IMG/VR virus record: IMGVR_UViG_3300031162_000808
Coordinates: 1-42,680 of that record
Reading direction: 5' to 3' (one strand)
DNA: 42,680 nucleotides
Source of the DNA: a virus
Position 1 is the first letter of the stretch; every line of letters begins with the position of its first letter. The translations under genes were made by a program, and so were the position numbers. This document shows positions 1 through 42,680 of the stretch, piece after piece. The notes beneath the pieces are model-generated. The model had not been told where the DNA came from and did not search any database. It worked only from the letters and a program-made list of their open reading frames with translations.

Positions 1-2
1 AT

Positions 3-251
3 GCAGTGAGTGCGATTACGCTTACTTTTGAGGGTACTAAATATAAGACAGCGCCTAATGTTACTCTTACAGGAAACGCACGGGCGCATGCAGTCATGGA
101 TGGCGACAAGATAAGTAGTATTGTTATTGACGATGCTGGATCTGGCTACGCTACGGCACCGACAGTTACTATAGAAGGACCAGACGCTGGGTCGCAAACA
201 ATAGATGATGCATATCGCTTCTTGGAGGAGTTTGATGAGACCTATGTCTAA
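3..251 (+). CDS. C-terminal end of a virion structural protein with GxGYxxxPTVT repeats (partial)
   Basis: The gene enters from the left edge and stops at TAA 249-251; only about 82 residues are visible. They contain two copies of a beta-rich unit: a weaker one around YKTAPNVTLTG and a clear one, GSGYATAPTVTIEG. The same unit is found inside the tail sheath protein of this window. The end is acidic (FLEEFDETYV). In T4 the genes just before gene 16 encode neck and tail-completion proteins (gp13, gp14, gp15), so a neck or tail-terminator role is inferred from position only. The stop overlaps the next gene. Which neck protein this is cannot be decided from the fragment. Confidence 0.6.
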   Translation, partial: AVSAITLTFEGTKYKTAPNVTLTGNARAHAVMDGDKISSIVIDDAGSGYATAPTVTIEGPDAGSQTIDDAYRFLEEFDETYV

Positions 252-678
252 TACGGTATTCGATGCTTTAGATAAAACTTTCGGCACAATGACAGAGGCT
301 GAGCAAATTTCTAAGCCTATAGTTCCTGTTGGTAAAAAAGACGAACAACTAGAAGATGACTTTCAAGAAGCCAGAGCATCTCTAAGGAGAGCGATGGCTT
401 ACAGTGAATCCGCTGTACAGAGCATCTTAGAGGTTGCACAGAATAGTGACAATCCAAGAGCATTCGAGGTTGCAGTGCAGGCTATCAAGTTGATGTCTGA
501 TCAAGCAAAAGATGCTATGGAAATCCAAGAGAAAAAACAAAAGATAGATCTTACAGATCCTAAGCAAGCATCAAAAATAGAAAATCAAACAAACATTTTA
601 TTTAATGGTAGCACTTCTGATTTGCTAAAAGCATTGAGTGCAAAGGAAGTGATCGAACATGACCCTTCAACTGACTAA
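235..678 (+). CDS. 16: Small terminase subunit, gp16-like
   Basis: This 147-residue, mostly helical, charged protein lies directly before the large terminase, the place and size of T4 gp16 (164 aa). Small terminases form rings that recognise or present DNA and regulate the packaging ATPase gp17. The middle part is rich in heptad-like Ala, Val and Glu, as expected of the oligomerising coiled coil, but no diagnostic motif is visible. The start at ATG 235 fits the GGAGGAG at 224-230; ATG 244 is a possible alternative. It overlaps the upstream gene and shares 20 nt with gene 17, which suggests translational coupling. The function rests on context more than on sequence identity. Confidence 0.75.
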   Translation: MRPMSNTVFDALDKTFGTMTEAEQISKPIVPVGKKDEQLEDDFQEARASLRRAMAYSESAVQSILEVAQNSDNPRAFEVAVQAIKLMSDQAKDAMEIQEKKQKIDLTDPKQASKIENQTNILFNGSTSDLLKALSAKEVIEHDPSTD

Positions 679-2302
679 CCTAGAAGAAACTTCCTACCAC
701 GGCAATCCAAATCTAAAATCAATCGGGCATAGGCACGAATGGACGCCCGAGCAGATATTAGAATATCAGAAATGTATGGGCGACCCCATATATTTTATTG
801 AAGCATATTGTAAGATTGTCACGCTAGATACAGGGTTGCAGCCATTCAAATTGTACGATTGCCAGAAAGAAAAAGTCAACTTTATTATGGACAATCGACG
901 CTGCATTCTTATGGAGGGCAGGCAGCAAGGTAAAACAGTAACTGCGGCTGCGTGTATTCTTCATTACACTATATTTCAAGACAGCAAGACTGTTGCTATC
1001 ATGGCGAACAAGAGTAACGCTGCAAGAGAAGTTTTAGCACGATATCAAATCATGTATGAGCATTTGCCTATATGGATGCAGCAAGGTGTAAAGACTTGGA
1101 ACAAGGGTGACGTTGACTTAGAGAATGGATCAAGAGTATTTACAGCAGCTACTACATCATCTGGTATTCGAGGTAAGTCCGTAAACTGGTTGTACATTGA
1201 CGAAGCGGCAATCATCCCAAACAATGTTGCAGAAGAATTTTTCACTTCAGTATATCCTACTATTTCTGCTGGTGAGACTACAAAGATTCTGCTGACTTCA
1301 ACTCCATTAGGCTACAATCACTTCTGGAAGTTTTGGAACGATTCTGTAGAGAAGCGTAACGGCTTTGAGAACATGTTTATTCATTACAGCGCGATTCCTG
1401 GTAGAACCGAAGAATGGGCAGAACAACAGTTACAGTTATTAGGTGAATTGAAATTCAACCAAGAGGTCTTGTGTGAGTTTTTAGGATCATCCAATACGCT
1501 TATCAACGGCAAAACACTAGGCTCGCTTAGTGCTAAAGTGCCAATATATTCTAAAGACGGCTTGGACATATACGAAGAGCCAAAAAATAATAATTACTAT
1601 ATATTAGTAGCAGACGTTGCTAGAGGCGTCGGCGGTGACTACTCTGCATTTGTTGTTGCCGATGTAACACAGATGCCATATACAATCGTAGGCAAATATA
1701 GACACAACAAGATCTCACCTTTGCTGTATCCAAATATCATAGAGAAAGTCGGTAAAGACTACAATGACGCATTTATTCTAGTAGAAGCAAATGATATTGG
1801 ACAACAGGTTTTAACTATCCTACATCAGGAAAATGAATACGAAAATATATTTACAACTGCCACAGAGAACGGCAGACAATTTATCACTCCTGGATTCGGC
1901 AAATCCGCACGATTAGGCGTAACCACATCTAAAGCAGTAAAGAGACAGGGGTGTTTCAGTTTTAAAAGTTTGATGGAGGAACGAAAACTTCTTTTATTCG
2001 ACGCAGAAATTATATCAGAGTTATCGACGTTTATTGAACGAAGTGGCTCTTATCAGGCTGACGAAGGCTATAATGATGACTTGGCAATGTGCTTGGTATT
2101 GTTTGGCTGGGTTACAACCAACACATTTTTCTCGGACTTGACGAATGTTAATGTTAGAGAAGGACTGTATAATTCAGAAATGCGGGCAATTGAAAACGAT
2201 TTAACACCTTTTGGTATCATCGATGATGGACAACAGCAGGAAATGGAAGTGATGGGTGGCGATTTGTGGTTGTTTGAAGAACCTAAATTACTAGATTTAT
2301 AA
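659..2302 (+). CDS. 17: Large terminase subunit, packaging ATPase and nuclease gp17
   Basis: This is the motor that pumps DNA into the prohead and cuts concatemers. At 547 aa it is somewhat shorter than T4 gp17 (610 aa). The N-terminal ATPase has Walker A GRQQGKT (residues 87-93) and Walker B WLYIDEAA (177-184, catalytic Glu182), followed by a coupling motif of the TSTP type. The C-terminal RNase H-like nuclease domain shows the acidic signatures VADVARGVGGDYSAF, LVEANDIG and YNDDLAMC. The ATG overlaps the end of gene 16. A late promoter box overlaps its stop codon. The identification is firm. Confidence 0.97.
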   Translation: MTLQLTNLEETSYHGNPNLKSIGHRHEWTPEQILEYQKCMGDPIYFIEAYCKIVTLDTGLQPFKLYDCQKEKVNFIMDNRRCILMEGRQQGKTVTAAACILHYTIFQDSKTVAIMANKSNAAREVLARYQIMYEHLPIWMQQGVKTWNKGDVDLENGSRVFTAATTSSGIRGKSVNWLYIDEAAIIPNNVAEEFFTSVYPTISAGETTKILLTSTPLGYNHFWKFWNDSVEKRNGFENMFIHYSAIPGRTEEWAEQQLQLLGELKFNQEVLCEFLGSSNTLINGKTLGSLSAKVPIYSKDGLDIYEEPKNNNYYILVADVARGVGGDYSAFVVADVTQMPYTIVGKYRHNKISPLLYPNIIEKVGKDYNDAFILVEANDIGQQVLTILHQENEYENIFTTATENGRQFITPGFGKSARLGVTTSKAVKRQGCFSFKSLMEERKLLLFDAEIISELSTFIERSGSYQADEGYNDDLAMCLVLFGWVTTNTFFSDLTNVNVREGLYNSEMRAIENDLTPFGIIDDGQQQEMEVMGGDLWLFEEPKLLDL

Positions 2303-2305
2303 ATA
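2298..2305 (+). promoter_or_regulatory. T4-type late promoter box before gene 18
   Basis: An exact TATAAATA overlaps the stop codon of gene 17, about 48 bases before the sheath gene start. This is the consensus read by gp55-programmed host RNA polymerase in T4-like phages. Confidence 0.85.
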
Positions 2306-2352
2306 AACAAAGTAATATAATTACAACGCTAAATTAATTCGAGGAGAATAAT

Positions 2353-4254
2353 ATGGCTTTTCAGCTTTCCCCTGGCGTTCTCGTACAGGAACAAGATGCC
2401 TCAAACGTAGTCCCCGCAGTCGCGACCACTATCGGTGGTTTTGCCGGAGACTTCAATTGGGGTCCTGTTGATGAAATTGTCACAGTCGCAAGTGAAAACC
2501 AATTGGTTGCACGATTTGGACGACCCAACACAACAGCAAACATAGACTTTTTAACTGCTGCAAGTTTTCTTGCATATGGTTCCGCGCTTAAAGTAGTACG
2601 CGCAACAGGAGCTGCACAAAACGCAACTGCATCCGGCGGCGAGTTGTTAATCAAAAACAAAGATGCTTTTGAAGCAGGCGGTCACGCCACAGTCGGTGTA
2701 TGGGCAGCTAAATATCCCGGTGAACTTGGCAACAGTCTCAAGGTGTCAATGGCAGATTCAACTACATTCGGTGTAAGCTCTGTTGCGGCTGTTACTGTAG
2801 ACACAGCTGGTTTAGGTTACACAACTGCTCCTACAATAACTTTTGTTGGTGAAGCAGATGCAATCGCTACTGGTACAGTTGTACTTATTGGCGAAACTGT
2901 AGGGTCTGTAGTCATTACATTCGCTGGCATAGGCTATGGATCAACGCCAACAGTTGTATTCGCTGGCGGCGGTGGTACAGGTGCAGCTGGAACGGTAGTG
3001 ATGTCAACTGCATGGACTTACGCAAATGATTTTGACAGTGCTCCAGGTACATCTTCATATGCTACTAATAACAGCACAGTTCTAGATGAGATACACGTTA
3101 TCGTTATCGACGAAGATGGCGCGATTACAGGTAGAGCGGGTACTGTACTAGAAAAATTCGCAGGTGTATCTAAAGCATCAGACGCTAAAGATGACTCTAA
3201 CCAATCCAATTACTACGCAGACGTAATCAACGGGCAATCTAAGTGGATTTGGCACATGGCGCAACCCACAAACGGCACTGATTGGGGATCGTCTACAGTA
3301 GGCAACACTAGTTTCAACACTCTTATCAGCAGTGATGGCGACTTAACCAATTCATTGACAGCTGGCGCAGACGCTGCACCATCTGACGGAAATTTAATAT
3401 CTGCATATGATCTATTCGCTAACGATGAATTAGTTGATGTAAACCTGCTTATCGGCGGTGGTCACAGTGCAACAGTACAAGACTCTATCATTGATAACGT
3501 TGCTGAGATTCGCAAAGACTGCATGGTGTTTATATCACCTCAATCAGCATCTGTAGTGAATAACTCAGGTAATGAAGCTGCAGCCCTTGTTGCTGAATTG
3601 ACTAACTACACACGATCTTCTTACGCTGCAATGGACAGTGGTTGGAAGTACATGTACGACAAGTACAACGACAAGTATCGTTGGGTACCTTGCAGTGCTG
3701 ATGTCGCTGGTGCATGTGTTACTGCTGATGCAACTGCTGATCCTTGGTTCTCTCCTGCAGGTACTGCTCGGGGTGCTATCAAGAATGCGGTTAAACTCGC
3801 TTACAGCCCAGGCAAAGTAGATAGAGATACACTGTACAAAGCGGGTATCAACCCAGTAGTTGGTGCAGTTGGCAGCGGCATCGTATTGTTCGGTGACAAG
3901 ACATTGCTTAACAAGGCCAGCGCATTCAACCGAATTAATGTTCGTCGATTGTTTATTACAGTAGAAAAGGCAATTGCTACAGCAGCTAAATTCCAACTGT
4001 TTGAATTCAACGATGGTTTCACACGAGCCCAGTTCCGCTCATTGGTAACTCCTTTCTTGCGCGATGTGCAAGGCAGGCGAGGTGTGTATGACTTTAGAGT
4101 AGTGTGTGATGAAACAAACAACACGGCTGAAGTTATCGATCAAAATCAATTTAGAGCAGACATCTTCTTGAAGCCTGCGAAATCAATTAACTTTATCTCT
4201 CTGACGTTTGTAGCAACGCGAACAGGCATCAGTTTTGAAGAGTTAGGCGCCTAA
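2353..4254 (+). CDS. 18: Contractile tail sheath protein gp18
   Basis: The 633-aa protein forms the contractile sheath around the tail tube. The N-terminus has the usual sheath start (SPGVLVQEQD, then TTIGGFAGDFNWGPVDE), and the C-terminal third contains the conserved core (RLFITVEKAI, then FRSLVTPFLRDVQGRRGV and SINFISLTFVATRTG). Residues about 142-216 carry two tandem GxGYxxxPTV units that look like an inserted surface domain and resemble the structural protein at the left edge. The start follows GAGGAG at 2341-2346 with good spacing, and a late promoter lies upstream. T4 gp18 is 659 aa, so the length fits. Confidence 0.96.
   Translation: MAFQLSPGVLVQEQDASNVVPAVATTIGGFAGDFNWGPVDEIVTVASENQLVARFGRPNTTANIDFLTAASFLAYGSALKVVRATGAAQNATASGGELLIKNKDAFEAGGHATVGVWAAKYPGELGNSLKVSMADSTTFGVSSVAAVTVDTAGLGYTTAPTITFVGEADAIATGTVVLIGETVGSVVITFAGIGYGSTPTVVFAGGGGTGAAGTVVMSTAWTYANDFDSAPGTSSYATNNSTVLDEIHVIVIDEDGAITGRAGTVLEKFAGVSKASDAKDDSNQSNYYADVINGQSKWIWHMAQPTNGTDWGSSTVGNTSFNTLISSDGDLTNSLTAGADAAPSDGNLISAYDLFANDELVDVNLLIGGGHSATVQDSIIDNVAEIRKDCMVFISPQSASVVNNSGNEAAALVAELTNYTRSSYAAMDSGWKYMYDKYNDKYRWVPCSADVAGACVTADATADPWFSPAGTARGAIKNAVKLAYSPGKVDRDTLYKAGINPVVGAVGSGIVLFGDKTLLNKASAFNRINVRRLFITVEKAIATAAKFQLFEFNDGFTRAQFRSLVTPFLRDVQGRRGVYDFRVVCDETNNTAEVIDQNQFRADIFLKPAKSINFISLTFVATRTGISFEELGA
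2776..3000 (+). repeat. Two GxGYxxxPTVTF repeats inserted in the sheath protein
   Basis: Unit 1 contains AGLGYTTAPTITFVG and unit 2 AGIGYGSTPTVVFAG, each led by a beta strand of alternating Val/Ile and followed by a Gly/Ala-rich turn ending in GTVV. The same unit appears at about 110-180 in the gene at the left edge. The units sit between sheath-typical segments, as an insertion in a surface domain would. Confidence 0.75.
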
Positions 4255-4260
4255 TAAATA
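4253..4260 (+). promoter_or_regulatory. Near-match to the late box before gene 19
   Basis: AATAAATA, preceded by T, overlaps the end of gene 18 and lies 22 bases before the tube gene. It differs from TATAAATA at one position. It may be a weaker late promoter, or gene 19 may simply be read through from the gene 18 promoter. Confidence 0.35.
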
Positions 4261-4282
4261 GAATCAACAGGAGAACAATTCA

Positions 4283-4798
4283 ATGAACATTGAAGATTTT
4301 AAAGCAAGATTGGGCGCGGGTGGAGCAAGGCCCAATCAATTCCGAGTGGACTTGGCGTTCCCGGGTTACGTTGGTAGCGTGGACAATAGCTACAGTTTGC
4401 TTGTTACGGGTGCGGCATTGCCCGCATCTAACGTCAATCCAGCTATCATTCAGTATAGAGGTCGCGAGATCAAACTTGCTGGTGAACGAATTTTTGATCC
4501 GTGGACAATCACTATTGTTAACGATTCAAACTTTTCTTTACGTCAACCATTTGAAGAATGGATGAACGGCATGAACGGTAGAGAAGATAACACAGGCGTT
4601 CTTACACCTAGCGCATATCAACAGCAAATTGTTGTCACACATTTAGATAGAAACGATGATCCACTACCAGGTGGCACATACGAATTGTTTAATGCGTTCC
4701 CTATTAACATGTCTGAGATTGCATTGCAGTACGCACAGAACGACATTTTTGAAGAATTTACAGTGACATTCCAATACACCCACTACGATGTAAGCTAA
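4283..4798 (+). CDS. 19: Tail tube protein gp19
   Basis: At 171 aa, close to T4 gp19 (163 aa), this protein would stack as hexameric rings to form the inner tube through which DNA passes. Recognisable family segments are the N-terminal RPNQFRVDLAFPG, the central GREIKLAGERIFDPWTITI and the C-terminal IALQYAQNDIFEEFTVTFQY. It directly follows the sheath gene, as in all T4-like phages. The RBS AGGAGAA lies at about 4269-4275. A second protein of the same fold is encoded at 13102. Confidence 0.95.
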   Translation: MNIEDFKARLGAGGARPNQFRVDLAFPGYVGSVDNSYSLLVTGAALPASNVNPAIIQYRGREIKLAGERIFDPWTITIVNDSNFSLRQPFEEWMNGMNGREDNTGVLTPSAYQQQIVVTHLDRNDDPLPGGTYELFNAFPINMSEIALQYAQNDIFEEFTVTFQYTHYDVS

Positions 4799-4824
4799 TA
4801 TATCGTGTGGACTAGGAGATTATA

Positions 4825-6330
4825 ATGGAAATATTTGGGTTTGAAATAAACAGGACAAAGGCACGGGCGTCTGAAAAGTCGTTTGTGCCTCCCTCTGAAG
4901 ACGGTGCTATAGATACAGTCCGCAATGCGGGTGGACACTATGGCACCTATTTGGATATTGAGGGTGCTGCAAACACTGAAGAACAATTAATAAAAAGGTA
5001 TCGTGACATTTCTATGATGGCAGACGTAGATACTGCTATTGAAGATATCATCAACGATACAATTTCAAATCTAGATGATGAAAAGCCGGTATCTGTTAAT
5101 ACTGATTCGGTAAATGTTTCTGCCGCTGTAAAGAAGGCAATACATGATGAATTCGGTGAAGTGCTTAAATTGTTTGACTTTAACAACAGGGCACAGGATT
5201 ATTTTAGACGTTGGTACATTGACGGTCGAATATACTTTCACAAAGTAATTGATACACAAAAACCAAAGCAGGGTATCACTGATATTAGATATATCGACCC
5301 TAGAAAAATACGTCTCATACGAGATGTTATAAAGGAAAAGGATCCTGACTCAGGCGTCCATTTCATCAAAGAAATTAAAGAATATTTTGTATACGATGAT
5401 AAAGGAATTGCCAGCAAGCCTGGGCAAATACAGTCAAATAATGCATTGCATGATAGCAAAGCATTGCGTATTACTAAAGATGCAATTGCATACTGCCCAT
5501 CGGGGTTAGTGGACCAAGATAAAAATATTCCTTTGTCATTCTTACATAAAGCGATTCGCCCAGCGAATCAATTAAGAATGATGGAAAACGCTGCGGTGAT
5601 CTATCGTATCACTCGCGCACCAGAACGAAGAATCTTTTATGTAGATACAGGCAATCTACCTAGAATGAAAGCAGAGCAATACCTAAAAGATATTATGGAT
5701 CGCTATCGTAACAAATTAGTATACGATGCTTCTACTGGCGAGATCCGTGATGATAAGAAATTCATGTCTATGCTTGAAGACTTCTGGCTACCACGAAGAG
5801 AGGGTGGCAGAGGCACCGAAATTCAGACATTACCTGGAGGTTCAAATCTAGGTGAGACAGGCGACATAGAGTACTTCCAAAGAAAGTTATATCAATCGTT
5901 GAACGTACCAGTCTCTCGGTTAGAACAGCAAGCAGGCTTAAATTTCGGTCGTAGCGCCGAGATAAATAGAGATGAATTGAAGTTTGTTAAATTTGTTTCT
6001 AAGCTGAGACGTAGGTTCAGTGTACTCTTTGATGACTTGTTAAAAACTCAGTTAGTACTGAAGGGTATTATTAAAGAAGATGAGTGGGCTGACATTAGAG
6101 AGACAATCCTATATAAGTTTGCCTCAGATGCATACTACACTGAATCGAAAGATCAGGAAATTCTTAGAAGTAGAACAGAAGTATTGAATGGTGTTGCACC
6201 GTTCGTAGGTCAATTCTTTAGCCGAGAATATGTACAAAAGAAAATTCTCATGCTAAGTGACGAAGAAATTACAGATATTAATTCTCAAATAGCAAGCGAA
6301 CCAAAACCAGAAGGTAATAATAATGAGTGA
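4825..6330 (+). CDS. 20: Portal vertex protein gp20
   Basis: This 501-aa protein (T4 gp20 524 aa) forms the dodecameric portal through which DNA enters and leaves, and it starts prohead assembly. Family-typical stretches include IEDIINDTISN near residue 75, YFRRWYIDGRIYFHKVID near 130, the RAPERRIFYVDTGNLPR segment in the middle and PVSRLEQQAGLNFGRSAEI near 370. An AGGAG lies nine bases before the ATG. The last codons overlap the next gene. The identification is firm. Confidence 0.96.
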   Translation: MEIFGFEINRTKARASEKSFVPPSEDGAIDTVRNAGGHYGTYLDIEGAANTEEQLIKRYRDISMMADVDTAIEDIINDTISNLDDEKPVSVNTDSVNVSAAVKKAIHDEFGEVLKLFDFNNRAQDYFRRWYIDGRIYFHKVIDTQKPKQGITDIRYIDPRKIRLIRDVIKEKDPDSGVHFIKEIKEYFVYDDKGIASKPGQIQSNNALHDSKALRITKDAIAYCPSGLVDQDKNIPLSFLHKAIRPANQLRMMENAAVIYRITRAPERRIFYVDTGNLPRMKAEQYLKDIMDRYRNKLVYDASTGEIRDDKKFMSMLEDFWLPRREGGRGTEIQTLPGGSNLGETGDIEYFQRKLYQSLNVPVSRLEQQAGLNFGRSAEINRDELKFVKFVSKLRRRFSVLFDDLLKTQLVLKGIIKEDEWADIRETILYKFASDAYYTESKDQEILRSRTEVLNGVAPFVGQFFSREYVQKKILMLSDEEITDINSQIASEPKPEGNNNE

Positions 6331-6613
6331 AGTTGAAACAGAAGCAGAAGTTGGTCCAGAAGATGTTAGGCAGGATGCCATCAGAGATATGATGGACAAG
6401 TGGGCTAACGGAGAACTAACTGACGCACAAGATTCTTTTAATGGAATCATGAATGTTCGCGCTGATGAGTTAGTTGCTGATAAAAAGGCAGACATTGCCG
6501 CTGCTATATATAACGATGCGATTGAAACTGACGTTGAATATGCAGATGCATATGACGAACATGAGCTACCGGAAACTGAATCAGAGGCGGACAAGCAAGA
6601 TGAAGAAATTTAA
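6323..6613 (+). CDS. Small acidic prohead-core candidate (gp67 position)
   Basis: This 96-aa protein is very acidic (Glu/Asp throughout, especially the last 25 residues) and has a helical middle (ADELVADKKADIAAAIYNDAIE). It overlaps the end of gene 20. In T4 this place is held by gene 67, a small acidic internal core protein cleaved by gp21. The role is inferred from position, size and charge; no specific motif is seen. It overlaps the following gene by 14 nt. Confidence 0.6.
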   Translation: MSEVETEAEVGPEDVRQDAIRDMMDKWANGELTDAQDSFNGIMNVRADELVADKKADIAAAIYNDAIETDVEYADAYDEHELPETESEADKQDEEI

Positions 6614-7328
6614 CGAGTTTAGAGAGTCTGCTACAAGCGATTCTGAAGATATTCGCGCAAAAGCAGAACGACGAGCCGCTAGAAAGCAAAAGCAACTGTC
6701 AAAGATGTCAGCGGAAGAAGCGATGTCCTCTACAGCAAAACTCACTGCCGCTGAACTCGATGAAGCCGTACCCGGTGACGGTAAATTCCAGAAACAGTGG
6801 CGACAAGGTGCTAGACAAGTTAAGAAAGGTAATATCACACTTGTTCGTGGTGCGCGTGGTGGTCATAAGGTCATGAAAGGCGGGCGGCAAATTGACGAGT
6901 TCTCTTTTGATAGCGAATCTGATGATTTTGAGATCGGTCGACCCGGCGCGATGGGTAAGAAAAGATACGCCGACTCCATTGATGACATCTTCAAGATGTT
7001 TGAAGAAGCTGTACCCGTGGCTAAGACTTCTAAGGAAAAACCCACTGCCGCTCATCCTCAAGAGCCTAGCACTGAAGGTGATACTACACCTCCAAAGCAG
7101 GGTGATTCAGAAGATCCTAAGTTGACACACAATTGCGCAACTAAAGTAGTGCATCCTAAGTTTGGTGAAGGTAAGCCGATCATGGGTGAACATGCTGAAC
7201 CAGATGCGAATGGTACAGTCTGGTGGTATAAAGTTATGTTTGAACATGGAATCGAAACCTGTGAAACTTATAGCATGGACGTGCTAGAAGAAGGCTCACA
7301 TGGTAACCACAAGAAAAAAGGATACTAG
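6600..7328 (+). CDS. Prohead-core candidate (gp68 position) with conserved C-terminal domain
   Basis: The 242-aa product begins MKKFNEFRES, a start often seen in small T4-like core proteins, followed by a basic helix (IRAKAERRAARKQKQ). The middle has a basic patch that resembles nucleic-acid binding (TLVRGARGGHKVMKGGRQ). The C-terminal quarter (VVHPKFGEGKPIMGEHAEP, then WWYKVMFEHGIE) looks like a small folded beta domain. ATG 6600 is preferred over upstream in-frame starts, which would run deep into the preceding gene. It lies where T4 has gene 68. The core role is inferred, and the C-terminal domain could do something else. Confidence 0.6.
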   Translation: MKKFNEFRESATSDSEDIRAKAERRAARKQKQLSKMSAEEAMSSTAKLTAAELDEAVPGDGKFQKQWRQGARQVKKGNITLVRGARGGHKVMKGGRQIDEFSFDSESDDFEIGRPGAMGKKRYADSIDDIFKMFEEAVPVAKTSKEKPTAAHPQEPSTEGDTTPPKQGDSEDPKLTHNCATKVVHPKFGEGKPIMGEHAEPDANGTVWWYKVMFEHGIETCETYSMDVLEEGSHGNHKKKGY

Positions 7329-7341
7329 GGAATAACATTAA

Positions 7342-7734
7342 ATGGCATCTACTCAAGCAAATCTTAAATTAACACAGGTTCAAGGTGTTACGGCTGTGTC
7401 TGAGGATGGTAACACTCCAGCTGCACAGACAATTCGCCTCGAAAACGAACTTGTAAAAGTTACCGAAACAGTAAGTTCCCCGGTTGTAGATATTAGTGCC
7501 ATTTATTGGACACTCGGTGATGGTGCAACCGCTACTATTACAAGAAATAATGTTCTGCTGCATACTTTGCACATGTCAGGGAACTTAGAATTTTACGGCT
7601 TCTCTGATAACAGAGAGAACGAAGACGATATTGTCGTTAGTGTCACTGGCGCTGGTGGTACAGTGATTGTACAGACAGCAAAAATTGCAGGCTATGGTCC
7701 GCAGCAGCATCAAGATCAAGGAGCATTAGGCTAA
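7342..7734 (+). CDS. Small beta-rich protein of unknown function, likely virion-associated
   Basis: This 130-aa protein alternates hydrophobic and polar residues with many Thr, Val and Gly, as in a beta sandwich (ENELVKVTETVSSPVVDIS, then GGTVIVQTAKIAGYG). It has no signal peptide or Cys. Its stop overlaps the protease gene (TAATG), so it is made together with the prohead genes. Capsid decoration or a prohead component is plausible from position and composition. I do not recognise a named family. Confidence 0.55.
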   Translation: MASTQANLKLTQVQGVTAVSEDGNTPAAQTIRLENELVKVTETVSSPVVDISAIYWTLGDGATATITRNNVLLHTLHMSGNLEFYGFSDNRENEDDIVVSVTGAGGTVIVQTAKIAGYGPQQHQDQGALG

Positions 7735-8387
7735 TGAGATTTATTACAGAACTCAATGAAGACATCCAATATTACTTAGAAGAAAGCAATGGAAAGAAAA
7801 ATCTTTACATTGAGGGTGTTTTCTTACAATCCAATTTAAAGAATCGCAACGGTAGAATGTATCCCAAAGAAGTTATGCGAAATGAAGTCGCACGATACAC
7901 TGCTGAAAGTATTGACAAGAAGAGAGCATTAGGCGAACTAGGCCATCCAGAAGGACCTTCATTGAATCTTGATCGTGTTTCACATATGATCGTATCATTG
8001 AAAGAAGAAGGCGATAACTGGATAGGTAAAGCTAAGATTTTAGACACTCCCATGGGAAAAATCGCAGCTAATTTGATTGAAGCAGGCGCTCAGTTAGGCG
8101 TCAGTTCAAGAGGGCTTGGATCCATTAAAGAAAAGAATGGAATCAATGAAGTCCAAGACGATTTTATGCTGGCAACAGCCGCTGACATCGTAGCAGATCC
8201 TTCTGCACCAGATGCATATGTTGAAGGTATTATGGAAAATAGAGAATGGGTAATGGTTGACGGTATCTGGACTGCAAGAGATATGGAACAAGCACAGCAA
8301 ACAATTCGTCGGGCATCTAGTCGTGAACTAGAAGAAGCGAAGATGCAAGTGTTTAGCTCATTCTTGGACAAGTTATCCAAAATTTAA
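7734..8387 (+). CDS. 21: Prohead maturation protease gp21
   Basis: The 217-aa protein (T4 gp21 212 aa) is the serine protease that degrades the scaffold and trims capsid proteins before DNA packaging. The fold is herpesvirus-protease-like. The likely catalytic His is in GELGHPEG (His71) and the Ser is in GVSSRGLG (Ser124 or Ser125). The N-terminal EGVFLQSNLKNRNGRMYP is the usual substrate-binding start of the family. It is translationally coupled to the preceding gene, and the scaffold and capsid genes follow, each with its own late promoter. Confidence 0.95.
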   Translation: MRFITELNEDIQYYLEESNGKKNLYIEGVFLQSNLKNRNGRMYPKEVMRNEVARYTAESIDKKRALGELGHPEGPSLNLDRVSHMIVSLKEEGDNWIGKAKILDTPMGKIAANLIEAGAQLGVSSRGLGSIKEKNGINEVQDDFMLATAADIVADPSAPDAYVEGIMENREWVMVDGIWTARDMEQAQQTIRRASSRELEEAKMQVFSSFLDKLSKI

Positions 8388-8392
8388 ATTTA

Positions 8393-8400
8393 TATAAATA
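8393..8400 (+). promoter_or_regulatory. Late promoter box before gene 22
   Basis: An exact TATAAATA begins five bases after the gene 21 stop and 39 bases before the scaffold ATG at 8432, leaving a leader of about 26 bases with the RBS AAGGAG. Confidence 0.85.
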
Positions 8401-8431
8401 AACACGTTGACAAACTTTAAGGAGACATTAA

Positions 8432-9595
8432 ATGGCTGTCGAATCCAAAATCAGAGAGCTCCTTGGCAAGGTCGGTGAAGTAGACGCTACTGACGCCCTT
8501 GTTGAGGAAGCCCAAAGCATTAAGGAAAAGGCTGGTCTACCAAACTCGAAAGATGTTGGTGACAAGACTACCCCTACACAGGGAAACTCAAATGCTAACC
8601 CAGAACAAGAAGACTTATCAGGTTCAGATGACAAGGGTGGATTAACTTCACCTGTTGGAAAAGCTGCATCTGCAAAGGCTTCAAAAGACAAAACACTACC
8701 TAAAGGTAACGGTGCTGGACAAGCTCCAAACTTTGACAGTGGCACAGACACTGCGTCTGTTGTAAATAAACCAACATCTGCTGGCGTCCGCGAAGAGGAA
8801 GAAGTAGAAGTTGAAGAAGATCAAGAAGTGATCGCTGAAGATGAAGTAGAAGAAATTTCTGCTGAATTTGACAGTGAACTGGTAGAGCAGGACATCGCTA
8901 CTCTGTTTGCTGACGAAGAACACCTAAGCGAAGACTTCAAAGTAAAAGCTGCATCTATTTTTGAAGCGGTACTTACTGCTAGAGTATCGTCAGAAATTGA
9001 CGCGATTGAATCTGACATCCGAGAAGAAGCAAAAGTAGCTGAAGAAGAGTTCCGTGTTGATATGGTCGAGAAGATCGATGCATATCTTACATACGTTGCT
9101 GAAAATTGGATGAAAGAAAATGAACTTGCTATTGAGCGAGGACTCAGGACAGAAATTACTGAGGACTTTATCAAGGGCATGAAGAGCTTGTTTGAAGACC
9201 ATTACATCGAAGTACCGGCTGAGAAGTATGACGTACTGGGTGAAATGCAGACTCAAATTGATGCACTGAAGACTAAGTTGGACGAGAACGTTGCAGAGAA
9301 GATTGCAATGGTTGCTGAAAACGTAGTACTACACCGTCAACAAGCACTTGCGGAAGCGTCTACTGATCTGACTGTAACAGAAGCAGAAAAACTTGCTAAA
9401 TTGGTTGAAAACGTTGAGTTTGATACTGAAGACATGTTTGCTGAGAAAGTATCTGTAATCAAAGAGAATTATTTCCCTAAGGTTAAAGCTACAACCGAAG
9501 ATAAAATGCAAGACACTGTAGAAGAAGAGTTCATCACAGAAAACAATGCAATGGCGATATACACACAGTCTATCAGCAAAGCAGTCAAAAAGTAA
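8432..9595 (+). CDS. 22: Prohead scaffold (major core) protein gp22
   Basis: This 387-aa acidic, helical protein lies between protease and capsid genes, the place of T4 gp22 (269 aa). Residues 1-120 are low-complexity (Ser, Gly, Lys, Asp), then comes an acidic block (EEEEVEVEEDQEVIAEDEVEE), then long helices with heptads and a typical gp22-like C-terminal half (KLAKLVENVEFDTEDMFAEK). The protein fills the prohead and is destroyed by gp21. It is longer than in T4, mainly from the N-terminal low-complexity extension. Confidence 0.88.
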   Translation: MAVESKIRELLGKVGEVDATDALVEEAQSIKEKAGLPNSKDVGDKTTPTQGNSNANPEQEDLSGSDDKGGLTSPVGKAASAKASKDKTLPKGNGAGQAPNFDSGTDTASVVNKPTSAGVREEEEVEVEEDQEVIAEDEVEEISAEFDSELVEQDIATLFADEEHLSEDFKVKAASIFEAVLTARVSSEIDAIESDIREEAKVAEEEFRVDMVEKIDAYLTYVAENWMKENELAIERGLRTEITEDFIKGMKSLFEDHYIEVPAEKYDVLGEMQTQIDALKTKLDENVAEKIAMVAENVVLHRQQALAEASTDLTVTEAEKLAKLVENVEFDTEDMFAEKVSVIKENYFPKVKATTEDKMQDTVEEEFITENNAMAIYTQSISKAVKK

Positions 9596-9600
9596 TTTTT

Positions 9601-9608
9601 TATAAATA
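9601..9608 (+). promoter_or_regulatory. Late promoter box before gene 23
   Basis: An exact TATAAATA lies seven bases after the gene 22 stop and 48 bases before the capsid start. The A/T-rich leader ends in the RBS TAGGAG. Confidence 0.88.
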
Positions 9609-9655
9609 GTAATAATAATATTATATACAACACAACCAAGTTAGGAGAAACTTAA

Positions 9656-10927
9656 ATGTATCTTTCAGAGCAATTACAACAGAAATGGAGTCCTGTCCTC
9701 GAACACGCGGATTTGCCTGCCATTAAAGACCCGCACAAGCGAGCAGTCACTACTATCATTCTTGAAAACCAAGAGAAAGCTCTGCGTGAAGAAAGGCACG
9801 CTTTGTTTTCAGAAGCAGCACCTAGCAACAGCGTAACTGGCGGCGGAATCGACAACTACGATCCAATTCTTATCTCATTGGTACGGCGCGCACTTCCTAA
9901 CCTTATGGCATATGATGTCGCTGGCGTTCAGCCAATGACTGGACCTACTGGTCTTATCTTTGCTATGAAGTCGCACTACGGCACACAGAACGGCGCTGAA
10001 GCACTGTTCAACGAAGCTGATTCTGACTTCTCTGGTGCAGGTCAACATGCTGGCTCAAACCCAGTAGACGGTGCTTACACAACAGGTACTGGCGTTGCAA
10101 CAGCAACAGGCGAAGATTTCGGTGACAGTGTTACTCTTAACGAGATGGCATTCAGCATCGAAAAGACAACTGTTACTGCTAAGACCCGTGCGTTGAAAGC
10201 TGAGTACACAGTAGAACTTGCACAAGACTTGAAAGCAGTACACGGTCTTGACGCAGAAGGCGAGTTGAGCAACATCTTGTCTCAAGAAATTCTTGCTGAA
10301 ATTAACCGCGAAGTAATTCGCACAATCTACAAAGTCGCTAAGCCTGGTGCTGCATCTACTGCAACTGCTGGTACTTTCGACTTAGACGTTGACTCTAACG
10401 GTCGTTGGTCTGTAGAGCGTTTCAAGGGCTTGTTGTTCAACATCGAGCGTGATGCAAACGTAATCGCACAAGACACTCGACGTGGAAAAGGTAACTTCAT
10501 CATCTGTTCAGCAGACGTTGCAAGTGCTTTGGCTATGTCAGGCGTTCTTGACTATACTCCTGCTTTGTCTACTGACTTAAACGTTGACGATACTGGCAAC
10601 ACTTTTGCTGGTGTGCTTAACGGACGTTACAAAGTTTATATCGATCCGTACTCCGCCAACACTGGTTCTGCTAGTCAGTTCTACGTTGCAGGCTACAAGG
10701 GTTCTAGTGCGTATGACGCAGGTATTTTCTACTGCCCGTACGTTCCTTTACAGATGGTTCGCGCAATCGACCCAGCGACATTCCAGCCAAAGATCGGCTT
10801 CAAGACTCGCTACGGCATGATCGCTAACCCGTTCGTAACACAAGCTAACGGTACAACTGACGCTGATACATTTACTGCATCTCGCAACCAGTACTACCGC
10901 AAAGTTAAAGTAACGAATTTGATGTAA
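9656..10927 (+). CDS. 23: Major capsid protein gp23
   Basis: The 423-aa protein builds the HK97-fold shell. Family segments are IDNYDPILISLVRRALPNL, GVQPMTGPTGLIFAMK near residue 90, TVTAKTRALKAEYTVELAQD near 175 and PFVTQANG near the C-terminus. T4 gp23 is 521 aa before cleavage; this one is shorter, with a short N-terminal segment. A likely gp21 cleavage site is FSE/A at Glu53. Codons are biased towards C-ending forms (AAC, TAC, GAC) more than in neighbours, as expected of a highly expressed gene. It has its own late promoter and is followed by a strong terminator. Confidence 0.97.
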   Translation: MYLSEQLQQKWSPVLEHADLPAIKDPHKRAVTTIILENQEKALREERHALFSEAAPSNSVTGGGIDNYDPILISLVRRALPNLMAYDVAGVQPMTGPTGLIFAMKSHYGTQNGAEALFNEADSDFSGAGQHAGSNPVDGAYTTGTGVATATGEDFGDSVTLNEMAFSIEKTTVTAKTRALKAEYTVELAQDLKAVHGLDAEGELSNILSQEILAEINREVIRTIYKVAKPGAASTATAGTFDLDVDSNGRWSVERFKGLLFNIERDANVIAQDTRRGKGNFIICSADVASALAMSGVLDYTPALSTDLNVDDTGNTFAGVLNGRYKVYIDPYSANTGSASQFYVAGYKGSSAYDAGIFYCPYVPLQMVRAIDPATFQPKIGFKTRYGMIANPFVTQANGTTDADTFTASRNQYYRKVKVTNLM

Positions 10928-10959
10928 GAAAAATAGTCTCTTTAGAGATCGATTTTAAG

Positions 10960-10984
10960 AGCGCACTTCGGTGCGCTTTTTTTT
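10960..10984 (+). terminator. Rho-independent terminator after gene 23
   Basis: A 7-bp stem AGCGCAC/GTGCGCT with a TTCG tetraloop is followed by eight T (from 10977). It closes the head-gene transcription unit. Confidence 0.95.
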
Positions 10985-10988
10985 GCCT

Positions 10989-10996
10989 TATAAATA
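10989..10996 (+). promoter_or_regulatory. Late promoter box immediately before the 2OG oxygenase gene
   Basis: An exact TATAAATA comes directly after the gene 23 terminator. The ATG at 11002 is only five bases further, so a normal late start site would fall on or next to the start codon. Confidence 0.8.
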
Positions 10997-11001
10997 GTTG
11001 C

Positions 11002-11733
11002 ATGACTATATTGAAGCATGTAACAGACTTGCATGGTGGTAACAGAAATGAGTATGCAACTGCACGGCCTATCCCATCTGTTGTCCTAGAAAACTTTCTC
11101 CCTGTTAACTTTGCGCTAAGGCTATATAAAGAAGCGCAGACTATTCCCGAAGAATACTGGACTATCTTTACAAGAAATAATAGTAGTATGCAAGAATGTA
11201 TACAGCTGCCGCATATGCCTGTTGCTAGAGAATTGCTAGAGCAGTTACATAGCAGTGAGGGGCTACGTTGGCTAGAAGATCTTACAGGCATCTCTGGCCT
11301 CATCCCTGACCCGCATATCACAGGAGCAGGGTATTCTAAAAGCTGGATCGGAGATTCGCTCAAAGTACATACTGACTTTAATTGGAACGAACAACTGAAG
11401 CTGCATAGAGCCTGTGCATTTATAGTATACCTGACGCCTGATTGGAAACCAGAATACAACGGTGCATTTGAATTTTGGGATCTCGACAAAAAGGAATGCA
11501 TCAAAAGTGTAGACTGCCTTTTCAATCGCGCTATCATATGGAATGATCATATGAGAGGGTTTCATGGTTATCCGAAGACTATAGATTGTCCTGAAGAAAT
11601 GCACAGAACAACATTCAGATTGTTTTTCTATACTAGCAACTCTACATATAACCCAGATGATAGACCTCATAGAAGTTTGTACTGGTATGATAGAGAAGCT
11701 AACGCGCCATATGATATAACCTCGAGAAAATGA
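11002..11733 (+). CDS. 2-oxoglutarate/Fe(II)-dependent oxygenase (prolyl-4-hydroxylase-like)
   Basis: This 243-aa protein has the iron and cosubstrate signature of the double-stranded beta-helix dioxygenases: HTD at 123-125, a distal His in RGFHGYPK (His188) and an Arg in TTFRLFFY (Arg206). An opening VVLENFLP segment is typical of the phage P4H-like group. Such enzymes hydroxylate a protein side chain, a nucleobase or a sugar; the substrate cannot be read from the sequence. It is expressed late and is coupled (ATGA) to a putative glycosyltransferase, so hydroxylation followed by glycosylation of a virion protein is one possibility. There is no obvious RBS, and the late box suggests a leaderless mRNA. 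Confidence 0.85.
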   Translation: MTILKHVTDLHGGNRNEYATARPIPSVVLENFLPVNFALRLYKEAQTIPEEYWTIFTRNNSSMQECIQLPHMPVARELLEQLHSSEGLRWLEDLTGISGLIPDPHITGAGYSKSWIGDSLKVHTDFNWNEQLKLHRACAFIVYLTPDWKPEYNGAFEFWDLDKKECIKSVDCLFNRAIIWNDHMRGFHGYPKTIDCPEEMHRTTFRLFFYTSNSTYNPDDRPHRSLYWYDREANAPYDITSRK

Positions 11734-13076
11734 TAATGGAAAACCAGCTATTCGTGTTAACAGATGGCGGGCACAGCATACTCAGTAATATAACACAGCC
11801 TAAAACAAACATGACCAAGTTTATGTCAAGCCGTATTTCGGAAGAACCTGAGGTTGTACTATTTTATAACGAAACTGATCGAACACAACATCAAATACCT
11901 TTAAGAAAATTTATCAGCGATGATCTTTGGCAAACATTCAAGGACAACCCTAATTGGAAATTAGTGATATCATATGTCACTGACTACTATAATTACTATG
12001 ACATAGATCATTGGATTTCTATGTTTGAAAAACACAATATGCAAAATCAAATGCATAAAGTTTTTATTGGCTGCCTTGATATAAACTTTGAGTCTCTACT
12101 ACACCGAGCGTTTAAAAAAAGAGAGTTTCCCTTACCGACAACTTACCTGCAACCTGTCTGGGTAAATTATTGTCACAAGATTGGACTGGACAGCAATCCA
12201 ACACCAACTAAAAAATTTAGTATATTCAGTAGAAATTTTAAAGCTGAAAGGCTTGATTTATTTTACAGACTGCATGAAAGAAGTATTTTAGACCCAAGCA
12301 CTTGCAATTTTACTTTTTGGAATTGCAATCCTTATAGCGGCGGTGAGTCCACCCTAAAGTATAGTGTTTCCGAAATGCAAGTAATGTATGCCAATTGGCT
12401 TGAATCGAATGACGTGGATTATAAGTCACATCACAAACACGAAAAAATACAACAATTTTTAAACGCCGTTCCCTACACTTTAAACGACTATGCTGTCGAT
12501 AGCAAGTCGCTTATTGATAAATGGAATGATCTTATCATTACCGCTATACAAGATGCTTGCTTCCATGTTGTCGTTGAGTCACACTTTAAACATTATGCTA
12601 TAGAGTTTATACATTTAGATACTGCTACATCATATCATGCTCCGGTTGCGCCTATATTAGCACACCCAGAGAAATCTAGATTTAAACTCACATACAATGA
12701 TTTTTCAGCAACCTTTATTACAGAAAAAACATACAAAGCACTGATAAGTAAAAGACCATTCATAGGATATGCAAGTGCATATTATCTAGAACACATAAAA
12801 AGCATGGGGTTCAAAACATTCTCTCCTTGGATTGATGAGAGTTATGATACAGAAGAAAATGATGAGCAGCGATTGCAACTCATAGTAAAAGAAATAGCAA
12901 AACTTAATTCTATGTCGCTTCCTGATTTACACAATATGCTTTCAGAAATGGAAGAGATACTTGCGCACAACCGCGATCATGTATCCGTTTTAGCTTCTAA
13001 CCACACTCTACCAGAGGAAATTTCTTGGATAAATGATAGAAATATCTGTATGGCACCGCACTTCAGAGAGATATAA
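11730..13076 (+). CDS. Putative glycosyltransferase with GT10 (fucosyltransferase)-like C-terminal motif
   Basis: The 448-aa protein has no confident N-terminal match. Its last 150 residues contain FITEKTYKALISKRPFIGY followed by an acidic IDESYD segment. The (T/S)EK-x-Y-x-A-L pattern followed by a hydrophobic strand is the nucleotide-sugar site found in GT10-like enzymes and in many marine phage proteins. It starts inside the stop of the oxygenase gene (ATGA), with a second ATG two codons on. Three Cys and several aromatic clusters lie in the middle part. Fucosyltransferase activity is not established; the call is a fold-level guess. Confidence 0.5.
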   Translation: MIMENQLFVLTDGGHSILSNITQPKTNMTKFMSSRISEEPEVVLFYNETDRTQHQIPLRKFISDDLWQTFKDNPNWKLVISYVTDYYNYYDIDHWISMFEKHNMQNQMHKVFIGCLDINFESLLHRAFKKREFPLPTTYLQPVWVNYCHKIGLDSNPTPTKKFSIFSRNFKAERLDLFYRLHERSILDPSTCNFTFWNCNPYSGGESTLKYSVSEMQVMYANWLESNDVDYKSHHKHEKIQQFLNAVPYTLNDYAVDSKSLIDKWNDLIITAIQDACFHVVVESHFKHYAIEFIHLDTATSYHAPVAPILAHPEKSRFKLTYNDFSATFITEKTYKALISKRPFIGYASAYYLEHIKSMGFKTFSPWIDESYDTEENDEQRLQLIVKEIAKLNSMSLPDLHNMLSEMEEILAHNRDHVSVLASNHTLPEEISWINDRNICMAPHFREI

Positions 13077-13079
13077 ATA
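13072..13079 (+). promoter_or_regulatory. Late promoter box before the second tube-like gene
   Basis: An exact TATAAATA overlaps the stop codon of the upstream gene and lies 22 bases before the ATG at 13102, which has the RBS TTAGGAGA. Confidence 0.82.
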
Positions 13080-13101
13080 GTACATAACTTTAGGAGATAT
13101 C

Positions 13102-13689
13102 ATGGCATACAATCCGATAACTAATGTCGCTGAAGCAGGTTTAACAGGTGCGACAAATCCATCTGAGTTAGACTTTCTTAGACCTACTGGGTTCAAGTTT
13201 CAGATACACAACATTCCAAATGTGTCCTTCTTTTGTCAGGCAGCTAACTTGCCGCAGATGTCTATTGGTTCGCCTGAAGTAGAAACTCCACTATCAACTC
13301 TTGCGTTTCCCGGTGACAAGCTGAGATTCGGTGAGCTAGTTATTAGATTCCTTGTACAAGAAGATATGTCTAATTACAAAGAATTGTACAACTGGATGAT
13401 AGGCTTAGGTTCTCCTGAAGACCATAAACAATTTACAAAATATATAGATGGACAACGATACCGATTTCCGAATCAAAATCAAAGAGCTAAAGACCTTGGT
13501 CAGTTCAGTGATGCTGATCTTTTCGTTCTTGATAGTAACAATAATCCTGCAAATCGTATTTCTTTTGTAGACTGTTTCCCGGTTAGCTTGGAAGGACTTG
13601 ACTTCGACATTAGCTCCGGTGATCAAAACTACTTTGTTGGTGTCGCGGCATTCAAATATCGACTATTTACAGTAGAAACGGTCACATAG
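13102..13689 (+). CDS. Second tail-tube-fold protein (gp19-like/baseplate-tube family)
   Basis: This 195-aa protein shares the tube-fold outline of gp19: RPTGFKFQIHNIPNVSFFCQAANLP, where gp19 has NQFRVDLAFPG and a similar GAALP turn, then GDKLRFGELVIRFLVQEDMSNY matching GREIKLAGERIFDPWTITI, and a C-terminal strand pair (VGVAAFKYRLFTVE). T4 builds its tube start from tube-fold proteins gp48 and gp54, and many marine T4-like phages carry an extra gp19-like protein. A baseplate-tube junction role is inferred. It has its own late promoter and lies away from the tail genes. Confidence 0.7.
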   Translation: MAYNPITNVAEAGLTGATNPSELDFLRPTGFKFQIHNIPNVSFFCQAANLPQMSIGSPEVETPLSTLAFPGDKLRFGELVIRFLVQEDMSNYKELYNWMIGLGSPEDHKQFTKYIDGQRYRFPNQNQRAKDLGQFSDADLFVLDSNNNPANRISFVDCFPVSLEGLDFDISSGDQNYFVGVAAFKYRLFTVETVT

Positions 13690-13692
13690 AGC

Positions 13693-13721
13693 TTGACTTT
13701 TATACCGTAATGCGGTATAAT
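13693..13721 (+). promoter_or_regulatory. Sigma-70 promoter with inverted repeat before uvsY
   Basis: TTGACT, 17 bp, TATAAT, followed by GTG. An inverted repeat TTATACCG / CGGTATAA (13700-13707 and 13713-13720, 5-base loop) covers the spacer and most of the -10 box, the typical layout of a repressor operator or an attenuating hairpin. Confidence 0.85.
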
Positions 13722-13724
13722 GTG

Positions 13725-13732
13725 TATAAATA
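13725..13732 (+). promoter_or_regulatory. Late promoter box before uvsY
   Basis: An exact TATAAATA begins four bases after the early -10 box, giving uvsY-uvsW a compact early-plus-late promoter pair. The ATG is at 13751. Confidence 0.8.
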
Positions 13733-13750
13733 AGACCTCTAGAGATTATT

Positions 13751-14194
13751 ATGATAACATTGAAAGAACTCCAAGACTCTTGGGCTGTAGACTGTAGGAT
13801 TGACGAACTATCACTCGGCAAAGAGTCTACACGCACCCCTGAACTACACTCAAAATATCTAAACCACATGTCAGATGTAAGATTGCATTTGCGTAGATCA
13901 CAAGCCGCCCTATATAAGTTGCGCAAGATCAAGACCTCATACTTTCGCGGCGAACTCTCTAGAGACGAGCTTGTTGCATTAGATTGGGATCAATGGTTAG
14001 GACCCAAGCCGCTGAAATCTGACATGAACGAAATGCTCGACTCAGATGATGATGTGATCGAGCAAACAAACAAAGTAGAATACATCGCAACTGTCGGTGA
14101 TTTTTTAGAGCGGGTGTTACGCAATCTAAATAGTAGGACATGGGACATCAAAAACAGTATAGAGTGGACTAAATTCACTAACGGGCTTTTGTAA
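13751..14194 (+). CDS. uvsY: UvsY recombination mediator
   Basis: At 147 aa this is close to T4 UvsY (137 aa), which loads UvsX recombinase onto gp32-coated single-stranded DNA. Similarity to the T4 protein is visible along its length: a LKELQ..W..D..ID opening, LHSKYLNHMSDVRLHLRR in place of YSKWLNKHSSIKKEMLR, KTSYFRGELSRDEL in place of the Tyr-Tyr-Ser-Gly stretch, and a C-terminal FLERVLRNLNSRTWDIKNSIEW helix. It is followed by uvsW (TAATG overlap), the same pair as in T4, and preceded by a paired early and late promoter. Confidence 0.88.
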   Translation: MITLKELQDSWAVDCRIDELSLGKESTRTPELHSKYLNHMSDVRLHLRRSQAALYKLRKIKTSYFRGELSRDELVALDWDQWLGPKPLKSDMNEMLDSDDDVIEQTNKVEYIATVGDFLERVLRNLNSRTWDIKNSIEWTKFTNGLL

Positions 14195-15684
14195 TGATAA
14201 CAGTGACTAAAAAGAATGAAGTTTATCTGATTGTAGATTGCGATGTCAGCACTCTACAGGAGATCAATGACTTCTTTACTTTTGAAGTACCAGGCGCACG
14301 ATTCATGCCTGCGTACAAGTCACGCATGTGGGACGGCAAAGCTAGATTGTTCAACATCTATGCTAAAGAATTACCAGTTGGATTGTTATCATATCTTGAA
14401 GGATTCGCAAAGCAACTAGAATACTCAATAAGTATAAATATCGACGTTATCGGCGATCCGGTATCAAACTCATATATCGAAAACTTTACAAAGGAGTTAA
14501 ATCTACACACTAATGGCAAATCAATCGAAGCCCGTGATTACCAAATTGAAGCTGCGTCTACTGCGATTCGCTCAGGACGCCAACTCTTACTTAGCCCCAC
14601 TAGCAGTGGTAAGTCTCTCATTCTTTTTACCCTGGTTCGTTATTATCAGCGTTTAGGAAAAAAACAACTCTTAGTTGTCCCGACCACTTCATTAGTGGAG
14701 CAGATGTACGGAGACTTTCAAGACTATGCATCTGAAACAAATTGGCAAGCATCTGAAAATGTCCATCGTATATACGGTGGTAAAGAAAAATCAAATGAAT
14801 TTCCAATCACAGTAACAACCTGGCAATCCATATATAAGTTCCCAAAGAAATGGTTTGAGAAATTTGATGTTGTATATGGGGATGAGGCGCATTTATTTAA
14901 AGCAAAATCACTGACTAGCATTATGAATAAATGTGAGAATGCGCCTTATCGATTCGGTGCTACTGGTACGCTTGACGGATCAAAGACACATAAACTGGTA
15001 TTAGAAGGATGCTTCGGACCAGTGATAAATGTCACAACCACAAAAAAACTCATGGACGAAGGCAGTATCGCTAAATTAAAAGTGAACTGCATCGTCCTAC
15101 AATACCCTGACGAAGAAAGGAAAAAAGTCAAGGGTATGACATATCAAGAAGAAATGGACTATCTCGTATCTAATGTTAAGAGAAATGTCATTCTAAGAAA
15201 TCTATCTACCACACAAAAAGGAAACTCACTCGTATTATTTCAATACGTTGAGAAGCATGGCTCGATATTATACGATATGATTAAACGTAAAGTAGCTGAT
15301 GGGCGCCCTGTGTATTTCGTATACGGTGGCACTGACACTGATCAGCGTGAGAAGATTCGCGCATTGACAGAGAAAGCAAATGATGCTATCATCGTTGCGT
15401 CTTACGGTACATTCTCTACAGGCATCAACATAAGAAACTTACATAATGTCATCTTTGCATCACCCAGCAAATCTCGCATAAGAAACTTGCAGTCTATTGG
15501 TAGAGGACTTAGGAAAGGTGATGACAAAACTACATGTAACCTGTATGATGTTGGTGATGATCTGTCTTGGAAGTCCAAGAAGAACTACACGTTGAACCAC
15601 ATGATTGAGCGAATCAAATTATACAATGAAGAAAGTTTTGATTACAAGATTGTGAACCTTGATGTTTATGGGGAAAAGAAATGA
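14194..15684 (+). CDS. uvsW: UvsW ATP-dependent DNA/RNA helicase
   Basis: The 496-aa superfamily 2 helicase (T4 UvsW 503 aa) unwinds R-loops and branched DNA and shifts the phage from origin to recombination-dependent replication. The N-terminal substrate domain has the family hallmark YKSRMWDGKARLF (residues 41-53). Motor motifs are Walker A SPTSSGKS (134-141), DEAH (230-233), GATGT (255-259) and QSIGRGLRKG near the end. It starts on the last base of uvsY, and the next gene overlaps its stop by four bases. The identification is firm. Confidence 0.96.
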   Translation: MITVTKKNEVYLIVDCDVSTLQEINDFFTFEVPGARFMPAYKSRMWDGKARLFNIYAKELPVGLLSYLEGFAKQLEYSISINIDVIGDPVSNSYIENFTKELNLHTNGKSIEARDYQIEAASTAIRSGRQLLLSPTSSGKSLILFTLVRYYQRLGKKQLLVVPTTSLVEQMYGDFQDYASETNWQASENVHRIYGGKEKSNEFPITVTTWQSIYKFPKKWFEKFDVVYGDEAHLFKAKSLTSIMNKCENAPYRFGATGTLDGSKTHKLVLEGCFGPVINVTTTKKLMDEGSIAKLKVNCIVLQYPDEERKKVKGMTYQEEMDYLVSNVKRNVILRNLSTTQKGNSLVLFQYVEKHGSILYDMIKRKVADGRPVYFVYGGTDTDQREKIRALTEKANDAIIVASYGTFSTGINIRNLHNVIFASPSKSRIRNLQSIGRGLRKGDDKTTCNLYDVGDDLSWKSKKNYTLNHMIERIKLYNEESFDYKIVNLDVYGEKK

Positions 15685-16577
15685 ACGTGAAAGCCTACAT
15701 CATATCTTACTTCGGTAGTAAGGATCAGCCAGAAGCCAGAAGCATCCGTTTAGAAAATCACAAAAAGCAGATTGAATTCTGGCAAAACACTTGCCCTAAT
15801 ATGCAAATTAAAGTTTTAGCACAAGACTATTACGCGGATGAATATATACCTGGCGTTGAGTATTTGCCGCATGCTTTGGTTCCGCCTGGAAAAGCTAGAA
15901 ATCTATTGCTTGAGGCTTTCTATGCAGATAGCACACATGAGTGGGCTTTGTTTATGGACAACGATGCTATACTAAAAGAACATGCAGAATTCCCACACAC
16001 AGGTATTAATATATGTGACGTAATCACTGACTACCCAGAGAATTTTGAGGGAGTTGATCTGTTCTTCCCTCACTGGGACGGTAGACCGGGAGACGGCGCA
16101 TTCAAAGACAAGTACAGCAATCTTGATAAAAATTATCTCAATGTTAAATGGAACGAGGAGTTGTGCTTCGATAGAAAGTTTGGATCTATGAAAGGTACGA
16201 TGTTCTTTCTAAGAAAAAATAATGCCAAGGTCATGTTCAGAGAAGAGTTTGATTATGTAGATGGGCAGTTAGTAGTAGGCGAAGATGATTTCTTTGCACT
16301 TGAATGTGCTATGAATAGTTATGGTACTTACATTCTAAGAAACATTATGTTGAAGGAGTTCACATCTCCTAGTACACACGCTGGAGCACAGAACACTCGT
16401 AAAGCAGAGATGGATAAGGGTGATAAGATCTTTAGTAAAGTATATGGTTTGCCTGCAAGTAGAGGGCAGTGGTATAAATATGTAGGAAGACGATACGGGA
16501 TATATCTTGACAAGAGAATAACAAGGCCATATACAAAAAACTATGTTGTTCACACTTTGGAGTCGCTTTTCGCATGA
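15681..16577 (+). CDS. GT-A-fold glycosyltransferase, substrate unknown
   Basis: This 298-aa protein looks like a nucleotide-sugar-dependent transferase. It has an N-terminal Rossmann-like start (VKAYIISYFGS), a metal-binding DxD-type motif in ALFMDNDA (93-95), and an acidic EDDFFALE (201-208) where the catalytic base would be expected. A PPGKARNLLLEAF segment (68-80) resembles the donor-binding loop of GT2-like enzymes. It overlaps both neighbours by four bases (ATGA junctions), so it is co-expressed with uvsW and the LSm-like gene. Whether it modifies DNA, virion protein or host surface cannot be told. Confidence 0.65.
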   Translation: MNVKAYIISYFGSKDQPEARSIRLENHKKQIEFWQNTCPNMQIKVLAQDYYADEYIPGVEYLPHALVPPGKARNLLLEAFYADSTHEWALFMDNDAILKEHAEFPHTGINICDVITDYPENFEGVDLFFPHWDGRPGDGAFKDKYSNLDKNYLNVKWNEELCFDRKFGSMKGTMFFLRKNNAKVMFREEFDYVDGQLVVGEDDFFALECAMNSYGTYILRNIMLKEFTSPSTHAGAQNTRKAEMDKGDKIFSKVYGLPASRGQWYKYVGRRYGIYLDKRITRPYTKNYVVHTLESLFA

Positions 16578-16942
16578 CTGATAAAATAAAACTTTTTAAA
16601 CTAATAACAGGTGATCAGATCATTGCTATGGTTGATGAGGCTACCATTGACTTGGATGAGTATATTACGTTATCTTTTCCTGTTGAGGTTCTTACTGAAT
16701 ATACTGAAACGCAGAGAGGTCTGCATGAACGATTTAATTTGAAACCTTGGCAGTCTCTTACAAGCTCGGATTCATTGACTATAAATAGTAGTGTAATACT
16801 TTATGTTACTGAAATGAAAGAAGAGTTTGTAACTGAGTACATGGGAACAGTTGAGCACTTTTATATGGGAGGAAAAGATTCGATGGAAGATGAAGAGCTA
16901 CCGAAACTGAAAGCATCTAAGCAGACATCTACTGTACATTGA
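16574..16942 (+). CDS. Small LSm-like protein of unknown function (paralogue of the 38820 gene)
   Basis: This 122-aa product opens KIKLFKLITGDQIIAMVDEAT, followed by strands ending FPVEVL, ILYVTEM and VTEYMG. The same KLxTGxxIIA opening and strand order occur in the 110-aa protein at 38820, so the two are diverged paralogues. The pattern recalls an Sm/LSm-type small beta barrel, which in host proteins binds RNA; this is a structural guess. The C-terminal 20 residues are charged and probably disordered. It is coupled to the glycosyltransferase upstream. Confidence 0.6.
   Translation: MTDKIKLFKLITGDQIIAMVDEATIDLDEYITLSFPVEVLTEYTETQRGLHERFNLKPWQSLTSSDSLTINSSVILYVTEMKEEFVTEYMGTVEHFYMGGKDSMEDEELPKLKASKQTSTVH
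16780..16787 (+). promoter_or_regulatory. Possible late box upstream of gene 55
   Basis: An exact TATAAATA lies inside the LSm-like gene, 249 bases before the gene 55 start. It could add late expression of gp55, but a chance match in A/T-rich coding sequence is equally possible. Confidence 0.3.
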
Positions 16943-17035
16943 TGTTATTCCTTTAAACGCTACATAGCGAAGTGTACAGCAAACCGTATACGTTGTCAAG
17001 CGTTATTTTTATTTTTTTTATTATGGAGACCCAAA

Positions 17036-17623
17036 GTGAAGACAAAAACGAAGAATGCTCACTACATCGACAACAAAGAATTCTTAAAACAAATTTCTGA
17101 GTATCGAGAAAGGGTGATCACCGCGAAAGAAGCAGATGAGCCTAAGCCTCGTGTCACCAATTATCTCGGTGAATGCATGGTAAAGATTGCAAACCATTTA
17201 GCATACAAATCCAACTTTGTCAATTATACCTTCCGAGATGAAATGATTTTGGATGGCATTGAAAACTGCATCACATATATTGACAACTTCAATCCTGAAA
17301 AATCTAAGAATCCGTTTGCATATTTCACGCAAATTACCTACTATGCTTTTCTGCGCAGAATTCAGAAAGAAAAGAAACAACTAGACATCAAGCAAAAGTA
17401 TATCCGAAGTGTTGACATAGAAGGTATCATTGCGGTTGAGGGTACGACAGGAAACACGGATTATTTAGACTTTCTTCGTAGGCAGGCAGATGATGCTGCA
17501 ATGCTACATGAGAAGCACAAAGACCAGAAGCTGGCTAAACGTAGACCGAAATACTTCGATGATGCGGAGGCAATCAAACTTGCAAAAGAAAAGGTCGAAA
17601 AATTTAAAGATTTGGCTGATTAG
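17036..17623 (+). CDS. 55: Late-transcription sigma factor gp55
   Basis: At 195 aa (T4 gp55 185 aa) this is the small sigma-70 relative that directs host RNA polymerase to TATAAATA late promoters. The visible region-2-like core is FRDEMILDGIENCITYIDNF, then NPFAYFTQITYYAFLRRIQKEKK, the best-conserved stretch of the family. The GTG start is set by the GGAG at 17025-17028; no ATG fits. About 93 bases without a gene lie before it, A/T-rich, with a short palindrome CGCTACATAGCG at 16958-16969. The C-terminus ends KFKDLAD. Confidence 0.93.
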   Translation: MKTKTKNAHYIDNKEFLKQISEYRERVITAKEADEPKPRVTNYLGECMVKIANHLAYKSNFVNYTFRDEMILDGIENCITYIDNFNPEKSKNPFAYFTQITYYAFLRRIQKEKKQLDIKQKYIRSVDIEGIIAVEGTTGNTDYLDFLRRQADDAAMLHEKHKDQKLAKRRPKYFDDAEAIKLAKEKVEKFKDLAD

Positions 17624-17626
17624 TAC

Positions 17627-17655
17627 TTGACACTACATTGGATTGATTGTATAAT
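17627..17655 (+). promoter_or_regulatory. Consensus sigma-70 promoter of the 7-deazaguanine operon
   Basis: TTGACA, 17 bp, TATAAT, followed by GTG. It begins three bases after the gene 55 stop. The queE ATG at 17662 lies six bases after the -10 box, at the expected transcription start, so the mRNA should be leaderless. Confidence 0.92.
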
Positions 17656-17661
17656 GTGCGC

Positions 17662-18549
17662 ATGAATATTAGATACTCCGAGATTTTTTATAGCTTCCAA
17701 GGTGAAGCAGAACTAGCTGGCACACCCACTGCATGGCTTCGATTTTTTGGTTGCAACTTAGAATGCAACGGCTTCGGTCAGAAGAAGCCTGAAGATGAAA
17801 CCACGTGGATACTCCCATACAAAGACTATGACCTGATCAATGTGAAAAAGGTTGAAGATCTTCCTGTGTGGCAGTATGGGTGTGACAGCTCCTACTCATG
17901 GTCAAAAAAGTATAAGCATTTGGCTGAAGACTGCGATGTTGAAGAAGTTTGTAACAGGCTAGAACGAGTGTTGCCTTTCAATAAATTCACACATCCTGTC
18001 ACCGGTCAAGAGAACATGCTTGCTTTTACAGGCGGTGAACCCATGTTACGCCAGAAGCAGATGAAGGCAATCGTCAACGAGTTTCTGATTCGCGGTAACC
18101 CACCTAAGATAATCACTGTAGAAACAAACGGTACAAAACCACTGAAGCCTGAATTGCGAGATTTCATCAACGTGTATCTCGCGGATATGGGTATACGTTG
18201 GCATTGGGCTATTAGTCCTAAGACGTTGTTTACTGCTGGTGAGAAAGGCAAAATCATGCCAGATATCTACGTCGATTACTTGCAGGCAACACGAAGCACA
18301 GGCATCATAAAATTTGTATGTAACGGCACAGAGAATTCTTGGAACGAGATTGATTACTGGTGTCGCAAAACAAATGCGCTGGCTGATTCAAATGAGATTC
18401 CTCATCCAGAAGTTTGGATAATGCCTGTAGGTGCTACAAAAGAGGAGCAAGAACAGGTTGCTGACATTTGTATGGAGGCGATGTGTCGTGGATATAAAGT
18501 GGCTACAAGAAATCATAGCTACGTTTTCGGCAATGCGATAGGTACATAA
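17662..18549 (+). CDS. queE: 7-carboxy-7-deazaguanine synthase QueE (phage type)
   Basis: A radical SAM enzyme that turns 6-carboxytetrahydropterin into 7-carboxy-7-deazaguanine. The 295-aa product has the family opening SFQGEAELAGTPTAWLRFFGCNLEC (seen as SFQGE at 11-15 and FFGC at 28-31), the SAM-binding FTGGEPMLRQ and a TNGT motif. The iron-sulfur Cys are unusual: Cys31 and Cys35 are followed by the third, Cys74 in GCDSSYSW, only after a 38-residue insertion, where the canonical pattern is CX3CX2C. This looks like a phage subfamily, not damage. ATG 17662 is chosen over TTG 17647, which lies upstream of the -10 box. Its stop overlaps the next start (TAATG). Confidence 0.93.
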   Translation: MNIRYSEIFYSFQGEAELAGTPTAWLRFFGCNLECNGFGQKKPEDETTWILPYKDYDLINVKKVEDLPVWQYGCDSSYSWSKKYKHLAEDCDVEEVCNRLERVLPFNKFTHPVTGQENMLAFTGGEPMLRQKQMKAIVNEFLIRGNPPKIITVETNGTKPLKPELRDFINVYLADMGIRWHWAISPKTLFTAGEKGKIMPDIYVDYLQATRSTGIIKFVCNGTENSWNEIDYWCRKTNALADSNEIPHPEVWIMPVGATKEEQEQVADICMEAMCRGYKVATRNHSYVFGNAIGT

Positions 18550-18941
18550 TGCATATAACATGGGAACAGTATGATGCGATGCTCCGTAAACTATATCGTC
18601 AGGTACAAGATCAAAATTACGACATAATTATAGGTGTTACGAGAGGCGGTTTAGTTCCTGCTGTGCATCTGTCGCACTTGCTAGGCATACCAATGGCTAC
18701 TGTTCAGTACCAATTGAGAGATGGTGATGGCTCAATGCACATCGCCTCACATGAAGGTTACCAAAAGGCTTTAATTGTTGATGACATCTGTGACACAGGT
18801 GATACAATAAGAGGCTTATCTGAAATATTTAAGAACACCGATTTTGCCGTTATAATGGACAAGATAGGCGATAGTATGGTGAAATATAGGGCAGAGTATT
18901 TCTTCGGTGATGACTGGGTAATTTTCCCATGGGAACGATAG
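18549..18941 (+). CDS. Phosphoribosyltransferase (type I PRTase fold)
   Basis: This 130-aa protein has the PRPP-binding loop VDDICDTGDT (77-86) and the N-terminal IIGVTRGGLVPA segment of purine/xanthine-type PRTases. It lacks the longer hood domain of full purine salvage enzymes and is near the smallest size for the fold. Such enzymes join a base to PRPP or do the reverse. Next to queE and folE it may supply or recycle a purine or deazapurine nucleotide, but this link rests on context. It is tightly coupled: it starts in the queE stop, and the next gene overlaps it by 13 nt. Confidence 0.82.
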   Translation: MHITWEQYDAMLRKLYRQVQDQNYDIIIGVTRGGLVPAVHLSHLLGIPMATVQYQLRDGDGSMHIASHEGYQKALIVDDICDTGDTIRGLSEIFKNTDFAVIMDKIGDSMVKYRAEYFFGDDWVIFPWER

Positions 18942-19507
18942 TAGCATTTGGTGACAGTTACACCTCGGGTCTAAATAAACCAGACCCGAACAATCGTTAC
19001 TATGTCACACCTTTTGTTGAGCATATTGCGAATCGGTTGGGATATGATCTAGTAAATTATGGTATAGATGGAAACTCAAATCCCGCAATTGCTAGCCAGA
19101 TAATGGCGCATGATTTTAAGGAAGATGACTTTGCGCTTGTAACATGGAGTGGGTTATCTAGGGATTGGGACTGGGATCCTGACAAGTTCCGATTTGTGAA
19201 AGCGAATCTTAGGGTAAGAAACGGTAGACCAACGGATGTTTGTTGCTACATGTCAGAGTTTTCTATCAGATCGGCAGAAAATTACTTGACAAAGAATTCA
19301 GTTTCGTTTATAATGTGCTCTGGGTTCATAGAACACTTTGCGATTTCATCTGAGAATTGGAGTCATTGGATGTCAGGTACCCTAAAAGAATTATGTGAAG
19401 ATGATCTGGAATTGTGTCAACATCCTAGCGCGGGTGGGCATATTAAAATTGCAGATGGTATATTAAAAGATGTGGAGAGCAGGTTGAATGATAAGCACTA
19501 CTATTAA
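18929..19507 (+). CDS. SGNH/GDSL-hydrolase-like protein 1
   Basis: The 192-aa protein opens TIVAFGDSYTSG, the block I nucleophile motif (Ser10) of SGNH hydrolases. It then shows an Asn-containing YGIDGNSN (44-51) in place of block II/III, and an HPSAGGH near residue 170 that could hold the catalytic His. These enzymes remove acyl groups from sugars, lipids or peptides. The substrate is unknown; as part of the deazaguanine operon it may trim an acyl group from a modified precursor, or may be unrelated. A second SGNH-like gene lies at 25577. A consensus promoter lies inside it (19286-19314). Confidence 0.65.
   Translation: MGTIVAFGDSYTSGLNKPDPNNRYYVTPFVEHIANRLGYDLVNYGIDGNSNPAIASQIMAHDFKEDDFALVTWSGLSRDWDWDPDKFRFVKANLRVRNGRPTDVCCYMSEFSIRSAENYLTKNSVSFIMCSGFIEHFAISSENWSHWMSGTLKELCEDDLELCQHPSAGGHIKIADGILKDVESRLNDKHYY
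19286..19314 (+). promoter_or_regulatory. Internal consensus sigma-70 promoter upstream of folE
   Basis: TTGACA, 17 bp, TATAAT, followed by GTG, inside the SGNH gene. A start near 19321 would give a leader of about 165 bases to folE and everything downstream. Confidence 0.7.
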
Positions 19508-20165
19508 AAACAGAATTGAGGCTGATGGTAATCGGTACTACGCTGCTGATAACATCTCAGAATTTATTGAAGAAGGCGAACATGATTTGCTGATTGATGA
19601 ACTATCAATTAAATTTGAGGGTGTGCTACAGTCTCTTATCATCGACACTGAAGATGATCCGAATAGTATGGGTACTGCGAAACGATTAGCAAAAATGTAT
19701 GTCAATGAAATTATGTCTGGTCGCTACTATCCTGCTCCGAGAGTAACATCATTTCCTAATGATGGTAAGTATGATCAACTTATTGTTGTTCGCAGTGATA
19801 TACGGAGCATGTGTTCACATCATCATCAACCTGTATCAGGAGTGTGCTATATCGCGTGTATGCCAGGTGATCGCGTTATAGGGCTATCAAAATACACACG
19901 CATTGCCCAGCATTTATCACAGCGCGGGCATTTACAAGAAGAACTCACTGAAATGATCGCAGCACAAATTGAAGCACTTACCGCTTCTAAGGCAGTTGGT
20001 GTTTACATTCGTGCTAGACATGGTTGCTGTGAAAATCGAGGCATCATGTCATCTAACAGCGCAACGCAAACGACTGTACTCAAAGGCGAACTAAAAACAA
20101 ATCCCGCATTGAAGAGTGAATTCATGCACAATGTACAAATACAGGAGACATTAGGTGCCAGTTAA
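19488..20165 (+). CDS. folE: GTP cyclohydrolase I FolE
   Basis: This enzyme converts GTP to 7,8-dihydroneopterin triphosphate, the first step of 7-deazaguanine and folate synthesis. The 225-aa protein keeps the zinc and active-site motifs: CSHHHQPVSG (Cys109, His112 and His113 as in the bacterial CxHH motif), GLSKYTRIAQ, and HGCCENRGI (Cys180/Cys181). The first 40 residues are an ordinary helical N-terminus. It overlaps the SGNH gene by 20 nt and the exonuclease gene by 11 nt. With queD and queE in the same operon its product almost surely goes to the deazaguanine route. Confidence 0.95.
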   Translation: MISTTIKNRIEADGNRYYAADNISEFIEEGEHDLLIDELSIKFEGVLQSLIIDTEDDPNSMGTAKRLAKMYVNEIMSGRYYPAPRVTSFPNDGKYDQLIVVRSDIRSMCSHHHQPVSGVCYIACMPGDRVIGLSKYTRIAQHLSQRGHLQEELTEMIAAQIEALTASKAVGVYIRARHGCCENRGIMSSNSATQTTVLKGELKTNPALKSEFMHNVQIQETLGAS

Positions 20166-20685
20166 ACATGTGATGGTTGACCTTGAGACACTCAGCGTCA
20201 GACCTTATGCTAGTATTCTTTCTATTGGTGCTGTAGCATTTACAGTTGAAGAGGGTGTTTTAGATACATTCTATATCAATGTTGATGCAAAGTCATGTAA
20301 AGATGTGGGCTTACATATATCGAAAGATACTGTTGAGTGGTGGTCAAGACAATCAAAAGAAGCAAGAGCAGCTTTGACCGTAGACCCACAACCCGTTGGT
20401 GACGCACTAGATAAATTTGCTGCGTGGTATGGCACTGATAGAAAAAATACTGTCATCTGGGGCAACGGCGCTGCGTTTGACATCGCAATATTAGAATCAG
20501 CCTATTGGAATACCAATAGAGTTATTCCTTGGACGCCATGGAAAGTACAGTGTTTCAGGACAGTGTTGAATCTAGTTGGTGTTAGCAATGCTAATATCCG
20601 CAAAGCAGAGGCTGATACTCACCACAACGCGCTAGATGATGCGATGAGTCAGACGCGGACTTTATTGACTATACTCAGGAGTTAG
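20155..20685 (+). CDS. DEDDh-type 3'-5' exonuclease
   Basis: The 176-aa protein shows all exonuclease motifs of the DnaQ superfamily: VDLETLS (Asp9, Glu11), WGNGAAFDI (Asp109) and HHNALDDA (His157, Asp162). Size and spacing resemble the phage group related to Rv2179c and T4 DexA, which digest RNA or single-stranded DNA from the 3' end. The GTG start at 20155 is fixed by the GGAG at 20144-20147; ATG 20173 would leave out the beta strand holding Asp9's flank. It overlaps folE. A role in nucleotide recycling or mRNA turnover is inferred. Confidence 0.85.
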   Translation: MPVKHVMVDLETLSVRPYASILSIGAVAFTVEEGVLDTFYINVDAKSCKDVGLHISKDTVEWWSRQSKEARAALTVDPQPVGDALDKFAAWYGTDRKNTVIWGNGAAFDIAILESAYWNTNRVIPWTPWKVQCFRTVLNLVGVSNANIRKAEADTHHNALDDAMSQTRTLLTILRS

Positions 20686-20686
20686 C

Positions 20687-20899
20687 ATGAAACAGCCTAA
20701 AATTCTTCGTGACAGTACCGATATCAAGATGAATCATAAGGGTGATTTAGTCGTTAGTATTCGTAATGGTTTTGGTCAAATAGAAGAGCATAAAGTACTT
20801 GACATGAATCAAGAAACCATCTATAATGTGCTGATTGATATGTACTATCTAGGTAAACTAGAACAACGCGATGATATAAAGAGGGTGTTAGGTCTATGA
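20687..20899 (+). CDS. Small protein of unknown function (70 aa)
   Basis: A 70-residue charged protein with two predicted strands (KMNHKGDLVVSIRNGFGQ) and a C-terminal helix (ETIYNVLIDMYYLGKLEQRDD). It has no Cys, membrane segment or recognised motif. It has an AGGAG RBS about 7 bases before the ATG, begins one base after the exonuclease stop, and its own stop is inside the next start (ATGA). Its coding sequence carries a perfect sigma-70 promoter. I do not recognise a family. Confidence 0.65.
   Translation: MKQPKILRDSTDIKMNHKGDLVVSIRNGFGQIEEHKVLDMNQETIYNVLIDMYYLGKLEQRDDIKRVLGL
20799..20827 (+). promoter_or_regulatory. Internal consensus sigma-70 promoter upstream of dpdA
   Basis: TTGACA, 17 bp, TATAAT, followed by GTG, inside the 70-aa gene. 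A start near 20834 would serve the 179-aa gene, dpdA and those beyond. Confidence 0.7.
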
Positions 20900-21435
20900 A
20901 TGTATTCAAACTAAACGAAGATCCTACTGTTGCTGCAATGTTACAGAACGATAAGCATGTGGTGAAGATGGCTACGGAATATGCGCAGTTGCTGTCTACT
21001 GCTCACCGCGTACTTGACGGTGAAATGTATGTCGATAGAACTGCAAACAATCGACGTATCAAGCGTTGGCGCATGACTGATGATGTAATGGAGTCTACGC
21101 TGTACAAGGCTAGCCATATAAATCACCCTTCTAACATATGGACACGCGAAACTACTGCCAACTATCGATGGTTGCATACGTTGTGGGTCGAGACTTGCAA
21201 AGAGTATACCTTTCGTTATGGTAGGGAACATGGCTCATATACCAAACTACACACATTAGTTGCAGACTTACCCGCGAATGTGCCTGAAGGTGTCCTTACT
21301 ACATTGCCGCAAGCAATGCCCGATGATGTCAAAGGGGCTGATGCTGTGTTGGCATATCAAAAATATTATCGTCAATACAAGGCGCATTTCTCTAGGTGGA
21401 CTAACAGAGATACACCGGACTTCATGAATGCATAA
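20896..21435 (+). CDS. Conserved phage protein of unknown function (DKHVVKM family)
   Basis: This 179-aa protein opens MNVFKLNEDP and has DKHVVKMATEYAQLLSTAHRVL at about 19-40, then HINHPSNIWTRETTANYRWLH and a C-terminal AYQKYYRQYKAHF with a Trp. This conserved arrangement of His, Lys, Glu and Trp residues is common to a phage family usually left unnamed, and suggests an enzyme acting on nucleic acid. The function is not established. It lies directly before dpdA and overlaps it by eight bases, so an accessory role in DNA modification is possible. It is coupled to the upstream gene through ATGA. Confidence 0.7.
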   Translation: MNVFKLNEDPTVAAMLQNDKHVVKMATEYAQLLSTAHRVLDGEMYVDRTANNRRIKRWRMTDDVMESTLYKASHINHPSNIWTRETTANYRWLHTLWVETCKEYTFRYGREHGSYTKLHTLVADLPANVPEGVLTTLPQAMPDDVKGADAVLAYQKYYRQYKAHFSRWTNRDTPDFMNA

Positions 21436-22693
21436 GCTAGAGTATGTAGTATCAGGTACAAGCTATATGCGAATTGCAAATCCTCTCGCGGCTCAGGATC
21501 CTGATATTGCTGGCGTGATAAATCAAATCTTTGATAATTTTATCAACAATCATTATAGTCACGATTATTCTATCTTGTATAACGCATATCAGGAAGCAGA
21601 CTATGGTGGGCGATTTGAACCTTACAGAGATCACATCAAAAACATCCACGCAGACTCTGGCGGCTTGCAGATAGTCACGCAAGGCAAGACTATCACCGAA
21701 GAGTTGAAAGAAAAGGTATATCATAATCAAGCAGAATTTGCTGATGTTGGTATGTGTTTTGATGAAATACCTATCATCATGCCAAGTGGTAAGTCAGATA
21801 GAAACGATGTCTCAGGTAGATACTTTGATTTTGAAAACTATGAGGCACTTGCTAAAAAAACAGGCAACAATGTTAGAAAGCAAGTAGAGATATTTGATGC
21901 CAAATCAAGCTCCTGTAAGTCGTTTGCAATCTTACAAGGGAATTGCTATGACACATACATGACTTGGTTTGATAGGCTTCTATCTGAAGTGCCTCAGAGC
22001 GCACACGGCTACATTGGAGGCATTGCTATGGGTGCGGCTGCACTCGGAACAGGGCCGCTTGAGGATGTGAAACGCGCATTCATTGCTAGTCAGGTTCCCT
22101 TTAGAAATGTAGAAGGTAAATTACATCTTCACGTTCTAGGAGTCGGTAGTGTTCGACGCATGATTCCTTATCTGATCTTCTGTCAGAATGGATTGTATGA
22201 TCATGTTGTAATTTCATACGATAGCACCTCGCATGCAAGAGCAGCAGAGAATGGATTGTATTTTATCAATGGTAGAACTATGTCTATAGGTAGAGCGTGG
22301 GGTCCTAACTATGAATTAATTTACAACGATCTCAATTCAGTTATGGATGTAGGTACTACTATTGAAGACTTCTACAATGTGCTAAACAACGGCGTAGGTG
22401 ACTACAAGAAACTAGGCGGCGATCTGTATATGTGGATGCGTGTTAGGACTATGGTTGTTGCAGGTAGTACTCGAAACTTCATGCGAACTATGCAAACCAT
22501 GCTGACTGACAAGGATGCTTTATTGAAGTATTCGGTCAAGATGCGGCTTGAACATCAATTCAGAAACTTGTATAATATCAAATCTGTTGACGATTTCCGT
22601 AGATGGGAATCTGATCAGTATCTGGGAGGTAGTATGAAATCTACCCCTGTACGAACAGACGCACCGCCGTCATTAGAGGATTTGTTTTTATGA
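21428..22693 (+). CDS. dpdA: DpdA-type DNA-guanine transglycosylase with C-terminal clamp-binding-like tail
   Basis: The 421-aa protein is a relative of tRNA-guanine transglycosylase (TGT), of the phage DpdA group that swaps guanine in DNA for a 7-deazaguanine base. Visible motifs are HADSGGLQ (75-81) for substrate binding, a GGIAMGAAALG loop (197-207) where TGT has its GG(L)xxGE loop, HVLGVGS (235-241), and ISYDSTSHA with probable nucleophile Asp265. The zinc-binding CXCXXC of tRNA enzymes is absent. The last seven residues, SLEDLFL, nearly equal the last seven of the phage DNA polymerase. queD, queE and folE in the same operon support the call. The next gene starts in its stop codon. Confidence 0.9.
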   Translation: MHKLEYVVSGTSYMRIANPLAAQDPDIAGVINQIFDNFINNHYSHDYSILYNAYQEADYGGRFEPYRDHIKNIHADSGGLQIVTQGKTITEELKEKVYHNQAEFADVGMCFDEIPIIMPSGKSDRNDVSGRYFDFENYEALAKKTGNNVRKQVEIFDAKSSSCKSFAILQGNCYDTYMTWFDRLLSEVPQSAHGYIGGIAMGAAALGTGPLEDVKRAFIASQVPFRNVEGKLHLHVLGVGSVRRMIPYLIFCQNGLYDHVVISYDSTSHARAAENGLYFINGRTMSIGRAWGPNYELIYNDLNSVMDVGTTIEDFYNVLNNGVGDYKKLGGDLYMWMRVRTMVVAGSTRNFMRTMQTMLTDKDALLKYSVKMRLEHQFRNLYNIKSVDDFRRWESDQYLGGSMKSTPVRTDAPPSLEDLFL

Positions 22694-23046
22694 GAAAAAG
22701 TTTTATTCAGGTTAGTTTTCAGAAAGAAGGCATTCACAAATACCCTGCCGCTGCAAATCTACCTGGTGTAGAATTTTTGCAATATCCACATCGGCATATG
22801 TTTCACTTCTATGTGACTCTTGGAGTGTTTCATGATGACAGAGATGTTGAATTCATACTATTGAAGCGTGAACTTGAAGCGTTATATGATGGCGGGACTT
22901 TGCAGTTAAACAATCAATCATGTGAAATGCTTGCAGATAGTCTGCTTGATTACATGGAAGCATATTACCCTGACAGGGCTTGCAAGGTTGAAGTTTACGA
23001 AGATGATGAGAATGGGGGTATTGTACAGAATGATCTATTTAGTTGA
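22690..23046 (+). CDS. Small T-fold-like (QueD-like) protein beside dpdA
   Basis: The 118-aa product opens KSFIQVSFQKEGIHKYPAA, then has YPHRHMFHFYVTLGVFH followed by DVEFILLKRELEALY and SCEMLADSLLDYM. The order (His cluster on a strand, a (D/E)F-xx-LK helix, then an S-x-E-x-(L/I)A helix) matches the outline of QueD and other T-fold proteins, and phage relatives often lie next to dpdA. A role in deazaguanine processing is inferred. The C-terminus QNDLFS resembles the bacterial clamp-binding consensus. It overlaps dpdA (ATGA) and the glycosyltransferase gene (17 nt). Confidence 0.6.
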   Translation: MRKSFIQVSFQKEGIHKYPAAANLPGVEFLQYPHRHMFHFYVTLGVFHDDRDVEFILLKRELEALYDGGTLQLNNQSCEMLADSLLDYMEAYYPDRACKVEVYEDDENGGIVQNDLFS

Positions 23047-24076
23047 TCTAGAATATTTAGAGACTCGCTACACCGCGCAGTGGAAAGTACATTTTCCTGA
23101 GACTATTAGAAATGCGGGTGAGGCTGTGACTGTCATTGACGGCCCTGATAACATTGCTGAGTGCGCAACACCTGGTGCATTTCTAAATTTCTCTGGTACG
23201 AACATCTACAAGTCTGAGCAAGTCAGAAAAATTGCTGAGTTGTTTCATACAAACAAAGTCAAGCCAGGTGACAAGTTTGTATTCGCTGATGCGTGGCATC
23301 CAGGTATAATTAACTTAAAATACATGTCACAGTTGCTAGGTGTACCTGTAGAAACTCACGGTCTTTGGCATGCAGGTTCGTATGACCCTAATGATTTTCT
23401 AGGTGCGCATGGTGATCAGCGATGGTTGCAGCATGCTGAGAAAAGTTTTTATTATGCATACGACTACAATTGGTTTGCATCGCATGATCACAAGGGTATG
23501 TTCAATCTCTACTTTGGAACCGATAGAACGTATCGAACCGGCTGGCCTATGGATTATTTGATTCATGAGATTACGCATGACTCACGTGGTATCGATAAAG
23601 AGGATGTGATACTATTCCCACATCGATTAGCTGTAGAGAAACAGCCTGAAATATTCAGAGATATGCAAAAACATTTACCTGAGTACACACTGGTGATAGC
23701 ACAAGATGAATCTCTCACTAAAGCAGAGTATCATAAGTTACTTGGTTCAGCCAAGATGGTGTTCTCTGCAAACTTACAAGAGACTCTAGGTATAGGTTGC
23801 TATGAAATTCTATGTGCAGGTGGCATGCCGTTAGTGCCTGATGCTCTATCGTACAGCGAAATGTATAGTCACGAATTCAAATATCCATCTGATTGGACAG
23901 CATCTTTTTCTCACTATGAGCAGCACCGTGAAGAGTTGTTTGACCGTATTCGACAGATGATGACATTCTATGATGATGGTTTGATGATACATAGTATAGA
24001 GAAAAATTATAAGTTTCTAACAGAAGAGTATTTCTCTGCTGGCGGTTTGATTAATGTACTAAGAGGTGAAGAATGA
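23030..24076 (+). CDS. GT-B glycosyltransferase with EX7E motif, in the deazaguanine operon
   Basis: This 348-aa protein has a GT4-like C-terminal domain: FPHRLAVEKQPEIF (196-209), then QETLGIGCYEILCAGG with the retaining EX7E motif (Glu251 and Glu259), and PLVPDALSYSEMY. The PHR start, the E-x-(F/L)G core and a PL-P-x-L-x-Y-x-E end resemble the C-terminal half of the tRNA-queuosine mannosyltransferase family (QTMAN/GTDC1); the N-terminal half shows no clear match. It lies between dpdA and queD, so a 7-deazaguanine in DNA or tRNA is a candidate acceptor. ATG 23030 is chosen because earlier in-frame starts lie deep in the upstream gene. Confidence 0.65.
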   Translation: MIYLVDLEYLETRYTAQWKVHFPETIRNAGEAVTVIDGPDNIAECATPGAFLNFSGTNIYKSEQVRKIAELFHTNKVKPGDKFVFADAWHPGIINLKYMSQLLGVPVETHGLWHAGSYDPNDFLGAHGDQRWLQHAEKSFYYAYDYNWFASHDHKGMFNLYFGTDRTYRTGWPMDYLIHEITHDSRGIDKEDVILFPHRLAVEKQPEIFRDMQKHLPEYTLVIAQDESLTKAEYHKLLGSAKMVFSANLQETLGIGCYEILCAGGMPLVPDALSYSEMYSHEFKYPSDWTASFSHYEQHREELFDRIRQMMTFYDDGLMIHSIEKNYKFLTEEYFSAGGLINVLRGEE

Positions 24077-24519
24077 TGCACTTGTCCACAAAAACATACG
24101 GCCATGAGAGAGGGCTTTCATGTACGTTCCGGCAGCCTAACGCGACACATAGCCATTGCTCCTTGTTGCATGGGTATTCTCTAGGGTTCAAATTTACTTT
24201 TGCGTGTGCAAGTTTAGATGATAAGAACTGGGTCGTAGATTTCGGTGGACTGAAAGAACTTAAATATTGGCTTGAAGATAACTTTGACCACAAACTTGTT
24301 GTCGATGTTAACGATCCAGCAATGAATACGTTTGAGGAGTTAGAAGTAGCTGGGCTCGCATCGCTGACTATACTTGATGGTGTAGGGTGTGAAAAGTTTT
24401 CTGAACACGCATTCGTGTATGCTGACGAAATGGTTAGACACATGACAGACAATCGCTGTTGGGTAACCGAAGTTGAGTGTATGGAGCACGGTGCAAACTC
24501 AGGTGTATTTTACGCATGA
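24073..24519 (+). CDS. queD: 6-carboxytetrahydropterin synthase QueD (phage-type)
   Basis: QueD turns the FolE product into 6-carboxytetrahydropterin. The 148-aa protein has SHCSLLHGYSLGFKF (Cys29 at the catalytic Cys position, His33 as zinc ligand), WVVDFGGLKELKYWLEDNFDHKLVV (Asp72-His73 pair) and the C-terminal EHGANSG. The usual HGH zinc motif is HGY here (Tyr35), and the first zinc His of E. coli QueD is not evident. This variant with SCxFRQ ahead of it is typical of a phage and marine bacterial subgroup, so it is taken as functional. It couples through ATGA to the glycosyltransferase and overlaps gene 47. Confidence 0.88.
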   Translation: MMHLSTKTYGHERGLSCTFRQPNATHSHCSLLHGYSLGFKFTFACASLDDKNWVVDFGGLKELKYWLEDNFDHKLVVDVNDPAMNTFEELEVAGLASLTILDGVGCEKFSEHAFVYADEMVRHMTDNRCWVTEVECMEHGANSGVFYA

Positions 24520-25580
24520 AGGTAGCAATCATCACGGATACGCACTTCGGTGCTAGATCGGATTCTATTCCGTTTGACAATTTCTTTGAGAGTTTTTACA
24601 ATGATGCGTTTTTCCCTGAGATAGAAAGGCAGGGAGTTAAAACTATAATTCACTTGGGTGATATTTTTGATCGACGAAAGTATATCAACTTCAACACCTT
24701 GGCAAGTTGCAAGAGATATTTTTTTGATGAGGCACGCCGCAGAGGTATAGATATACATCTTATACCAGGCAATCACGACACCTATTTCAAAAATACAAAT
24801 GAAGTAAACTCACCCAACCTATTACTTGCAGAGTATGACAACATAATTTTGTATCAAGATCCGACTGAAGTTAAGTTCGGTAATACTAATATTCTACTGA
24901 TGCCTTGGATCTGTTCAGAGAATTATGCAGCATCAAAAGATGCTTTGGAGAATGCAGATGCTACCATTTGTTTTGGTCATTTTGAACTTGCTGGTTTCCA
25001 GATGTATAAAGGCGTTAGAAATGAGCATGGTATGGATCCTAAGATTTTTAATCAGTTTGACCTTGTTTGTAGTGGGCACTTTCATCATCGTGACCGTAGT
25101 GGCAATATATTTTATCTCGGAAATCCATATGAAATTACTTGGTCAGATTACGATGATCCGAGAGGGTTTCATATCATGGAGACAGAAACGGTAGACTTTA
25201 CATTTTATGAGAATCCCTACAAAATGTTTCATAAAGTATACTATGATGATAGTGATGTGCAGGTTATGAAACAGATTGAGGAATTTGATTACTCTACGCT
25301 ACAGAACCGATCTGTAAAATTGATTGTTGTGAACAAAACGGACTTCACGGCATTTGACAAACTAGTTGATACGTTGTATACTTGTAATCTTAATGAGTTG
25401 AAAATCATCGAAGACTTTTCTGAGTTTGAAGACGAGGCAGTCGGTGAAGAGAATATTGATCTAGAGGATACAATGACATTGCTTGTAGATTATGTGGATA
25501 ATATCAATACTGATCTTGACCGTGATAGGTTGAAAACACAATTGCGAACTCTATATGTGGAAGCACAAGATATTCAATGA
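24516..25580 (+). CDS. 47: Recombination endonuclease subunit gp47 (Mre11-like)
   Basis: The 354-aa protein (T4 gp47 339 aa) is the nuclease of the gp46/47 complex that resects DNA ends for recombination-dependent replication. The calcineurin-like metal motifs are all present: TDTHFGAR (Asp8, His10), LGDIFDRR near 48, IPGNHDTY near 85 and CSGHFHHRD near 186. ATG 24516 is chosen over an upstream in-frame start inside queD. It overlaps queD by 4 nt. Unusually, an SGNH-like gene separates it from gene 46. Its 3' part contains a promoter-like sequence. Confidence 0.95.
   Translation: MKVAIITDTHFGARSDSIPFDNFFESFYNDAFFPEIERQGVKTIIHLGDIFDRRKYINFNTLASCKRYFFDEARRRGIDIHLIPGNHDTYFKNTNEVNSPNLLLAEYDNIILYQDPTEVKFGNTNILLMPWICSENYAASKDALENADATICFGHFELAGFQMYKGVRNEHGMDPKIFNQFDLVCSGHFHHRDRSGNIFYLGNPYEITWSDYDDPRGFHIMETETVDFTFYENPYKMFHKVYYDDSDVQVMKQIEEFDYSTLQNRSVKLIVVNKTDFTAFDKLVDTLYTCNLNELKIIEDFSEFEDEAVGEENIDLEDTMTLLVDYVDNINTDLDRDRLKTQLRTLYVEAQDIQ
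25354..25382 (+). promoter_or_regulatory. Internal sigma-70-like promoter in gene 47
   Basis: TTGACA, 17 bp, TATACT. It could supply transcripts of the SGNH-like gene and gene 46. The -10 box is one base from consensus and the TGTG tail of the other promoters is missing. Confidence 0.45.
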
Positions 25581-26239
25581 AGGTATTACTAACCTCAGGG
25601 TGTAGCTTTACAGAAACAGAAGAAGGCCACACAAGGTGTTGGCCTTTACCTCTATCAGAGAGTTTGAATTTACCTCTAGTAAACTATGCTAAATCATCTG
25701 TTGGTAATCAATACATTGCGCGTACCATTATTCAAGGTGTTGAGAAATTACTGCAAGAGTATATAGCCGAAGATATTTTAGTAGGTGTGATGTGGACAGG
25801 TATTGATCGTCACGAAGTTTATCAGGGCGACCAATGGAAAACGCTCAATGCTCATTGGGATGATCCTCTATCCACTGCATACTATACTCACTTGCATGAT
25901 TTGACAGGTGCCGCCCTGACTACAGCATACTGGCAGTTTCTAGCTGAACAGTATCTGCAAAACAAAGGCGTGAAATATTTTATGACTCGTATGTCAGCAC
26001 ATCCTAGCGAACTGCGCCTAGAGGGTACTGATAATGCAGAGTATAAATTATTGAAAGCGAGTAGAAAAAACTGGCTGCCTGTCGAAGGTGAATTTGATTG
26101 GTTAGAAGCGTATTCTGACACAGTGTTTACAAAGAGAGAGTCTGAAGGCTATCACTGTCATCCCGACGATGTGCAACATAAAGCATTTACACAGCAAGTC
26201 ATCATGCCTTGGTTGAAGAGAACTTATGATATATTTTGA
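25577..26239 (+). CDS. SGNH-hydrolase-like protein 2
   Basis: The 220-aa protein opens KVLLTSGCSFTETEEG, with a Ser in the block I position (Gly-Cys-Ser, Ser10), then NYAKSSVGNQYIAR with the block II/III Gly and Asn, and ends with CHPDDVQHKAF holding a possible catalytic Asp-His pair. The same outline, weaker, is in the 192-aa protein at 18929. The family is frequent in marine phages, without a proven substrate. It sits between genes 47 and 46 with a 4-nt overlap on the left and a 14-nt overlap on the right, so it is expressed with the recombination nuclease. Confidence 0.6.
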   Translation: MKVLLTSGCSFTETEEGHTRCWPLPLSESLNLPLVNYAKSSVGNQYIARTIIQGVEKLLQEYIAEDILVGVMWTGIDRHEVYQGDQWKTLNAHWDDPLSTAYYTHLHDLTGAALTTAYWQFLAEQYLQNKGVKYFMTRMSAHPSELRLEGTDNAEYKLLKASRKNWLPVEGEFDWLEAYSDTVFTKRESEGYHCHPDDVQHKAFTQQVIMPWLKRTYDIF

Positions 26240-27896
26240 GAAACTTCGATGGAAAAACTTCCTGTCAACAGGAAACGCATTTACTGAAATGCAATTCACT
26301 CGCAGCCCGTCTACTCTTATTGTAGGTGATAACGGCAGCGGCAAATCTACAATGCTTGATGCACTATGCTATGTGCTATTCAACAAGCCATTCAGGAACA
26401 TAACTAAGCCTCAACTACTCAATACTATAAATAACAAATCACTAGTTGTTGAAATAGAATTCAGAATTGGCACACATAATTATTTTGTGCGACGAGGCAC
26501 TAAGCCCAACATCTTTGAAATTTACTGTGATGATGTCCTAGTAGATCAGGACGCTGCGGCGAGAGATTCTCAGAAGTACCTAGAGGAGGTCGTGCTAAAG
26601 TTAAATTACAAATCGTTCACGCAGATTGTGATACTAGGCTCCGCGTCCTTCACTCCTTTTATGCAGTTGCCATTGGGTCAGCGCAGAGAAATTATCGAAG
26701 ACATCCTAGATATCAAAATCTTCACGGTGATGAACACGGTACTTAAAGAAAAGCAAACCATTCTCAAAGACACAATTCGTGACGTAGAAACTAAAATGGA
26801 AGTTGCAAAACAGAAGGCTGAATTGCAAAAGAAATTTATTGAAACATTAGAGCAAAGCAAAGCAAATAAAATCACAGAGATAAAGGAGCAAATAGTTGAA
26901 ATCGACAAGACGATTAGTACAGCGACAGCAAAATGCGAAACGTTTGAGCAGTCGAAGGCGGATCTTGGGAACCCAGAAGGAAAACGAAGTGATCTTACCC
27001 GATACCGAGATCGATTCACGCAACAACTCCGAAAAATCAGAACCGAGTTAGATTTCTATCAGGAGCATGATGATTGCCCTACATGTAAACAGGGCATTCC
27101 TCATGAATTTAAATCGGACATGCAGCAAGCACGAACTTCTAAACTTGAGGAGTTAGAGGCAGCCACCGTAGAATTAGATTCGCAAATGGCTGAAGTGGAT
27201 CGTGTGGTAAGCGAGTGGTCTAATATAATGACTCAGATATCCGATGTTAACAATGAGATCATATTAAATCAAAGACAGCTACAGAGGTTAAATCTGGAGC
27301 TCCACGATGCTAAAAGTAACGCAGCAGACATCGATGAAGAAACTGCAAAGCTAAAAACTCTTGCTAAAGATGTCACACTGAACAACAAAATTAGGTCAGA
27401 GAAAAACGAAGAGCAGCACTATCTAGCAGCATGCGGTTCGTTATTAAAAGATACAGGCATAAAAACTCGCGTGATAAAACAATTTCTACCTGCGATAAAT
27501 AAACTTGTCAATAAATACTTAGCGTCTATGGACTTCTTTGTTCAGTTTAATCTGGATGAGAAATTTAACGAGACGATCAAGTCTAGACACCGAGACAAGT
27601 TTTCGTATGCTAGTTTCAGTGAAGGTGAGAAGCAGCGAATTGATTTAGCCTTGCTATTCACCTGGAGAACAATAGCAAAGATGAAAAACTCGGCAGCAAC
27701 AAACTTGCTGATACTTGACGAGGTGTTTGACAGTAGCTTAGATAATAATGGAACGGACTACGTTATGAACCTGTTAAATACTATTGGGGATGAGACACAT
27801 GTATTTGTCATATCACATAAAGGCGATGTGCTATTTGATAAATTCAGAAGCGTGATTAAATTTCAAAAAAAACAAAACTATTCGGTGATGACATAA
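26226..27896 (+). CDS. 46: Recombination endonuclease ATPase subunit gp46 (Rad50-like)
   Basis: This 556-aa SMC-type ATPase (T4 gp46 560 aa) pairs with gp47. It shows Walker A GDNGSGKS (34-41), a long coiled coil interrupted by the zinc hook CPTC near residue 285, a Rad50 signature SFSEGEKQRIDLAL near 465 and Walker B LLILDEVFDSSLD near 495. The two ABC halves and the hook are intact. The start overlaps the SGNH-like gene; the stop and the next start share a base. The identification is firm. Confidence 0.97.
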   Translation: MIYFEKLRWKNFLSTGNAFTEMQFTRSPSTLIVGDNGSGKSTMLDALCYVLFNKPFRNITKPQLLNTINNKSLVVEIEFRIGTHNYFVRRGTKPNIFEIYCDDVLVDQDAAARDSQKYLEEVVLKLNYKSFTQIVILGSASFTPFMQLPLGQRREIIEDILDIKIFTVMNTVLKEKQTILKDTIRDVETKMEVAKQKAELQKKFIETLEQSKANKITEIKEQIVEIDKTISTATAKCETFEQSKADLGNPEGKRSDLTRYRDRFTQQLRKIRTELDFYQEHDDCPTCKQGIPHEFKSDMQQARTSKLEELEAATVELDSQMAEVDRVVSEWSNIMTQISDVNNEIILNQRQLQRLNLELHDAKSNAADIDEETAKLKTLAKDVTLNNKIRSEKNEEQHYLAACGSLLKDTGIKTRVIKQFLPAINKLVNKYLASMDFFVQFNLDEKFNETIKSRHRDKFSYASFSEGEKQRIDLALLFTWRTIAKMKNSAATNLLILDEVFDSSLDNNGTDYVMNLLNTIGDETHVFVISHKGDVLFDKFRSVIKFQKKQNYSVMT

Positions 27897-28432
27897 TGGA
27901 TTTAAAAAATTTACAGTTAGTAGAATTCGGCAACCCTATGTTGAGAAAGAAGCCCGCGCCCTTCGACTTTGACATGCACGATGCAGAAGAAGTTTGTAAG
28001 GCTATTATGAAGAAGCAACTAGAGTTGAACGCGGCTGGGCTATCTGCAAGTCAGGTTGGTCTAGATATGCAAGTTTTTACATTCGGTGATGGGAAAGACC
28101 TAGTTCGGTACATTATAAACCCGGAAGTAGTTGACATATCTGATGAAACTGTTATAATGAGAGAAGGTTGTCTGAGCTTACCAGGAGTGTGGTTGAACTT
28201 GAAACGACCTGTCTCGGTTACTGCAAGATATCAGCGAACAGACGGAAGTTGGGCTACAGAAGAATTTCTAGAATTAGCTGCGAGGGTGTTTCTACATGAA
28301 TATGATCACATGCTAGGACAAAACTTTACGCAGAGAGCGTCGAAGTTGAAATTAGATATGGCATTGAAGCGTATTAAAACGAAGGTGAAAAATAATGGTC
28401 TTAGATTACAAAAAGCAAATCGGATTAGATAG
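27896..28432 (+). CDS. def: Peptide deformylase
   Basis: The enzyme removes the formyl group from new proteins. The 178-aa product has the three family motifs in variant form: GLSASQVG (48-55; usual GLAAPQVG), EGCLSLPG (90-97) with zinc ligand Cys92, and HEYDH (134-138) with His134, His138 and catalytic Glu135. It is full length, not the short form of some marine phages. Phage deformylases are thought to support heavy late protein synthesis. It starts on the last base of gene 46 and overlaps the next gene by 38 nt. A consensus promoter lies inside it. Confidence 0.93.
   Translation: MDLKNLQLVEFGNPMLRKKPAPFDFDMHDAEEVCKAIMKKQLELNAAGLSASQVGLDMQVFTFGDGKDLVRYIINPEVVDISDETVIMREGCLSLPGVWLNLKRPVSVTARYQRTDGSWATEEFLELAARVFLHEYDHMLGQNFTQRASKLKLDMALKRIKTKVKNNGLRLQKANRIR
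28131..28158 (+). promoter_or_regulatory. Internal sigma-70-like promoter in the deformylase gene
   Basis: TTGACA, 16 bp, TATAAT, followed by GAG. It could drive the cytidylyltransferase, the two small genes and clpP. Confidence 0.55.
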
Positions 28433-28826
28433 AATAGGTATAACTTTTTCTACCTTTGACCTTTTGCATGCAGGACATATCGTGATGTTAGAAGAAGCAA
28501 AGCGACATTGTGAACATCTTATTGTCGGTTTGCAAAATGATCCAACACTTGATAGACCAGAAAAAAACAAGCCAGTGCAGAGTATTGTAGAAAGGCAGTT
28601 GCAGTTATCTGCGGTAAAATATGTAGATGAAATCATCGTTTACAATACCGAGGAAGACTTGATCGATATCTTACTTGCGTTGCCTATAGATGTGCGAGTC
28701 ATAGGTGAGGAGTATAGACACAGAGAATTTACTGGTAAAGACTTGCCAATAGACATTGTATACAATGCTAGGAAGCATTCTTTCAGTAGTACAACCCTAA
28801 GAAAGCGTGTCAAAGAGGAGACATAA
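28395..28826 (+). CDS. Cytidylyltransferase-like nucleotidyltransferase
   Basis: The 143-aa protein belongs to the HxGH nucleotidyltransferase superfamily: FDLLHAGHIVML (His25, His28), VGLQNDP, then RVIGEEYRHREF and the closing SFSSTTLRKRV (RxSSS/T-type). The size and motif spacing match the glycerol-3-phosphate/ethanolamine-phosphate cytidylyltransferase group (TagD-like), which activates a small phosphate or sugar with CTP. The substrate is unknown. Together with the window's glycosyltransferases it may help make an activated donor. It overlaps the deformylase gene. Confidence 0.85.
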   Translation: MVLDYKKQIGLDRIGITFSTFDLLHAGHIVMLEEAKRHCEHLIVGLQNDPTLDRPEKNKPVQSIVERQLQLSAVKYVDEIIVYNTEEDLIDILLALPIDVRVIGEEYRHREFTGKDLPIDIVYNARKHSFSSTTLRKRVKEET

Positions 28827-28829
28827 ATA

Positions 28830-29042
28830 ATGAGAGATAAGATGATAAAAGTAGCGCGTGGCTACTTCTCTGGGCAAATTGGCAAGCATCTTTTGAATGC
28901 GGACAACATGCTCACTAACCCTGTTGGCATCGGAGAACACAGCGACATTATGGCAGAGCTTGAATTGCAGCTTGCTAAGGTGGCTGAGTACGAAGAAAAA
29001 CTAGCAGTACTCGATAAGTACTTTTCAGATAAAGAAGACTAA
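28830..29042 (+). CDS. Small helical protein of unknown function (70 aa)
   Basis: A 70-residue protein with an N-terminal basic segment (MIKVARGYFSGQIGKHLLN) and a C-terminal amphipathic helix (ELELQLAKVAEYEEKLAVLDKYF) that could form a coiled coil. GAGGAG at 28814-28819 gives a clear RBS. A CATAAATA sits between RBS and ATG and is one base from the late box. One base separates its stop from the next ATG. I do not recognise a family. Confidence 0.65.
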   Translation: MRDKMIKVARGYFSGQIGKHLLNADNMLTNPVGIGEHSDIMAELELQLAKVAEYEEKLAVLDKYFSDKED

Positions 29043-29043
29043 T

Positions 29044-29412
29044 ATGGCAGACGATTTCGATTTCGGCTTTACTATTGTTGACAGTGAGGACATGACTCCT
29101 ACTAACGCGGCACCTGTGCAAGCAGCAGTCTCGGATGATTTTAAAAATGAAGTCATGTCTAAACTATATGAAATTGAAAGCAGGGTTCTCTCCGCCGACA
29201 ACTCAGGTATGATTAATGATCACCGTGCTTTAGTAGAGCAAGATGTAGCTACTAAATTGCGAGATCTTGAAGATCTTATCATGCCACTACTTACTAATTT
29301 GAAAAAGAATCCTGAAAAGGATTACATACATTGGCCTAATAGAACGGCTATCATTGACAAACAGATCGAAAAGATCACGGCGGTAACACGATATTATGAA
29401 CGAATTAATTGA
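29044..29412 (+). CDS. Protein of unknown function with coiled-coil centre (122 aa)
   Basis: This 122-aa acidic protein opens with Asp and Phe repeats (DDFDFGFTIVDSEDM), then has a helical region (DFKNEVMSKLYEIESRVL, later HRALVEQDVATKLRDLEDLI) and ends RTAIIDKQIEKITAVTRYYE. The pattern fits a small oligomerising protein. It overlaps clpP by 17 nt, so a role as a ClpP-associated adaptor or substrate is possible, but only from position. Relatives in other marine T4-like phages are likely; none has a known function to my knowledge. Confidence 0.65.
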   Translation: MADDFDFGFTIVDSEDMTPTNAAPVQAAVSDDFKNEVMSKLYEIESRVLSADNSGMINDHRALVEQDVATKLRDLEDLIMPLLTNLKKNPEKDYIHWPNRTAIIDKQIEKITAVTRYYERIN

Positions 29413-29986
29413 TGGACTGTCACAAAGACCTGCAGGTTACATAGATCAAATTATGTCCAAGGTACATCATTTCTATGTATCCGGTGAAATTGAAGAACCT
29501 TCAAAGTACATCGACTGGTTTCAGATCATTCGATCAGCAGGGCCCAATGACATATTGTATCTGCATTTGAATTCTCCAGGGGGTGATGCATTTACTGCGA
29601 TACAGTTTATGCGCGTATTATCCGAGACTGAGGCTACCGTAATAACCTCAGCGGAAGGCTTTGTTGCATCAGCGGCAACAATGCTATTTTTGTGTGGTGA
29701 CCAATGTGAGGTCTCGGATCATACGGTGTTTATGTTCCACACTTTCTCCTCTTTCTCATATGGCAAGAGTAGCGAAATGTTTGCTCAGGTCACGATGGAA
29801 AGATCGTGGGGGGAGAAGCTGGTGCGGCAGAGTTATGAAGGATTCATGGAAGAGGATGAACTCACATCATTGCTAGACGGCAAGGATTTCTGGATGGAGT
29901 CACCGGAAGTGATCAAAAGGCTGCAAAAAAGGAAGGATTTATACGAAAATCCACCCAAAAAGAGTACCAAAAGGACAAAAAAATAA
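29396..29986 (+). CDS. clpP: ClpP-like serine protease
   Basis: The 196-aa protein has the Clp/crotonase-like protease fold: LHLNSPGGDAFTAIQ (57-70) for the oxyanion strand, GFVASAATM with nucleophile Ser92, and MFHTFSS with His115; a later GKDFWM carries the candidate Asp. Host ClpP has GxAASMGA and HQP, so this is a diverged phage type. There is no ClpX or ClpA gene in the window; it may use the host ATPase, work alone on prohead or host proteins, or pair with the AAA+ protein at 32454. The lysine-rich C-terminus (KKSTKRTKK) is unusual. Confidence 0.85.
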   Translation: MNELIDGLSQRPAGYIDQIMSKVHHFYVSGEIEEPSKYIDWFQIIRSAGPNDILYLHLNSPGGDAFTAIQFMRVLSETEATVITSAEGFVASAATMLFLCGDQCEVSDHTVFMFHTFSSFSYGKSSEMFAQVTMERSWGEKLVRQSYEGFMEEDELTSLLDGKDFWMESPEVIKRLQKRKDLYENPPKKSTKRTKK

Positions 29987-30038
29987 AATTATTTTGTAAT
30001 ATCCAACAGAATCAATGACTTATGTAGTGAAATAGTTC

Positions 30039-30067
30039 TTGACATTTGACTCAAAAGGAGCGATAAT
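30039..30067 (+). promoter_or_regulatory. Sigma-70 promoter before the VWA gene
   Basis: TTGACA, 17 bp, GATAAT in the 108-base gap after clpP. It is the only substantial gap in the region and starts a new transcription unit. Confidence 0.85.
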
Positions 30068-30094
30068 AGTACTTCAAATCGAGGAGATGCTCTG

Positions 30095-32332
30095 TTGGAC
30101 ATACAAAATAAATCAATTCTAGCTAAATTGCTTGCTGCTGAGGACGTTACTCTGGAGCATCGCAATGTGCCTACTGCATCGTTTGATCTAAAGGCTCGCA
30201 CTCTTACTCTGCCTATCTGGGAAGAAATGAGTGTGGAGCTTTACGATCTATTCATCGGACATGAAGTTGGTCATGCTCTATTCACCCCAATGATGGGCTG
30301 GCATGATAATGTCATGGAGTATGGTCCCGCTTTCAAATCATTTCTCAATGTAATTGAGGACGCTCGTATTGAGCGCAAAATCAAATCAAAATTTCCTGGT
30401 CTAGTCAGAAGTTTCTACGCTGGCTACCGTGAATTGTTTGACAAGAATTTCTTCGGTGTCGCAGATCGTGACATTAGCGCACTAGGTTTGATCGACCGCA
30501 TCAACTTGCATTTCAAAATCGGTGGGTTGTTGGGCGTCCCGTTTAGTGAAGCTGAGCAACCGTATATCCCTCGCATCGAGGCCGCCGAAACTTGGGAAGA
30601 TGTCGTGGTCATTGCTGAGGAACTATATGCTGAAGCCAAGACTTCTCAACAAGAACCTGAGCAGGCGCAAACTCAAGCTGATCCTGAGTATGGTGACCCT
30701 GAACCCGGTGAGCAAGTCAAATCTGCTGATGCTAGTGAGGAAAATTCGCAGGAGTCTGAGTCAGAAGAGTCCGGTGATGCTGCTGGTGATGAAGAGTCTG
30801 AGTCGGAATCAGGCGGCAAAGGTGATGATGATTCTGAGGCTTCTGAGCAGGAACAAAAATCACCCGAGCAAGAATCTACATCAGGCGGCGTTGCAAATAA
30901 TCAGGCTGATGAAGATAACGGTTCGCGGGATCCAATCTCAGAAACTGACACTGCATTCCGTGAAAACGAAGGCTCGCTAGTTTCCGCGACTGCAAAAGAT
31001 AATGCGTACGTTGAATGGGTTGCCCCTAAAATTGAAAACTGGGTGTTCCCTATCAGCAAAACTTGGGCAAATGTTACGTGGGATGATTGTTTCCGCGCAA
31101 AACCTTACCGAAAGGATTCTGATCCTAAGACGGTTGCCGCGAAAGTACGCAAAAACTTTGACTCCAAAAACAAGGCAGTCATCAACCAGTTGGTACAGCG
31201 GTTTGAAATGAAGCGTAAAGCATCTACTCTTTCTCGCGCTAGGACTAATAAGACTGGTGAGTTGAATATGAAAAAACTGTGGGCGACCAAGTTAACTGAG
31301 GATGTTTTCTTGTCTAACACGGTTTTCCCCAACGGTACAAATCACGGTTTGATGATGTTCATTGATTTCTCTGGCTCGATGTCCCGTGATGTTACTGCAA
31401 CAATTCTACAAACTTTGGTCATGGCTGAGTTTTGCAAAAAGGTTGATATCCCGTTTGAGGTTTACTCATTTACTAACGCTACTGATAGGGCCATGCCCCA
31501 ACGTAACGTTGATCAAATGCGTAGTATTAACAACGGTTATAAAGATGGCACTACTTGTATCAAGGATGAAGATTTCTACGTTGTTCAGTTGATAACTTCC
31601 GACTTGTCACCGAACATGTATAAGAAAACTTTTACTAACATGTTGCTGCTGGCTGAGGCTTACAATAGAAACCCTGGCAAAGATTCTGCATACTATACTA
31701 CCAATTACTCATTGCCCGCGTGTTTAACACTAGGTGGCACTCCCCTGCTAGAAACTCTATTGGTTGCCCGTGAACTGGTGAAACGTTTCCAGCGTAATCA
31801 CAAAGTTGAAAAGATGAATACACTATTTTTGACTGACGGTGATCCTACTGGCGAGTTGTACTTGGGCAGTCATTTTCGCGGTTGGGCATGGCAGCGTAAC
31901 ACTGATAGCATTTACATCACCGATAAAGGCTTGACCACGCAGTATAAAGTGAATGTCCGCGACGCCTCGCGCACTATATTTTACAATGCATTGCTCAAAC
32001 ACTTCAAGGCTAGTGTCGATACTACGCTGGTAAACTTTCACATAGGCAACTTCAAGACTTGGGATATCGTCAGTCGAGCGAAAGAATCGGGTGATGATGG
32101 TAGCGCAAGTCTCAAATCGTATCGTCAGCAGAAGTTTGCTGAAATACGCGGCACTGGCGGATTTGATCTGTCCTACTTGATCAAGAACGGTGACAACCTC
32201 TCGCAGGAGGATCTGGAGCTGGATGTGAAGTCTGATTCTAAGGGCGATATTTTGCGAGGATTCAAGCAATTTCAGTCTAAAAAGACAGGAAATTCACTGT
32301 TCTTGGGTAAGTTTATTGATCTTGTAGCGTAA
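30095..32332 (+). CDS. CobT-like VWA-domain protein with HExxH motif
   Basis: The 745-aa protein begins with a helical domain holding HEVGH (56-60), a zinc-metallopeptidase-type motif, then a disordered acidic stretch (about 185-300, rich in Glu, Ser, Asp, Gly), then a VWA domain with MIDAS motif FIDFSGSMS near residue 424 and a second metal-site region near TDGDPTG. This layout is that of the cobaltochelatase CobT group and of phage VWA proteins paired with MoxR/CobS-like ATPases, the next gene here. The pair probably remodels a target complex; cobalamin synthesis is unlikely. The TTG start is set by GAGGAG at 30081-30086. Confidence 0.82.
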   Translation: MDIQNKSILAKLLAAEDVTLEHRNVPTASFDLKARTLTLPIWEEMSVELYDLFIGHEVGHALFTPMMGWHDNVMEYGPAFKSFLNVIEDARIERKIKSKFPGLVRSFYAGYRELFDKNFFGVADRDISALGLIDRINLHFKIGGLLGVPFSEAEQPYIPRIEAAETWEDVVVIAEELYAEAKTSQQEPEQAQTQADPEYGDPEPGEQVKSADASEENSQESESEESGDAAGDEESESESGGKGDDDSEASEQEQKSPEQESTSGGVANNQADEDNGSRDPISETDTAFRENEGSLVSATAKDNAYVEWVAPKIENWVFPISKTWANVTWDDCFRAKPYRKDSDPKTVAAKVRKNFDSKNKAVINQLVQRFEMKRKASTLSRARTNKTGELNMKKLWATKLTEDVFLSNTVFPNGTNHGLMMFIDFSGSMSRDVTATILQTLVMAEFCKKVDIPFEVYSFTNATDRAMPQRNVDQMRSINNGYKDGTTCIKDEDFYVVQLITSDLSPNMYKKTFTNMLLLAEAYNRNPGKDSAYYTTNYSLPACLTLGGTPLLETLLVARELVKRFQRNHKVEKMNTLFLTDGDPTGELYLGSHFRGWAWQRNTDSIYITDKGLTTQYKVNVRDASRTIFYNALLKHFKASVDTTLVNFHIGNFKTWDIVSRAKESGDDGSASLKSYRQQKFAEIRGTGGFDLSYLIKNGDNLSQEDLELDVKSDSKGDILRGFKQFQSKKTGNSLFLGKFIDLVA

Positions 32333-32361
32333 GTTACTGATCAATAAGAGGAAAAAAAGTT

Positions 32362-32410
32362 ACCTTTTGGTCATAAAAAGGTTGACTTAGGCAGTAAAAC
32401 CGCTTATAAT
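32362..32410 (+). promoter_or_regulatory. Promoter with upstream hairpin before the AAA+ gene
   Basis: TTGACT (32382), 17 bp, TATAAT (32405). Just before it is an inverted repeat ACCTTTT/AAAAGGT (32362-32368 and 32376-32382) with a 7-base loop that ends on the first base of the -35 box. Confidence 0.8.
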
Positions 32411-32453
32411 AGTCGCATAGTTTGGAAAAATGCATCTTGTGGAGAGATATACT

Positions 32454-33647
32454 ATGGAAAATCGAGCAAAGTTAATTGAAGTTTTATCATCACTGGACAG
32501 TGGATCGGGAGTTTTCTCACGCATTCAAGTCCTCGAGGCTGCTAAAGGTGTTGGTATCCCGTCACCTAAGTGGTTCTTTACTGAGCGCAAAATTGGTCGT
32601 AATCAATATGCGCTCAACATGGAAGGGGCTGCTCTTGTAGCACCAATTCCCGCTCCCGTCGTGGTTAAACAAAAGCCTATCATGACGGTAGCACATTCAC
32701 CCGCTCCCGTTGCGAAGGTTGTTACTCAGGCTAAGTTAACAGTTGAAGTGGATGACTTGGTTCCGCCGGTTGACCCAACGTATGTTGCGTTTGGATTCAG
32801 CCGCGATCTAACCAAGATCCTTAAGTCTCGGATTTTCTATCCGACATTCATCTCTGGTCTGTCAGGAAACGGCAAGACTACAATGGTTGAGCAGACCTGC
32901 GCAAAGCTGCGCCGCGAGGCTATCCGAATCAATATCTCTATTGAGACGGATGAGGACGATTTGATTGGTGGCAATACACTAGTCGATGGTAACGTAGTTT
33001 ACCGTGAGGGCCCTGTGCTGACGGCGATGAAGCGAGGTTCAGTTTGCATCTTGGACGAGTTGGACCGAGGATCCAACAAACTTATGTGTCTTCAAGCTAT
33101 CTTGGAGGGCAAGCCCTACTTCAACAAAAAAACTGGAGAGGTGATTACTCCTGCTTCTGGTTTCAACATCATTGCAACCGCAAACACTAAAGGACGCGGC
33201 TCGGATGACGGCAAGTTTATGTCGGCTCAGATATTAGACGAGGCTTTCCTAGAGCGTTTTGCAATAACCGTTGATCAGGAGTATCCCTCTCCAGCTACTG
33301 AGAAGAAAATCATTCTTGGTAAGATGGGCAAGGTCAACAAGGTTGACGAGGACTTTGCTGACAAACTAGTCACTTGGGCCGACATCATTCGTAAAACATT
33401 CCGCGAGGGTGCTATCGATGAGTTGGTTTCGACACGGCGCTTGGAGCACATTGTCAATGCATACGCTATGTTTGATGACCGTATGAAGTCTATAGAACTC
33501 TGCGTCAATCGCTTTGACGAGGACACGCGCCAGGCATTCAGTGATCTCTACACTAAGGTAGATGCTGGTGCCACACTAGAGTCTATGTCTGCTGAGTCGG
33601 TTGATGAAGCAAATTCTAATCTTATTATTGATGAGGATTATCGATAA
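32454..33647 (+). CDS. MoxR/CobS-type AAA+ ATPase
   Basis: The 397-aa protein has an N-terminal domain of about 50 residues resembling a winged helix (RIQVLEAAKGVGIPSPKWFF), a Pro/Ala/Val linker, and an AAA+ core with Walker A GLSGNGKT near 135, Walker B CILDELDRG near 198, sensor 1 in IIATANTKG and an arginine finger region FLERFAIT. It is the usual partner of the VWA gene before it. ATG 32454 with GGAGAG is preferred to ATG 32430. Annotated CobS in many marine T4-like phages, though a MoxR-like chaperone role fits better. It joins the next gene through TAATG. Confidence 0.88.
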   Translation: MENRAKLIEVLSSLDSGSGVFSRIQVLEAAKGVGIPSPKWFFTERKIGRNQYALNMEGAALVAPIPAPVVVKQKPIMTVAHSPAPVAKVVTQAKLTVEVDDLVPPVDPTYVAFGFSRDLTKILKSRIFYPTFISGLSGNGKTTMVEQTCAKLRREAIRINISIETDEDDLIGGNTLVDGNVVYREGPVLTAMKRGSVCILDELDRGSNKLMCLQAILEGKPYFNKKTGEVITPASGFNIIATANTKGRGSDDGKFMSAQILDEAFLERFAITVDQEYPSPATEKKIILGKMGKVNKVDEDFADKLVTWADIIRKTFREGAIDELVSTRRLEHIVNAYAMFDDRMKSIELCVNRFDEDTRQAFSDLYTKVDAGATLESMSAESVDEANSNLIIDEDYR

Positions 33648-33937
33648 TGAGCAAGAAAATTGATTACAAATTCCGTGAAGATGAACTGCTTGAAGAATTC
33701 AAAAAGTACATTGACTCAACCTACAATGCCCATTACGGGCAAGGCGGTCTGCAATCGTTTGAAGTTATTGTAGACCGTGGACATGGTATGGGATTCACGG
33801 CTGGAAATATTGATAAGTATAATGGTCGATACGGCAACAAGGGTGATACCCCTGCTGAATGGCGTAAAGACATTGTAAAGACAATCCATTATGGTCTGCT
33901 CAAACTGTATGAGCATGATAGGGTCCATAGGGGTTAA
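33647..33937 (+). CDS. DUF3310-like small protein
   Basis: The 96-aa product contains HYGQGGLQSFEVIVDRG, then a GN-x-x-KY-x-x-R-x-GxKGD pattern (GNIDKYNGRYGNKGD) and a KTIHYGLLKLYEH helix. These are the features of DUF3310, a small phage family sometimes called nucleotide-kinase-like, of unproven function. The N-terminus is a charged helix. It starts in the AAA+ gene's stop (TAATG), and a large hairpin follows its own stop. Confidence 0.72.
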   Translation: MSKKIDYKFREDELLEEFKKYIDSTYNAHYGQGGLQSFEVIVDRGHGMGFTAGNIDKYNGRYGNKGDTPAEWRKDIVKTIHYGLLKLYEHDRVHRG

Positions 33938-33943
33938 CCAGTT

Positions 33944-34003
33944 GAGGGGCGCAGCGGAAATTTTCCTATTTATACTTCTCTCCCCAGTACCGCTGCGTCC
34001 CTT
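33944..34003 (+). other. Large hairpin in the gap after the DUF3310-like gene
   Basis: A 14-bp stem with two G-T pairs joins 33944-33957 (core GGGGCGCAGCGG) to 33990-34003 (core CCGCTGCGTCCC), with a 32-base A/T- and pyrimidine-rich loop. No T-run follows at the base. It could be a processing site, a small RNA or a weak terminator. The loop holds a late box on the minus strand. Confidence 0.75.
33967..33974 (-). promoter_or_regulatory. Minus-strand late box in the hairpin loop
   Basis: TATTTATA on the plus strand is an exact TATAAATA on the minus strand. If used it would produce antisense RNA to the DUF3310-like gene and the AAA+ gene. No minus-strand gene lies behind it. Confidence 0.35.
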
Positions 34004-34007
34004 CTCT

Positions 34008-34015
34008 TATAAATA
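34008..34015 (+). promoter_or_regulatory. Late promoter box before the 103-aa gene
   Basis: An exact TATAAATA lies just after the hairpin and 26 bases before the ATG at 34042, which has the RBS TGAGGA. Confidence 0.8.
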
Positions 34016-34041
34016 AGGGAAGTAACTTTGAGGATTGACTA

Positions 34042-34353
34042 ATGGCAAACATTTACGAACTAACTTCTACCCGAGATTCATTGACTGATGTTTTTTGGGA
34101 AGGCATTTCAGGATCGATTGCTGATAACTACAGTGCCGCAATCGTTGACATATGTGATAATTACAACGGCATCATGTCCATGATAAATTCTGATGACGGT
34201 CTAATGATTACTATTCAGATTTTGTTCCCAGATGACGTTGATGTTGAAACGGTATCGGCAGAATTTACTGCTGCATTGAACGAGACCGCTGAGGATCGTG
34301 AATTAATCGACGCATCAAAGGCAAATGGTAAAATTCAGTTGACCTTTTCTTAG
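34042..34353 (+). CDS. Acidic protein of unknown function (103 aa)
   Basis: A 103-residue acidic protein with a helical N-terminus (DSLTDVFWEGISGSIADNY), a strand region (GLMITIQILFPDDVDVETV), a helix (SAEFTAALNETAEDREL) and a closing strand (GKIQLTFS). It has no catalytic motif and no membrane segment. It has its own late promoter, unlike the clamp gene behind it, so it may be a late-made protein in an otherwise early region. No family is recognised. The acidic, small form would also fit a DNA-mimic or a core protein, without proof. Confidence 0.65.
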   Translation: MANIYELTSTRDSLTDVFWEGISGSIADNYSAAIVDICDNYNGIMSMINSDDGLMITIQILFPDDVDVETVSAEFTAALNETAEDRELIDASKANGKIQLTFS

Positions 34354-34362
34354 TGAAGTAGA

Positions 34363-34391
34363 TTGACTTCTGCTTCTACTTTGTGTACAAT
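34363..34391 (+). promoter_or_regulatory. Sigma-70 promoter before the sliding clamp
   Basis: TTGACT, 17 bp, TACAAT, followed by GTG. Inverted repeat arms AAGTAGA (34356-34362) and TCTACTT (34375-34381) flank the -35 box. The clamp ATG is 31 bases after the -10 box, with GGAG between. Confidence 0.85.
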
Positions 34392-34422
34392 GTGACAACA
34401 AACTATAGTATGGAGCTATGTT

Positions 34423-35079
34423 ATGAAAATCTCGAAGTCCACTCTGGACATTCTAAAAAACTATGCTAGTATCAATACGAACATTCTTGTTCGTGAGGGC
34501 AACACCCTAGCAACGATTAGCACAGGGAAAAACATTTTCTCTCGCGTTACAATTCCCGAGACCTTTGACCGCGAGTTTGCGATTTACGATCTCAATAGTC
34601 TGTTAGCACTTCTCACTTTGATGGAAGATACTGATGTTGCATTCGGTGACAGTAGTATTACTATTGGTGCAAATCGGAGTCAGTTTGAATACTATTATGC
34701 GGATCCTAGCATTGTGGTTGCGGCTCCTAATAAAACAATTGAGGTGGACGAGCATTACAAGTTTACTTTGACTGCTGAAGAAGTGACAATGGTAATGAAG
34801 GCTGCTGCAATTGTTTCCGCGCCAATGCTTAGTGTAGTTGCTAAGGGCGGCACAGTGACATTATCAGTCGGTGACCCTTCAACTCCTAAGAGCAACACTT
34901 TCAGGCATGTGATAGGCGAAAGTGATCTTGACTTTGATTGCCGTCTCGCAGTAGAGAACTTCAAGGTGATCACAGGCGAATATGATGTTACGCTTTCAAA
35001 GAAAAAATTCATGTACTTGGCTAGTACTGCATCTGATATGAAGTATTGGTTGGCACTTGAACCTAGCTCGGTAATTTAG
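34423..35079 (+). CDS. 45: Sliding clamp gp45
   Basis: The 218-aa protein (T4 gp45 228 aa) is the trimeric ring that tethers gp43 to DNA and also activates late transcription by contacting gp55. The family segments visible are MKISKSTLDILKNYASIN, FAIYDLNSLLALLTLM (residues 50-66) and the second-domain YKFTLTAEEVTMVMKAA. The C-terminal FMYLASTASDMKYWLALE matches the usual end. It follows a promoter of early type and is followed by a peroxiredoxin in place of the clamp loader. Confidence 0.94.
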   Translation: MKISKSTLDILKNYASINTNILVREGNTLATISTGKNIFSRVTIPETFDREFAIYDLNSLLALLTLMEDTDVAFGDSSITIGANRSQFEYYYADPSIVVAAPNKTIEVDEHYKFTLTAEEVTMVMKAAAIVSAPMLSVVAKGGTVTLSVGDPSTPKSNTFRHVIGESDLDFDCRLAVENFKVITGEYDVTLSKKKFMYLASTASDMKYWLALEPSSVI

Positions 35080-35088
35080 GAGAAAATT

Positions 35089-35733
35089 ATGCCAGGCACA
35101 TTAGATATGTTCAAGTCGAATCTATCAGAAAACACTCCTGCGAATATGCGGATTGCGAATGTAATTTTCCGCATGCGAGTGCGCGATGAAACTGTTGGCG
35201 GTGACAATCCCTATCGATGGGAAAATGTCACAACCGCTGATCTAGTAGTAGGTAAACGAGTAATCATATTCTCTTTGCCTGGTGCATTTACACCTACTTG
35301 TTCAAACTATCAGTTACCTGATTTTGAAAAGATGTACGATGAATTCAAAGAAGAAGGAATCGATGAAATCTTTTGTCTATCAGTAAATGATGCATTTGTA
35401 ATGAATGCTTGGGCAAAAGAACAAGGCTTAAAGAAGGTCAAAGTTATTCCTGATGGCTCTGCTCTGTTCACTACATTCCAGCACATGGATGTGAAGAAAG
35501 ATAACGTAGGCTTTGGCATTCGCTCTTGGCGGTATGCGATGATCGTAAACGATATGATGGTTGAAAAGGCTTTTGTTGAGCCAGGTTACGGTGATAATGT
35601 AGACGCTGATCCTTATGGAGAAACGACACCACAAAACATCATGGCGTATTTGAAAGAACAACCAAAAGCAGGTGGTAGGCAGTTGACCCTAAACTTGACT
35701 GATGGCATTGACTCCAAAGCAACAATGAGTTAA
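35089..35733 (+). CDS. Peroxiredoxin (Prx5/AhpC-TSA type) between gp45 and gp44
   Basis: The 214-aa enzyme would reduce peroxides. It has the catalytic loop PGAFTPTC (64-71) with peroxidatic Cys71, then YDEFKEEGIDEIFCLSVND with a second Cys, and WAKEQGLKKVKVIPDG, as in the Prx5 (1-Cys or atypical 2-Cys) group. A 50-residue N-terminal part and a 30-residue C-terminal tail exceed the core domain; no glutaredoxin domain is fused. It starts 10 bases after the clamp stop, with GGAG, and precedes the clamp loader. Possibly it guards DNA replication or modification enzymes from oxidation. Confidence 0.93.
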   Translation: MPGTLDMFKSNLSENTPANMRIANVIFRMRVRDETVGGDNPYRWENVTTADLVVGKRVIIFSLPGAFTPTCSNYQLPDFEKMYDEFKEEGIDEIFCLSVNDAFVMNAWAKEQGLKKVKVIPDGSALFTTFQHMDVKKDNVGFGIRSWRYAMIVNDMMVEKAFVEPGYGDNVDADPYGETTPQNIMAYLKEQPKAGGRQLTLNLTDGIDSKATMS

Positions 35734-35760
35734 ACTGTGTTTTTATTATGAGAGGTTTTT

Positions 35761-36693
35761 ATGTCAGATGAATTCTTGTGGGTTGAAAAATACCGCCCAC
35801 GGACATTAGAAGAATGTATTTTGCCTGACGAGCAGAAACGGGTATTTCAGCAGTTTATCGAGGCTGGGGAAATTCCTAACATGCTTCTCTGCGGAACAGC
35901 AGGTACAGGTAAGACTACTGTTGCCCGGGCTCTCTGCAATGAACTCGGCTGCGATTACATTGTAATCAACGGATCCGAAGAATCAGGCATCGATGTTCTC
36001 AGAACGAAGATCAAAGGCTTTGCTAGTACAGTTTCATTTGAAGGCAAGCCTAAGGTTGTTATCTTAGACGAGGCAGATTATCTGAATCCGAACTCTACTC
36101 AGCCTGCGTTACGCGCATTCATTGAAGAGTTTTCTAATAACTGTAGGTTCATCTTTACTTGCAACTTCAAAAATCGAATCATTGCTCCTTTGCATAGTAG
36201 GACTACTGTGATCGAATTCAAACTGGTGAATGGTCAGAAGAAAAAGATGGCTGGACTGTTTCACAAGCGAATGATGGATATTCTCAAGAAAGAGAAGGTA
36301 GAGTACAATGACAAGGTGCTTGCTGAACTGCTGATGAAGCATTTCCCTGACTATCGTAGGGTGCTGAACGAGCTACAACGCTATGGTGCTGGCGGTGTGA
36401 TTGACGAGGGTGTACTGAGTAATCTAGCGGAACTTAGCACTAAGGCTCTCGTAGACGCCCTTAGAGACAAGGACTTTAAGAAGATGCGACAGTGGGTCGC
36501 TAACAGTGTAGACTCTGACCCTCAGTCAGTGTATCGTAAGGTATATGATACACTGATTCCTAAGGTCAAGCAAGTCCCGCAGTTAGTGCTAATCATTGCT
36601 GACTATCAGTATAAGGCGGCATTTGTCGCCGATCAAGAAATAAATCTTACTGCTTGTCTAACGGAGATCATGGCGAATGTCGAGCTATCTTGA
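35761..36693 (+). CDS. 44: Clamp-loader large subunit gp44
   Basis: The 310-aa AAA+ ATPase (T4 gp44 319 aa) opens gp45 and loads it on primer junctions. It starts with the classic WVEKYRPRTLEE, then Walker A GTAGTGKTT (45-53), Walker B VVILDEADYL (99-108), and sensor 1 in FIFTCNFKNRI. The Arg finger region SRTTVIEF follows. It overlaps gene 62 by 17 nt. The identification is firm. Confidence 0.97.
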   Translation: MSDEFLWVEKYRPRTLEECILPDEQKRVFQQFIEAGEIPNMLLCGTAGTGKTTVARALCNELGCDYIVINGSEESGIDVLRTKIKGFASTVSFEGKPKVVILDEADYLNPNSTQPALRAFIEEFSNNCRFIFTCNFKNRIIAPLHSRTTVIEFKLVNGQKKKMAGLFHKRMMDILKKEKVEYNDKVLAELLMKHFPDYRRVLNELQRYGAGGVIDEGVLSNLAELSTKALVDALRDKDFKKMRQWVANSVDSDPQSVYRKVYDTLIPKVKQVPQLVLIIADYQYKAAFVADQEINLTACLTEIMANVELS

Positions 36694-37129
36694 AGAGTTA
36701 GGCAAACCTGCTGAACAGTACGACGAGGAGTCTTTCAAAGAAAAGAAAAAGGCAATCAGCCCTTTCGATTTTGCGAACACGATAAATCATAGCAAAGAAA
36801 ATCTTATTGTTGATGACTGGAGCGAAAAGCAATACAATCCTTTCATCGTCAATAAGGCTATGAGCTATGGTCCTGACACGGTGATTGCTGCGAATGAAAT
36901 GAACTCTCGTCCGCATCTTGACAAAAAATTGCAATATGATTTTCTGCTGAATGTTGTTCGACCTAAGAAACGATACAACAAATGGATGAAGCCTGAAAAA
37001 GAAGAACTGCTTGGCATTGTAAAGGAATATTATGGTTATAGTGATACTAAAGCGGCCGATGCATTGCGCATCCTGACTGATAAAAACATCGAGGTGATTA
37101 AGCAGAGGTTGAACAAAGGGGGGCGCTAA
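36677..37129 (+). CDS. 62: Clamp-loader small subunit gp62
   Basis: The 150-aa protein (T4 gp62 187 aa) is the structural partner of gp44. Similarity to T4 is local but clear: YNPFIVNKAMSYGPDTVIAANEMN, where T4 has a FMVENALSQFPE..YAMN stretch, and RPKKRYNKWMKPEKEELLGI, where T4 has RGKRYGKWAK. The first 40 residues are charged, and the C-terminus lacks the last 30 or so residues of T4 gp62. Its overlap with gene 44 is that of all T4-like phages. Confidence 0.88.
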   Translation: MSSYLEELGKPAEQYDEESFKEKKKAISPFDFANTINHSKENLIVDDWSEKQYNPFIVNKAMSYGPDTVIAANEMNSRPHLDKKLQYDFLLNVVRPKKRYNKWMKPEKEELLGIVKEYYGYSDTKAADALRILTDKNIEVIKQRLNKGGR

Positions 37130-37141
37130 ATACTCGTTTTT

Positions 37142-37149
37142 TATAAATA
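37142..37149 (+). promoter_or_regulatory. Late promoter box before regA
   Basis: An exact TATAAATA follows the gene 62 stop by 12 bases and precedes regA by 37 bases. In T4 regA is mainly early, so late expression would be a difference. Confidence 0.75.
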
Positions 37150-37186
37150 TTGGTACAAAACATTATGTATCAATAGGAATGAAATA

Positions 37187-37600
37187 ATGAGTCAATTTTT
37201 TAACATTGATTATCCTGGTTATGCTCCATTGGAAATCACATTTTCGCAGCCCGATGACTTTTTAAAGATCAGAGAAACTTTATCTCGTATCGGTGTCGCC
37301 TCTCGTAAAGAGAAAATGTTGTATCAGTCTTGCCACATCTTGCACAAGCGAGGGCAATATTTTATCACACACTTCAAGGAACTTTTTGCCTTGGATGGCA
37401 AGCCGGCGAACCTTGACGATGATGATCTTATGCGAAGGAATATAATTGCTAAGTTGCTTTCAGATTGGGGCTTACTAGAAATTTTACAGCCAGAGTTGCA
37501 TGCAAATTTGGCAGAGATGAGTCAAATTAAAATCATCTCGTACAAAGATAAAGATGATTGGAACCTTGTTACTAAATATAGCATAGGTAAAAAACTATAG
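37187..37600 (+). CDS. regA: Translational repressor RegA
   Basis: RegA binds the start regions of phage early mRNAs and blocks translation. The 137-aa product matches T4 RegA (122 aa) closely from residue 14: LEITFSQPDDFLKIRETLSR, LYQSCHILHKRGQYFITHFKE, then KLLSDWGLLEIL and the closing NLVTKYSIGKK. A 13-residue extension precedes the usual first residue. A late box lies upstream. It follows gene 62, as in T4. Confidence 0.95.
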   Translation: MSQFFNIDYPGYAPLEITFSQPDDFLKIRETLSRIGVASRKEKMLYQSCHILHKRGQYFITHFKELFALDGKPANLDDDDLMRRNIIAKLLSDWGLLEILQPELHANLAEMSQIKIISYKDKDDWNLVTKYSIGKKL

Positions 37601-37610
37601 TGAGGTAAAC

Positions 37611-38234
37611 GTGAAATTCAATTACTTGTGGCCTGTTGCAGATCTTCTGCGCGACGAAGAAAAAATTGAACTTTTAAATATATTCCACGAAGCAATACAG
37701 GCAGGGAATTTCGCGAAGACCGGCGCTGCTGATTTTGAACATGTTATAGACTTTATTGATGATACTGTGGTGAAGAAGGAATCATCTGATTTTTATAGTC
37801 AAAACAAATATAAACTTGGTGATAGACCTGACAGTGATTTTATAGTAAAGGTGTCGGTAGCCGATTTCTGGGAACCTAAACAGAAAAAGCTGGCGTGGGA
37901 TTTGATGTGGCGATACTGTAAGGGTGACCCAGCTTGTATTACTGCAGGGATAACATTCATTCGTGCTAATGCAAAAGTCCCAGTACATTCTGATACTCCT
38001 ATGTATCGAAACTGTGTTCTATCTATTCCGTTACAAGGACATGTAACACCAATAAATTTTTATGATAGCGTGAATTCTGAGCAACCTAAGTTTTCTTACT
38101 GTTACACTACTCCTCACTTACTAGATGTGCAACAACCACATAGTGTCGGTGTATCCACTGAGGACAGAATAAACTTTCAACTATATTTCACTGAACCGTA
38201 TAGCAAAATAAAATCAATGCTCGCGGCTATCTGA
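37611..38234 (+). CDS. Second 2OG-Fe(II) oxygenase-like protein (Asp/Asn-hydroxylase-like)
   Basis: This 207-aa protein has the iron-binding pattern of cupin-type dioxygenases: VPVHSDT (His126, Asp128), VQQPHSVG (His177), then STEDRINFQLYF with a cosubstrate Arg (Arg186). The strand order resembles the aspartyl/asparaginyl beta-hydroxylase and phage 2OG groups. The substrate is unknown. A GTG start after TGAGG is used. It lies between regA and hsp20, ten bases after regA, and probably shares the late promoter. It has no close likeness to the oxygenase at 11002 outside the motifs. Confidence 0.75.
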   Translation: MKFNYLWPVADLLRDEEKIELLNIFHEAIQAGNFAKTGAADFEHVIDFIDDTVVKKESSDFYSQNKYKLGDRPDSDFIVKVSVADFWEPKQKKLAWDLMWRYCKGDPACITAGITFIRANAKVPVHSDTPMYRNCVLSIPLQGHVTPINFYDSVNSEQPKFSYCYTTPHLLDVQQPHSVGVSTEDRINFQLYFTEPYSKIKSMLAAI

Positions 38235-38235
38235 T

Positions 38236-38243
38236 TATAAATA
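38236..38243 (+). promoter_or_regulatory. Late promoter box before hsp20
   Basis: An exact TATAAATA, two bases after the oxygenase stop. The start site expected near 38249 is where a hairpin (38249-38267, GAAA loop) begins. Confidence 0.82.
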
Positions 38244-38248
38244 ACTGT

Positions 38249-38267
38249 GAAGTGCCGAAAGGGCTTC
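38249..38267 (+). promoter_or_regulatory. Leader hairpin of hsp20
   Basis: GAAG..CC and GG..CTTC form an imperfect stem with a GAAA tetraloop at the expected 5' end of the late mRNA. GCTTC (38263-38267) could alternatively pair with GAAGC (38293-38297) that overlaps the RBS of hsp20. Confidence 0.45.
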
Positions 38268-38299
38268 AATAAAATAAACTCGCTTAATTGGAGAAGCAC

Positions 38300-38776
38300 A
38301 TGGTAACACGAAGATTCACTGCGGCTAATTTAAACGAACTCGCAAACGACATGAAACCATTCACAATTGGTTTTGAAAAAATGTTTGAAAGTTTAAATAC
38401 AATCCCAGACACATCAAACAATTATCCCCCATATAACATCGTCGAAGCAGGCGAAGGCTTGTACACCATTGAAATGGCTTGTGCAGGATTCACTGACGAT
38501 GAATTTAATATTCATGTTGTACCCGATGTCAACAAACTTGTTGTCCAGGGTGTACAGGATCGTGGTACGGATAAAAGAAGCTATCTATATAAAGGTATAG
38601 GTGCTAGAAACTTTACACGCACATTCGCTTTGACGGATGATGTGAAGGTAACTGGTGCAGACTTTAGAGATGGCATTCTTTACATTTCACTGGAGCATGT
38701 AGTACCAGAAGAAAAAAGACCTGTCGAAATTAAGGTAGGAAATAAAAAGAGTGAACCCGAATTCATTCAAGACTAA
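38300..38776 (+). CDS. hsp20: Small heat-shock protein Hsp20
   Basis: The 158-aa protein is an alpha-crystallin-type chaperone: PPYNIVEAGEGLYTIEMACAGFT opens the ACD domain, VVQGVQDRG and KGIGARNFTRTFALTDDVKV follow, and FRDGILYISLEHVVPEE closes it with the family-typical DGIL(Y)I strand. Close relatives are standard in marine T4-like phages, where they may guard virion assembly. ATG 38300 is chosen over TTG 38288, since GGAGAAG at 38290-38296 would be its RBS. A GC hairpin ends the transcript. Confidence 0.93.
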   Translation: MVTRRFTAANLNELANDMKPFTIGFEKMFESLNTIPDTSNNYPPYNIVEAGEGLYTIEMACAGFTDDEFNIHVVPDVNKLVVQGVQDRGTDKRSYLYKGIGARNFTRTFALTDDVKVTGADFRDGILYISLEHVVPEEKRPVEIKVGNKKSEPEFIQD

Positions 38777-38782
38777 CCCAAA

Positions 38783-38798
38783 GGGGCGGTAACGCCCC
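38783..38798 (+). terminator. GC hairpin after hsp20
   Basis: Stem GGGGCG/CGCCCC with a GTAA loop, seven bases after the stop. Only a weak T-rich stretch follows (CTTACTTT), so termination may be partial. Confidence 0.7.
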
Positions 38799-38819
38799 AA
38801 CTTACTTTAGGAATATATT

Positions 38820-39152
38820 ATGTCGATTCAAGTAATAAAACTGGTCACTGGCGAAGAGATCATCGCAAAAATAACTGATATTAAAATTGAAGGTAGAGAC
38901 TTGATTCAAGTTGAGCGCCCCGCAATTATCATATTGATGCCGAATGATGACAACCCGAATCAAGCGCAAATTGGTCTTGCTCCCTGGGTACCTTACGCTG
39001 AAAATGCAACAGCGCATGTCATGCCTGCAGCGGTAACTGCTGTAATCAATCCTACGCAAGAACTCGTCAGAGAATACGGGAAACTCTATGGAACAAATTC
39101 ACCCATCATTACACCTGATAAAGAGATTTTGACCCCTTCGGTTACAAAGTAG
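38820..39152 (+). CDS. Small LSm-like protein of unknown function (paralogue of the 16574 gene)
   Basis: The 110-aa product opens IQVIKLVTGEEIIAKITDI, then VERPAIIILMPNDD, GLAPWVPYAEN and a C-terminal PTQELVREYGKLYG helix. The KLxTGxxIIA start and the barrel-like strand pattern match the 122-aa protein at 16574. The family is frequent in marine T4-like phages without an assigned role. RNA binding is a guess from the Sm-like outline. It has a TTTAGGAA RBS, and its stop abuts the DNA polymerase promoter. Confidence 0.62.
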   Translation: MSIQVIKLVTGEEIIAKITDIKIEGRDLIQVERPAIIILMPNDDNPNQAQIGLAPWVPYAENATAHVMPAAVTAVINPTQELVREYGKLYGTNSPIITPDKEILTPSVTK

Positions 39153-39181
39153 TTGACACCCCCTTTATTATGATGTATAAT
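39153..39181 (+). promoter_or_regulatory. Consensus sigma-70 promoter of DNA polymerase
   Basis: TTGACA, 17 bp, TATAAT, followed by GTG. The -35 box directly follows the upstream stop codon, and the polymerase ATG lies seven bases after the -10 box, giving a leaderless transcript. Confidence 0.92.
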
Positions 39182-39188
39182 GTGTGCT

Positions 39189-41678
39189 ATGAAAAACGAA
39201 TTTTACAGCTGGGCTTGGCAGTATGGTAACCAAGTATTCTTGCGTGGTGTGCGCGATGGCAAACGCTTTACTGAAAAGCGAACCTTCAAGCCTACGCTAT
39301 ATGTTCGTGCTGATGGCGCCTCCCCATACAAGGGATTGTATGGGGAGAACATCAAGCCGATTCAATTCGGTGACAACCGTGATGCTAAGGAATTCTTAGA
39401 TAGTTACTCTCAGGTTCAGAACTATCCTATCTATGGACAGACTGACCTGACATATCAATTTCTATCTACTGAGTACACAGGCGATATCGAGTTTGATTTG
39501 TCTCAGTTGTCTATCTGGTCGATGGACATTGAGACTACTGCCGAGACAGGCTTCCCTAGCGTAGATAATCCCACTGACAAAATTCTTCTAATCACGTTGA
39601 TGAACAATCACACGAAGGAGATCATAACATGGGGAGAAGGTGAGTGGAGTCCAGGTCCTGAAACAAAAGATCTGGGTGTCAACTATGTTCCTTGTGCGGA
39701 TGAGATTGAACTGCTTACTAAATTTGGAACATGGTGGGCGAATGAATACCCTGATATCGTTACTGGTTGGAACGTTGAGTTTTTTGATATACCCTATCTC
39801 GTTTCCCGCATGGAGCGGGTCTTTGGTACGGACGCAAAGAATTCTCTATCCCCGTATAACCTGACAAGACGCAAAGGTGTCAAGCGGAACAATCGTGAGG
39901 ATACCACTTACGATATCAAAGGCATCTCAGTACTTGACTATCTGGATCTATATAAGAAGTTTACTTATAGTGCGCAAGAATCATATAAGCTAGATCACAT
40001 TGCATCGGTTGAACTTGGTCATGGTAAACTTGAAAGCGGCTTCGATACTTTCAAGGAGTTTTACGATAAGGACTGGAATCGTTTCATCGACTATAACATC
40101 ATCGACACCAAGTTGATTGATGACTTGGAAGAAAAGATGAAATTGATTGAGCTTATTGCTACAATGACATATGACGCGAAGTCGAACTTCCGTGATACAT
40201 TTTCACCTGTAAGAACCTGGGACTGCTTGCTGTACAATCACTTGCTTGCTAAAAATATTATGATTCCTGCTCGTAAAGATTCGCAGGGTCGTTCTATTGA
40301 AGGTGCGTTTGTGCAAGAGCCAAAGCCAGGGCAATACAATTGGGTGATGGCATTTGATGCGACATCTCTATATCCTTCTATCATCATGCAATACAACATG
40401 TCCCCCGAGACACTCGTACAAGGTATGGCTGATGTGAACGTTGAGGGTATGCTTGAACGCAAGTACAAACTTGATGGCGATTATGCGATTGCTGCTAACG
40501 GTGCTAGATTCACACGCGAAAAACAAGGTCTGTTTCCCGAGATCGTTTCAAAGTTTTTTGATGATCGACAGAAATACAAGAAGCTGATGATTCAAGCGCA
40601 AAACAAATATGAGGAGACAAAGGATCCTGCATATCAGAAGGACATTGCGAAATACAATAACTTTCAGATGGCTAGAAAGATTCAGTTGAACTCACTCTAT
40701 GGTGCAATGGGCAATCAGTACTTCAGATATTATGATGACAGGATTGCTGAAGGCATCACAATGACAGGTCAATTTGTCATCCGAGAGTCTGCGAAGGCAC
40801 TTGATGATTTCTTGAACAATGTCTGTGGCACTGAGGGTAAGATGTACTCATTTTATTCTGACACTGACTCTTGCTACATCACAATGGATGGCGTTGTACA
40901 GAAGTTTCTCACGAATAAAAACAAGGCAAGCATTATCACTGCCCTTGACAAGATTGGCGCAGATCAAATTGAGCCTACGATTGCTAGGGCAATGGATAGT
41001 ATCGCTGAATACACAAATGCTTTTGAACAAAAGATGGACTTCAAGCGTGAGGTTATTGCTGACAAAGGTATCTGGGTAGCTAAGAAACGATATGCACTAA
41101 ACGTGTACGACAACGAAGGTGTGCGTTATGCTGAACCTAAGTTGAAGGTGATGGGCTTAGAGGTCGTTCGGTCATCTACACCTGCTCTAGTGAGGGCGAG
41201 TCTGCGTGAGGCAGTGAAACTTTGTCTCACATCTGACGAGGGTGTGCTGCAAGATTTCGTAGAGAATACATGGCGCGACTTTCAGGAGATGACGCCTGAA
41301 CAAATTGCTTTTCCTCGAGGCTGCAACAACTTAGAGAAATACTCTGATGTTGCTTCAATCTATTCTAAAGGTACTCCTGTGCAGGTTCGCGGCGCACTAA
41401 TGTATAATTATGTCCTGAAGCGTGATAAGCTGACAATGAAGCATGAGCGCATTCAGGATGGCGAGAAGATTAAGTTTCTGTATCTCAAGGAGCCGAATCA
41501 TCTTGGCGAGAACTGCATTGCATTCAACGCTAAACTGCCGCCGGAGTTTGATTTGCACCGATATGTGGACTATGAACTAATGTTTCAGAAAGCATTTATC
41601 GACCCCATGAATACTATTGCAAATGCAATTAATTGGAACCCACGACCCGTTGCGTCACTAGAGGACTTGTTTACATGA
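39189..41678 (+). CDS. 43: Family B DNA polymerase gp43
   Basis: The replicative polymerase, 829 aa (T4 gp43 898 aa). Exonuclease motif I is SMDIETTAE (Asp113, Glu115), polymerase motif A is DATSLYPSI (Asp390), motif B is KIQLNSLYGAMGN, and motif C is YSDTDSC (Asp558, Asp560). The last residues, SLEDLFT, are the clamp-binding tail known from T4 and RB69 gp43. ATG 39189 is used, not ATG 39180, which lies inside the promoter -10 box. The next gene overlaps its stop (ATGA). Confidence 0.97.
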   Translation: MKNEFYSWAWQYGNQVFLRGVRDGKRFTEKRTFKPTLYVRADGASPYKGLYGENIKPIQFGDNRDAKEFLDSYSQVQNYPIYGQTDLTYQFLSTEYTGDIEFDLSQLSIWSMDIETTAETGFPSVDNPTDKILLITLMNNHTKEIITWGEGEWSPGPETKDLGVNYVPCADEIELLTKFGTWWANEYPDIVTGWNVEFFDIPYLVSRMERVFGTDAKNSLSPYNLTRRKGVKRNNREDTTYDIKGISVLDYLDLYKKFTYSAQESYKLDHIASVELGHGKLESGFDTFKEFYDKDWNRFIDYNIIDTKLIDDLEEKMKLIELIATMTYDAKSNFRDTFSPVRTWDCLLYNHLLAKNIMIPARKDSQGRSIEGAFVQEPKPGQYNWVMAFDATSLYPSIIMQYNMSPETLVQGMADVNVEGMLERKYKLDGDYAIAANGARFTREKQGLFPEIVSKFFDDRQKYKKLMIQAQNKYEETKDPAYQKDIAKYNNFQMARKIQLNSLYGAMGNQYFRYYDDRIAEGITMTGQFVIRESAKALDDFLNNVCGTEGKMYSFYSDTDSCYITMDGVVQKFLTNKNKASIITALDKIGADQIEPTIARAMDSIAEYTNAFEQKMDFKREVIADKGIWVAKKRYALNVYDNEGVRYAEPKLKVMGLEVVRSSTPALVRASLREAVKLCLTSDEGVLQDFVENTWRDFQEMTPEQIAFPRGCNNLEKYSDVASIYSKGTPVQVRGALMYNYVLKRDKLTMKHERIQDGEKIKFLYLKEPNHLGENCIAFNAKLPPEFDLHRYVDYELMFQKAFIDPMNTIANAINWNPRPVASLEDLFT

Positions 41679-42052
41679 TATATGATGAACGTACAATTTT
41701 GATGATGATTCGCGGTGATATAAAAGGACTGGCTCAAATGAATGAAAGTGAAAGACTACTCGCGCTAGTGAGTGCAACAAAACAATGGCACCGAGATAGA
41801 AATCTTATCGACGGAGCTACAGACAAGGATCAAGTCTGTAAATTGATCCAAGAGGTAGGTGAACTGAGCGACAATGTATGTAAAGGTAATGATGTTAGAG
41901 ATGACATCGGTGACTGTATGGTTGTGCTGATTAACATTGCCGAACGGAACAATGTGTCATTGACAGACTGCCTAAGTGTAGCGTATAATGACATCAAGGA
42001 CCGTAGAGGTAAGATGGTTGATGGTGTTTTCGTAAAAGAAGGAGATTCTTAA
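41675..42052 (+). CDS. mazG: MazG-like nucleotide pyrophosphohydrolase
   Basis: The 125-aa product has the helical MazG metal site: KLIQEVGELSDNVCKG (EExxE-type, with Glu65 and Glu68), then RDDIGDCMVVLINIAE (Asp-x-x-Asp). An N-terminal helix of 50 residues precedes it. MazG enzymes split NTPs or (p)ppGpp and are common in marine phages. ATG 41675 follows from the ATGA junction with gene 43; upstream in-frame starts lie inside that gene. Its stop overlaps the uvsX start by one base. Confidence 0.85.
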   Translation: MIYDERTILMMIRGDIKGLAQMNESERLLALVSATKQWHRDRNLIDGATDKDQVCKLIQEVGELSDNVCKGNDVRDDIGDCMVVLINIAERNNVSLTDCLSVAYNDIKDRRGKMVDGVFVKEGDS

Positions 42053-42680
42053 TGGGTATATTAGATAAACTAAAAAACAATTCGACAATCAAAGAGTCGA
42101 GTATTCTAACAAAGTCTAAATTTTTCGGTGTGAAAGATTTGATTCAAACTGCGGTACCTGCACTTAATGTTGCATTGAGTGGTAAACTAGATGGCGGGCT
42201 ATCACCTGGTCTGACAGTTTTCGCCGGTCCCTCTAAACACTTCAAGACGGCATTTGCTATGCTGCTTGCGAAGTCTTATCTGGACAAATATGATGATGCA
42301 GTTATTCTCTTCTACGATTCTGAATTTGGGGCGCCTCAGGCTTACTTTACTAGTTTTGGCATCGACACCGATCGTGTTATACATACTCCTATTACTGATA
42401 TCGAGCAATTGAAACACGACTTCATGGCACAGCTTAATGGTATTGAGCGTGGCGATCATGTTATGATTATTGTAGATTCTATCGGTAATTTGGCAAGCAA
42501 GAAAGAAGTTGATGATGCGCTTGAAGGTAAGTCGGTAGCAGATATGACCAGAGCAAAACAGATGAAGTCGTTGTTCCGTATGGTTACCCCTCACTTTACA
42601 ATCAAAGACATCCCTGCTGTTGTGATTAATCACACATACAAAGAGATTGGTTTGTACCCTAAAGATATTGTATCAGGTGG
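42052..42680 (+). CDS. uvsX: UvsX recombinase (RecA/Rad51-like), partial at right edge
   Basis: About 209 residues are visible and the frame stays open to the edge. T4 UvsX similarity is strong: TKSKFFGVKDLIQT, then NVALSGKLDGGLSPGL, Walker A GPSKHFKT (59-66; T4 GPSKSFKS), LFYDSEFGAPQAY, VIHTPITDIEQL, IVDSIGNLASKKE with Walker B, DMTRAKQMKSLFRMVTP and INHTYKE. It catalyses strand exchange, helped by the UvsY at 13751. It is coupled to mazG, with GGAG before the ATG. Confidence 0.97.
   Translation, partial: MGILDKLKNNSTIKESSILTKSKFFGVKDLIQTAVPALNVALSGKLDGGLSPGLTVFAGPSKHFKTAFAMLLAKSYLDKYDDAVILFYDSEFGAPQAYFTSFGIDTDRVIHTPITDIEQLKHDFMAQLNGIERGDHVMIIVDSIGNLASKKEVDDALEGKSVADMTRAKQMKSLFRMVTPHFTIKDIPAVVINHTYKEIGLYPKDIVSG

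Follow-up and report, generated by a model that had tools for sequence, protein, structure and literature searches.

The DpdA2-type DNA guanine transglycosylase encoded in the analyzed viral sequence (the window, a stretch of 42,680 nucleotides) ends in nearly the same short peptide as the gp43-type DNA polymerase encoded in the same sequence, and comparison of many phages suggests that such enzymes are tethered to the phage sliding clamp, so that base exchange follows replication. We consider this reading likely (probability about 0.86), although binding to the clamp is inferred from sequence and was not measured. The dpdA gene (21428-22693, + strand, 421 aa) ends in SLEDLFL, with tail codons at 22670-22690 (+), whereas the polymerase gene (39180-41678, +, 832 aa; PF00136, PF03104, phrog_262 with E=0) ends in SLEDLFT, with tail codons at 41655-41675 (+). 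The first-pass annotation had noted the shared ending within 22651-22693 and proposed that a clamp-binding tail would couple guanine exchange to the replication fork. The observation is confirmed and the interpretation is supported, including its expectation that the tail should be conserved in close DpdA homologs; however, coupling to the fork itself is an inference, since a clamp left behind the fork would serve as well.

The window also encodes the proposed docking partner, a gp45-type sliding clamp (34423-35079, +, 218 aa; phrog_223 with E 2e-61, RB69/T4 gp45 with E about 1e-17), as well as a gp62-type clamp loader subunit (36677-37129, +; PF16790, phrog_225) and, judging from sequence and position, a gp44-like clamp loader ATPase (35761-36693, +). 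A gp45-type clamp was also found in the other DpdA genomes that were searched for it. The DpdA protein has no Pfam hit and matches TIGR00430 only weakly, but a confident AlphaFold2 model built from 30 relatives (pLDDT 90.2, pTM 0.89) has a predicted TGT-type fold, with tRNA-guanine transglycosylases (E 3.5e-9) and the DNA preQ0 insertase DpdA (7ui4) as the best solved matches. In contrast, a sequence search of the PDB with the DpdA profile gave nothing useful. The protein is related to those of Vibrio phage nt-1 (tblastn, 31.5% identity, E 4e-32) and KVP40 (E 7e-34), the nt-1 protein being the founding DpdA2 (PMC6884629), and the residues D76 (DSGGLQ) and D265 (YDST) were invariant in 21 sequences. 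Among genes of the 7-deazaguanine precursor pathway, FolE (GTP cyclohydrolase I; 19488-20165, +; PF01227, E 5e-39) and a QueD-like protein of the PTPS family (24073-24519, +; PF01242, E 1e-12) lie nearby. A QueE-like radical SAM protein (17647-18549, +, start codon uncertain) has no Pfam hit and is inferred from its sequence and from annotated QueE genes at the same place in BUCT-ZZ01, while QueC was not seen on this 42.7-kb record.

The C-terminal match is far above chance. The pattern [ST][LMI][DEN]x[LMF]Fx(0,3)-end is met by 7 of 78,090 shuffled C-termini (9e-5) but by 22 of 2,603 ORFs of at least 100 aa in 12 phage genomes or long contigs, against about 0.23 expected. These 22 proteins are 11 gp43, 8 DpdA, two glycosyltransferases and one methyltransferase. 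The pattern was drawn from the two tails first seen, so the independent weight lies in the relatives. In Yut2, ACP17, X1, G003 and G006, only gp43 and DpdA carry the motif (here and below, G and L numbers are our own designations for genomes or contigs and for individual loci, respectively). As a positive control, the same scan of T4 finds only gp43 (SLDFLFG), with gp33 (NTLDFLL) and gp55 (SLDFLYEAND) being close to the pattern. The codons differ between DpdA (TCATTAGAGGATTTGTTT) and gp43 (TCACTAGAGGACTTGTTT) and the preceding residues are unrelated, which argues against recent copying of the gp43 3' end.

The tail was retained in all 83 IMG/VR relatives with an intact 3' end. Since many of these are near-identical, clusters of relatives are more informative: the tail is present in 37 of 42 clusters at 95% identity, 10 of 12 at 60% and 5 of 7 at 45%, and is retained across clusters down to 31% identity with the window protein. 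The positions just before the tail are mostly variable (entropy 1.4-2.5, with one conserved Pro), while S/T, L, E, L and F are near-invariant and the conserved leucine is written with all six Leu codons. L338-L340 have a different, longer C-terminal stretch yet still end in SLDELFG. In the model of the window protein, pLDDT falls to 70 and then 50 over residues 411-421, with a short helix at 416-419, so that the tail is probably flexible. However, the tail is not essential for DpdA2, as the proteins of pf16 (VTLDLMCA), of KVP40-type phages and of nt-1 lack the terminal motif although their gp43 have it. A clade-specific insertion DLS[AS]FFG in KVP40-type DpdA2 resembles the gp43 tail TLESFFG of the same phages and may be an internal clamp motif, but it is only suggestive, because short internal matches are less improbable and nt-1 has none. 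The DNA of nt-1 holds little modification (dPreQ0 about 0.11% of G; PMC6884629), but the missing tail is not retained as an explanation, since a Rosebush-type DpdA (Rhinoforte) also lacks such a tail, while Rosebush DNA carries dPreQ0 at 28% of G (PMC6884629).

Where both genes are on one record, the DpdA and polymerase tails agree in kind. Besides the window pair, these are SLDDLFG/SLEDLFGW in Yut2, TLDELFE/SLDDLFE in ACP17, SLEELFG/SLESLFG in X1 and SLDSFFD/TLDDFFS in BUCT-ZZ01, the last being the only F-type pair. Across 20 enzyme/polymerase pairs, F goes with F (Fisher p 0.0035); however, relatedness was not corrected and the pairs are not fully independent, so this supports the case but does not prove it.

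Other tailed proteins found in wider scans are glycosyltransferases or methyltransferases, whose action on DNA is inferred. Among 2,961 ORFs in 58 DpdA loci, the nine non-DpdA hits are all glycosyltransferase-like. Eight of them are homologs of a window protein (15681-16577, +, 298 aa) that ends in TLESLFA (codons 16554-16574, +) and whose model (pLDDT 76) has a predicted GT-A fold closest to GT2 enzymes such as TarP (E about 2e-7). The ninth, in L019, is a GT-B next to DpdA with the same EGLF ending as its DpdA. The tail of this uncharacterized GT-A-fold family differs with the type of phage, with TLESLFA, TLEGFFE and SLEDLFS in the T4-like group and KNALFSF, KNLLFDF and ESLFSW in other contigs, some of them jumbo-sized; the polymerases of G018 and of the jumbo contig G020 end in NLFDF. 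Another GT-A with a tail was found in L337. In BUCT-ZZ01, a GT-B-like gene (PF13692, below its curated cut-off) overlaps dpdA and ends in SLEDFFND, thus sharing the F-type tail. A scan of viral contigs with this GT-B found no relative. Among methyltransferases, G004 has an FkbM methyltransferase after gp43 ending in TLEDLFT, L265 has a DNA-methylase-like gene after gp43 ending in TLEEFF, with its gp43 ending in TIESFFS, and G020 has a methylase-like gene ending in AFDNFFDL next to a polymerase ending in TFDNLFDF. In contrast, T4 alpha-GT (CFKEQFDIITK), beta-GT and Dam, which we expected to share the tail, do not.

A second family, DpdA1 (9g and CAjan type), is encoded beside or near a DnaN-like processivity factor (phrog_947) and ends instead in a motif of the bacterial clamp type. 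All eight sampled DpdA1 of this group (the gene neighborhood of GH32 was not checked) end in LF or in LF plus one or two residues (9g LQDLFDE, CAjan VMELF, PSASB_03 QMELF, GH32 QPGLF, Dp-1 QRRLF and others), whereas four actinophage DpdA1 without a clamp neighbor in the stretch seen do not. In IMG/VR, 40 of 43 DpdA1 end in LF and 39 match Q-x(1,2)-L-F, many in the shorter Q-x-L-F form, against 5 of 3,409 background ORFs. Bacterial clamp ligands often carry QLxLF at the C-terminus (PMC4549789), so each of the two DpdA families carries a motif that suits its own clamp, which suggests that clamp tethering was gained more than once.

Taken together, we propose that the last seven residues of DpdA are a portable clamp-binding peptide, that a short variable linker joins the catalytic domain to the motif [S/T]-L-[D/E]-x-[L/F]-F, and that this motif docks in the same hydrophobic site of gp45 that the gp43 tail uses. 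The C-termini of T4 gp43, gp55 and gp33 bind gp45 and are interchangeable, and the gp55 motif is likewise preceded by a variable linker (PMC2988020), although these proteins replicate or transcribe DNA rather than exchange bases. By the same logic, DpdA would be held on clamp-bearing, newly made phage DNA, where it would exchange guanine for a 7-deazaguanine made with the neighboring preQ0-pathway genes. Clamp-tethered DNA modification as such is known. T4 alpha-GT, which adds a sugar, co-purifies with gp45 (PMC13216743), and the eukaryotic maintenance methyltransferase DNMT1 is held on newly replicated DNA by a motif that binds another clamp, PCNA (PMC9690074). For DpdA, we found no description of a link to a sliding clamp or to DnaN in the incomplete set of papers searched, in agreement with the first-pass annotation. 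It should be noted that for T4 alpha-GT promoter strength rather than clamp binding set its share of the modification (PMC13216743), so clamp binding need not be the main control. Tethering would explain how an enzyme whose relatives act on tRNA is directed to phage DNA and to the right moment of infection. It is also possible, and in our view somewhat more likely than not, that phage DNA hypermodification is organized around the sliding clamp more generally, with at least two DpdA families, two glycosyltransferase families (GT-A and GT-B fold) and two methyltransferase families having each acquired a peptide fitted to their own phage's clamp, which would then work as a docking bar for base exchange and further decoration of new DNA. 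As scanning phage ORFs for the polymerase's C-terminal peptide picked out glycosyltransferases and methyltransferases here, the tail should also serve to find unknown DNA-modifying enzymes.

One alternative is that the string is a by-product of selection on the DNA, in which a Shine-Dalgarno run (GAGG/GGAG) for the next gene is read in frame as L-E-D/G. In the window, the last codons of DpdA, gp43 and the GT-A gene all hold such a run and overlap the next start as ATGA (for DpdA, a possible run GAGG at 22676-22679, +, and ATG at 22690), and the same is true for most relatives of the marine clade, in which two tail codons are biased by this overlap. However, among 211 ATGA-overlap ORFs with such runs, only DpdA, polymerases and glycosyltransferases have the motif, while the rest end in YVEAQ, NLYQEL, FPWE and so on. 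Furthermore, BUCT-ZZ01, Yut2, ACP17, X1, L049, L194, L323 and L337-L339 have no such run and keep the motif, and the distal L and F are not explained by it. The overlap thus shapes codon choice but not the motif, and this explanation is largely refuted. A functionless or coincidental acidic-hydrophobic C-terminus, for which only the untailed pf16- and KVP40-type DpdA2 speak, has the shuffle rate against it and is refuted by the retention across clusters and the synonymous drift of the codons.

Two further readings accept a functional tail but are also unlikely. The peptide could bind another shared replisome partner, such as the clamp loader gp44/62, SSB or helicase, as only sequence identity with the gp43 tail is known here and gp45 ligands in T4 also include the clamp loader (PMC2988020); yet the interchangeable T4 tails bind gp45, the RB69 gp43 tail was crystallized with gp45, and the DpdA1 tails fit the beta-clamp motif beside a beta-clamp gene, pointing at clamps in both systems. 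Alternatively, DpdA might bind the clamp to compete with or regulate the polymerase or late transcription, for example by slowing the fork while bases are exchanged, given that both proteins carry the same peptide and that gp45 also activates late transcription in T4 (PMC2988020). However, gp45 is a trimer with several sites, and the other tailed proteins found are DNA- or sugar-modifying enzymes rather than regulators.

A third DpdA-like family, with a DSGG motif and no clear Pfam hit, is encoded near 7-deazaguanine genes in PA5oct (L238:5989-7611) and in G020 (227243-228805). The PA5oct protein has an internal SFNSLFD near its C-terminus, beside a polymerase ending in HFDSLFGW, which is suggestive only. 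In G020, the DpdA-like ending GVADLFG and the GT-A ending NALFSF are weak alone, since 3% of ORFs end in [LF]F within the last four residues. Proteins of unknown function with a similar start are encoded near two different DpdA families (window 22922-24076 and G020:224458-225522). In the window, the small ORF after DpdA (22690-23046; phrog_17812, unknown function) ends in QNDLFS, a weak resemblance to the tail, whereas the gp55-like late sigma factor (17036-17623) ends in KFKDLAD, without the clamp-binding tail of T4 gp55. A small ORF of 85 aa starting at 6432 in the DpdA1 locus L386 ends in STQIDLFA, close to the bacterial clamp motif, and the PA5oct polymerase gene (L238:2003-3685) is split in two by a gene annotated as a Hef-like homing endonuclease.
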